A stretch of 43,907 nucleotides of DNA from Balneolaceae bacterium (GTDB lineage: Bacteria; Bacteroidota; Rhodothermia; Balneolales; Balneolaceae). Under the pieces are notes generated by a model. It made no database searches. It had not been told where the DNA came from and worked only from the letters and a program-made list of their open reading frames with translations. The stretch is taken from positions 1-43,907 of the forward strand of contig SLOU01000049.1 in assembly GCA_007132385.1 (NCBI GenBank). The letters run 5' to 3'. The position numbers and the translations under genes were made by a program. Positions 1-43,907 of this stretch are shown here, piece by piece; the stretch's first letter is position 1; every line of letters starts with the position of its first letter.

Positions 1-2
1 CC

Positions 3-128
3 CCCCATTTTGCACCGGAAGTGGGTCTGATCGCTTTCATCGTACTGGCATTAATCGGATTTGCAGCCGGATTGATGCCGGCATGGCGGGCATCCAGGCT
101 CGATGTGGTAGAATGTCTGAGACGATAG
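3..128 (+). CDS. MacB/FtsX-type ABC transporter permease, C-terminal end only
   Basis: This is the 3' end of a gene that begins before the window. The 41 visible residues form one hydrophobic segment followed by a P-A-W-R-A-S-R-L-D-V-V-E-C-L-R-R tail. MacB/FtsX-family permeases characteristically end this way: last membrane helix, then a short cytoplasmic P-A-x-x-A-S-x-x-D-P-x-E-x-L-R segment. The next gene starts 25 bases downstream on the same strand and encodes a protein of the same family with an equivalent tail, so the two probably form a pair served by an ATPase outside the window. The cargo is unknown. The family call is firm despite the short length; nothing more can be said about this copy. 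Confidence 0.75.
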   Translation, partial: PHFAPEVGLIAFIVLALIGFAAGLMPAWRASRLDVVECLRR

Positions 129-153
129 TCATGAACCTTAATTTTGAACTGCC

Positions 154-1398
154 ATGTGGAGTATTTTAATTCGTGAATTTTTTATCGACCTTCGGAAACA
201 AAAGCTCCGATCGTTTTTAACGATTGTTGCCATTGCATGGGGAACGCTTTCCGTTATCCTGCTGCTGGCTTTTGGACGAGGGCTGGGCAACAGCATGATG
301 GAGGGTATGTTGGGTGCAGGCAATCAGGTCATCATTATTTATGGTGGACAAACCAGTATGAATTATGAAGGCCTGGGCATCGGCCGAACAATACGCTTTA
401 CCGAGGAGGATGTTGACAGGATCCGCCAGGCAGTACCGGGGATCGAGCATGCGAGTCCACAGTATGGGAAAGGGGGAACACGCCTGCAGGTTGGCGATGA
501 AACGACCAATACATACATGGAAGGTGTTAATCCAGACTTTGAAATCATGCGCACGATGTACCCGGCGGAAGGTGGCCGTTTTATCAACCAACGAGACGTT
601 GATGAAAGCCGGAGGGTACTATTCCTCGGTGATGAAATCGCTGAACGGCTTTTTGGGGAGGAAGAACCGATCGGAAAGGAGGTCTTGATCGACAACAAGC
701 CGTTTACTGTGGTTGGAACGATGAAAGCAAAAATGCAAACGGCCATGAATTACGGGCCCGACGCTAACCGTGCGATTATTCCGTATACTACGTTTCGCAA
801 TATGTACGGAAACCTCCATGTGGGATCGATACTCGTCCGCCCGTCTGACCCTGCCTTACAGGAAAGTGTAAAAACAAATATAACCTCTATTCTTTCTTCC
901 AGGTATTCTTTCCACCCTGAGGATGAACAAGCGATACCGATGTGGGATTTCATAGAAGCTGAAGAGATGAATCAGCGGGTCGCCACCGGGCTGGAAATAT
1001 TCCTGTTTGTCGTCGGTTTCTTTACACTGATGATCGCCGGTGTAGGAGTAGCTAATATTATGTTCGTGGTTGTCAAAGAACGAACTAAAGAGATCGGTAT
1101 AAAACTGGCCGTAGGAGCCCGAAAAGCACATATCATCACACAGTTTATCTTTGAGTCTTTGTTTATTTCTTTTCTCGGGGGATTTGCAGGCATGGCTGTT
1201 TCAGTTGCGATTGTTCAGAGTGTTTTAGCCCTGAATATGACCGAGGGCCCCGGACAGTTTCTGGGGAGCCCGGAAATTTCTCATTTAGCAATTTCGATTA
1301 CCGTTGGCGTATTGGTCTTGATCGGCCTGACTGCAGGCATTTTCCCCGCATTAAAAGCTTCAAGAGTCGATCCGGTCGAATCGTTGAGATATGAATAA
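154..1398 (+). CDS. MacB/FtsX-type ABC transporter permease
   Basis: A 414-residue inner-membrane protein of the MacB/LolC/FtsX permease family, normal in length. It has one N-terminal membrane helix (about residues 20-42), a large periplasmic MacB-PCD-like domain (about 45-265) and three C-terminal helices (about 280-305, 330-360, 380-402). It ends in the cytoplasmic tail A-S-R-V-D-P-V-E-S-L-R-Y-E. The TKEIGIKLAVGARKAHI stretch after the second helix is the family's coupling-helix signature for contact with the ATPase. The gene lies 25 bp behind another permease of the family, suggesting an operon encoding a heteromeric or duplicated mechanotransmission-type exporter. Substrates in the family range from lipoproteins to peptides and antibiotics, and nothing here identifies this one. 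Confidence 0.88.
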   Translation: MWSILIREFFIDLRKQKLRSFLTIVAIAWGTLSVILLLAFGRGLGNSMMEGMLGAGNQVIIIYGGQTSMNYEGLGIGRTIRFTEEDVDRIRQAVPGIEHASPQYGKGGTRLQVGDETTNTYMEGVNPDFEIMRTMYPAEGGRFINQRDVDESRRVLFLGDEIAERLFGEEEPIGKEVLIDNKPFTVVGTMKAKMQTAMNYGPDANRAIIPYTTFRNMYGNLHVGSILVRPSDPALQESVKTNITSILSSRYSFHPEDEQAIPMWDFIEAEEMNQRVATGLEIFLFVVGFFTLMIAGVGVANIMFVVVKERTKEIGIKLAVGARKAHIITQFIFESLFISFLGGFAGMAVSVAIVQSVLALNMTEGPGQFLGSPEISHLAISITVGVLVLIGLTAGIFPALKASRVDPVESLRYE

Positions 1399-1469
1399 GA
1401 AGTATGGTTTCAGCTCGCTTTTTGGTATAATCTGATGCATAAAACCGGATAAACCATATTACTTAGGGT

Positions 1470-2213
1470 ATGCACAGGAAGGTATCCTTGAAAATCAATG
1501 TCACGGTAATACTCCTGCCAATATTGTTGCTAATCAGTGATTTCGGCCTGATTGCACAGAGTTCGCAGGATCATCAAAACGATCATTACTTTGTCGATAT
1601 ACCGACTTCAACCATTCGCTCGGCAGCGAACGGATCTGCCGAAAGTATCGTTCTGTTAACAATTGACGACGGACCTCAAATCGAAACCACGATCGGCTTT
1701 CTTGATCTGCTGGACAAATATGATGTGAAAGCCCTGTTTTTCATCAATGGGTATCTGGCCGAACCTCACCCACAAATCGTTCGGGAAATCATAGACCGAG
1801 GACACAAGATTGGAAATCATACATGGGGGCACAGACGCCTGAGTGAAGAAGATCCTGAAACGACTGAGTTTGAAATTTTGGAATTAAACAAGTGGCTTGA
1901 AAGGAAGGCGGACTATACTCCACGCTTTTTTCGTGCTCCCTATGGTGTGTTGACTCCGGAAGCCGAAAAGATTCTTGACAAAAGTGATATGACCCATATC
2001 GGTTGGTCAGTTAATTCTTACGACTGGATGATTACTTATAATGAAGAAAGCTTTGATCGTGATGTAACTGCCATCGTAGATCAAACGCTTCGATCCATGG
2101 AAGATGGAAATATCATCCTGATTCATGACCGGATAGTGAGCCTGAGTGCTCTTGAACAGATCCTTGAAGAATTAACCGGACAGGGCTATGAGTTCGTTTT
2201 GCCAGCCGAATAA
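1470..2213 (+). CDS. Secreted polysaccharide deacetylase (NodB domain, CE4)
   Basis: A 247-residue CE4/NodB-family metal-dependent deacetylase that should remove N- or O-acetyl groups from a glycan. An N-terminal hydrophobic segment (about residues 8-29) is a signal peptide or anchor, so it acts outside the inner membrane. The canonical motifs are present in order: T-I-D-D-G-P with D66/D67 (catalytic base and metal Asp), H117-T-W-G-H121 (metal His pair), R155-A-P-Y-G and L-I-H219-D220. The intact triad D67/H117/H121 argues for an active enzyme. It follows the permease gene by 71 bp and could be co-transcribed, although TATAAT at 1426-1431 could give it its own promoter. Substrate (peptidoglycan, chitin-like or xylan) cannot be told from sequence. 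Confidence 0.88.
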   Translation: MHRKVSLKINVTVILLPILLLISDFGLIAQSSQDHQNDHYFVDIPTSTIRSAANGSAESIVLLTIDDGPQIETTIGFLDLLDKYDVKALFFINGYLAEPHPQIVREIIDRGHKIGNHTWGHRRLSEEDPETTEFEILELNKWLERKADYTPRFFRAPYGVLTPEAEKILDKSDMTHIGWSVNSYDWMITYNEESFDRDVTAIVDQTLRSMEDGNIILIHDRIVSLSALEQILEELTGQGYEFVLPAE

Positions 2214-2319
2214 ATCATCTGCTCTTGACTAAAATGTGAAGCAATTTGTGATCAATGTTCCCCGGGGGGATGTACAAGTTAATTCTTTGCAGAGCACATT
2301 TGAGGTGATTCACTTCAGG

Positions 2320-2358
2320 GTTCCCGATCTGAAACCAGCTCGATTCCCGATCGGGAAC
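2320..2358. terminator. Competing inverted repeats between convergent genes
   Basis: GTTCCCGATC (2320-2329) is perfectly complementary to GATCGGGAAC (2349-2358). The right arm also belongs to a self-complementary block TTCCCGATCGGGAA (2344-2357), so two hairpins compete. The site lies between the deacetylase and the convergent lipoprotein gene. A/T-rich sequence follows at 2378-2400. It probably ends transcription from one or both sides, though no classical T-tract directly follows the stem. Confidence 0.4.
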
Positions 2359-2411
2359 TATCCATACCTTAGTGGAAAAAAAGTCTAAAAAATTGTTTTT
2401 TCTAATCCGGT

Positions 2412-3644
2412 TTAATTCCCCTGCGGAATAAAAATAGCGTGAAAATCGCCCATCTCTTCATCTCCGAGCTCCACCACCTCTATGATTTCACGAGCGGCTA
2501 CATCGATAATAGATATTCCGGTTCTCTCACCTACAATATCATGCGGAATGGTAGGAGCCGGGTTCGGGCCGCGCAGGGTTATAAATGCACGGTCGCTGGA
2601 TGGAGACATTGAAATCAGGTCTGGTGTACTACCAACAAACTCCATCTCCTCATACTCATGATCTTCGTCGCGAATTGTGTCGAGCGGATGTATGGTCGCA
2701 TTGTCACTTACACGGTGTACGACCCAGAGTTCATTGCGCTCTCTGTCAACCCAGGCGCCATGTGAATCCTGGCCGGTTTCTGACAGATTGTGAGTGGCAA
2801 CCAATTCAGGTTCATCGCCGGTCATATCAAATACATATAAATAGGAAGAATGCATCCCTCCGGCCGTTACATAAATCTCTCCTTCAATCGGGGATTCAGC
2901 AAATCCACAGCCGTGTTCGGCAATCTCATCTTTTCCCCATGCTTTGCTCACTCGCCATTCATCCAGGTCAATCACAGCGAGCCCGCCGTTGAACAAGGTA
3001 ACCATTTTGTATCTACCGTCAGGTGTAAAACCGGCACAAACTGGTCTTCTGCTTGGAAACAATTCGTCATCCGCCAGGACAGATTCTGCCTTGAGGTCCA
3101 TAAATCGCGTAACCTCCCAACTATAACCATTGTCTCCTTCCGTACGAACAATTTCCGATATCGTTTCCCCGAGGTCCGGGTTGCCATCTTCATCCATCTC
3201 CTGCGGGCCTATATTTGACACATAAATATTATCGGTTCTTGCCGGGTTGGGTTGAGCTGCATGCGGCAGTTTGCCAACATCCCCTACAACAGCAACCACC
3301 TCGTTGCTTCGCGAATCCAGAACCGTCACATCACCCGAAACGGAATTCGCACTATAAACAAACGGGTCCGGTGGTATGCCCCAGAGCATGTGCGGACGTT
3401 CAGCACCACCCAGGGTCGCTTGATTAAGTACTTCAAGTACTTCTCCATCCGGATTCAGAATATACAGATCGTTTGCATTTTGATCGGCCGCCCATATCAC
3501 ATAGTCTGGCTGATCCATCTCTATTTCCATTCCCGGCTGTTCCTGCTCATCAGCACACGATTGTACGAACACTGATAATAACAATACCGGGATTATAAAT
3601 GCCGTTGCTGTTTGAATGTTACCTAATCGCAATTTGCCAAGCAT
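2412..3644 (-). CDS. Beta-propeller lipoprotein (YVTN-like repeats)
   Basis: A 410-residue predicted lipoprotein. After a basic N-terminus and a hydrophobic stretch, a lipobox-like V-F-V-Q-S-C places the lipidated cysteine at residue 30, so the mature protein sits in a membrane facing the periplasm or the outside. The rest reads as repeated four-stranded blades with phrases such as D-L-Y-I-L-N-P-D-G, V-T-V-L-D-S-R-S-N-E-V and I-S-I-I-D-V-A-A-R-E. These are typical of YVTN/quinoprotein-amine-dehydrogenase-like beta-propellers. No catalytic motif or cofactor ligand is recognisable, so it could be a binding or scaffold protein. It is transcribed divergently from the CE15 esterase across a 428-bp gap. 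The specific role is unknown. Confidence 0.72.
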   Translation of the reverse strand: MLGKLRLGNIQTATAFIIPVLLLSVFVQSCADEQEQPGMEIEMDQPDYVIWAADQNANDLYILNPDGEVLEVLNQATLGGAERPHMLWGIPPDPFVYSANSVSGDVTVLDSRSNEVVAVVGDVGKLPHAAQPNPARTDNIYVSNIGPQEMDEDGNPDLGETISEIVRTEGDNGYSWEVTRFMDLKAESVLADDELFPSRRPVCAGFTPDGRYKMVTLFNGGLAVIDLDEWRVSKAWGKDEIAEHGCGFAESPIEGEIYVTAGGMHSSYLYVFDMTGDEPELVATHNLSETGQDSHGAWVDRERNELWVVHRVSDNATIHPLDTIRDEDHEYEEMEFVGSTPDLISMSPSSDRAFITLRGPNPAPTIPHDIVGERTGISIIDVAAREIIEVVELGDEEMGDFHAIFIPQGN

Positions 3645-4072
3645 AATTAATTATCCCATGTGTAATTTTAAGAAAAAAGAAACCTGTTTTTGCAACTTGC
3701 TAAATATAAATAAATTTAATTTACAAGATCACAGTTTTTGCGAAAGTCAGTGTAATCAAAGGTGATTCAATTCTCCGACTCTCTGGCTTAGAAAGAATAA
3801 CAAATATAAATCATATAAACACCCCGATGGTTCTGCTTCAGGGTCGTTCATTTATTCAACATTTGTCCGGTTTCGTGTATATATTCGTTTTATTATTTAT
3901 GAGCCCCGGCTGGATATTTCTGGGCTTCAACTTGGGAATTTCCTGATAACGAACCCGGCAATAGCAGAAATCCTGTCCTGGCTGGAAATAAATATGGTTA
4001 CCTATTCAGATTTGATATTCTTTTTGGGGCCGGATTTCATGAAACAACCCGATTAATCAAATTTCCTATGCA
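3645..4072. other. 428-bp AT-rich divergent intergenic region
   Basis: This gap separates the divergent lipoprotein and CE15 genes and should hold both promoters. On the minus strand TATATTTA (complement of 3701-3708), 50-60 bases ahead of the lipoprotein start, is one base from the Bacteroidota -7 element TAnnTTTG. On the plus side I found no exact match ahead of the esterase. I saw no reading frame longer than a few codons, no tRNA and no long repeat. Confidence 0.5.
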
Positions 4073-5338
4073 ATGTTACGAACCTCATTTATACTTTTAA
4101 GTATGATTTTCTTTGCAACATCACTTTTTGCACAAAATTCGGTCTGGAGTGCCAATCCGGATGTGGTACAGACCCAGCAGGAAAACCGTCCCGATTTTAT
4201 CTGGGATGAGACATACGTTCCCGACTATCAACTGCCTGATCTGTTGACGACCGGGGATGGCAATCAAATTGAATCGGCCGGCCAATGGCCGGAACGACGA
4301 GCTGAAATCCTGGAAATATTCCGGGACCAAATGTACGGACGGCGGCCGGGTCAGCCTCAGAACCTGTCATTTAACCTGATCGAAGAAAACCCCGATGCCA
4401 TGAGCGGGGAAGCTACCCTTCGGAGGATCGCTATTGAAAGTGAACATGAGGGCCGAACCCACGAATTTGAACTTACCCTTTTTCTGCCAAACAATGCCGT
4501 AGGGGCGTCTCCGCTTTTCCTGTTAATGAATAATCGCGGGCTGAATAATACCGATCCGACACGTCGGGAAAAATCCGGTTTTTGGCCGGCAGAAGAAGTT
4601 GTGGATCGAGGTTATGCCATCGGTGCTATTCAAAATAATGATCTGGCACCGGATGATCAGGAAGAGTTTATCAACGGGGTGATCCGGCTGTTTGAAGGAA
4701 ACGTATCCATAGAAGATCGTGCCCCGGATGCCTGGATGGCGCTGGCAGCCTGGGGCTGGGGAGCAAGCCGGGCTATGGACTATTTTGAGAAGGACCCCGA
4801 CATCGACCAGGAAAAAATTGCACTGCTCGGTCATTCAAGGGGCGGGAAAGCCTCACTTTGGGCCGGTGCTGAAGATGAACGTTTTTCAATTGTCATTTCC
4901 AATGAATCTGGAGCCGGTGGAGCAGCGCTCAGCCGGCGGCAGTTTGGTGAAACCGTTGAGGCGGTGAACCGATTTACGCACTGGTTTACGGAGAATTTCA
5001 AAGCATACAACGACCGCGAACCTGACCTTCCGATCGATCAGCACATGCTCATCTCCTTGATCGCCCCGCGAGCGGTCTATGTGGCAAGTGCGGATGAAGA
5101 CCTATGGGCTGATCCGCGGGGAGAGTTTTTGGCACTTTCTCATGCTTCACCAGCCTATGCTCTCTGGAATCACAGCGAAATCGCCCCGGATGAAATGCCC
5201 GGGCTGAACCAGCCGCTGATTGCAGGCCCGCGCGGGTATCATGTACGAACCGGCGGCCATAACCTAACCCCGCAGGATTGGGGCTACTTTATGGATTTTG
5301 CAGATGCTTATTTTGAGTCTACAGAATTTTCTGACTAA
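4073..5338 (+). CDS. CE15-like glucuronoyl methylesterase (alpha/beta hydrolase)
   Basis: A 421-residue secreted alpha/beta hydrolase with a signal peptide (residues 1-20, ending S-L-F-A). It matches bacterial CE15 glucuronoyl esterases, which cleave ester bonds between 4-O-methyl-glucuronic acid of xylan and lignin alcohols. The nucleophile motif is G-H-S-R-G-G-K with S255. The CE15-type E-S-G-A-G-G-A-A-L-S-R-R block contains E278. W-A-D-P-R-G-E-F follows at 345-352, and the C-terminal R-T-G-G-H-N motif gives H396. Length is normal for a bacterial CE15 catalytic domain without a carbohydrate-binding module. No xylanase, SusC/SusD pair or regulator lies nearby, so it is an orphan rather than part of a polysaccharide locus. 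A generic acetylxylan-esterase annotation is the alternative, but the S/E/H pattern favours CE15. Confidence 0.82.
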   Translation: MLRTSFILLSMIFFATSLFAQNSVWSANPDVVQTQQENRPDFIWDETYVPDYQLPDLLTTGDGNQIESAGQWPERRAEILEIFRDQMYGRRPGQPQNLSFNLIEENPDAMSGEATLRRIAIESEHEGRTHEFELTLFLPNNAVGASPLFLLMNNRGLNNTDPTRREKSGFWPAEEVVDRGYAIGAIQNNDLAPDDQEEFINGVIRLFEGNVSIEDRAPDAWMALAAWGWGASRAMDYFEKDPDIDQEKIALLGHSRGGKASLWAGAEDERFSIVISNESGAGGAALSRRQFGETVEAVNRFTHWFTENFKAYNDREPDLPIDQHMLISLIAPRAVYVASADEDLWADPRGEFLALSHASPAYALWNHSEIAPDEMPGLNQPLIAGPRGYHVRTGGHNLTPQDWGYFMDFADAYFESTEFSD

Positions 5339-5511
5339 ACAATCCCGAATTGTGCCCCTACAACTCCAACCGTAAACAAGCTACATAAAGTGAATGCCCT
5401 CTTATTCATAACAAACACCGGTACTTGTTTTTTTCACAAATAATTCATTCAGGCTGACCCGCAGATTTCGTATATTAACCTGTTTGTCCAATATATGTTA
5501 ATCTGAGTTGC

Positions 5512-8328
5512 ATGAGCACCAAAACTGACCAAACAGGTACTTCTTCCAACGGTACTCCCGCATCCGACCGGCCGATTATTATAAAGGGAGCGCGTGTCCA
5601 TAACCTGAAAAATATTGATGTTGAAATACCCCGAAATCAATTAACGGTTGTTACCGGGGTTTCCGGATCGGGTAAATCGAGCCTTGCCTTTGATACTATC
5701 TATGCCGAAGGGCAACGCCGGTATGTGGAGAGCCTCTCGAGCTATGCGCGTCAGTTCCTGGAACGAATGGACAAACCGGATGTCGACTTTATGCAGGGCA
5801 TTTCTCCGGCGATGGCAATTCAACAGAAAAACAGCACTTCGAATCCCCGGTCTACAGTTGGCACATCAACTGAGATCTATGATTATGTAAGACTGCTTTT
5901 TGCACGTATCGGAAAAACTATTTCTCCCCTGTCCGGAAAAGAAGTTCATAAGGATAGCACGAGTACCATTCTCAATGAACTATACAATCAACACAGCAAG
6001 GAAGAGAAGTTTTATGTTCTCTTTCCAATACCGGATCGCGACGAAAGCACTATGCAGCAAGAACTGGATGCTCTCAAGGAAAAAGGCTTTACACGACTTC
6101 TTCAGGTCGAAGATGAACAACTTCTGGATCTGACCCGGGATCAAATCGATCCAAAAGCTGTAAAAACTGAAACACACCGGGTTCTGGTCGACCGGCTTGT
6201 TTTAAAGGATGACGACAAATCCCGAAGCCGGGTAGCAGGTTCGCTGGAAACCGCCCTTGTCGATGGAAATGGCCGGTGTTCAGTCAAAATCCGAAATGGC
6301 AAGGAGCTCCAATTCAGCGAGCGGTTTGAACGTGACGGCATGGAGTTCATTGAACCGACCCCGCAAATGTTTTCTTTCAACAACCCGTTCGGCGCATGCA
6401 ATACCTGTGAAGGTTTTGGGAAAGTATCCGGAATCGATGAAGACCTGGTCATAGCCGATCCGGATATGACTTTACGAGACGGTGTGATTGCACCTTTTAA
6501 TTCTCCGAAATTCAGTAAATATCTGCGTGATCTTGTAAAGGTCGCTGCACGTCACAGCCTCCCGATTGATGTTCCGTACAGCGACCTATCCAAAGAAATG
6601 AAAAAAATTATCTGGGATGGAAAGGATGAATATATCGGCATTCACGAATTCTTCAGGGAAATAAAAAGCCAGTTCTACAAAGTCCACATGAGGGTGTTCT
6701 ATTCGAGGTACCGGGGATACAGCCGTTGTCCGGATTGTGAAGGCTATCGTGTTCGAAAGGATGCATTGTACGTCAAAATCGATAACCTGCATATTGGTGA
6801 AGTAACTGAAATGACCATCGGCCACTCAAAAGAATTCTTTGAAGACATAACCCTGAGCAACTATGAGCAGGAAGTTGCCGGGCAAATCCTTTACGAAATT
6901 CGTAAACGACTTAAATATCTTGTTGAAGTGGGTCTCGAATACCTGACTCTCGATCGCTTGACCAATACTCTGAGCGGTGGAGAATCCCAGCGCATCAACC
7001 TTGCCAATTCTCTCGGAAGCTCGCTGATCGGCAGCCTTTATGTACTGGATGAACCGACGATCGGCCTTCATCCCCGGGATAATAACCGGCTCATCAAAAT
7101 CCTGGAGTCTCTCCGTAACATCGGGAATTCCGTACTTGTCGTTGAACACGACCCGGAAATGATACGGGCAGCAGATCATATCCTTGATATCGGGCCGTTT
7201 GCCGGCAGCCATGGAGGAGAGGTCGTCTATTCAGGCGGTTACGACGGTTTACTCAAATCCAATACACTGACAGGAAAATACCTGAGTAACCGGAAAAAAA
7301 TTGGCGTTCCGGCTAAACGAAGAAATGGAAACGGCAAACAGATAATCCTGAAGGGTGCAACCGAACACAATTTGAAGAGTATCGATGTTGAATTTCCCCT
7401 CAATAAATTGATCTGTGTGACCGGTGTCAGCGGTTCCGGCAAATCGACTCTTGTTCATGATACCTTGTATGCAGCTATTCAAAAGCAGTTCGGAACGTAC
7501 AACGACAAAATTGGGAGATACAGGGAAATCAACGGGCTTAGTCATATTGAATCGGTCGAGATGGTCGATCAAAGCCCGATTGGACGGTCGACCCGCTCCA
7601 ATCCTGCAACCTATACCAAAGGCTTCGACGGAATCCGAAATCTGTTTGCTGATACCCGTCAGTCGAAAATTATGGGATATACCCCCGGTCATTTTTCTTT
7701 TAATGTTCCCGGGGGGAGGTGTGAATCCTGCCAGGGGGAAGGAGTCCAGAAAATAGAAATGCAGTTCATGGCCGACATCGAACTTACCTGCGAAACCTGT
7801 GGCGGTACACGTTTTCGCAAGGATGTTCTTGCAATCAAATACAGAGGCAGCAACATCCACGACGTCCTTGAAATGTCTGTTTCAGATGCGCTGGAATTTT
7901 TTACAGACGAATCAACCATTACCAATAAATTGCAATCTTTGGAAGATGTCGGACTGGGATATCTCCGGCTCGGCCAAAGTGCTACAACTTTGTCCGGGGG
8001 GGAAGCACAACGGGTGAAACTGGCCCGGTTTCTATCCAAAAATAACGCCGGACATACTCTCTATTTTTTTGACGAACCTACAACCGGTCTTCACTTTGAA
8101 GATATTTCCAAATTATTGCGTTCGTTTAACGAACTGGTTGAAGCCGGACATTCGGTAATCATCATTGAACATAACCTGGATGTCATTAAATCATCGGACT
8201 GGATCATCGACATTGGCCCCGAAGGTGGATTCGGTGGTGGCCAGATTGTCGCAACCGGGACTCCGGAAGAGATTACTCAAGTTGAAAAAAGTCACACCGG
8301 CCGGTTTTTAAAGGAATACTTGACATAA
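5512..8328 (+). CDS. uvrA: Excinuclease ABC subunit A (UvrA)
   Basis: A 938-residue UvrA, the damage-sensing ATPase of nucleotide excision repair, which loads UvrB at lesions. Both ABC modules are complete. The first has Walker A G-V-S-G-S-G-K-S (about 49-56, K55), signature L-S-G-G-E-S-Q-R and Walker B L-Y-V-L-D-E-P-T. The second has Walker A around residue 637-645, L-S-G-G-E-A-Q-R and F-F-D-E-P-T. Zinc modules are visible as C-N-T-C-E-G with C-P-D-C-E-G, and as C-E-S-C-Q-G with C-E-T-C-G-G. Length is normal. The gene stands alone, with no uvrB or uvrC nearby. The start at 5512 places the first ABC module after a short tail, as in other UvrA proteins; no strong ribosome-binding site precedes it. 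I found no classical LexA box upstream. Confidence 0.98.
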   Translation: MSTKTDQTGTSSNGTPASDRPIIIKGARVHNLKNIDVEIPRNQLTVVTGVSGSGKSSLAFDTIYAEGQRRYVESLSSYARQFLERMDKPDVDFMQGISPAMAIQQKNSTSNPRSTVGTSTEIYDYVRLLFARIGKTISPLSGKEVHKDSTSTILNELYNQHSKEEKFYVLFPIPDRDESTMQQELDALKEKGFTRLLQVEDEQLLDLTRDQIDPKAVKTETHRVLVDRLVLKDDDKSRSRVAGSLETALVDGNGRCSVKIRNGKELQFSERFERDGMEFIEPTPQMFSFNNPFGACNTCEGFGKVSGIDEDLVIADPDMTLRDGVIAPFNSPKFSKYLRDLVKVAARHSLPIDVPYSDLSKEMKKIIWDGKDEYIGIHEFFREIKSQFYKVHMRVFYSRYRGYSRCPDCEGYRVRKDALYVKIDNLHIGEVTEMTIGHSKEFFEDITLSNYEQEVAGQILYEIRKRLKYLVEVGLEYLTLDRLTNTLSGGESQRINLANSLGSSLIGSLYVLDEPTIGLHPRDNNRLIKILESLRNIGNSVLVVEHDPEMIRAADHILDIGPFAGSHGGEVVYSGGYDGLLKSNTLTGKYLSNRKKIGVPAKRRNGNGKQIILKGATEHNLKSIDVEFPLNKLICVTGVSGSGKSTLVHDTLYAAIQKQFGTYNDKIGRYREINGLSHIESVEMVDQSPIGRSTRSNPATYTKGFDGIRNLFADTRQSKIMGYTPGHFSFNVPGGRCESCQGEGVQKIEMQFMADIELTCETCGGTRFRKDVLAIKYRGSNIHDVLEMSVSDALEFFTDESTITNKLQSLEDVGLGYLRLGQSATTLSGGEAQRVKLARFLSKNNAGHTLYFFDEPTTGLHFEDISKLLRSFNELVEAGHSVIIIEHNLDVIKSSDWIIDIGPEGGFGGGQIVATGTPEEITQVEKSHTGRFLKEYLT

Positions 8329-8510
8329 AAAAGGATTAACCTTCCCGGGAACGTTAAAGCCGTGAATGGCTTCCTCAGATAATTATTAAAAGTGGGTTTT
8401 TTGAAACAATTTCTCACATATTAGGTCATTAGGTGGAGGTTTGATTTTATCGTTATTTGCCAGACCTTGTAATCGTACCCCATTAACATCAATCTTATAA
8501 AGTAATAGAG

Positions 8511-9137
8511 ATGAAAAAACTAACTGCGTTACTGATTTCCTGCTTTTTAATCGTCGGGCTAACAACAACAGCCCAGGCACAATCCCCGATCAGCTTTGGG
8601 CTGAAAGGAGGTTTGAATATAGCCGATGTTACCGGTTCGGATATGGACACTAGCACCCGGACAGGATTAACCGGCGGACTCGCACTACACCTGAATCTGC
8701 CTGCTTTACCTGTCGGAATTGAATCCGGTTTATTTTATTCCCAGAAAGGGACTGTCGTTTCATTTACCGATCCCGATTTTGGATCTATAGATGGAACCTT
8801 TAAGCTGGATTACCTTGAGATACCGGTGCTGGCAAAATTAGGTTTAGGTGCCGGGCCCATCAATCCACACCTGCTCGCCGGACCCTATCTCGGTTTTAAC
8901 CTGAATGCCGAAGTTGAAGGGGAGGAAAGCGGATTTTCCTTTAGTGAAGATATATCCGATGATGTGAACTCTACTGATTTCGGCCTGATGTTTGGCGCCG
9001 GCTTGGATTTCAACCTTGGAGTAACAGCCCTGTCTGCACAGGCTAGGTATAGCCTCGGTTTGACCGATATTTTCGAAGATGATGACGAAGGCCTGAAACA
9101 CGGAGTATTCAGTGTTGTGGTCGGAATCAATTTCTAA
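8511..9137 (+). CDS. PorT-family outer-membrane beta-barrel protein
   Basis: A 208-residue outer-membrane protein. A signal peptide (about residues 1-24, ending A-Q-A-Q) is followed by S-F-G-L-K-G-G-L-N-I-A-D-V. This is the opening strand of the Bacteroidota PorT/OMP_b-brl_2 barrel family. Alternating hydrophobic/polar strands rich in Gly and aromatic residues continue to the end, and the last strand finishes H-G-V-F-S-V-V-V-G-I-N-F with the C-terminal Phe expected for BamA-dependent insertion. The pattern fits about eight strands. Members are numerous and mostly uncharacterised; some are adhesins or parts of type IX secretion, but this short copy has no such context. It lies between uvrA and an ABC exporter and has its own putative terminator. 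Confidence 0.8.
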   Translation: MKKLTALLISCFLIVGLTTTAQAQSPISFGLKGGLNIADVTGSDMDTSTRTGLTGGLALHLNLPALPVGIESGLFYSQKGTVVSFTDPDFGSIDGTFKLDYLEIPVLAKLGLGAGPINPHLLAGPYLGFNLNAEVEGEESGFSFSEDISDDVNSTDFGLMFGAGLDFNLGVTALSAQARYSLGLTDIFEDDDEGLKHGVFSVVVGINF

Positions 9138-9184
9138 TCCCCTTTTGAATTAATTTGCTAATATATTTCTCCATTTAATAATGT

Positions 9185-9221
9185 GCAGCCTTCCAGCCTG
9201 TTTCTACCGGGCCGGGGCTGC
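9185..9221 (+). terminator. Putative terminator after the outer-membrane barrel gene
   Basis: GCAGCC (9185-9190) pairs with GGCTGC (9216-9221), extendable by two G-U pairs, and a T-rich stretch TGTTATTTATAT follows. It lies about 48 bases after the stop codon. The loop is long and also GC-rich, so the exact fold is uncertain. Confidence 0.4.
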
Positions 9222-9311
9222 TGTTATTTATATCATTCAACGTACTTTCGCCTCTAAACCTATCACGATTTAATGAACCTGAGACAAACTCAGGGTTAAC
9301 AGCAGAGTGCT

Positions 9312-10862
9312 ATGCTATCGAGATTGTTGTATTTAAACTGGAAGTTTTTCCTGGCCCGGCTTTCCCGATTTCAGTCGCTGGTGATTGCCGGATATACAAT
9401 CTTTCTGCTGATCATGTTGTTTAACCTGATGGGAACCGCTCTTGTTGTCATATTTCTTGACAGCACTCCTCAATACGAGATTGATCTACCCTGGCTTACA
9501 CCGGAGATCCATCAACTGATCCTGATCACTTTTGCCAATGTATTCTGGATTCTCCATTTTGCATTTACCAGTACCCGTCTGCTGAACATCGATGAAAACC
9601 GGAAGCTCCTTGCCTATGGCTATCCGTCTGGCCGCTTGTCATTTCACCTGAACCTGATGAGTATGTATCACCCGGTCAATGTCATCTATAACCTGACCTG
9701 GATCGTATTTTTGTCCGTTCAGATCAGCAGTGGATTAAATATTCTTTGGATACTTTTAGCCGTTTTAATCAACTATGGCATTATTTATTCGATAAAACAC
9801 CGATTCCTGCAGTTGATGGAAAAACGCTTTAAAGTAATCGTCTTCAGTATATTATTTATTATTTTCGGCACTATTCAGGCTTTTGCTATTATTTCACGTC
9901 AAACCCAGGCCTGGCTGGGTGACCTTTCTCTGCAGCTGGCCGAAATCATCAATTTTATGTACTATTTGCCCGGTGGGTTGCTATTCTGGTCAGCCACCGT
10001 AGAAACAGACCCGATTCATACTGCAATTTTCCTTGCTATCGCCATCCCGGCTGCACTCTTTATCTTCAGGGATCACTACAGAAAAACACTGGAAGGATTG
10101 TTAAATCCTGCAGTCAAAAAGGTTGAAAAAGACGTAAGTAAACTTTTGGCATTTCTGAAAAAATGGCTGGGGCCCAATGCCGGCAAGTTCTATTATTATG
10201 TAATGATTCACCCGTACAACCGCTTGCAGTTACTTGCTATCATCTTGATTCCGATCGTTTATATTCCTTTGTTACTGCATCTGGAGTACGGACTGATTTC
10301 TGCTATATTGATTCCAACAATGTTAGCAGCCGTACCGGTTGCGCTGCTTGCCATCTGTATGGCCAATATGTTCGGTTATGAGAACAGGGAACTGTTGCTA
10401 CACATGCAATTTCCGGTATCCTTTGAAAAACAATTGAAAGAACGTTTTCTGGGTATCATTGCGATTCCACTCCTCATATTTTACGGTATAACCATTTTTG
10501 AAATTACCCGTTTACCTGAAATCGGGCCGGTATTTGATATTTATATTGCCAATACATTTTTCTTTCTCTGTTTTATGGTGGTGTTTTTATGGAGTTCTTT
10601 CTATCAGTTTCAGAAAGCAAGTTATAAATCATTCAGTTTTAAACATCCGATTATCCCGCAAAAAGTCACCTTTACGATATCTTTTGCGATTATAATTCTG
10701 GGTTACACGATCTTTGTTCCCCTGGGAGATTTGCAAAGTTATCGATTATGGGTAATGATCTTTCTGATCGGGGCAATTTGTACATACCTTTGGAAAAATT
10801 TCGAAGTTCTGGTTACTCTCTATCAGAAAAAAATACTTGGCCGTTTATGGAATATGCTTTAG
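9312..10862 (+). CDS. ABC exporter membrane subunit, DUF5687-like
   Basis: A 516-residue polytopic membrane protein with about 11-12 hydrophobic helices (for example near 25-50, 70-90, 125-155, 172-192, 235-250, 300-345, 365-390, 415-440, 455-475 and 480-498). It resembles the Bacteroidota-specific DUF5687 family, placed with ABC-2-type permeases. The short basic stretch after the first helices and the amphipathic segment around residues 250-275 are the only long soluble parts. The next gene encodes an ABC ATPase whose start overlaps this stop by 16 bases. Such translational coupling is strong evidence that the two are one transporter. The substrate is unknown. Family naming is from memory of the fold and context, so moderately sure. 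Confidence 0.68.
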   Translation: MLSRLLYLNWKFFLARLSRFQSLVIAGYTIFLLIMLFNLMGTALVVIFLDSTPQYEIDLPWLTPEIHQLILITFANVFWILHFAFTSTRLLNIDENRKLLAYGYPSGRLSFHLNLMSMYHPVNVIYNLTWIVFLSVQISSGLNILWILLAVLINYGIIYSIKHRFLQLMEKRFKVIVFSILFIIFGTIQAFAIISRQTQAWLGDLSLQLAEIINFMYYLPGGLLFWSATVETDPIHTAIFLAIAIPAALFIFRDHYRKTLEGLLNPAVKKVEKDVSKLLAFLKKWLGPNAGKFYYYVMIHPYNRLQLLAIILIPIVYIPLLLHLEYGLISAILIPTMLAAVPVALLAICMANMFGYENRELLLHMQFPVSFEKQLKERFLGIIAIPLLIFYGITIFEITRLPEIGPVFDIYIANTFFFLCFMVVFLWSSFYQFQKASYKSFSFKHPIIPQKVTFTISFAIIILGYTIFVPLGDLQSYRLWVMIFLIGAICTYLWKNFEVLVTLYQKKILGRLWNML

Positions 10863-11611
10863 AGATTAAAAATCTTCGTAAGAAGTACGGGAATGAAAAA
10901 CTGGTTTTAAACAATCTTGACCTTTCAGTCCCCGGGGGTACTATTTTCGGTCTGATCGGGCCTAACGGTGCCGGAAAAAGTACGATTATTGGAATATTAA
11001 CAGGGTTATTAAGCCTTGATGAAGGAGAAGTAACTATTGGTGATCTTCCCCTGAACAATAAAAATGAACTGAAAATCAAAAAGAAGATCGCCTCGGTCTT
11101 ACAGCCACCCCTTTTATTTGAAAACTTTACCAGCTACGAGTTTCTTACCTATGTTTGTGAAATGTACGGTATCACCGATGAACAGTTGAATGACCGGATC
11201 AACTCATTGCTAACCTATTTTGAAATAGAGGAATTCAGCTATGTTAAAGCCACTCAGCTTTCCTCGGGAAGCCGCAAGAAACTTGCCTTTTGTGCCGCAG
11301 TACTCACCGAACCTGAAATTCTTTTTTTAGATGAACCTTTTGAAAGTGTGGATGTCATTTCCATAGGCCGCATGAAATCCCTGCTAAGAAGAATGCGCAA
11401 TAAAGGGTGTACTATCTTTATCACCAGCCATATCCTTGAGGTTGTTGAAAATTTATGCGATGATATTGCTATTCTGTACGAAGGAAAAATTCTTGCCTAC
11501 CTGGATGCCAAAACTCGTTCTGAACTTGAAAAAGATGTAACTTTGAGCGAAATCTTTGAACGGTACGTCAAAGTCCATGACGTTGGTGAGGATCTTTTAA
11601 ACTGGCTTTAA
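10847..11611 (+). CDS. ABC transporter ATP-binding protein
   Basis: A 254-residue ABC ATPase that should power the membrane subunit encoded just upstream. Walker A is G-P-N-G-A-G-K-S at residues 38-45. Walker B is I-L-F-L-D-E-P-F, followed by the switch His in T-S-H. The signature is L-S-S-G-S-R-K-K rather than the canonical L-S-G-G-Q, an uncommon but tolerated variant. I place the start at the ATG at 10847 because M-E-Y-A-L-E-I-K-N-L-R-K-K-Y is the normal first strand of such domains. The open frame extends to 10748, but that extra part is only the neighbouring gene read in another frame. The methyltransferase gene begins 6 bp after the stop, so all three are probably one transcript. Confidence 0.9.
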   Translation: MEYALEIKNLRKKYGNEKLVLNNLDLSVPGGTIFGLIGPNGAGKSTIIGILTGLLSLDEGEVTIGDLPLNNKNELKIKKKIASVLQPPLLFENFTSYEFLTYVCEMYGITDEQLNDRINSLLTYFEIEEFSYVKATQLSSGSRKKLAFCAAVLTEPEILFLDEPFESVDVISIGRMKSLLRRMRNKGCTIFITSHILEVVENLCDDIAILYEGKILAYLDAKTRSELEKDVTLSEIFERYVKVHDVGEDLLNWL

Positions 11612-11617
11612 GACAAA

Positions 11618-12361
11618 ATGGAATTAAAAAAAACGGTTGAACGAATCGTTCCGAAAAAGTTTGAAACCAGGGAAGAATATCTTCTCTATCTGAGACACCT
11701 ATTTGCCTATCAGGAAGCCGTTGAAATGCTTCAGCCAAATCATCAAATCCTTGATATCGGTTTTGGCGAAGGTTACGGTGTAAAACTGATTTCTGAGCAT
11801 ATTTCGACTGTAACCGGCCTGGATGTGAATAAGGATGCAGTTGCATACGCCAATAAAAAATATGCTTCGGAAAACTGTTTCTTTGAAGTTTATGATGGTA
11901 AAAAACTCCCCTATGAAGACAAGACTTATGATGCGGTGATCTCTTTTCAGGTTATCGAACACATCAAAGACGATCTGCATTATCTTGAAGAGATTCGAAG
12001 AGTATTAAAGCCGGGTGGACAGGCTATTTTGACAACTCCGAACCGGGAAACACGCCTCGAGCCCGGACAGGAACCCTGGAATGATTTTCACGTCCGCGAA
12101 TACAGTGCAAAACAACTCAATGAATTGCTTGATAATGTTTTTCCAACCGTATCGGTCTACGGGATACGGGGTGACGAAACAGTCGAAAAAGTGGAAAGTA
12201 ACCGGATTGAACGCCGGCTTTCATTCTATAAATTATTACCGCATTTCATGAAACGCTGGGTTACAGGTGATTTCATGGAAAAATTTGATACCGACCGGTT
12301 TTATCTGACCGACCGAAATATATCCGAATCGATGGATCTCTATATCATTGCACAAAGATAG
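11618..12361 (+). CDS. Class I SAM-dependent methyltransferase
   Basis: A 247-residue soluble methyltransferase of the Methyltransf_11/UbiE-like type. Motif I, binding S-adenosylmethionine, is I-L-D-I-G-F-G-E-G-Y-G (residues 44-54). The acidic end of strand 2 is T-G-L-D-V. Motif IV reads V-I-S-F-Q-V-I-E-H-I and the post-motif L-K-P-G-G-Q-A-I-L-T-T-P-N. Such proteins methylate small molecules, lipids or glycans; the C-terminal part (about 150-247) has no substrate-defining motif I recognise. It is only 6 bp behind the ABC ATPase gene, so its product may act on the exported compound or on a cell-envelope precursor. That link is inference from gene order. Confidence 0.85.
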   Translation: MELKKTVERIVPKKFETREEYLLYLRHLFAYQEAVEMLQPNHQILDIGFGEGYGVKLISEHISTVTGLDVNKDAVAYANKKYASENCFFEVYDGKKLPYEDKTYDAVISFQVIEHIKDDLHYLEEIRRVLKPGGQAILTTPNRETRLEPGQEPWNDFHVREYSAKQLNELLDNVFPTVSVYGIRGDETVEKVESNRIERRLSFYKLLPHFMKRWVTGDFMEKFDTDRFYLTDRNISESMDLYIIAQR

Positions 12362-12363
12362 AT

Positions 12364-12819
12364 TCAAAATAACCTGCTGATTCGCCCGCTTATTTCTTCA
12401 CACAATTCTATGAGATCTGCAGTGATCGCGTATTTGGTATGGGAATCGATATCGAGTTCACCTACAAACCTGTCTCCCTTCATAATCGGAACTACAATCT
12501 CTGATTTCACATCCACGCTGCATGCCAGGTAATTGTCGGCCTTACTGACATCCTGCACTACAAATGTATCTAACGTTTCTGCCGCCTGGCCACATATTCC
12601 TGTCCCGAACGGGATCCGGGTATGGTCTGTTTCCTCACCGACAAACGGTCCCAGCTCCAGCATTCTCTCTTCATCCTCAGCCACCAGGTAGAACCCGGTC
12701 CAGTCGAATACATCCACGTGCCGGTCGAGAAGCACTGCAATTTTCTGCAGCTTTTCATCCCGGCTCCCGGCACCGTATATAATCCGATCGGTTTCATTCA
12801 GAATCCATTGTTTATTCAT
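12364..12819 (-). CDS. GAF-domain free-methionine-(R)-sulfoxide reductase-like protein
   Basis: A 151-residue single GAF domain of the fRMsr (MsrC-type) family, which reduces free methionine-R-sulfoxide. The family block is present as R-I-P-F-G-T-G-I-C-G (C76) and Y-L-A-C-S-V-D-V-K-S-E-I-V-V-P (C100), followed by V-G-E-L-D-I-D-S. The enzymes I know use three cysteines (84, 94 and 118 in E. coli). Here the first is replaced, with His66 at that place, while the other two remain. I start at the ATG at 12819, which has GGAAAG six bases ahead, rather than at the in-frame TTG at 12840. It converges on the methyltransferase gene with 2 bp between stops. A sensor GAF protein is the alternative. Confidence 0.75.
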   Translation of the reverse strand: MNKQWILNETDRIIYGAGSRDEKLQKIAVLLDRHVDVFDWTGFYLVAEDEERMLELGPFVGEETDHTRIPFGTGICGQAAETLDTFVVQDVSKADNYLACSVDVKSEIVVPIMKGDRFVGELDIDSHTKYAITADLIELCEEISGRISRLF

Positions 12820-13093
12820 GACGATCTTTCCAGGTTTCAATCTTTTTTTAAACTTTCAATGTAATTGATATCAGGATCTCAACATGAAGGTAAGAGTTTC
12901 CTTCAGGATTTACAGGTTACACTGATGTGAATTTCTGAACTATAGCAGACCGAACCACTTTATTCCCTCATTAACTCTATTCTCCGCTCCGTGGATTAAT
13001 AAATTCCTGGTGGTTTTAAAAAATATATAACCGCCGGTTTTTTCTGTAAATATCCTGTCGCAAATCCCTCTTATAGTCCATATCTTTATCCTT

Positions 13094-13768
13094 ATGTTAG
13101 AGACCATCGCTCAACTATCCACCGAATATAACCTGATGCTGATCACAACCGGCGGACTCTTGGTAGCCAGTTTTTCTTCTCTTTTCTCCGTGGCGAATCC
13201 TACGGCAGCCATGCCTATATTTTTATCCCTAACCGAGAAGTATTCGGATGCAGAACGAAATACTACCGCTAAATGGACATCGATTTATATGTTTATGGTT
13301 CTGATGATTTTCCTTTTTGCCGGTACGGCTATTCTTGGTTTTTTTGGTATCAGTTTGTCGGGTATTCGTATTGCAGGAGGCCTCATCATTATGAGAGCAG
13401 CGTTCTCCATGTTGAACCCGGATAAATCGGGACGAAAACTGACGGAAGAAGACGAAAAAGAAGCGATGCAAAAAGATGACATAACATTCAGCCCGTTAGC
13501 CATGCCAATGTTATCCGGCCCGGGCAGTATAGCTGTTGTCATCGGTTTTGCTTCTCAGGCAACCGATTATACCGATTACGTGATTCATTCAATTTCTATC
13601 ACCCTGGTGGTGCTGATAGCGTATGTAGTACTTCGTTTATCACCTGGCATCATGCAATACATGGGTACAACCGGTATGAATGTCATGACCCGTATGATGG
13701 GTTTCATTGCCCTGGCTATCAGTGTGCAGTTTATCCTCAGTGGTATAAGCTTATTCTTCCAGGTATAA
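13094..13768 (+). CDS. MarC-family integral membrane protein
   Basis: A 224-residue protein of the MarC/UPF0056 family with six hydrophobic helices (about residues 15-38, 52-72, 76-96, 122-145, 152-172 and 197-220). The family phrases A-N-P-T-A-A-M-P-I-F-L at about 33-43 and L-A-M-P-M-L-S-G-P-G-S-I-A at about 137-149 are both present. The acidic loop between helices 3 and 4 (D-E-K-E-A-M-Q-K-D-D) is longer and more charged than usual. MarC proteins have no settled function; the old link with multiple antibiotic resistance has not held up in E. coli. The gene stands alone, divergent from the GAF gene across 274 bp that should hold both promoters. Confidence 0.9.
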   Translation: MLETIAQLSTEYNLMLITTGGLLVASFSSLFSVANPTAAMPIFLSLTEKYSDAERNTTAKWTSIYMFMVLMIFLFAGTAILGFFGISLSGIRIAGGLIIMRAAFSMLNPDKSGRKLTEEDEKEAMQKDDITFSPLAMPMLSGPGSIAVVIGFASQATDYTDYVIHSISITLVVLIAYVVLRLSPGIMQYMGTTGMNVMTRMMGFIALAISVQFILSGISLFFQV

Positions 13769-13951
13769 TGTGATCGGCAGCCCGGTTGCCTGATATCATT
13801 TCTGCTGGCTTGGTTATCTGTAAAGTTTGAACCGTAATGGTTATACAGTGGATTCGGAAGTCAAACTTGTTTTAAATTACTTGATTTGATTACATTCAGG
13901 CTAATCTGAACCGACCTAAATCGTCTGCATCTGGAAACCCTTGAACAAATA

Positions 13952-15349
13952 TTGGTTGAATTTGCTAACCACGCCTGGGGAATCCCTTTATTAGTTCTGT
14001 TGGTTGGCGGGGGTGTTTTTTTCCTGCTTTATTGTCGCTTTATCCCTTACCGGCATTTTGGGCATGGTGTAGAAATACTGACCGGAAAATATGAAGACCC
14101 GAATGCTCCCGGCGATATTAATCATTTTCAGGCACTTTCCAGTGCCCTTGCTGCAACGGTCGGGATGGGCAATATCAGCGGAGTTGCCATTGCACTTGGA
14201 ACAGGCGGTCCCGGAGCCATCTTCTGGATGTGGATTACCGCACTTGTCGGAATGGCTACGAAATTTTTTTCCTGCACGCTTAGTATTCTCTATCGCGGAA
14301 AGGATACCTCCGGTAAAATACAGGGTGGGCCGATGTATTTTATCGTCGAAGGGCTTGGAAAAAAATGGAAACCACTTGCCATATTTTTTGCTTTTGCCGG
14401 ACTGTTCGGGTGTACACCCATGTTTCAAGCCAATCAATTGACTCAGATTATCCGTGACACGGTACTCGCAGAACATGGATGGCTTGGATATGATACCATG
14501 ATCCTTGCGGGTACAGTATTAACAGAGATCGGATTCAGGCTTTCAGATATTATTATGGGTATCATACTTGTGGGACTGGTTTCACTTGTGATTTTCGGAG
14601 GAATCAAACGAATAGGCCATGTAGCAGCCCGACTGGTTCCCCTGATGGTTGTTATTTATGTATTCACAGTACTCTATATCATTTTCAACAACATTGTGGA
14701 TCTTCCGTATTATTTCTGGTTTATTGTAACGGATGCCTTCAGCGGTGAAGCGGCAGCCGGGGGGGCTTTGGGTGTGGTTATTTCAAATGGAATACGCAGA
14801 GGAGCCTTTTCCAACGAAGCAGGTATCGGGATGGAAGCGATGGCTCATGGAGCTGCAAAAACACGCGAACCTGTTCGTGAAGGATTGGTTGCCATGCTGG
14901 AACCGGCAATCGATACTTTGCTCATCTGCACGATGACAGCCATGGCATTGCTCATGACAGGCGTATGGTCTGATACAACGGTAGACGGAATTACGATGAC
15001 TGCCATGGCATTTGAAACCGGTGTTCTCGTTCTGGGTGCATGGCTTCTGATCATCTGTGTGTTTATTTTCAGTATAACCACCATGTTTACCTATTCCTAT
15101 TACGGGACCAAATGTCTTAATTTCCTCGCAGGTGCCGATAAAAAACATTACTACAATTACTTCTATATCTTTACGATTTTCCTGGGGGCCATCACCACCA
15201 TAGATATGGTTATCAACCTGATCGATGGTATGTTTGCCATGATGGCTATTCCAACAATGACCGCTTCTATACTTCTTGCGCCTAAGGTTATGAATGCTGC
15301 AAAAGATTATTTCCGGCGAAGAGAGCTGGGTGATTTTGACGATGCATAA
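13952..15349 (+). CDS. Sodium:alanine/glycine symporter (AGCS family)
   Basis: A roughly 465-residue secondary transporter of the alanine-or-glycine:cation symporter family, with about 11 membrane helices. Recognisable landmarks are H-F-Q-A-L-S-S-A-L-A-A-T-V-G-M-G-N-I-S-G-V-A near residues 60-80, G-P-G-A-I-F-W-M-W near 87-95, and G-I-R-R-G-A-F-S-N-E-A-G-I-G near 280-293. These are the sodium- and substrate-binding region of the family. The start is unclear. The TTG at 13952 is the first usual alternative start codon, but the frame is open back to 13910 and reads L-E-T-L-E-Q-I-L just ahead, which resembles the N-terminus of homologues. CTG at 13931 or 13925 is therefore possible. No ATG is available. 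It probably feeds alanine, glycine or D-serine-like amino acids into central metabolism. Confidence 0.9.
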   Translation: MVEFANHAWGIPLLVLLVGGGVFFLLYCRFIPYRHFGHGVEILTGKYEDPNAPGDINHFQALSSALAATVGMGNISGVAIALGTGGPGAIFWMWITALVGMATKFFSCTLSILYRGKDTSGKIQGGPMYFIVEGLGKKWKPLAIFFAFAGLFGCTPMFQANQLTQIIRDTVLAEHGWLGYDTMILAGTVLTEIGFRLSDIIMGIILVGLVSLVIFGGIKRIGHVAARLVPLMVVIYVFTVLYIIFNNIVDLPYYFWFIVTDAFSGEAAAGGALGVVISNGIRRGAFSNEAGIGMEAMAHGAAKTREPVREGLVAMLEPAIDTLLICTMTAMALLMTGVWSDTTVDGITMTAMAFETGVLVLGAWLLIICVFIFSITTMFTYSYYGTKCLNFLAGADKKHYYNYFYIFTIFLGAITTIDMVINLIDGMFAMMAIPTMTASILLAPKVMNAAKDYFRRRELGDFDDA

Positions 15350-15432
15350 TACCCGATCGTGTTTCATGCACAAGCCTGACATACACTGTTCTGAAAACAT
15401 AACGATATTGGGCAGAGAATGTCTCTATTTCT

Positions 15433-15440
15433 TAACTTTG
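15433..15440 (+). promoter_or_regulatory. Candidate Bacteroidota-type -7 element
   Basis: TAACTTTG is an exact match to the TAnnTTTG consensus, with ATTG at 15407-15410 as a possible partner of the TTTG -33 box, spaced two or so bases long. It lies 57 bases before the acyltransferase start. Confidence 0.35.
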
Positions 15441-15496
15441 ACAAGTTTTTTACCAGTAAAACAGATTGAACAATATTAACCAAGTGTCAGATGTGA

Positions 15497-16687
15497 ATGG
15501 ATTTTAGATTCAAAAAGAATAACCGGGGATACTCAGAGATTACTTTTCCATTCATGAGAAATACCATCATTCCCACGACCAATTATTTTTTCAATGTTCG
15601 TATTACCCAACGTGAAAACATGCCTTTAACTGGGCCTTGTTTTATTTATGGCAACCATTCCAATTACTTTGACCCTTTTCTTCTGAATGTTGGATTGACT
15701 GAAGAGCCCACCGCCGGGGTCATGACCCGTGATCAGTTTCACAAAACATTTCCACGGATTTTTATGGACAGTATTGGCATTGTTCCTACCAGTAAATATA
15801 TACCGGAGCCAGGGATCGTTCGAGATGTCATTAGAATGATTGATCAGCAACGTATGATCGTTATTTTTCCTGAAGGAGGGCGTCGCTGGGATGGGCGGCC
15901 CAAACCGATCATCGAAACCACGTTAAAGCTATTCTGGAAAATGAAAGTGCCCGTTCACCCAGTACAGCTTCACGGGTCTCATCTTGGTTGGCCTCGATGG
16001 GCAAAAAAACCGAGAAAAAGCAGTATTGAAGCCCGGTGGTTGAAACCACTTCATACATCCGACTTTGAAAGTTATGAAGATTTTTCAGCCGTATGCAAGG
16101 AAAAAATAAATTTTGAAGAATACGATCCTCCCCCTGATACATATCCATTCCATTCCTGGAGCCCGGCAAAAGGTATTGAACGTTTGCTCTACAGATGTCC
16201 CGAAACAGGTGTCAACGGAGCTATTTTCACGCCTGGAGGCAACAGGGTTTGCAGCCGTACTGCCCATTTTGAATACAGTATGAACCATGCATCCAGGCTA
16301 ATCGACCGTGATGGAAATCTGCTTTCACTGATCGAGATGTATGACAAGATGAAGAAGATTGACATTCATAAGAACCGGCAGGGAGTCATCCTGGAGCAAA
16401 ATGGCTCACAATTCTTCACGGTTGATAAAGAGCATAAATTACAAAAGCTGGACAGGGGAGTCGTACAGTTGATGACAGATGAAATCGTTTACGCGTTTGG
16501 ATCTGAATCGGGAACGATTGCACTGGATAGTATCTATTATATATCCGTCGAACAGGCTCACAAACTAAGTATCACAAACAATCATCGAACACTGCAATTT
16601 ACCCTTAATGACGGAAGTGCATTGCAATGGCAAGACTATATTAATCGCTTAAATAAAGGAGAGAAACCGGTACTGAATGACTTCTAG
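15497..16687 (+). CDS. Lysophospholipid acyltransferase-like protein with unusual C-terminal half
   Basis: A 396-residue protein with two halves. Residues about 30-220 form a PlsC-type glycerolipid acyltransferase domain with H54-S-N-Y-F-D59 (the HX4D motif) and F124-P-E-G-G (acyl-acceptor site). It should transfer an acyl chain to a lysophospholipid or related acceptor at the membrane. Residues about 228-396 are not part of standard PlsC proteins. They begin R-C-P-E-T-G and later V-C-S-R-T, which looks like a zinc ribbon in which the second cysteine of each C-x-x-C pair became threonine (C234/T237, C252/T255). The extreme C-terminus alternates short strands ending in L-Q-W-Q-D-Y-I-N-R-L, a shape reminiscent of PH/GRAM domains. 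No membrane helix is obvious. The acyltransferase call is firm; the C-terminal reading is tentative. Confidence 0.8.
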   Translation: MDFRFKKNNRGYSEITFPFMRNTIIPTTNYFFNVRITQRENMPLTGPCFIYGNHSNYFDPFLLNVGLTEEPTAGVMTRDQFHKTFPRIFMDSIGIVPTSKYIPEPGIVRDVIRMIDQQRMIVIFPEGGRRWDGRPKPIIETTLKLFWKMKVPVHPVQLHGSHLGWPRWAKKPRKSSIEARWLKPLHTSDFESYEDFSAVCKEKINFEEYDPPPDTYPFHSWSPAKGIERLLYRCPETGVNGAIFTPGGNRVCSRTAHFEYSMNHASRLIDRDGNLLSLIEMYDKMKKIDIHKNRQGVILEQNGSQFFTVDKEHKLQKLDRGVVQLMTDEIVYAFGSESGTIALDSIYYISVEQAHKLSITNNHRTLQFTLNDGSALQWQDYINRLNKGEKPVLNDF

Positions 16688-16800
16688 AAACGAACCGAAA
16701 GACATTCAAACCTGTTAATCTCATTTCCGGAACCTGTTTGAAATCCGGGTGGAAAAACTATTCCATACAAATCGAAGAGATAGAATTTTAAACTATTAAA

Positions 16801-16829
16801 ACCTCCGGAAGTATCACTCAACCGGAGGT
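16801..16829 (-). terminator. Intrinsic terminator of the azurin-like gene
   Basis: ACCTCCGG (16801-16808) and CCGGAGGT (16822-16829) form a perfect 8-bp stem with a 13-base loop. On the minus strand the stem is followed directly by TTTTAATAG. It lies 24 bases past the minus-strand stop codon. On the plus strand the same hairpin could also help end acyltransferase transcription. Confidence 0.65.
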
Positions 16830-16852
16830 AGGTTTAAAAATTCTGACAGATC

Positions 16853-17404
16853 CTATTCAACCACAAGTTGCCCGCGCATTCCCGCAGCAAAATGACCGGG
16901 AAACGTACATGCATACTCATATTCCCCCTGCTCTTCCGGGACATCAAACTCGATGGTGTCTGATTCACCACCCCCAAGCATAGCGGTGGTTGCAATAATC
17001 TGATCTTCGAAAGCCGGTGCGATATATTCGTTATCGGCTGCCGTAGCAGACTCTCGCACAAACTGATCCACATCTGCATCCAAATCAACAATGGCCAGAT
17101 TATGAGACATTGCCGTTGCAGGAAGTTCACTACGGGTGTGCAGTATAATACGCAACCGCTCACCGGGAGATGCCTGAATTTGCGTAAGTTCATACTCATC
17201 TCCTACCTGGCCGGCAGTTACAAGCCCGTCCGCTTCCTCGGCAACAACAAATCGCATATCGTCCGTACCGATAATTTCAATCGTTCTCACGTCATCATCA
17301 GCGACAGCTTCCGATTCCTCGGCAGGTGTCCCCTCTCCATTACCGCAAGCAACCATGCTCACCATGAACACGATCAGTATTGAATATACACTCAGTCTTT
17401 GCAT
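16853..17404 (-). CDS. Azurin-like cupredoxin lipoprotein
   Basis: A 183-residue type 1 copper protein carried on a lipoprotein anchor. A lipobox V-S-M-V-A-C puts the lipidated Cys at residue 20, followed by an acidic linker. The copper ligands are visible: H101 in M-S-H-N, then C166 and H171 in C-T-F-P-G-H, and M176. This is the azurin/plastocyanin order, with one extra residue between the last His and Met compared with azurin. I choose the ATG at 17404 because GGAG sits six bases ahead of it; the in-frame ATG at 17416 overlaps that site. It lies downstream of coxI and sco1 on the same strand. An electron-donor role towards the ba3 oxidase, or copper delivery, is likely but inferred from position. 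Confidence 0.85.
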   Translation of the reverse strand: MQRLSVYSILIVFMVSMVACGNGEGTPAEESEAVADDDVRTIEIIGTDDMRFVVAEEADGLVTAGQVGDEYELTQIQASPGERLRIILHTRSELPATAMSHNLAIVDLDADVDQFVRESATAADNEYIAPAFEDQIIATTAMLGGGESDTIEFDVPEEQGEYEYACTFPGHFAAGMRGQLVVE

Positions 17405-17582
17405 AATATACTCCATTAGATTACAGATTTATTAACTCATACTGATTAAAGAATCGTTTTTAACTCAAAAACATTTCGAAAACCAGTCGATTTCCCCATT
17501 TCATTTAATTTCTTTTCATTTATTACAGGTTCAAGGTCATATTTTTACATGAATACGTCATGAAGAAAAAATCTGAATATTC

Positions 17583-18197
17583 TCAAAAAGAATCCAAAAG
17601 AGTCCTGAGATCCCCGACAACTTCTTCGGATCTTAATTCACTTCCTCGATAATGCCGGCGGACATTTCCTTCTTTATCCACAAGGGTAATCCTGTCGGTA
17701 TGATCAATAAAGTAAATCTCTCTTCCCGAATCGGTAAACCTCGTTGGAGATTTTAATGTTGCAATGCCGAGCCTGTCAAGAAGCTGATTTACGCTTCTGC
17801 TATTTCCGGTAAGCAACGACCACTTCTTTTCATCGAGGCTGTAATTTTCTGCATATTCTGCCAGTATCTCCGGAGTATCACGTGCCGGATCAAAACTGAT
17901 GCTTAAGAAATAAATATCTTCCCGGTCCAGTTCCCGTTCGACATCTCTCATATTGTAAGTAACCAATGGACAAACATCAGGACAATTCGTATAGACATAT
18001 CCTACAAGAAGTGCTTTACCTTTAAATGCTTCCGGGAAAATTACATCATTTCCCCTGTGGTCCACAAGTTCAATCTCCAAATCATTCAAGTCATCCTGAA
18101 TTTCAAGGCGGTCACACGCAAAAAAAACAACGCAAAACAATACCGGAAATAAAAAAAGAAATCCTCGGAAATGTGTTTTATGAATGCTCATTCTCAA
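17583..18197 (-). CDS. SCO1/SenC-family copper chaperone lipoprotein
   Basis: A 204-residue thioredoxin-fold protein of the SCO1/SenC/PrrC family, needed to load the CuA site of cytochrome oxidase. A lipobox-like F-F-A-C at residue 28 anchors it in the membrane facing the periplasm. The copper-binding motif is N-C72-P-D-V-C76-P with the third ligand H166 in F-I-D-H-T-D-R. The flanking S-I-S-F-D-P-A-R-D-T-P is also family-typical. All ligands are intact, so metallochaperone activity is expected. It follows the oxidase subunit I gene by 90 bp and precedes the azurin-like gene, consistent with a role in assembling this oxidase. Confidence 0.93.
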   Translation of the reverse strand: MRMSIHKTHFRGFLFLFPVLFCVVFFACDRLEIQDDLNDLEIELVDHRGNDVIFPEAFKGKALLVGYVYTNCPDVCPLVTYNMRDVERELDREDIYFLSISFDPARDTPEILAEYAENYSLDEKKWSLLTGNSRSVNQLLDRLGIATLKSPTRFTDSGREIYFIDHTDRITLVDKEGNVRRHYRGSELRSEEVVGDLRTLLDSF

Positions 18198-18243
18198 TGT
18201 AGTTATGAATCGTGGGGCTATATCGGAGTTTTATTGTTGATCA

Positions 18244-18271
18244 GCCCGGCATAGTGCACACTATGCCGGGC
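18244..18271 (-). terminator. Strong hairpin between coxI and sco1
   Basis: GCCCGGCATAGTG and CACTATGCCGGGC form a perfect 13-bp stem with a two-base centre, starting 16 bases after the coxI stop. On the minus strand the tail is TGATCAACAATAAAACT, with no clean T-tract. The hairpin could be an attenuator or a 3' end that stabilises the oxidase message rather than a full terminator. Confidence 0.5.
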
Positions 18272-18287
18272 CTGAACAGCTTCAACG

Positions 18288-19970
18288 CTAATAGGGTATA
18301 GGGTTATTCGGATCAAATCTTGGTGAACCTCCATATGTACTTCCCAACACATCCAAAATAACCGGTGTATATGCTATCACGATTAAAATAATGGCAACAA
18401 TAATCCATGGCTTGAAATTTCTGAGCCAGCTTACCTCTTCATTGTGATAAGCCTCAGAAACCGGAAATGTAAGCTCCGGTTCACCTTCCCGCTTTTTAGA
18501 GAAAACCGTTGCAAAAAACACGACAGCATAAATAAGAATTGAAAGGGTCATGATGACACCTCCAACCACACTTATGTCGATATAACTGATCCATTCAGGC
18601 TGAAACAGTACACTGTCGGGATTGGCATAGGTAGGACCGGTATTTGTCCGCCTCGGCATACCGATCAGCCCGCCGCGCATCATTCCCCACGAAAAAATAA
18701 ATACTCCGATCATCCATATATAGGGTACTGACAAAGACAATCCCTTCATTTTGACCTCTTTATTCAGGTATTTTCCAAGCAAATAGAGGCTCATACCCAT
18801 AAATGCCAGCAATACCGGCCCGGCGACGGTGAGGTGAAAATGCCCTGGCACCCAAGCGGTGTTGTGAACCGCCGTATTCATCTGATAGGAAGCGTTCACG
18901 ATACCGCTGATACCACCAAAAATAAAAATGATCAATCCTGTAATCAGGTAAGAGAAGAGCCACCGGTCTTTTTCGAAATAGGGGAGTTTGAACATCCAAC
19001 CGAAAAGACCTTTCCCGCCGCGTTTGCGACCTGCGTATTCAAGGCTGGCAGCCAGAGTAAAGGCGGTGATCAAACTCGGAAGTGTAACGGCAAACGTAAA
19101 AAACCCGTGAAGTAACTTCCATTCGGCACCGATAGAGGGATCCATATATTGATGATGCGTTCCAACAGGAATCGAAAATATAATAAAGAGATAGAAAACA
19201 AGACGCCCAGCCCCATCGGAATAGAGTTTCCCACCTGCAAGTTCGGACATGTAACTGTAATACATGACATATGCCGGAAGAAGCCAGAAATAGACCAGCG
19301 GGTGGCCAAAAAACCAGAACAGAGTACGGGCAAGCATCACATTGATTTCATCTACGAGCCCCATCGACCACGGAAGCAGCATGAACAGGATCTCAAAGGC
19401 GACGGCCGAGGTTGCAATCAGCCAAACGATAAATGTGACAAATATTCCAACAACTGAGAGCGGAATTTTCCTGCCCGGATTTTCCTTTCTCCAGCGCAGG
19501 TACATCGGAATCCAGTTGAAAAAGCCAATCCACGATCCAACTACCAGAAGAGTTAACCCTATATAAAAAAGCGGATGGGCTTTCATAGGAGGGTAAAAGG
19601 TATACAATACGGTCGCTTCACCAATATAAATCATGATACCGGCCATCAAAGAACCGAAAAGCATCAAAATGCCCGATACCCAGGCCCAGGTCATGTTCAT
19701 CGCCATTTTCAGGGCATAGGGAATCACCGCATTGCCGAAAGCAACGGCAAAAAATGTGGTAAATACAATCGCATTCAGAACCCCATGCATGGTCAGACCC
19801 TTGTAGTAATCCGGTCCCATAAACGGATCACTCTGGACAATACCTGCACGGAAAAGAGTCTGCATCAAACCACCATATACTCCGATCACAAGCATTATCA
19901 TGGGAATGATGAGAAGCACCGCCATCAGGTACTGGCTCGATTTGTCAATTTTCATCACATATTGGTTCAT
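18288..19970 (-). CDS. ba3-type cytochrome c oxidase subunit I
   Basis: A 560-residue catalytic subunit of a B-family (ba3-type) heme-copper oxidase, with about 13-14 membrane helices. It reduces oxygen to water and pumps protons. All cofactor ligands can be placed: low-spin heme H62 and H379; active-site heme H377; CuB H223, H272 and H273; cross-linked Tyr Y227 in G-H-P-L-V-Y-F-W-L-L-P. The G-H-P-x-V-Y order and the Y-I-G-E-A-T-V-L-Y-T-F-Y-P-P segment match the Thermus ba3 type rather than aa3 or cbb3 oxidases. The start codon overlaps the stop region of subunit II by 4 bp (ATGA), so the two are translationally coupled. No subunit III, CtaA or CtaB gene is in the window. Such oxidases generally have high oxygen affinity. 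Confidence 0.95.
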   Translation of the reverse strand: MNQYVMKIDKSSQYLMAVLLIIPMIMLVIGVYGGLMQTLFRAGIVQSDPFMGPDYYKGLTMHGVLNAIVFTTFFAVAFGNAVIPYALKMAMNMTWAWVSGILMLFGSLMAGIMIYIGEATVLYTFYPPMKAHPLFYIGLTLLVVGSWIGFFNWIPMYLRWRKENPGRKIPLSVVGIFVTFIVWLIATSAVAFEILFMLLPWSMGLVDEINVMLARTLFWFFGHPLVYFWLLPAYVMYYSYMSELAGGKLYSDGAGRLVFYLFIIFSIPVGTHHQYMDPSIGAEWKLLHGFFTFAVTLPSLITAFTLAASLEYAGRKRGGKGLFGWMFKLPYFEKDRWLFSYLITGLIIFIFGGISGIVNASYQMNTAVHNTAWVPGHFHLTVAGPVLLAFMGMSLYLLGKYLNKEVKMKGLSLSVPYIWMIGVFIFSWGMMRGGLIGMPRRTNTGPTYANPDSVLFQPEWISYIDISVVGGVIMTLSILIYAVVFFATVFSKKREGEPELTFPVSEAYHNEEVSWLRNFKPWIIVAIILIVIAYTPVILDVLGSTYGGSPRFDPNNPIPY

Positions 19971-20440
19971 AAATCACCCCCTGTGGCTTCAACTTCATCA
20001 TCTTCAGTGATGTGTATGCGTCCGGCCATGGCGTGATGTGCAGCACCGCAAAACTCGTGACAAGCGAAAAAATATTCACCCGGTTCATCAAATGTGACCG
20101 ACATATAATTGATGGAATTGGGAACAGCCATCAAATTCACATTCTTGTTTTCAATTTTGAACCCGTGAATGATATCTTGGGAGGTCACATACATATGAAG
20201 TGTCGAACCGGCAGGTAGTGTAACCGTAGATGGCTGAAAAGCCCACATACGGGCAATCATATGGAGTTCGTATTCATCTTCTCCAACCTGAAATAGCGTA
20301 TCGGTTGTGAAAGGCTCTACATCCGTTATACAGGTGGGAACCTGTATATTTTTCGCTACTGAAGCATATAGGATTGCTACGAAAAAAGTAATCAAGAGCA
20401 ATCCACTGAGTCCGAGAGCAAATTTTTCCGATTTATCCAT
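19967..20440 (-). CDS. ba3-type cytochrome c oxidase subunit II (CuA)
   Basis: A 157-residue subunit II with one N-terminal membrane helix (about 10-30) and a periplasmic cupredoxin domain carrying the dinuclear CuA centre that accepts electrons. The ligands are visible: H92 in D-I-I-H-G-F, then C127-H-E129-F-C131-G-A-A-H135-H-A-M138. Length fits the short single-helix subunit II of ba3 oxidases. The start ATG at 20440 has AGGGGG just ahead, which overlaps the stop codon of the subunit IIa gene one base upstream, so IIa, II and I form a tightly coupled operon. The acidic C-terminal tail (D-D-E-V-E-A-T-G-G-D-L) has no known role. Confidence 0.94.
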   Translation of the reverse strand: MDKSEKFALGLSGLLLITFFVAILYASVAKNIQVPTCITDVEPFTTDTLFQVGEDEYELHMIARMWAFQPSTVTLPAGSTLHMYVTSQDIIHGFKIENKNVNLMAVPNSINYMSVTFDEPGEYFFACHEFCGAAHHAMAGRIHITEDDEVEATGGDL

Positions 20441-20441
20441 A

Positions 20442-20573
20442 TCACCCCCTGCTCAAGACTTCAAAATAGATTGAAAACCACAAGATCAAAAACATGACCA
20501 TCATGATAATAAAAAAAGCAATTGACCCACGGGGAATAAATTCCTCCGCTTTCTCCGGTTCTTTTCCTTTCAT
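20442..20573 (-). CDS. ba3 oxidase subunit IIa-like 43-aa membrane peptide
   Basis: A 43-residue single-helix protein. The N-terminal third is charged (M-K-G-K-E-P-E-K-A-E-E). F-I-P-R-G-S-I-A-F then leads into a membrane helix (about 17-37) containing L-I-L-W-F-S-I-Y, and it ends L-S-R-G. Size, single helix, a G-x-x-A entry, W-x-x-x-Y near the helix end and the terminal R-G all recall subunit IIa of the Thermus thermophilus ba3 oxidase, which is 34 residues. AGGAG lies about eight bases ahead of the ATG. The stop is one base before the subunit II start, which makes the gene the first of the oxidase operon. It probably replaces the missing second helix of subunit II. Identification is by position and resemblance. 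Confidence 0.82.
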   Translation of the reverse strand: MKGKEPEKAEEFIPRGSIAFFIIMMVMFLILWFSIYFEVLSRG

Positions 20574-20716
20574 TGCAGGTCTCCTGGTAAGGTTTAAGTT
20601 GATTTGTTAACCAAAAGTGAGCAGATCCCCCGCTTTTTATTTGTTGCTTCTGCACTAACCCCGACAGTGAATGTAATACATACGGATAAAGAAGTAAAAA
20701 GATAACCCTGTCTTAT

Positions 20717-21655
20717 TTATAAATACCGTATACTGACCGTACCACCGGATGTTCGAGCCCGAACCACTGGTCCTCCTTCATGTATGGTTCCTCTTATACT
20801 GTTCCGTTCCACCGTTCCCGTAAAGCCGTCAAGTTCCGATTGTACTCTTGAACCCCGGAGATCGAGTTCAAATCCAATATCTTTCGGAAGTTCTACACGG
20901 ATGCTTCCCCCACTTGTTTGAAGGTCCAGATGCTCACTCACCCGGTCCATTTTGGCACGAATGCTTCCACCGCTGGTTCTGGCATCCACAGCACCTGAAA
21001 TATTTTCCAATCGAATACTTCCTCCACTGGTTCTAACATTGAGTTTTCCGGCACTATTTTCGGCAGTGATACTGCCTCCGCTTGTCCGGGCATCCAATTC
21101 TCCTTGTACGCTTTCTATACGGATGCTTCCGCCCGACGTTCGCGCATCGACTTTTCCGGTTAGCCTGGAAAGAGTCAGACTCCCACCGCTGGTTCGCAAA
21201 TAAAGATCACCTTCAAGATTATCAGCAGTAATGCTTCCTCCACTCGTTCTCGCATCCAACCTGGTTTTTTCAGGTGTATACACGATAAAAGAAACAGACA
21301 AGTTCCTATTTCTCCATCCCTGCCAGCCACTTCTACCTTCCCTCCTGGCAGAGGCTCTCACGCTATTGCCATCCTGCTCAATACTGATTTCAAATTCATC
21401 GAGGCTCGTGTCAGTATCAGTCAGATAACGGTTGTTTCTTCGAACGTACATCTCAACCCTCACTTCATCGGTTTCTGAGCCTTTCACACGGATAAAACCA
21501 CCGGAGGTTTCAATATCAATATGTTCCGGCTGATCAAGATCAAATGTTTTAACCAGGTAGGCCTGATCCGCCTGCTGAGCTTTCGATTGGCCGGTAAACA
21601 GTGCCACACAAAACATTAAAAAAAAGGCTGCTGATATGACGTGGAGATTCTTCAT
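20717..21655 (-). CDS. DUF4097-family secreted repeat protein
   Basis: A 312-residue exported protein: a signal peptide (about 1-26, ending S-K-A-Q) and then a beta-strand repeat domain of the DUF4097 (adhesin-like) family. A T-S-G-G-S motif recurs at residues 136, 154, 172, 190, 208 and 226, exactly 18 residues apart, then at 246. Related copies lie at 49 and 301. Each repeat reads R-T-S-G-G-S-I followed by a strand and a G-x-L-D-A turn, which should give a stacked beta-solenoid with a ladder of Ser/Thr/Gly. The many Arg residues on the ladder contrast with the otherwise acidic proteome. Its function is unknown; it is not a typical adhesin with an anchor. It lies upstream of the oxidase operon on the same strand but 143 bp away. 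Confidence 0.8.
   Translation of the reverse strand: MKNLHVISAAFFLMFCVALFTGQSKAQQADQAYLVKTFDLDQPEHIDIETSGGFIRVKGSETDEVRVEMYVRRNNRYLTDTDTSLDEFEISIEQDGNSVRASARREGRSGWQGWRNRNLSVSFIVYTPEKTRLDARTSGGSITADNLEGDLYLRTSGGSLTLSRLTGKVDARTSGGSIRIESVQGELDARTSGGSITAENSAGKLNVRTSGGSIRLENISGAVDARTSGGSIRAKMDRVSEHLDLQTSGGSIRVELPKDIGFELDLRGSRVQSELDGFTGTVERNSIRGTIHEGGPVVRARTSGGTVSIRYL
20903..21250 (-). repeat. 54-base tandem coding repeats in the DUF4097 gene
   Basis: Six units of 18 codons and a seventh offset by two codons, each starting with the codons for R-T-S-G-G-S (Q in the last). The amino-acid motif is nearly invariant, but the codons differ among copies, so the repeats are old and under protein-level selection rather than recently expanded. 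Confidence 0.85.
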
Positions 21656-21935
21656 AGGAGTTTCATTGAGTTAACTTTCCGGGACAATGTTACCGGAGAG
21701 CTTTATGGTTAAAATGATCATAGAATTTGGCACTGATTCCCGCCAGATTGTCATTCCTAATACGACGCGATGCAACATGAAGTTTCAAGCACTAACCATA
21801 ATAATTTACCCGTTAACGATCTCTGTCAAAACCTTTACCTGTTTATCAGATCTTATTTCAGGATAAATTTTAAAATGAAACCCACCGGGGATTTAATTAT
21901 TTTTTCTATGCACTTTTCATCAATCACAATCACAT

Positions 21936-22787
21936 ATGAAGCTTCCTTTCTTACTTGCCAGACGTTTTGTTGCAGGAGAAAATTTTAAACAGGCAGCACC
22001 TAAAGTTGAAGAGCTAAATCAAAAAAAGATCCTTACGACCCTGGACCTTCTTGGAGAGAATGTTCGTGATAAAAAGATGGCACAACAAACCGTGGACAAT
22101 TACATCAAACTGCTAAATCAAATCACAAGCGCCGGGCTGAACAGTACAATTTCAATCAAACTCACGATGATTGGACTGGATATCCATGAAGAGTTTTGTA
22201 AGGAAAATCTTTTCCGGCTGCTCGAAGAAGCAAAAAAACTGGATCAGTTTGTCAGGATCGATATGGAGGGTTCTGATTATACCCAGGGTACAATAGATCT
22301 GTTTAAAACAGCAATTCAGGAATATGATAAACATGTAGGGATCGCCATCCAGGCGTACCTTCACCGATCCAAACAGGATATTCACGACCTGGCCGGCCTC
22401 GGGGCTGATATCCGGTTGTGCAAAGGCGCTTACAGTGAACCGGATCGAATAGCACTGCAACAGATGCGTGCTATTCGGGATGCATTCAAACAGTTTATAC
22501 CCGTCCTGCTTGAAAAGACCCCTTATCCCCGAATTGCAACCCATGATGAGGAATTGATTGAGTTTGTCAAATCGTACGTTCAGAGAAACAATATTGAAAA
22601 ATCCCGGTTTGAATTTCAAATGCTGTATGGACTGAGAGAAGAGACCATGATCCAGATGGTAAAAGAAGGTTATAATACACGTGTTTATGTTCCTTATGGA
22701 ACGATGTGGTTCCCCTATTTTAAACGAAGGCTTATGGAACGAAAGGAAAATATCTGGTTTGTATTAAGTACTATGTTCAAGAATTAA
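21936..22787 (+). CDS. Proline dehydrogenase (PutA-type, monofunctional)
   Basis: A 283-residue FAD-dependent proline dehydrogenase that oxidises proline to pyrroline-5-carboxylate and passes electrons to quinone. Family blocks in order: M-K-L-P-F-L-L-A-R-R-F-V-A-G-E start, F-V-R-I-D-M-E-G-S, I-A-I-Q-A-Y-L-H-R-S, R-L-C-K-G-A-Y-S-E-P, I-A-T-H-D-E, F-E-F-Q-M-L-Y-G-L-R and the final W-F-P-Y-F-K-R-R-L-M-E-R, which supplies the substrate-binding Arg pair. Length is that of the stand-alone enzyme, without the P5C dehydrogenase half of PutA. No P5C dehydrogenase is nearby. With glutamate dehydrogenase further along, it would complete proline use to 2-oxoglutarate. It is divergent from the DUF4097 gene across 280 bp. 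Confidence 0.95.
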   Translation: MKLPFLLARRFVAGENFKQAAPKVEELNQKKILTTLDLLGENVRDKKMAQQTVDNYIKLLNQITSAGLNSTISIKLTMIGLDIHEEFCKENLFRLLEEAKKLDQFVRIDMEGSDYTQGTIDLFKTAIQEYDKHVGIAIQAYLHRSKQDIHDLAGLGADIRLCKGAYSEPDRIALQQMRAIRDAFKQFIPVLLEKTPYPRIATHDEELIEFVKSYVQRNNIEKSRFEFQMLYGLREETMIQMVKEGYNTRVYVPYGTMWFPYFKRRLMERKENIWFVLSTMFKN

Positions 22788-22832
22788 TCAAATGTTCATT
22801 CGAACCAGCTAAAATGGATATGAGACACTATC

Positions 22833-24347
22833 ATGAATACTGAAAGAAGTAAAGTCTACCTGCTGATTCTCAGCGGTTTCCTGGTAGGGTTGATCAGCCT
22901 GATCATACCACTGCTGCGAGACCTTCACTGGGAGTCGGCCGGACTTGCTTCTCTTGTAGCTGCTTTTATGGCGGGATGGATTGCAGCCGGAGGGAAAATC
23001 AAATCACATTCCGTCTTTTTAAGGGTGGCTGCCCTGCTCATTGGCTGGGTAGTGCCTCTTTTTTTCTATGCTCTTTTTACCCATTGCCTAAGCTTTGACG
23101 GTATCGCATTTTGGCTTTTTGGCCCGATTCCATCGATGTTGTTCGGATGGGCAATAGGACGACTTGTTCACCGGTTCGGGGTCCGCCATGGAAAACCATT
23201 CACTATGTTCATCATCCTGCTGATTGGAATGATTCCGGTAATTGTCGAATTTCTGCTTTTCCCTCAGCTATACTTTTTCAACCATGTATGGAGCTATTGG
23301 CCCGGACCGATTTATGACCAGATTGTATCGCTTGACAGCCGTTTAATCGCTTTTCGCAGTCTGACAATTTTCTGGGTCATTACTTTGTGGGGTATTCCCG
23401 ACTTTTTCAATGAAAAAATCTGCCGATGGGCCGTAATCCTGGGACTCGGGGGACTTTTATTTTCCTACCTGCACACCTCAAACTGGGGATTTATAGCCCC
23501 GGAACAACGCATTCAGGCGGAACTGGGTGGAGTTGAGGAAACGGATCATTTCAGAATTTTTTATACATCCGGAACCCTTTCAGCCGGCACAATTGATTCA
23601 ATCACATCCGAGCATGAACAACATCTTCGCGAAATCACCGATATCCTCGAAGTTGACCGCAGTTGGTATACCGATAACAAAATTCATGCATATATATACC
23701 ACGATCAAGATCAAAAAAAGTGGCTTACAGGCGCCGGACAAACCAGTTATGTACCCGTCTGGATCGATCAGGATCAAATGCATATCGCAAGGGAGCACCT
23801 AAACAGGGTATTGCGACATGAACTGGTGCACATCGTAAGCAAACAGTTTGGTAACTGGTTTGGAGCCAGTACGAGCATTGGGCTTGTTGAAGGAGTTGCT
23901 GTAGCCCTGGATCCGGATCGAAGGCGTTCATCGGTGCATCAACTCGTTGCTGCCCGTGATGAATGGCCTGATACGGAAGAGATTCGACAGTTATTTAATC
24001 CGATCGGATTTTACAGCGTAGCCGGTCCAATCAGTTATGTAATCAGTGGATCCTTTGTACTCTATTTACTCGATCATTATCCTGTTGATCTCTTCAAAGA
24101 TGCTTACAGAAGCGGTAACCTGGAAGATTCATACCCAATGACGCTGGATGAGCTTACTTCAGGCTGGCATCAATTTTTAGCCGGTGTTGAATATGACGAC
24201 GATGACCAGCGCAGGGCGGTAGCACTTTTTACCACTCCTTCTATATTTGAACTGCCTTGTCCCAGGGTTGAACGGAAAATTGAACTGGAAAAGACCTTAT
24301 CATCTCATGCCTATCTTGAAACCAATCAAATCCCGGGCTGCCACTGA
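22833..24347 (+). CDS. Multi-pass membrane protein with a gluzincin-type HExxH protease domain
   Basis: A 504-residue protein. Residues about 8-225 hold six or seven membrane helices. Residues about 230-500 form an extracytoplasmic domain with H329-E-L-V-H333, and E353 follows after 19 residues. This HExxH-x19-E spacing is the gluzincin (peptidase MA-like) zinc signature. The V-E-G-V-A-V-A-L segment around E353 is also typical of that clan. The rest of the domain has no specific match that I know, and it is related at most distantly to M1 or thermolysin. A membrane-tethered metalloprotease is the best reading; substrate and physiological role are unknown. The gene follows proline dehydrogenase by 45 bp and converges with an M1 peptidase gene only 6 bp away. 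Confidence 0.72.
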   Translation: MNTERSKVYLLILSGFLVGLISLIIPLLRDLHWESAGLASLVAAFMAGWIAAGGKIKSHSVFLRVAALLIGWVVPLFFYALFTHCLSFDGIAFWLFGPIPSMLFGWAIGRLVHRFGVRHGKPFTMFIILLIGMIPVIVEFLLFPQLYFFNHVWSYWPGPIYDQIVSLDSRLIAFRSLTIFWVITLWGIPDFFNEKICRWAVILGLGGLLFSYLHTSNWGFIAPEQRIQAELGGVEETDHFRIFYTSGTLSAGTIDSITSEHEQHLREITDILEVDRSWYTDNKIHAYIYHDQDQKKWLTGAGQTSYVPVWIDQDQMHIAREHLNRVLRHELVHIVSKQFGNWFGASTSIGLVEGVAVALDPDRRRSSVHQLVAARDEWPDTEEIRQLFNPIGFYSVAGPISYVISGSFVLYLLDHYPVDLFKDAYRSGNLEDSYPMTLDELTSGWHQFLAGVEYDDDDQRRAVALFTTPSIFELPCPRVERKIELEKTLSSHAYLETNQIPGCH

Positions 24348-24353
24348 AATCTT

Positions 24354-26258
24354 TCATTCGGTTTCAGGTTCAGGCACCCAGGTGTTCTTATCCCTGTCGA
24401 TATCGGCCATGCGCAGGGACGGGTCTATTTCAATACGTACAATCTCTTCTTTTGCGACAGGCAACGTTAGGGTGTACTCCGGATAAACCCAGGGCCACCA
24501 ATTCTCAACGTTTCGTTCAAGGTCGGGAAACTCATTATCTTTTTTACCCCACATAATCTTCATAGGAATATAGTGGTGCACGATTGTGCCATCGGCATAT
24601 TCCACTTCCAGGTCGATAGGCATCGGCATTTTCCCGTGTCGTGCCAGCGTCACTCCGGTTTGATTTTCACTTGTAGAAACCACTTCCTGGATCCCGTAAT
24701 CGATTGTACGGGTGGTTGTCACCCAATATTCGTAATACCATTGCAGGTTGATTCCACTTTCTTTTTCCATAATGCGGATAAAATCAAGACCGGTCGGATG
24801 TTTAAATTGCCACTCATTAAAAAACCTGCGCATACCCCTGTCGAGCACATCCTGGCCAACCACATAACTTAACTGATGAAGAAATATCATACCCTTAGTA
24901 TAGGAAGCGATTGAATATGCCACATTGCGGTGATAGTGGTCGGCATGCTGAGCCATTGGCTCTTCTATTCCGATGGCTACAATACGATAATAATTTTCAT
25001 AACTGCCGGGAAACGGGTCTCCCTGCCCATCTTCGAACAACTGATTCATCACCCGTTCGGATGCATAAACAGTAAATCCTTCATCAATCCAGTGTTCATA
25101 ACTTTCGTTATTGGCAAGTACCCCCTGATACCAGGCGTGAATCAACTCATGGACAGTTACAGCAACCAGGCTTCTCAGCGAGCGGTTTGCTGTAATCAAT
25201 GTCCCCATGATATATTCCATTCCACCGTCACCCCCCTGTATGACGATATATTCGTTGTAGGGATATACCCCGAAATTCTCGTTCATGTACTGAAATGCGC
25301 GGATTGTAAAATCCGGTAATGCCTCCAGATTTTCCAATAACTGCACCTGCTGATCGTCCGACGCATTTTCAGCAACCGGATCCGTCTGGTAAAAGAATCT
25401 CAATTTCGGGCCGTCCGGCACCTGTGCCGTTACATGAACGAAATCGGGGTCGGCTGCCCACATAAAATCGTGCTGATAATCCGATGTAAAGTGCCAGGTC
25501 AGCTTATCGCCTGAAGGCCTGTTTACTTCCATTCCTTCCGACTCGTAACCATATCCTATCTCTTCAGGATTTTGCAGATACCCGGTCGCTGCCACCATAT
25601 AATTTCGATCGATGTGTATTGTCACGTCGAATGTACCGAATACGCCATGAAATTCACGCCCGATGTATGGATGCGAGTGCCATCCACGAAAGTCGTATTC
25701 AGCCATTTTAGGGTACCACTGAGCCATAGAGTATTCGACTCCTTCTGCATTGTGCCGACCCGTTCGTCGGATCTGGACTGGTACCTGAGCTTCAAAATTC
25801 ATCTCAAACGTAGTTTCCGACCCCGGTAAAATCGGTTCTGCCAAATGTACAACCATGACTGTTCCGCGAATATCAAACGACACTTCTTCACCGTCCTGTG
25901 TCAAACTGTGAACACGCTGGTAACCGATTTCCGATTCATCCAGGTGGTAAATACGGTCTCTGACCCGGTTGTCGGGGTCCTCGATAGTCCGCGAGCGCTT
26001 GTCCATCATACTGCCCGGCTGAAATGCGTTAAAGTAGAGATGGTAATAAACGCTGTTGAGGGTATCCGGTGAATTATTTGTATAGGTCAAAACCTGATGT
26101 GCTTCAAATTGATGGCGATCAACATCGAAATCAACTTCCATGGTATACTCAACTTCCTGCTGCCAGTAACCATACCGCTGTGCTTCGAGAATTTGCGGCA
26201 ACAACAAGAAAAAAAGGACCAGGGAGATAGTAGTAATGAATCGTAAATTCAGCCTCAT
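24354..26258 (-). CDS. M1-family metallopeptidase (aminopeptidase N-like)
   Basis: A 634-residue secreted zinc aminopeptidase of the M1/gluzincin type. The first 26 residues are a signal peptide (L-F-F-L-L-L-P-Q-I-L-E-A-Q). The catalytic motif is H370-E-L-I-H374, and E393 lies 18 residues on, in D-E-G-F-T-V-Y. The exopeptidase motif appears as G-G-M-E-Y rather than G-A-M-E-N, a known variation. The protein lacks the long C-terminal helical domain of E. coli PepN, as in the short bacterial M1 group. It should trim N-terminal residues from peptides in the periplasm or outside. It is 45 bp downstream of recR on the same strand, so read-through is possible despite unrelated function. Confidence 0.92.
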   Translation of the reverse strand: MRLNLRFITTISLVLFFLLLPQILEAQRYGYWQQEVEYTMEVDFDVDRHQFEAHQVLTYTNNSPDTLNSVYYHLYFNAFQPGSMMDKRSRTIEDPDNRVRDRIYHLDESEIGYQRVHSLTQDGEEVSFDIRGTVMVVHLAEPILPGSETTFEMNFEAQVPVQIRRTGRHNAEGVEYSMAQWYPKMAEYDFRGWHSHPYIGREFHGVFGTFDVTIHIDRNYMVAATGYLQNPEEIGYGYESEGMEVNRPSGDKLTWHFTSDYQHDFMWAADPDFVHVTAQVPDGPKLRFFYQTDPVAENASDDQQVQLLENLEALPDFTIRAFQYMNENFGVYPYNEYIVIQGGDGGMEYIMGTLITANRSLRSLVAVTVHELIHAWYQGVLANNESYEHWIDEGFTVYASERVMNQLFEDGQGDPFPGSYENYYRIVAIGIEEPMAQHADHYHRNVAYSIASYTKGMIFLHQLSYVVGQDVLDRGMRRFFNEWQFKHPTGLDFIRIMEKESGINLQWYYEYWVTTTRTIDYGIQEVVSTSENQTGVTLARHGKMPMPIDLEVEYADGTIVHHYIPMKIMWGKKDNEFPDLERNVENWWPWVYPEYTLTLPVAKEEIVRIEIDPSLRMADIDRDKNTWVPEPETE

Positions 26259-26303
26259 AGTATATCTGTTTTTTATACCACTTAGTATCGAATGGAATCT
26301 GTA

Positions 26304-26909
26304 TCAGATTCTGTTTCTGCTTTCAATAGCACGGCTCAGGGTTGCTTCATCGATGTATTCCAATTCCGTCCCCATAGGAATTCCATAGGCAATGCGTGTT
26401 ACTTCTATATCTAAAGGACGGAGGAGTTTATTGATATAGTAAGATGTAGCTTCACCTTCGGCATCCGGATTCAGTGCCAGGATGACCTCCTGAATCTCTT
26501 CATCCGACTGGCCGACTCTGCGGGTCAGTTCCTGAATTCTGAGATTATCCGGCCCGATATTTTCCAGTGGCGAGATCACTCCGCCAAGTACGTGATATCG
26601 TCCGCGAAATTCATTCGTTTTTTCAATTATATATACATCCTGAAATTCCTCAACGACACAAATTTTACCGTTTTTACGCTTTGGATTGCTGCAAATCGAA
26701 CAGGGATCCGTATCCGTAATGGTCCCGCAAATGGAGCAGCGTTTAACCGATTTTTTTAAATCAACCAGTGAATCTGCCAGCTTGAAAACTGTTTCTTCAT
26801 TTTGCTTGAGCAAATGCATGGCAATTCGCTGGGCTGATTTTCTTCCGGTACCAGGCAGTCGGGCAAGCTGTTCAATAGCCCGTTCAAGAGCTTCAGAGGT
26901 AATCTGCAT
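26304..26909 (-). CDS. recR: Recombination mediator protein RecR
   Basis: A 201-residue RecR, which with RecF and RecO loads RecA at single-stranded gaps. The N-terminal helix-hairpin-helix has L-P-G-T-G-R-K-S-A-Q-R. The zinc finger uses C58, C61, C70 and C73. The Toprim domain contains V-V-E-E and L-N-P-D-A-E-G-E-A-T, followed by the C-terminal R-I-A-Y-G-I-P-M-G-T-E-L-E-Y-I-D. Length and motifs are complete. It stands third in dnaX-ybaB-recR, an order conserved in many bacteria, 115 bp after ybaB. Confidence 0.97.
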   Translation of the reverse strand: MQITSEALERAIEQLARLPGTGRKSAQRIAMHLLKQNEETVFKLADSLVDLKKSVKRCSICGTITDTDPCSICSNPKRKNGKICVVEEFQDVYIIEKTNEFRGRYHVLGGVISPLENIGPDNLRIQELTRRVGQSDEEIQEVILALNPDAEGEATSYYINKLLRPLDIEVTRIAYGIPMGTELEYIDEATLSRAIESRNRI

Positions 26910-27024
26910 TCTGTATGTTTAAAAAAAGTGAATTTGTTTTGATTGCTTCTGAATCCGTACCCATTCAATTTTAATCCGGTTCCTCGTCCCAAAATGGGAC
27001 CGAATATCGAAATATTTCCCGGTT

Positions 27025-27375
27025 TTAAAGTCCGAATTTACTCATGTCCATACCCGGCAAGCCACCACCCGGCAGCATATCCTTGTAGACTTCCTGCATT
27101 TTTTGTTTAGCAGCTTCTTCGGCTTTTTCCAAAGCCTTGTTTACCCCTGCAACTACCAGGTCTTCCAGCATTTCCCTGTCATCCGGATCGATTACATCCT
27201 CGTCAAGATCGATTGAAATTATTTCCCGGTTCCCATTGGCTTTTACTTTAACCATCCCGCCACCGGCTTCCGCTTCCACGATAACTTCAGCCAGACGTTC
27301 CTGGGCTTCTTTCATTTTATTTTGCATATCTGCAAATTTTCCAAACATATCTGCCATATTAAATTGATTACTCAT
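27025..27375 (-). CDS. YbaB/EbfC nucleoid-associated protein
   Basis: A 116-residue YbaB/EbfC-family DNA-binding protein that works as a dimer and is found between dnaX and recR in many genomes. The N-terminal part is a helix rich in Met and Lys (M-A-D-M-F-G-K-F-A-D-M-Q-N-K-M-K-E-A). A G-G-G-M-V-K-V-K-A-N-G-N-R-E beta hairpin and the helix E-D-L-V-V-A-G-V-N-K-A-L follow, all family hallmarks. The C-terminal P-G-G-G-L-P-G-M tail is typical too. It starts 29 bp after dnaX and probably shares its transcript. Its exact role in DNA organisation or repair is not settled even in E. coli. Confidence 0.94.
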   Translation of the reverse strand: MSNQFNMADMFGKFADMQNKMKEAQERLAEVIVEAEAGGGMVKVKANGNREIISIDLDEDVIDPDDREMLEDLVVAGVNKALEKAEEAAKQKMQEVYKDMLPGGGLPGMDMSKFGL

Positions 27376-27404
27376 AATCGAATTCTCGTTTTCTTATAGT
27401 TAAA

Positions 27405-29309
27405 TTAATAATCCAGTTCTGCACCAAACAGTTCGATCAGGGTCCGGATATGTGGATCCTTTCTCTGGATCTCTATAAACTCCTCGTAGGGGTTTAACGT
27501 CTTTTTCTTGTTCCTATTTTCACGATCAACCAAACAGCGAATACTCAAAGCAACTCCAAACTGGCTTTTCAGAACTTTGGTCAGTTGTATACGGTTCTCT
27601 TCAACAACATTCCGGGCAAATTCATTGTCTGTTTTTAGTACCAGTTCCCGACCCTCAAGTGAATCGACCTGAAGGCGCTCTACCTGCAGAAAAAGTGTTT
27701 TATCGGACACTTTTTCAAATGAATTTAGAAATTCTTTCCAGCCGGCCTGTATATCCTGAACATTTTTTACTATTAATTTTCCGGCTTTCAATACATCCGT
27801 ATCGGTTTCATCAACCTCTGCCGACGACTTGTGATCAGTTCTGGAAGGCTGTTCCGGTCCGGTTTGGTGATATCCGAGCGATGGTTTACCAAACAGGTCT
27901 TCCTCTTCCGGGGCTTCCGTTTCTTCAGCCCCTTGCCGATAGGAGACGGCAGGCCTCACAGGATTGATTTTGGGGGTCTCATCAGTGTTTTCAACTGTTT
28001 CCGGGTCCAGCTGAGACGACACAGAAGTACCGTTATCCGAATCACCCGTATTTTCATGATGCAGATGCTGCTGATCCGACAATTCAGTTGAATCATCCGC
28101 AATTGTCTCAGTATTTTCATCCTCTTCTATCCGGCCTGATTGATCTTTAGCCGTATTTTTTTCGGAGTCGACATTTCGCGATTGACCGTTAGTGGATTTT
28201 TTTTTTAACTCTTCCAGTTCATTGAGTAACACATGTAATTCATGCGTACGGCTCATATGCACCATTTTGAGCATCATAATCTCAAACTGCACTTTTGGTT
28301 GCTGAGCTTCTTTCATTTTAACCTGAAAGTCACTCACCAGGTGTAACATCCGCATCAGGTCATCTTCTGTAAATCCTTTGGCCTGTTCAGCATAGTTTTT
28401 TTTCGTTTCATCCGTAGCTTCAATCAGGTGCGTTCTGTTCTCGTTTTGAGCGACATAAAGATTCCTTATGTGCTCTGTCAGGGATACCAGAAATTCCTGG
28501 ATATCGGTTCCTGCCTGAAGCAGATCCCGGATCAGGGTAAGGCCGGTATGGGCATTCCGTTCCTTCACCTTTTCCATAAATTCGAAAAGATGTTCCTTGT
28601 CCACTATGTTCAATGCCTGCAACAGTTCTTTGTACCTGATAACAGATCCGCAGAAAGCGATCGCCTGATCCATCAATCCGAGAGCATCTCTAAGTGCACC
28701 GTCCGCTTTTTTAGCGATCACATGCATTGATTCTTCATCCATTGAAATGCTTTCTTTAGCTGCTATTGACCGCAGATGATCAACAATTTCACTGACACTG
28801 ATTCTTTTAAAATCAAATCGCTGTACCCGGGAAAGTACGGTAGGCAAGACCTTGTGGGGTTCTGTCGTGGCAAAAATAAAAATGGCATGAGGCGGTGGTT
28901 CTTCCAGTGTTTTCAGGAGGGCATTAAAGGCCTCCTTGGTAAGCATGTGAACCTCGTCAATAATGAAGATTTTATATTTTCCGTTCTGAGGTGGAACCCG
29001 GATTACTTCCTTTAAAGACCTGATATCTTCAATTTTGCGGTTCGATGCCGCATCCATTTCTACAATATTGAGAGTCCTGCTTAGTGATTCACCGTCAACC
29101 CGGGTATCCACTTCATTCACAACCCTTGCAAGAACACGTGCCATCGTCGTCTTTCCCACCCCCCTCGGGCCACAAAACATATAGGCATGCGACAATCTCC
29201 CGTTTTTAATTGCGTTCTTGAGAGTGTTACTTACATGCTCTTGCGATACAATATCGTCGAAAGTTAACGGGCGGTATGTTCTGGTAAGGGCTCTGTAATT
29301 ATTATTCAT
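27405..29309 (-). CDS. dnaX: DNA polymerase III subunits gamma and tau
   Basis: A 634-residue clamp-loader ATPase. Domains I-II have Walker A G47-P-R-G-V-G-K53-T and Walker B D118-E-V-H. The sensor motif reads S-R-V rather than S-R-C. Domain III runs to about residue 365. A charged, low-complexity linker (about 372-500) and the tau-specific C-terminal domain follow. Two oddities are seen. The four zinc cysteines that normally lie between Walker A and the D-A-A-S segment are missing, with that loop shortened (residues 64-85). The message also has ten consecutive A residues at codons 368-371. A -1 shift there would add Ile-His and stop, giving a 373-residue gamma-like product. The gene heads the dnaX-ybaB-recR cluster. 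Confidence 0.96.
   Translation of the reverse strand: MNNNYRALTRTYRPLTFDDIVSQEHVSNTLKNAIKNGRLSHAYMFCGPRGVGKTTMARVLARVVNEVDTRVDGESLSRTLNIVEMDAASNRKIEDIRSLKEVIRVPPQNGKYKIFIIDEVHMLTKEAFNALLKTLEEPPPHAIFIFATTEPHKVLPTVLSRVQRFDFKRISVSEIVDHLRSIAAKESISMDEESMHVIAKKADGALRDALGLMDQAIAFCGSVIRYKELLQALNIVDKEHLFEFMEKVKERNAHTGLTLIRDLLQAGTDIQEFLVSLTEHIRNLYVAQNENRTHLIEATDETKKNYAEQAKGFTEDDLMRMLHLVSDFQVKMKEAQQPKVQFEIMMLKMVHMSRTHELHVLLNELEELKKKSTNGQSRNVDSEKNTAKDQSGRIEEDENTETIADDSTELSDQQHLHHENTGDSDNGTSVSSQLDPETVENTDETPKINPVRPAVSYRQGAEETEAPEEEDLFGKPSLGYHQTGPEQPSRTDHKSSAEVDETDTDVLKAGKLIVKNVQDIQAGWKEFLNSFEKVSDKTLFLQVERLQVDSLEGRELVLKTDNEFARNVVEENRIQLTKVLKSQFGVALSIRCLVDRENRNKKKTLNPYEEFIEIQRKDPHIRTLIELFGAELDY
28197..28206 (-). 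promoter_or_regulatory. A10 slippery tract in dnaX (possible gamma/tau switch)
   Basis: The plus strand has ten T, so the dnaX message reads TT-AAAAAAAAAA-TCC, coding L-K-K-K-S at residues 368-372. One extra A in the transcript or a -1 ribosomal shift gives A-T-C, C-A-C and then stop TAA. GGAAGAG lies two bases before the run and could act as an internal Shine-Dalgarno stimulator. The position, just after domain III, matches where E. coli and Thermus make gamma. Confidence 0.6.
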
Positions 29310-29624
29310 ACGGACTTAAACGGATACCTGTAATTGATACAACTGAATGTACTAAAAATCGAGGACGATTTTGGCGTGAAACATCATAAAATCTTCCCAT
29401 TTTGAAATATGAAAAAAAACTCATTCATTGGATTCTGCAAAAAATACTCGTTATTCTATCACCTTGCCGGTGTTGTAGTGGAACATTCAAGACGGAGATG
29501 GCCTACAATCAATACCGGCATTACGGCACAAACCGGAACATATACTGAAATCGTGCATAAGGATACTCTAATTGGATTTTTCAGATGACATTGGTAAGAT
29601 TTTATAATATCGGGATTATATAAA
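29310..29624. other. 315-bp divergent intergenic region with one small reading frame
   Basis: This is the gap between divergent dnaX and the GWxTD gene, which should contain both promoters. I found no exact TAnnTTTG box. The plus strand has an ATG frame of 59 codons (29409-29588), listed separately. No structured RNA such as the SRP RNA, which lies near dnaX in E. coli, could be recognised by eye. Confidence 0.5.
29409..29588 (+). CDS. Doubtful 59-aa small reading frame
   Basis: An open frame starting M-K-K-N-S-F-I-G-F-C-K-K and ending L-I-G-F-F-R. It contains a short hydrophobic piece and a basic S-R-R-R-W patch. It has no clear ribosome-binding site and no family resemblance, and it ends 36 bases before the GWxTD gene. 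It may be a leader peptide or simply chance. I list it because the gap is otherwise empty. Confidence 0.15.
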   Translation: MKKNSFIGFCKKYSLFYHLAGVVVEHSRRRWPTINTGITAQTGTYTEIVHKDTLIGFFR

Positions 29625-31712
29625 ATGCATGCTAAACACGTACATATTCTCAGTATTTGTCTACTTGTGTTCATCCTATTGCCATTTTCGGCAAATTCAC
29701 AATTTCATGATGCCAATTGGCTGGAACAGGGGTTACTGGCTGAATTCCGTGGAGACTATGAGCAGGCACTGAAAATTTGGATGGATGCCAAAGAAGAGCT
29801 CGAAGAGCCTGATTCACGTATCGGTCTGGAATATATCCGTGTTGCTGCCGAGCACCAAATGGACGAGTATTATGAAATGGCTACCGAGATGTATCGCTGG
29901 GCAATTTCCGCTCCATTTCTTGGCGTCAACCGCTCGGCAGTTCGCCAGGAAATTGAACGATTGCGGCCTGTTGTCGGTGACGGGGTATACCGGCAATGGC
30001 TTAATTGGCTTGAGGAAAGAAATGAACAGCTTGCAACAGACATAAAAGGTTTCTGGATCCAAATGGATCCCACACCCGGTACAAATGTCAATGAGCGATT
30101 GATTGAGCACTGGCACAGAATCGCGTATTCCAGGGCTAATTTTGTTAAGAACAGCAATACAGTTTATGGTACAGATGACCGTGCCCTGATCTATGTCAGA
30201 TATGGTGAATCGGATCGTCAACGTTCGGGCGTATTTACCATTGATAATCAGAATATCGGCCGTTGGATTGCAAGACATTTTGACACTGCTGACCGATCCC
30301 CCGAAACTGATTCGGAAGATATGGATACCCGGTTTCCTGTTACATTTGAGGAAGATGCTGATGACCGGTTCCTTGAACTTGAAGAATATATCTTTCAATT
30401 TCATGAACAGCCGGAATTTGAAATCTGGATGTACGATGACCTCAGCGAAAATATTGACCAGCCGTTGATATTTATTTTCGGAACGGATGTACGAACAGGC
30501 CGATATAAGAAACAGGCAAGTATCGATGATTTTATTCCCGAAAGAGCCTATTTGAGTGACCGCCGCAACCAGAGGGTCAGAACAAATTTTGTTCGTGAGG
30601 GCCTGACTCCCGCTCTTACCTTGCAAATGTTATATTATGAACAATTATTGGAAACCGACAATTACTTCGATGATCGGCTAAATCATATTCGTGAATCATT
30701 TATAGACCAGGGTGAGCTTGCCTATCGGGGGCTTGACCTTGCTCTCAGATCTCAGAATCGTGAAATGCTTGAAATGCGTACAGCAGATGCACCCCGGGAA
30801 GTATCCATTCTGGAAAAAATGTTACCGGGAATATCCGTTGAAGTCCATCAATACAGATTACTGAATGAAGATAACCAACCCGTTCTGATCTCATTTCTGG
30901 AAAGCAAACCGGTTGAAGCGATACGCCAGGATATGGAATTGAATCTGCCCGATGACGTTCCATTAGACGTAGAAGCGCTGGATCAGGATGAATTACTGGA
31001 TCAGGGCGGAGATTACCTGAATCACTATTTGCTTGATCATAAACTACTGATTTACGATCAAAACTGGGATGAACGACACCGTTTTGAAGACAGTCCGATC
31101 ATACGGTTTGAATCGGAATACGGTGAAACTGTGATTCAATCGGTATTCACATCCGACCACGACAGGTCCAATCACCAATCGGCAGCTGCAAAGCTTGTCA
31201 ATCAGGATCCGGACAGTCAATCCATGTATCCATCCATCTTTCCGGATAATTTAAGAGGTCTCGGAACTTTAAAAAATCGCCAGCCACCTCCACTCATACC
31301 CGAAGAAGATGAATTGATGATGGGTGATCTGATTCTCGGCTTCAGAGATGAAATCCCTGAAGATTACCCTTTTGAGTTCCGGGTAGCCAACGATCAACTT
31401 ATTCCGGGTGACCAAAGCCTGATACTGCATTTTGAGGTCTATAACCTAGAGCCACGACCGGAAACAGGATTTACCCATTTCGAACTAACCTACCGGATAT
31501 TTCCGGTTGATGAAGAAGGAGACCTGTTGACCGATGAAGAAGCTTTCTATCTGACAATCAGTTATGAGGATGATCAAACACGTGTTATTGAAGACCTTGA
31601 GATTCAAACCACTCAACTCAGCAGCGGCCTTTACGAACTTCAGGTTATGATTGAAGACATCCAAAGCGGTCAGCAGCAAGAGCGTGATATCCGTTTTGAA
31701 GTGATCAATTGA
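29625..31712 (+). CDS. Large GWxTD-domain exported protein
   Basis: A 695-residue exported protein. A signal peptide (about 1-25, ending A-N-S-Q) is followed by a helical region with a TPR-like helix (G-D-Y-E-Q-A-L-K-I-W). The GWxTD domain lies around residues 125-290, with the core V-Y-G-T-D-D-R-A-L-I-Y-V-R-Y-G-E-S-D at 180-197; the family's G-W becomes V-Y here. The long C-terminal part (about 290-695) is acidic and ends in a beta-rich domain (about 560-695, with phrases such as L-I-L-H-F-E-V-Y-N-L) that may be immunoglobulin-like. The function of GWxTD proteins is unknown; they occur in Bacteroidota, Acidobacteriota and relatives. A hairpin terminator follows the gene. Confidence 0.75.
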   Translation: MHAKHVHILSICLLVFILLPFSANSQFHDANWLEQGLLAEFRGDYEQALKIWMDAKEELEEPDSRIGLEYIRVAAEHQMDEYYEMATEMYRWAISAPFLGVNRSAVRQEIERLRPVVGDGVYRQWLNWLEERNEQLATDIKGFWIQMDPTPGTNVNERLIEHWHRIAYSRANFVKNSNTVYGTDDRALIYVRYGESDRQRSGVFTIDNQNIGRWIARHFDTADRSPETDSEDMDTRFPVTFEEDADDRFLELEEYIFQFHEQPEFEIWMYDDLSENIDQPLIFIFGTDVRTGRYKKQASIDDFIPERAYLSDRRNQRVRTNFVREGLTPALTLQMLYYEQLLETDNYFDDRLNHIRESFIDQGELAYRGLDLALRSQNREMLEMRTADAPREVSILEKMLPGISVEVHQYRLLNEDNQPVLISFLESKPVEAIRQDMELNLPDDVPLDVEALDQDELLDQGGDYLNHYLLDHKLLIYDQNWDERHRFEDSPIIRFESEYGETVIQSVFTSDHDRSNHQSAAAKLVNQDPDSQSMYPSIFPDNLRGLGTLKNRQPPPLIPEEDELMMGDLILGFRDEIPEDYPFEFRVANDQLIPGDQSLILHFEVYNLEPRPETGFTHFELTYRIFPVDEEGDLLTDEEAFYLTISYEDDQTRVIEDLEIQTTQLSSGLYELQVMIEDIQSGQQQERDIRFEVIN

Positions 31713-31752
31713 TGGGCAGCTAATTTGTAAATTGAGGCGGGAACGACCGCAA

Positions 31753-31790
31753 GCCATTTACTTGTACATACAAATAAATGGCGTTTTAAT
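31753..31790 (+). terminator. Intrinsic terminator after the GWxTD gene
   Basis: GCCATTTA (31753-31760) pairs with TAAATGGC (31775-31782). The stem continues as TTGT/ACAA around an ACAT loop after one C-A mismatch, and GTTTTAAT follows. It lies 41 bases past the stop codon, between convergent genes. Confidence 0.65.
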
Positions 31791-31865
31791 CACCCGTCCG
31801 ATAGTTGAATAGGAAACTGGAGTAATATAAGCCGGCTTAAGTCAATAGAAAGACTGAAACTGCCA

Positions 31866-33989
31866 TTATTTCAAGTAATTTTCGAAGAATTCGAATATGC
31901 GCCGGTATTCGTCGTACCAGGCAGCAGGTTCCGTAAATGAATGCCGCTCTGATGGATACATCATCATATGAAAGTCTTCATGACCGGTCTGTATCAATTC
32001 CTCAATGTACTGAACGGCATCCTGGAATCCGACGTTATCGTCGATTAGCCCGTGTAATATCAACACCGGATGTTTCATATTTTCGGCATAGGTAAGAGGT
32101 GAACTGCGGTCATAGTGTTCAGGATCTTCTTCCGGTTTTCCGAGCCTTGGCTTGGTATACCAGGGGTTGGCATAGTAATAATTCCGCCAGTTGGTCACCG
32201 CTCGAAGCGCAGCTGCAGCATGAAAACGTTCCGGCTCGTTGCTGGTAGCATAGAGAGCCATAAAACCGCCGTAACTTCCACCATACGTGCCGACCCTGTC
32301 AAGATCCAGGCCACCTATGTTTTCCTGTACCCAGTCCAGCCCGTCAATCGTATCGATCGTTTCGTACCTGCCCATCCAATCGGTCACATCTTCACGAAAC
32401 TTTCTGCCGTAGCCCGTACTGTGACGAAAGTCCACTTCGATCACAACAAAGCCGTGCATCGTCAGGTATTGATGGAACATATACTCCCGCCAGTAGTTGT
32501 TCGACCATCCCTTGTATACGTTTTGAAGTGACCCCGCTCCGTGAAAAAAGACCACCACCGGATACTCTTTTGAACTGTCGAAATCCGGCGGATAAAGTAC
32601 AGACATCGACAGATCTGTCTCATCATCCCTGCCGGTAAATCGAATATAATCTTCCTCTTGCCAGTCGATCTGTTTGAACCGTTCAGGAACAGTTCGGGTA
32701 AGTCTCACTTCCTGTTGAGGCCGCTCCAGGTTCAGCCTGTACAGATCATATGGCTCATTGAAGTATGTTTTTGCATATACAAGCTGTTGTTTGTCATGAC
32801 GCAGGCTGAACTGGTATCGATAAACGTCACGCTCAGTCAACCGCCTGATATCACCATTTCGTACATTCACTGTATAGATGTGTCGAATGCCCGGATCAAT
32901 CTCACTTGAAGCATAAACAACGGTAAACGGATCCATCCATGCCGCCCATGGAATATCATATTCTCCGAAAGTGTGTTGTTTCATTTCCGATCCATCCGGT
33001 TTCACGGTATAGATGTGATTCCAGTTATCCCTTTCAGATTGAAACATCAGCAAGTCCTTTTCAGGGTTAAATTCCATATATCTGTTATATAACCACCCAT
33101 CCGTTGAATCCTCAAAAACAACCACCATGTCACCCGTATCGATATCATAAACCTGTAACTGCCGGTATTTAAGCGCCGGGTCGGCGTAGTCGACTGCCAC
33201 ATAACGACCGGATGGACTCGCCTCGGTCGACGAACGATTCCGGTCACTCAGTAACGTATCGATGGATCCTGTTTCCAGCTCAACAATGGCAAAGGTCGTA
33301 TGAGGAATTCCCCGGGTCGTTGCCCCCGTGCTAACGAAATCGCCAAGATAATCCGGAAAATAAATTGTTCGTGCATTTGAATCATCTGTGCTTCTGAGTA
33401 AAAGCCGTTGATTACCCACCCAACGTTCAAAATCAAAAACAGCACCATAGGCAATATTTTGAGTGAGCTGTTTGAGCGCCCTTTCTTCCAGGCTTGCTAC
33501 CCAGATTTCACCGTTTTTAGTGAAAGAAATCTTGCTTCCGTCGGGCGACCATGCCGGACTGGAAATACCTGATCTGGCATCTATAAATACCTCTTTATCC
33601 CTGAAGTCAGGGTCACTTAAAATGAGTTTACCGTTCTTTGTATATACAATGGAAGTTTGGTCAGGGCTTAACTGATAATTCGTTACAACATCCTCTGGTG
33701 CTTCTTTCACCGATTGCCCACCCAGATCGGCCCGGTAAGTATTCGTATCGGCATAAGACGAATCATTCCAGGAAAAAAAGATAGAATTCAGGTCAGCTGA
33801 ATAATTGATAAATTCAGGCCTTACACCCGGCAAATAAGGCTCCTCAAATAAATCTCTCAGTTCCAGTTCTTCCAGGCTTTGTTGCGCATGAATTGGTTTT
33901 ATTCCAACTGCAAATGCGACCAACAATGAATAAAGTATAATGCGAACCATAGAATGAAGGGTATAAATCAGTCTGTTTATTTTATTCAT
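31866..33989 (-). CDS. S9-family serine peptidase (prolyl oligopeptidase/DPP type)
   Basis: A 707-residue secreted serine peptidase. After a hydrophobic signal segment (about 12-35), residues about 60-430 form a beta-propeller with WD40/PD40-like repeats (A-W-S-P-D-G-S-K-I-S-F). The C-terminal alpha/beta-hydrolase domain has G-G-S572-Y-G-G-F, D650 in L-I-D-D-N-V-G-F, and H683 in E-R-H-S-F. This complete Ser-Asp-His triad in the DPP-IV order indicates an active enzyme. It should release dipeptides or cut after proline in oligopeptides outside the cytoplasm. It may cooperate with the M1 peptidase and proline dehydrogenase of this window. A dipeptidyl-peptidase or acylaminoacyl-peptidase activity cannot be told apart by eye. 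Confidence 0.92.
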   Translation of the reverse strand: MNKINRLIYTLHSMVRIILYSLLVAFAVGIKPIHAQQSLEELELRDLFEEPYLPGVRPEFINYSADLNSIFFSWNDSSYADTNTYRADLGGQSVKEAPEDVVTNYQLSPDQTSIVYTKNGKLILSDPDFRDKEVFIDARSGISSPAWSPDGSKISFTKNGEIWVASLEERALKQLTQNIAYGAVFDFERWVGNQRLLLRSTDDSNARTIYFPDYLGDFVSTGATTRGIPHTTFAIVELETGSIDTLLSDRNRSSTEASPSGRYVAVDYADPALKYRQLQVYDIDTGDMVVVFEDSTDGWLYNRYMEFNPEKDLLMFQSERDNWNHIYTVKPDGSEMKQHTFGEYDIPWAAWMDPFTVVYASSEIDPGIRHIYTVNVRNGDIRRLTERDVYRYQFSLRHDKQQLVYAKTYFNEPYDLYRLNLERPQQEVRLTRTVPERFKQIDWQEEDYIRFTGRDDETDLSMSVLYPPDFDSSKEYPVVVFFHGAGSLQNVYKGWSNNYWREYMFHQYLTMHGFVVIEVDFRHSTGYGRKFREDVTDWMGRYETIDTIDGLDWVQENIGGLDLDRVGTYGGSYGGFMALYATSNEPERFHAAAALRAVTNWRNYYYANPWYTKPRLGKPEEDPEHYDRSSPLTYAENMKHPVLILHGLIDDNVGFQDAVQYIEELIQTGHEDFHMMMYPSERHSFTEPAAWYDEYRRIFEFFENYLK

Positions 33990-34165
33990 GAAAATTTATT
34001 ACCGCTCGTTGCACTGTCCATTTTTTTTTAAATGCCACTTATTATGAATCTTAATAATTTGGAGATTTGCTCTTACACTCGCAAATTTTGAATACATCCG
34101 AATGGAAGCTGAATACCGATCCGAATAAGCAATTCTGCAATGAAATTTTTATAACAGATACAGGT

Positions 34166-34924
34166 ATGCCGAATTACATCAAATCAAATGACGGGCTTTC
34201 CATTGCTTATCACTTTTTGCCGGGCAAGCAACCGACATTGATTTTCATGCCAGGCTTTTTTTCGCACATGCAGGGCACCAAAGCCCTCTGGCTGGAAAAG
34301 TGCTGTCGCGAACGAGGACAGGCATATGTCCGATTCGACTACCGTGGCCACGGTGATTCAGATGGCAAGTTTGAAGATGGAACTGTATCCGACTGGCTGA
34401 ATGATACCTTGCTCGTTCTCGATCGTATTGCAGTTCCACCGGTCGTTGCTGTAGGCTCTTCTATGGGAGGGTGGATCTCTTTACGGGCAGCCCAGGAACG
34501 TCCGGATACGTTAACAGGGATGGTCGGAGTTGCCACTTCGCCTGATTTTACACAATCTATTTGGGAGGAAAGAATGAATGAGAATCAGCGACGGGAGATG
34601 AATCGAAAGGGGTTTATCCGGCAGCCAAGCGAGTACCGGGAAAACCCGGTTGTTATCACAAAGAATTTGATCGAAGATGGCAAGCAGCATCTGTTATTGC
34701 ATCACGACCATCTTCATATCAATATTCCGGTTTGCCTGATTCACGGTAAAAAGGACTCCGATGTTCACTGGCAAAAATCACAGGCCCTGCAAAAAAAAAT
34801 CGGGGGCGAAAGATGCGAACTCATACTCGTTCCGGAAGGCGAGCATCGTCTCTCGCGTCAACAGGACCTTGAACTGATCGACCGGAAAGTTCAGGAAATT
34901 ATTTCATTATCACAGTCAACCTGA
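34166..34924 (+). CDS. ABHD10-like alpha/beta hydrolase
   Basis: A 252-residue single-domain alpha/beta hydrolase. The nucleophile elbow is G-S-S99-M-G-G. The acid is D197 in H-G-K-K-D and the catalytic His is H227 in E-G-E-H-R. The text F-M-P-G-F-F-S-H-M-Q-G-T-K-A together with R-F-D-Y-R-G-H-G-D-S-D-G closely resembles mitochondrial ABHD10, which removes S-acyl groups and hydrolyses acyl-glucuronides. Bacterial members are less studied, so thioesterase or carboxylesterase activity is likely but the substrate is open. I start at the ATG at 34166 because it opens directly on the first strand of the fold. An in-frame TTG at 34067 would add an unconserved 33 residues. It is divergent from the S9 peptidase gene. 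Confidence 0.83.
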   Translation: MPNYIKSNDGLSIAYHFLPGKQPTLIFMPGFFSHMQGTKALWLEKCCRERGQAYVRFDYRGHGDSDGKFEDGTVSDWLNDTLLVLDRIAVPPVVAVGSSMGGWISLRAAQERPDTLTGMVGVATSPDFTQSIWEERMNENQRREMNRKGFIRQPSEYRENPVVITKNLIEDGKQHLLLHHDHLHINIPVCLIHGKKDSDVHWQKSQALQKKIGGERCELILVPEGEHRLSRQQDLELIDRKVQEIISLSQST

Positions 34925-34947
34925 TAGCTGAAAAATCAATATTGAGG

Positions 34948-34967
34948 AATACAGAGATTTCTGTATT
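34948..34967 (+). terminator. Putative terminator after the ABHD10-like gene
   Basis: AATACAGA and TCTGTATT form a perfect 8-bp stem with a GATT tetraloop, followed by TATATTG. It is 23 bases past the stop codon. The stem is AT-rich and the T-tract weak. Confidence 0.4.
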
Positions 34968-35182
34968 TATATTGAAACAAAATGTATATCTGTTTTTATC
35001 CCATCGAAAAAAGAATCCAGATTTTACAAATCTTTTTGAAACTCTTTTTTGCCATATTCGTGTAGCATAACAGATGACTTCCTTGGTTAAGGGCTGATAT
35101 AAATCATAAATCAGCAGAAATACTTCTTCATTTGAGATCAAACATAGATGTATCCAAATGTTGAAAAGGCAAACATGCCATT

Positions 35183-35213
35183 GAAAGCCCCCACCCGAAA
35201 GGTGAGGGCTTTC
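35183..35213 (-). terminator. Intrinsic terminator of the glutamate dehydrogenase gene
   Basis: GAAAGCCCCCACC (35183-35195) and GGTGAGGGCTTTC (35201-35213) form a 13-bp stem with one C-A mismatch and a CGAAA loop. It starts 18 bases past the minus-strand stop at 35232. The lower stem is A/T, giving a T-run on either strand, so it may work in both directions. Confidence 0.7.
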
Positions 35214-35231
35214 CTATATTGTATATCTAAA

Positions 35232-36638
35232 TTAAGGGAAAATTCCCATCGATTCGTAGATGGTTCCCACTTTATCTATCGAATTAATAAACGCAGCTGT
35301 TCGAAGGTCAACATGGTGTTTTTTCCGCAGTTCGTTTATCTCGTTATAAGCGGTAATCATGGTTTCAGCCAAACCTGAATCGACCAATTCATATTCTCCG
35401 GCTCCCTGAGCAAGATAATCAAGCTCCAACTCTGTAAACTTTCTATCAGATATATTTTCGATTACCGACAGGATTTTCCGGTAACTGGTTTCCTCAAACC
35501 TTTTCCCCAATCGGCCAAACCTGACGTGTGATAGGTTTTTGAGCCATTCAAAATAAGAGACTGTAACACCGCCGGCATTCAGATAATTATCAGGGATAAT
35601 CAGTGCACCCCGTTTTTTTAGAATATCATGTGCCTCGGTTGTCGTTGGACCATTTGCCGCTTCACCGATTATTTTTGCCTTAATACTTCCGGCATTTTCT
35701 TCATTGATCTGATTTTCAAGTGCCGCCGGAATCAGGATATCGCATTCAACTTCCATCACTTTTTTGTTGTTTCCCAGCTCACGGGTATCCTCAAATCCAA
35801 CAATAGACCCTGTTTCTTTACGAAACCGGACCAATTCCTCTAAATCGATACCTTTTTCATTATATATGGATCCTTCAATTTCGGCAACACCGATCAGCTT
35901 CGCCCCGCCTTCAATAAGGTATTTAGCTGCATGATATCCTACATTACCCAATCCCTGTACGACAAATGTTTTACCCTCAAGGCCCTGATCCATTCCAAGT
36001 TCCTTCATGTCTTCCTTATTCTGACACGCTTCCATAATCCCGTAGTAAACACCTCTTCCCGTAGCTTCGGTTCGCCCGCGAATGCCTCCCTGTGAAATCG
36101 GTTTACCAGTAACACAACCTTCCGCATTCAATTCATCATTTAACTGGCGATAAGTATCCATAATCCACGCCATTTCTGCTTCACCAGTACCATAATCCGG
36201 AGCAGGCACATCCAAGCCCGGACCAATAAAGTTTTTGCGTATCAATTCATAGGTATACCGACGTGTAATGCGTTCAATTTCATTTTTTGAAAACTTTGAT
36301 TTGTCTATACAAATACCTCCCTTAGCCCCGCCAAAAGGCACGTTCACGACTGCACATTTATAGGTCATCAGTGCAGCCAAAGCCATCGTCTCATCTTCAT
36401 TAACGGTTAATGAGTAACGTAGTCCTCCTTTTGTGGGCATTTTGTGATGGCTGTGTTCAACTCTCCATCCATGGATTGTTTCTATAGAGCCGTCATCTTT
36501 TTCAAGGGGAAACGTCACATGCAATACGTCATTGCAAATTTTTATCTGCGACAGTAAGCCTTTGTCAAACCTGGTATAAGCAGCGGCTTTGTCAAATGCC
36601 TGATTAACCTGTTCAAAAAATCTATATCCTTTAGACAT
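35232..36638 (-). CDS. gdhA: Glu/Leu/Phe/Val-family dehydrogenase, probably glutamate dehydrogenase
   Basis: A 468-residue amino-acid dehydrogenase that interconverts glutamate with 2-oxoglutarate and ammonia. The catalytic region reads P-T-K70-G-G-L-R-Y, T-Y-K94-C-A-V-V-N and P-F-G-G-A-K106-G-G-I, then P-A-P-D148-Y-G-T-G. This gives all the lysines and the aspartate of the family. The Rossmann domain has V-Q-G-L-G-N-V-G-Y-H-A-A near residues 228-239. A leader of 200 bases with inverted repeats precedes it, and a strong terminator follows. Glutamate fits best, but a leucine-type specificity cannot be excluded without the substrate-pocket comparison. It would drain the glutamate formed from proline or other amino acids. 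Confidence 0.88.
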   Translation of the reverse strand: MSKGYRFFEQVNQAFDKAAAYTRFDKGLLSQIKICNDVLHVTFPLEKDDGSIETIHGWRVEHSHHKMPTKGGLRYSLTVNEDETMALAALMTYKCAVVNVPFGGAKGGICIDKSKFSKNEIERITRRYTYELIRKNFIGPGLDVPAPDYGTGEAEMAWIMDTYRQLNDELNAEGCVTGKPISQGGIRGRTEATGRGVYYGIMEACQNKEDMKELGMDQGLEGKTFVVQGLGNVGYHAAKYLIEGGAKLIGVAEIEGSIYNEKGIDLEELVRFRKETGSIVGFEDTRELGNNKKVMEVECDILIPAALENQINEENAGSIKAKIIGEAANGPTTTEAHDILKKRGALIIPDNYLNAGGVTVSYFEWLKNLSHVRFGRLGKRFEETSYRKILSVIENISDRKFTELELDYLAQGAGEYELVDSGLAETMITAYNEINELRKKHHVDLRTAAFINSIDKVGTIYESMGIFP

Positions 36639-36671
36639 ATCTCTGTTTGATTACTTTTTTAATTGTATTGT

Positions 36672-36745
36672 CATCCTACCATGTCAGCAGCCTTTATAAC
36701 TTCTTATCGCCATTCCAAAAAAATAGATTTACGAGAAGTAGGATG
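36672..36745 (-). promoter_or_regulatory. Inverted repeats in the gdhA leader
   Basis: CATCCTAC (36672-36679) pairs with GTAGGATG (36738-36745), and nested inside ACTTCT (36699-36704) pairs with AGAAGT (36734-36739). The two right arms overlap by two bases, so the folds exclude each other slightly. They lie 34-107 bases ahead of the gdhA start. A regulatory role is only a guess. Confidence 0.25.
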
Positions 36746-36856
36746 TCAGACTCATCTGAACGTCGTAAATCTTGTTTAGAGTTACAAACGATATTCTCCC
36801 AAACCTGTTAAAGCCGAAAGGCCCGGGTATATAAACAGCTGATTATCACCTGGTGT

Positions 36857-37417
36857 TCAAATAAACCCGGATTTATGGACCATATCCCAATTTTCCGGGA
36901 TTCCGGACACACGAATCAGCCCTATTCCTGCAGATGCAAGTTTACCGGAAGGCCTGATCGAAACATCCCGGATCAGGGATTGCCTCACTTTTTGATCCAT
37001 CTTTCCATAGAGCAAACTAATATGTGGATTATAGGTTTCCGGCTTGGCCTGAATATTTAACTGGGAAATCAACCTATTGCGAAGTGAGATAAGCGTATTA
37101 GAAGCTTTTATTTGTATATAGAAAGGTTGGTAGGGATGATCATTCCCATCAATACCATCCATTTCAAGTTGGAATGATCGTGCTTCGGATGCAATGGACA
37201 TTGCTGCATTCACTAAATCCTCTTCCCTAAAGGAATACCCGGCAGTTTCATAATCGAGCCCCAAAAGTGTCAAATGAGGTTTAAATTCGGGGGAGGGGTA
37301 TGCTTCCCGAAACCTGTTCATCCAGTCTGAGACAATTTTTTCACTCTTATCAGAGAGCAATAGCCAAAATGAATAACCTTCAAGAGCCGGCAACTGTGAC
37401 ATCTGATATGTTGTCAC
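36857..37417 (-). CDS. 2H phosphoesterase (cyclic phosphodiesterase-like)
   Basis: A 186-residue protein of the 2H phosphoesterase superfamily, defined by two H-x-T/S motifs. They are H48-L-T50 in F-K-P-H-L-T-L-L-G and H132-I-S134 in Y-N-P-H-I-S-L-L-Y-G. The opening E-G-Y-S-F-W-L-L-L-S-D-K-S and spacing resemble the plant/fungal CPDase branch, which opens ADP-ribose 1'',2''-cyclic phosphate or 2',3'-cyclic nucleotides. Bacterial LigT (RNA 2',3'-cyclic phosphodiesterase) is the alternative. Its start codon overlaps the stop of the upstream small membrane-protein gene by four bases (ATGA), so the two are co-translated. A role in RNA end repair or NAD-derived cyclic phosphate turnover is inference. 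Confidence 0.82.
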   Translation of the reverse strand: MTTYQMSQLPALEGYSFWLLLSDKSEKIVSDWMNRFREAYPSPEFKPHLTLLGLDYETAGYSFREEDLVNAAMSIASEARSFQLEMDGIDGNDHPYQPFYIQIKASNTLISLRNRLISQLNIQAKPETYNPHISLLYGKMDQKVRQSLIRDVSIRPSGKLASAGIGLIRVSGIPENWDMVHKSGFI

Positions 37418-37695
37418 TTTTTAGTTAAACCTGCTGTTTCTTCATATTCCGGTTCCATGTTGAATACATTCACCAAAAAAAGTAATGCAATCGAACCGAT
37501 AGTTGCATATGCAAGGGCTCCATAAAGCTGGAATAAAATCGCAATAATACCAATAATTACCGAACCTGCCAGGCCTCCAACCAGATTTACGGCCAGACTC
37601 ACACCCTTTTTACCAAGTATAAGATCAATGAGATATCCAATGATCAGACCGATTGAAATCAACCAATAAATGGTTACACCATTTAATTCTTCCAT
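37414..37695 (-). CDS. Small three-helix membrane protein (GlsB/YeaQ-like)
   Basis: A 93-residue protein with three hydrophobic helices (about 9-27, 33-57 and 61-80). The glycine-rich middle helix N-L-V-G-G-L-A-G-S-V-I-I-G recalls the GlsB/YeaQ/YmgE (transglycosylase-associated) stress-membrane family. The first loop D-L-I-L-G-K-K-G-V-S is also similar, but the protein is a little longer and ends in an acidic tail. Function is unknown throughout that family. The gene overlaps the 2H phosphoesterase by four bases and is divergent from dinB across 79 bp. The family call is tentative. Confidence 0.6.
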   Translation of the reverse strand: MEELNGVTIYWLISIGLIIGYLIDLILGKKGVSLAVNLVGGLAGSVIIGIIAILFQLYGALAYATIGSIALLFLVNVFNMEPEYEETAGLTKK

Positions 37696-37774
37696 TATAA
37701 ATTTACCAAATTTTTTCTATCCGTTTCATTTGGCATAAAAGTTAATGAAATTTGACGTTGTTTGCTTCAGTTAA

Positions 37775-38923
37775 ATGATTATTTATGCCATGAATAAAAA
37801 CCGGCAATCTGACATCAGAAAAATCATCCACATCGATATGGATGCATTTTATGCCTCTGTTGAACAAAGAGACAGGCCTGAATTATTGGGTAAACCGGTA
37901 GTTGTAGGAGGCACCCCACAATCCAGGGGGGTCGTTGCCGCCGCCAGTTATGAAGCAAGAAAATTTGGCGTACACTCAGCCATGCCATCGGCCCGGGCTT
38001 TCAAGCTTTGTCCCGAGGCTGTTTTTTTGAGACCAAGATTTGATGTTTACAGGGAGATCTCTCATGAAATCAGGGAGATTTTTTTTGAATACACTCCCCT
38101 TGTAGAGCCTCTTTCTCTTGATGAGGCATACCTTGATGTATCTGAGAACCTGAAAGCCAAACCCTCTGCAACCTTGATTGCCAAAGAGATTAAAAACCGC
38201 ATCAAATCCAAAACCAGGTTGATCGCTTCTGCCGGAATCTCTTTTAACAAGTTTTTAGCCAAAATTGCATCTGATATGGATAAACCGGACGGGCTGTATC
38301 TTATTGCTCCGGATATGGCTGAACAGTTTCTGGAGGAATTGGAAATCGATAACTTTTACGGGGTAGGGAAAGCTACAAAACGTAAAATGGAATCACTCGG
38401 GATCAAAAACGGACGGGATTTAAAAATGTTAAGTGAAGTCGATCTTGTTCGGCATTTCGGCAAATCGGGGCACCACTATTACAGAATTGTCCGGGGCATT
38501 GATAACAGGGAAGTGAAACCACACCGGATACGTAAATCCATCGGTAAAGAGAAAACATTTTCGCAGGATATTTCGGATATCGGCTGGATTCACCGGTTTC
38601 TGCGTGAATTGGCTGAAAAAGTTGCCTCGAGTATGAAAAAGCTGAATGCTTCCGGAAAAACCATCACTTTAAAAGCCCGATACAAAGATTTTGAAACCAT
38701 AACCCGAAGTATTTCTTTTAATTATTATATCAGTGACGCCTCAGAAATTGCTGAAATCGCTATTCGGCTGCTTGACGAAACTGAAGTGGGGGAGCGGGAA
38801 GTCCGTCTTTTAGGGATTACCCTGTCTACATTGGACCTGGATACTAATTCAATTGGTAGTCAACTTGAACTTCCGTTTGATGACCAGGGTTCTCCAGACC
38901 GTACATCGAACTCAAATCATTGA
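37775..38923 (+). CDS. dinB: DNA polymerase IV (Y-family)
   Basis: A 382-residue translesion polymerase. The palm motifs I-D-M-D-A-F-Y-A-S-V-E and S-L-D-E-A-Y-L-D carry the catalytic Asp/Asp-Glu residues. The fingers region Y-E-A-R-K-F-G-V-H-S-A-M-P and the little-finger domain are complete. Near the end S-Q-L-E-L-P-F (Q363-F368) fits the beta-clamp-binding motif, so it should be tethered to the sliding clamp. The first ATG is given; the ATG at 37790 (M-N-K-N-R-Q) is equally possible. Length is slightly above the E. coli enzyme. The gene is alone; SOS control cannot be judged, since no LexA-like box was seen in the 79-bp upstream gap. Confidence 0.96.
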   Translation: MIIYAMNKNRQSDIRKIIHIDMDAFYASVEQRDRPELLGKPVVVGGTPQSRGVVAAASYEARKFGVHSAMPSARAFKLCPEAVFLRPRFDVYREISHEIREIFFEYTPLVEPLSLDEAYLDVSENLKAKPSATLIAKEIKNRIKSKTRLIASAGISFNKFLAKIASDMDKPDGLYLIAPDMAEQFLEELEIDNFYGVGKATKRKMESLGIKNGRDLKMLSEVDLVRHFGKSGHHYYRIVRGIDNREVKPHRIRKSIGKEKTFSQDISDIGWIHRFLRELAEKVASSMKKLNASGKTITLKARYKDFETITRSISFNYYISDASEIAEIAIRLLDETEVGEREVRLLGITLSTLDLDTNSIGSQLELPFDDQGSPDRTSNSNH

Positions 38924-38957
38924 ACTCAGCCTTTCTTCTTGTTTAAACCATCTTAAC

Positions 38958-38990
38958 TTTCGCCATCTCCTTTGAAATCCTTTATATTTG
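38958..38990 (+). promoter_or_regulatory. Candidate argS promoter (TAnnTTTG type)
   Basis: TATATTTG at 38983-38990 matches the Bacteroidota -7 consensus exactly, with TTTC at 38958-38961 as an imperfect -33 TTTG box 21 bases ahead. It ends 39 bases before the argS start codon and would give a short leader. Confidence 0.45.
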
Positions 38991-39029
38991 CTCACTTTCA
39001 AATTTGAAATAGGTCATTAATTAAATCAG

Positions 39030-40664
39030 ATGAACGAATACCTTCAAAAAGCTCTCGCCGATGCATTAAGCCGGTACGAACTGGACCGCTCCAGCTGGCC
39101 TGATATTCAAATCGAAAAACCAAGAGATCCCTCTCACGGCGATGCTGCCACCAATCTGGCTTTGATGCTGGCCAAACCGCTTCAAAGCAATCCCCGGAAA
39201 ATTGCCGAACAACTGGTTGAGTACCTGGAACTGGATGAAAACTTGGTTTCATCTGTTGAAATTGCCGGACCCGGTTTTATCAATTTTCGTTACAGTAAAG
39301 ATTATTTGATGAAAAACCTTCATCATATCTTGCAGAAAGGCGAAACTTTTGGATCCTCTGATAAAAATCAGGGCAAACGGGTTCTGGTTGAATTTGTCAG
39401 TGCAAACCCAACCGGACCATTGACGGTGGGACATGGGCGAAATGCAGTCCTCGGCGATACGATTGCTCGATTGCTCGAATGGACCGGAGCCGAAGTGGAT
39501 CGTGAATATTATTTTAACAACGCCGGACGACAGATGAGAGTGCTGGGGCAGAGTGTTCAGGCACGTTATCTTCAATTAACCGGCCGGGATGTACCTTTTC
39601 CTGATGGAGGATATGAAGGAGAATATATCCGGGACATTGCAAAATCACTCGCAGTTGAATTTGGGGATAAGCTTCAGGACAAAGAAGATATTTCTGTTTT
39701 CAAAGAACGTGCTGAAAAGGAAATATTCAATGATATCAGTGCAACCCTGAACCGGATGAATATACGTATGGATTCTTTTTTCAATGAGCACGATCTATAT
39801 GAAAATAGCTCCATCAAAGAAGTGATTCAGGCACTCAGGAAAGATGATCTTGTCTATGACGAGGATGGTGCCACCTGGTTTCGAACGACAAAATACGGCA
39901 AAGACAAGGATACTGTTTTGATAAAAAGCAGCGGTGAACCTACATATCGTCTACCGGATATTGCCTATCATAAAAATAAACTGGAACGCGGATATGATCT
40001 GTGTATTGATGTATTCGGCGCAGATCATATCGACACCTATCCAGACGTACTCAACGGTGTCCGCGCCCTCGGTTATGATGCTGAAAAGATAGATGTATTG
40101 GTTTATCAGTTTGTCACGATTGTGAAAGACGGCAAACCTTACAAAATGAGTACACGAAAAGCTAATTTTGTCACCCTTGATGAATTGATGGATGAGGTAG
40201 GTTCAGATGTCACCCGATTTTTCTTTTTGATGAGATCACCGTCTACTCATCTCGAGTTCGACATTGCCCAGGCCAAAGAAGCAGGTGAAAAAAACCCGGT
40301 ATTTTATTTACAATATGCTCATGCCCGCATACACTCCATCCTACGAAAAGTGGAAGATGTAGCCGAATTTACCGGCTCTCCCCCTCTGCATTTGTTAGAA
40401 GATGAATCGGAAACCGATCTCATCAAAAACCTTCTTGAATTTCCGGAGGTCATCATCTCTGCAGCCAACAGCCGGGAGCCGCACAGGCTGATCAATTACC
40501 TGGATTCACTGGCAGCAAGTTTTACCACATTTTATCACGACTGCCGGATTCTTGGTGAAGATCCCAAATTAATGTATGCCCGAACTGCCCTGGCAACGGC
40601 AACCTCCAGAGTACTGGCCAACGGGCTTTCAATCCTGGGAATTTCAACTCCTGAAAGCATGTAA
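39030..40664 (+). CDS. argS: Arginyl-tRNA synthetase
   Basis: A 544-residue class I aminoacyl-tRNA synthetase that charges tRNA-Arg. The N-terminal Add-1 domain (about 1-105) recognises the tRNA elbow. The ATP motif of the HIGH type is T-V-G-H at 132-135 within N-P-T-G-P-L-T-V-G-H-G-R-N. The second signature is K372-M-S-T-R-K in place of K-M-S-K-S. I-D-V-F-G-A-D-H-I-D is the family active-site block. The C-terminal helical DALR anticodon domain ends at S-M. Length is normal. It stands alone downstream of dinB with its own promoter-like box. Confidence 0.97.
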   Translation: MNEYLQKALADALSRYELDRSSWPDIQIEKPRDPSHGDAATNLALMLAKPLQSNPRKIAEQLVEYLELDENLVSSVEIAGPGFINFRYSKDYLMKNLHHILQKGETFGSSDKNQGKRVLVEFVSANPTGPLTVGHGRNAVLGDTIARLLEWTGAEVDREYYFNNAGRQMRVLGQSVQARYLQLTGRDVPFPDGGYEGEYIRDIAKSLAVEFGDKLQDKEDISVFKERAEKEIFNDISATLNRMNIRMDSFFNEHDLYENSSIKEVIQALRKDDLVYDEDGATWFRTTKYGKDKDTVLIKSSGEPTYRLPDIAYHKNKLERGYDLCIDVFGADHIDTYPDVLNGVRALGYDAEKIDVLVYQFVTIVKDGKPYKMSTRKANFVTLDELMDEVGSDVTRFFFLMRSPSTHLEFDIAQAKEAGEKNPVFYLQYAHARIHSILRKVEDVAEFTGSPPLHLLEDESETDLIKNLLEFPEVIISAANSREPHRLINYLDSLAASFTTFYHDCRILGEDPKLMYARTALATATSRVLANGLSILGISTPESM

Positions 40665-40806
40665 CCGAATAGAATTGGAAGCCATCTGAAGCTTGTTCCG
40701 GATCACTGTTCCGGAAATCAGGTTATCTCTATTTCGAATCTATCCTGACAATATACCACAAGTATGATGGAGCCCAGAAAATGATAACGATGGAATACCC
40801 TGCCCA

Positions 40807-41718
40807 TTAAGTTTCGTCATCCGATAGTTTTTTATTGGGAATAGGAACGGATGACCTTAAATGCAGGTCACGCTGCGGAAAAGGAACCTCGATATCCAAT
40901 TCATCAAATTTACGCACAATGGCCTGGTTGATTTCATTCCGGATGATATATCTTTCCTTTACATTCGGAAGCCATACCCTTAACTGCATGTCCCAAGACG
41001 AATCACCAAACGATTTAAAATGGATTTGTGGTGGAGGCACTTTCATTACTTTTGGGTGTTCAGACCCTACTTCCTCAAGGGCTTTCAAAACCGTATCAAG
41101 ATCTGATGAGTAGGAAACACCCACTTCGATATCAAGCCGAAAACTGGGATCACCATGTGAGTAATTGATCACATTGGACCCGACAAATTCCTGATTCGGT
41201 ACGATGATCGAAATATTATTCAGCGTCCGGATTTTGGTTGATCTTATATTAATTTCAAGTACATCTCCCTCTATACCGGCTACTTCTACTCGGTCGCCAA
41301 CACTGATCGGCCTCTCAAAAAGTACGATCAAACCTGATATAAAATTATTGGTAATATTCTGAAGGCCAAAACCGATACCAACCGAAAGCAGTCCGAAAAT
41401 GACGGCGAGACTGCTCAAATCAACACCGATAAACTGGAAAGATACGATCACCCCAATGCTGACAATAATGTAATTGGTAACCCGGGACAGGGTGTATTGC
41501 AATCCGCTTTCTATATCAAACCTGGGAAGGACTTTATTTGTAAGAGTCTTTTTTACGAACCTCCCAAGCAGCACGGAACCGATCAGAAAAAAAATGAATA
41601 TAATGACCGAAAGCAGGGTAACAGGAGTCTCCTGCAATCTGAAGAGTGTGAGTGTCAGAAGCTCATGGATATCCCCAAAAAGCTCAGTCCATGTAAATTC
41701 TCCGTTTTCCGAATTCAT
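40807..41718 (-). CDS. MscS-family mechanosensitive channel
   Basis: A 303-residue small-conductance mechanosensitive channel protein. Three membrane helices lie at about 30-55, 68-95 and 100-125. The pore helix reads G-L-L-S-V-G-I-G-F-G-L-Q, and the highly conserved F-E-R-P-I-S-V-G-D-R-V-E-V and V-P-N-Q-E-F-V-G-S-N-V-I-N-Y-S block of the beta domain follows. The alpha/beta cytoplasmic domain extends to about 285. It should release solutes on hypo-osmotic shock. The start codon sits inside a 10-bp inverted repeat with the leader, listed separately. It converges on argS. Confidence 0.93.
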   Translation of the reverse strand: MNSENGEFTWTELFGDIHELLTLTLFRLQETPVTLLSVIIFIFFLIGSVLLGRFVKKTLTNKVLPRFDIESGLQYTLSRVTNYIIVSIGVIVSFQFIGVDLSSLAVIFGLLSVGIGFGLQNITNNFISGLIVLFERPISVGDRVEVAGIEGDVLEINIRSTKIRTLNNISIIVPNQEFVGSNVINYSHGDPSFRLDIEVGVSYSSDLDTVLKALEEVGSEHPKVMKVPPPQIHFKSFGDSSWDMQLRVWLPNVKERYIIRNEINQAIVRKFDELDIEVPFPQRDLHLRSSVPIPNKKLSDDET

Positions 41719-41819
41719 CAGGTAATATACTTATCGGTTAGTCGAATTCTTCCAATGAATGAAATCTGTTCGGAAAGGTCAAATTCAGTTTAATATTACC
41801 ACTCCAGTGTTACCTGATG
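41716..41819 (-). promoter_or_regulatory. Inverted repeat able to mask the mscS start codon
   Basis: In the message, leader segment CATCAGGTAA (complement of 41810-41819) is perfectly complementary to TTACCTGATG (complement of 41716-41725), whose last three bases are the start codon. A second leader segment GGTAATAT (complement of 41793-41800) can instead pair with ATATTACC (complement of 41721-41728), so two pairings compete for the same initiation region. Confidence 0.4.
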
Positions 41820-41912
41820 GATTAGATCAGTATATCTCCGGAGTGATAACTCAGCGTTTGTCTCAATACTTCCCGCAGAAACCTGGTAACCTTGAAGACT
41901 GTTATGAACTCC

Positions 41913-43907
41913 TCATACCTTGACAGGTTCTATATCCCAGATCTCTTCGGCATAGTCGCGAATTGTCCTGTCGGAAGAAAACTTCCCAACCCGGGCCACA
42001 TTCAGAATAGCACGGCGATTCCATTCATCCTGGTCCCGATACAATTCCTCGACCTCTTTTTGTTTTTCCTTGTACGCTTCAAAATCATCCAAAACCAGAA
42101 AATAATCACCTTTATGAAGCAATGCTTCAATGATCGGTGCAAACAAGTGTGGATCTTCCGGGCTGAAAAATCCATCTTTAACCTGGTCAACAGCCTGTTT
42201 CAGTTCTTCACAGGCATTGTATGAATCCCAGGGATTGTATCCTTCACGACGCAGTCTTTCCACATCGTCAACCTTGTTGCCAAAGATGAAGATATTTTCT
42301 TCCCCAACCTCTTCGAGGATTTCAATATTTGCACCATCAAGTGTTCCAATGGTAAGTGCACCATTCAACGCAAACTTCATATTACCGGTACCGGATGCTT
42401 CCATACCGGCAGTTGAAATTTGTTCAGACAGATCGGCTGCCGGAATCATTTTTTCGGCAAGCGTCACACTGTAATTTTCCAAAAACACACATTTCAGTTT
42501 ATCTCCAATAACCGGATCATTGTTGATCATTTCGGCAATACTGTTGATCAATTTGATATGCAGTTTTGCCATCGTATAACCGGGAGCTGCTTTACCAGCA
42601 AAAATCACAGTTCTTGGAACAATATCAATATCAGGGTCACTTTTGATCCGGTTGTACAGAGCTATTGTATGCAGTGCTGCCATCAGTTGGCGTTTATACT
42701 CGTGAATCCGTTTGATTTGAATATCGAAGATCGAGTTCGGGTTTACTTTTACATCGTTGTGTTTCTCAATATAGTCGGCCAGTCGATTTTTATTATTCTG
42801 TTTGATTTTGGCAAACTTCTTTCTGAAAGTTTTATTGTCGGCAAACTTTTCAATTTTCCGGATTTTTTCAAGATCGGTGACCCAATCTTCGTCAACTTTG
42901 GAACTGATCAAATCTGTAAGTTCACGGTTGCATTGCCTGAGCCAGCGCCGCGGTGTAATTCCATTTGTCTTGTTGGTAAAACGATCAGGATATAACTCAT
43001 AAAAATCCCGAAAAAGTGTCTTTTTGATCAACTCACTGTGAAGAGCAGCCACTCCATTGATTTTATGTGATCCGACGATTCCGAGTGATGCCATATGGAC
43101 AACTGGGTCTTCACCTTCCCCGACGATCGACATCCGGCTGATGCGGTTACGGTCACCCTCAAATTCAACCTGCACTTTTTGTAAAAATCGTCTGTTGATT
43201 TCATAGATGATCTGCAGGTGCCGGGGCAACAGGGAACGAACCAAAGAGACCGGCCATTTTTCAAGTGCTTCCGGCATCAGGGTATGATTCGTATAAGAGA
43301 CCGTTTTTACTACAATATCCCAGCTTGTATCCCAGTTCAGCCCTTCCTCGTCGATCAAAATTCTCATTATCTCCGGAACAGCAAGATTGGGATGAGTATC
43401 ATTACATTGTATGGCCACTTTATCCGGCAGTTTGGTCCAGTCATCGTGTACCTTGCTGAAACGCCGCATGATATCTCTGATCGAGGCGGCAACCAGGAAA
43501 TACTCCTGTTTAAGGCGCAGTTCCTGTCCAACAAATACTTTGTCATTCGGATAAAGGACCCTGGAGATATTTTCATTGAGTTGGGTATCCCGCACGGCAT
43601 CGATATACTGGCCCTGGTTAAAACTTTTCAGATCTATGGCCGATGAAGATGCCGCTTTCCAAAGCCTCAGATTATTCACCGTTTTGTTTTTGTACCCGGG
43701 AATTGGTGTATCATAGGCTAAGGCAAGTACCTCATGAGCGTTTTCCCATTTGAATCGAAGATCTCCTTTGGAGTCGTGGTATGGATTGGCCTGTCCGTAA
43801 AAGTTAACCGGATACTGTACTTTGGGCCTGACAATATCCCAGGGATTACCATATCGGAGCCAAAGATCCGGTTTTTCTATCTGATAGCCGTTTTCGCGTG
43901 ACCAACC
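41913..43907 (-). CDS. glgP: Glycogen phosphorylase, N-terminus beyond the window
   Basis: The C-terminal 664 residues of a glycogen/maltodextrin phosphorylase, which releases glucose-1-phosphate from alpha-1,4-glucan with pyridoxal phosphate. The frame is open to the end of the window, so the true start lies further right. Roughly 150-190 residues appear to be missing compared with the usual 810-850. The visible part begins G-W-S-R-E-N-G-Y and includes N-P-W-D-I-V-R-P, L-A-Y-D-T-P-I-P-G-Y and T-N-K-T-N-G-I-T-P-R-R-W. The PLP-binding block E-A-S-G-T-G-N-M-K-F-A-L-N-G is present, its Lys encoded at 42375-42377. It supplies carbon from storage glycogen. No other glycogen gene is visible. Confidence 0.96.
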   Translation of the reverse strand, partial: GWSRENGYQIEKPDLWLRYGNPWDIVRPKVQYPVNFYGQANPYHDSKGDLRFKWENAHEVLALAYDTPIPGYKNKTVNNLRLWKAASSSAIDLKSFNQGQYIDAVRDTQLNENISRVLYPNDKVFVGQELRLKQEYFLVAASIRDIMRRFSKVHDDWTKLPDKVAIQCNDTHPNLAVPEIMRILIDEEGLNWDTSWDIVVKTVSYTNHTLMPEALEKWPVSLVRSLLPRHLQIIYEINRRFLQKVQVEFEGDRNRISRMSIVGEGEDPVVHMASLGIVGSHKINGVAALHSELIKKTLFRDFYELYPDRFTNKTNGITPRRWLRQCNRELTDLISSKVDEDWVTDLEKIRKIEKFADNKTFRKKFAKIKQNNKNRLADYIEKHNDVKVNPNSIFDIQIKRIHEYKRQLMAALHTIALYNRIKSDPDIDIVPRTVIFAGKAAPGYTMAKLHIKLINSIAEMINNDPVIGDKLKCVFLENYSVTLAEKMIPAADLSEQISTAGMEASGTGNMKFALNGALTIGTLDGANIEILEEVGEENIFIFGNKVDDVERLRREGYNPWDSYNACEELKQAVDQVKDGFFSPEDPHLFAPIIEALLHKGDYFLVLDDFEAYKEKQKEVEELYRDQDEWNRRAILNVARVGKFSSDRTIRDYAEEIWDIEPVKV

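Follow-up and report, generated by a model that had tools for sequence, protein, structure and literature searches.

A 43-residue open reading frame on the minus strand of a 43,907-nucleotide contig from a Balneolaceae bacterium (the window, meaning the whole stretch of DNA analysed) is very probably the gene for subunit IIa of a B-family (ba3-type) cytochrome c oxidase. The peptide is homologous to solved IIa chains and conserved as a protein, its frame lies directly 5′ of a one-helix subunit II, and subunits I and II themselves have B-family features; together these argue for the three-subunit (I, II, IIa) form that the original prediction had proposed, and we infer that the peptide is part of the complex. 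The frame runs from 20573 to 20442 (in-frame stops occupy the plus strand), and its translation is MKGKEPEKAEEFIPRGSIAFFIIMMVMFLILWFSIYFEVLSRG, with an average mass of 5103 Da. The predicted AGGAG site and single membrane helix both withstood re-examination (Table 1): hydropathy gives one peak, with a mean Kyte-Doolittle value of 2.66, and in many of 30 Balneolaceae-type loci, though not in all, a GGAG/GAGG-like site lies ahead of the IIa start. As had also been noted, a single base (20441) separates the TGA, which ends at 20442, from the subunit II ATG at 20440-20438. The frame would head the oxidase operon, as originally proposed; scans of 20400-20800 for the transcript start found neither a sigma-70-like promoter nor a TANNTTTG element.

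Table 1 Features of the oxidase region in the window
Feature	Position	Strand	Basis
DUF4097 gene, ends 143 nt upstream of IIa, same strand	20717-21655	-	
AGGAG ribosome-binding site of IIa, 7 nt 5′ of ATG	20581..20585	-	sequence
Predicted subunit IIa gene (CoxIIa/CbaD-like), 43 aa, one transmembrane helix (residues 17-35)	20442..20573	-	homology, position, conservation, hydropathy
AGGGGGTGAT: last two IIa codons (Arg-Gly), stop, one base; best anti-Shine-Dalgarno match 5′ of subunit II	20441..20450	-	pairing energy
Subunit II, 157 aa, one N-terminal helix, CuA domain (H92, C127, C131, H135, M138)	19967..20440	-	7deg_B E=1.9e-43
Subunit I, 560 aa, B-family haem-copper oxidase; 4-nt overlap (ATGA) with subunit II	18288..19970	-	7deg_A E=5.3e-180
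SCO1/SenC copper chaperone	17583..18197	-	PF02630 E=1.5e-25; order kept in relatives
Lipid-modified azurin-like cupredoxin	16853..17416	-	3ay2 E=2.3e-14

Searches against solved structures identified the ba3 IIa chain of Aquifex aeolicus as the best match to the peptide (7deg_C, E=4e-7), with the Thermus chain 1xme_C at E=0.02, and all three window subunits are nearest to Aquifex aeolicus among solved structures, not to Thermus (7deg_C, 7deg_B and 7deg_A). The 41-residue Aquifex chain (CoxIIa; 59% identity in the alignment) resembles the window peptide in size, in its one helix, in a P-x-G at the helix start, in W-x-x-x-Y (W32-F-S-I-Y36 in the window), in the terminal R-G and in the location of its gene directly 5′ of subunit II; the conserved Gly14 and Trp30 of Aquifex align with G16 and W32. 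Thermus thermophilus IIa (CbaD; 1xme/1ehk chain C) shares the one helix, the W-x-x-x-Y, the terminal R-G and, by the gene order given in PMC3128077, the position directly 5′ of subunit II, but it is only 26% identical, is shorter (33-34 aa) and lacks the charged N-terminal stretch. P, G, Y, R and G are invariant in the alignment of the window peptide with the solved IIa chains. The P-x(1-3)-G-[T/A] motif described for most published IIa members (PMC3128077) reads P-R-G-S in the window and P-x-G-A in the seven other aligned Balneolaceae members.

A profile search with the CoxIIa family, put forward in the original prediction as a check, fell short: Pfam PF08113 scored the peptide at 17.7 bits, under its curated cut-off (a detection threshold) of 20.7, and NCBIfam gave no match for it. 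Because the same model gives Aquifex 7deg_C 18.5 bits, also under the cut-off, and the Thermus chain 67.3, it is a model that mainly fits Thermus-like chains. One of seven Balneolaceae relatives scores 21.8 bits and another is printed at 20.7; across 19 relatives none lies above the cut-off, and the weak matches are mostly chance.

The IIa, II, I and SCO genes lie in that order on one strand, followed by the azurin-like lipoprotein gene. Like IIa, subunit II has one hydropathy peak, and its CuA ligands (Table 1) correspond in turn to Aquifex H96, C131, C135, H139 and M142. The K-channel residues of subunit I are present (Y227, Y238, S299 and T302), with Tyr-Tyr and Ser-Thr spacings equal to those of Aquifex Y226, Y237, S300 and T303; both Aquifex residue lists come from PMC3128077. 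By alignment, the Aquifex dimer-loop residues Tyr328 and Arg337 are without counterpart in the window subunit I. At residues 66-67 of subunit II (20240-20245, minus strand), the window and all other members of a set of eight aligned Balneolaceae subunits II have Trp-Ala; Trp66-Tyr67 of A. aeolicus is the electron entry pair to CuA proposed in PMC8251803.

Two neighbours keep their placement. The azurin-like gene adjoins the oxidase in 26/26 Balneolaceae-type loci whose downstream DNA reaches far enough, and the other lineages examined gave no such gene next to the oxidase; many family members have more distant homologues at other places in the genome, with matches at E<=1e-10 in 34 of 58 genomes. 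The lipoprotein may be an electron donor of the oxidase. Upstream, 24 of the 27 Balneolaceae-type loci that include 1.5 kb or more on that side have a DUF4097 gene ahead of the cluster on the same strand, a conserved placement from which a functional link or co-transcription may follow.

Conservation of an unbroken frame in relatives, a check set by the original prediction, was borne out. Among 58 related genomes, a close subunit II (E<1e-70) and a strong IIa match (E<1e-10) occur in the same eight, and in every one of them, the window included, IIa lies 1-6 nt 5′ of subunit II; in four more genomes, whose subunits II are 34-36% identical, IIa is longer and divergent and lies 16-18 nt upstream. 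Named genome records, when scanned, yielded 63 subunit II loci, reduced to 62 by leaving out L112, which starts inside subunit II. All 62 have an IIa-like frame 5′ of subunit II, at 21.4-88.0 bits against a profile that contains six of the genomes tested. They span Balneolaceae, Rhodothermaceae, Kapabacteria/Chlorobiota and Aquificota, and also cover bins labelled WOR-3/Thermotogota, Chitinophaga, an acidobacterial bin and one haloarchaeon. As controls, 3150 first-order resampled upstream regions reached 9.4 bits at most, and the regions upstream of 10 A-type or other subunit-II-like genes gave a maximum of 2.1 bits.

Of 395 genomes from the phylum, the IIa profile finds matches in 36 (E<=0.01) and the profile of subunit II in 43 (E<=1e-15); each count includes some genes other than ba3 genes. 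One profile match, a 62-residue frame with an IIa-like end in genome G319 (L202:27-215, plus strand), was rejected as IIa: it is weak, no oxidase lies beside it, and we take it as chance. More divergent IIa genes occur within the window's class, in the f6/f9 and f12 genomes; in each of the six f6/f9 loci missed by the profile, direct reading revealed a frame with one helix, P-x(3)-G-T and W-x-x-x-Y, located 4-10 nt 5′ of subunit II.

Furthermore, IIa is under purifying selection as a protein. In 30 Balneolaceae-type loci the IIa frame is free of stops (0/30), and the other two frames of the same strand contain them in 28/30 and 20/30. Difference rates at codon positions 1, 2 and 3 are 0.289, 0.074 and 0.554, and over 26 codons pN is below pS in 433 of 435 pairs (mean pS 0.737, mean pN 0.187). 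Two loci labelled as Chitinophagaceae and Rhodobacteraceae MAGs (L055 and L064) carry Balneolaceae-type oxidase genes that fall among Balneolaceae in the tree; these are probably mislabelled bins.

The W-x-x-x-Y and the terminal R-G had both been read as Thermus-like. Both are present, but the second does not by itself stand as a sign of Thermus likeness: its codons largely coincide with the putative ribosome-binding site of subunit II, which makes R-G weak evidence of such likeness. In the window the AGGGGGTGAT site pairs at -13.5 kcal/mol, against a mean of -6.2 for versions with synonymous codons weighted by local codon use (p=0.072). We surveyed anti-Shine-Dalgarno matches in the window and 61 loci, leaving out L112 and L114. 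Where the gap to subunit II is at most 6 nt (50 loci), the best match falls at least partly within the last codons of IIa, and the end residues vary by lineage (RG, RR, RGG, RV, RQ, GA) while a G+A-rich run of DNA stays. The site is stronger than its synonymous versions at p<=0.05 in 27 of the 50 short-gap loci and in none of the 12 with longer gaps, the loci being related and not independent; several short-gap loci show no such excess. Codon choice points the same way: AGA and AGG make up 0-11% of Arg codons in Kapabacteria/Chlorobiota loci, yet the last IIa codon is AGG in 5/5, and in two Rhodothermaceae-type loci they make up 0%, although both loci (2/2) write the terminal Arg as AGG; these loci, too, are related and so not independent.

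These patterns suggest that the codons of the terminal R-G usually serve as the ribosome-binding site of subunit II as well. Whether the Arg-Gly is instead kept for protein function, as a Thermus-like feature, has to be weighed against this. R-G is common to the window, Aquifex and Thermus chains; Chitinophaga keeps AGG for its terminal Arg despite a gap of 11-12 nt and no strong site; and the f6/f9 peptides end in N-R written in CGN codons, 4-10 nt from subunit II and with little Shine-Dalgarno likeness. Set against these cases are the changing residues over a persistent G+A-rich run at short gaps, the excess over synonymous versions confined to short-gap loci, and seven Aquificota loci in which the site lies inside the gap and IIa ends in SFAD, SFSD, TFAD, SSAG or QTQP. 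That the Arg-Gly is kept for protein function rather than as the ribosome-binding site is possible, though we consider it unlikely. A search of titles and abstracts returned no prior treatment of the overlap between the IIa tail and the ribosome-binding site, which may still be published.

A frame that ends in the ribosome-binding site of the next gene could also be a leader or translational coupler that only delivers ribosomes to subunit II, its peptide having no place in the enzyme. The shortness of the frame and the 1-nt gap would suit such a role, as would the last codons themselves. A coupler is, however, at odds with conservation as a protein across phyla, with the pN and pS values above and with the residues held invariant with solved IIa chains; the solved structures contain the peptide, and the homology to 7deg_C strongly opposes this explanation, which we judge very improbable. 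A chance open frame resembling a membrane helix is less credible still, a negligible prospect, and we reject it: one-helix frames arise easily, and the G319 frame is one case of a weak profile match with no oxidase beside it, but the recurrence in 62/62 loci, the low scores of the resampled and control regions and an unbroken frame with pN below pS are against it.

Given the assignment as subunit IIa, solved relatives suggest how the peptide would sit in the enzyme. In these, IIa runs parallel to the subunit II helix at the site of the first subunit II helix of A-type oxidases, in the opposite orientation, and in A. aeolicus it is reported at the dimer interface, lining a naphthoquinone groove with helix 11 of subunit I (PMC3141039, PMC8251803). 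By analogy, the window IIa helix would pack next to the subunit II helix and against subunit I, filling the place of the A-type helix in reverse, with its N-terminus inside and its C-terminus periplasmic, and would stabilise the complex and its lipid/quinone contacts. With its last codons predicted to supply the ribosome-binding site of subunit II, the two subunits are probably translated together. Active enzyme was obtained from Geobacillus subunits I and II alone (PMC3128077), so IIa may be non-essential.

The groove offers a further lead. By alignment, with chain index plus 5 giving the numbering of PMC8251803, the quinone-binding (head) Glu39 of Aquifex IIa is Ser41 in the window, the groove residue Val36 is Glu38, and the subunit I groove residues Val438 and Met437 are Arg432 and Met431. 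When an acid at IIa positions 38/39 was compared with a base at subunit I positions 431/432 in the 78 loci with data, 46 had both, 30 neither, two a base only (L056 and L075) and none an acid only, so that wherever IIa is acidic, helix 11 of subunit I has a base (46/46). Some Balneolaceae loci carry the base at 432 (Arg) and others at 431 (Lys), and Glu38 is present in all but two. Predictions for 11 phylum genomes, fixed before subunit I was inspected, held in 11/11; another eight genomes, for which no prediction had been made and whose acid sits one position further on, all have Arg432. On the subunit I tree, where acid labels were assigned by hand, the acid changes four times and the basic residue twice, and three independent pairs gave two differences the same way, none the other way and one no difference (p=0.5). 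With so few independent changes the covariation is a lead only, too thin for proof. A more ambitious proposal, which we regard as speculative and improbable, is that IIa is not a passive filler helix: Glu38 would pair with Arg432 (Lys431 in sister lineages) on helix 11 in the equivalent of the Aquifex groove, either forming an alternative acid/base quinol site or closing the groove and leaving a copper protein or cytochrome as the sole route of electrons into the enzyme. On that proposal IIa would set donor choice in B-family oxidases.

The window IIa is a further case of a subunit already described across B-type oxidases, expected but easily overlooked. Among 36 B-type oxidase regions, Prunetti et al. 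(2011; PMC3128077) reported IIa in 27, unannotated in six of these, and always accompanied by a one-helix subunit II. Their Table 1 includes Rhodothermus marinus and Salinibacter ruber, the latter with IIa unannotated; these genes lie beside a B-type oxidase as in the window, the likeness noted being one of gene position. Among the papers that a literature search listed, none has Balneolaceae and cytochrome c oxidase in its title or abstract. By gene content, the three-subunit ba3-type oxidase would extend through Balneolaceae and sister groups, in which Pfam and NCBIfam models mostly leave IIa unnamed. Two details are open to experiment: the tail of IIa appears to contain the translation start signal for subunit II, and IIa may be tied to subunit I by a charge pair within the groove that binds quinone in Aquifex.
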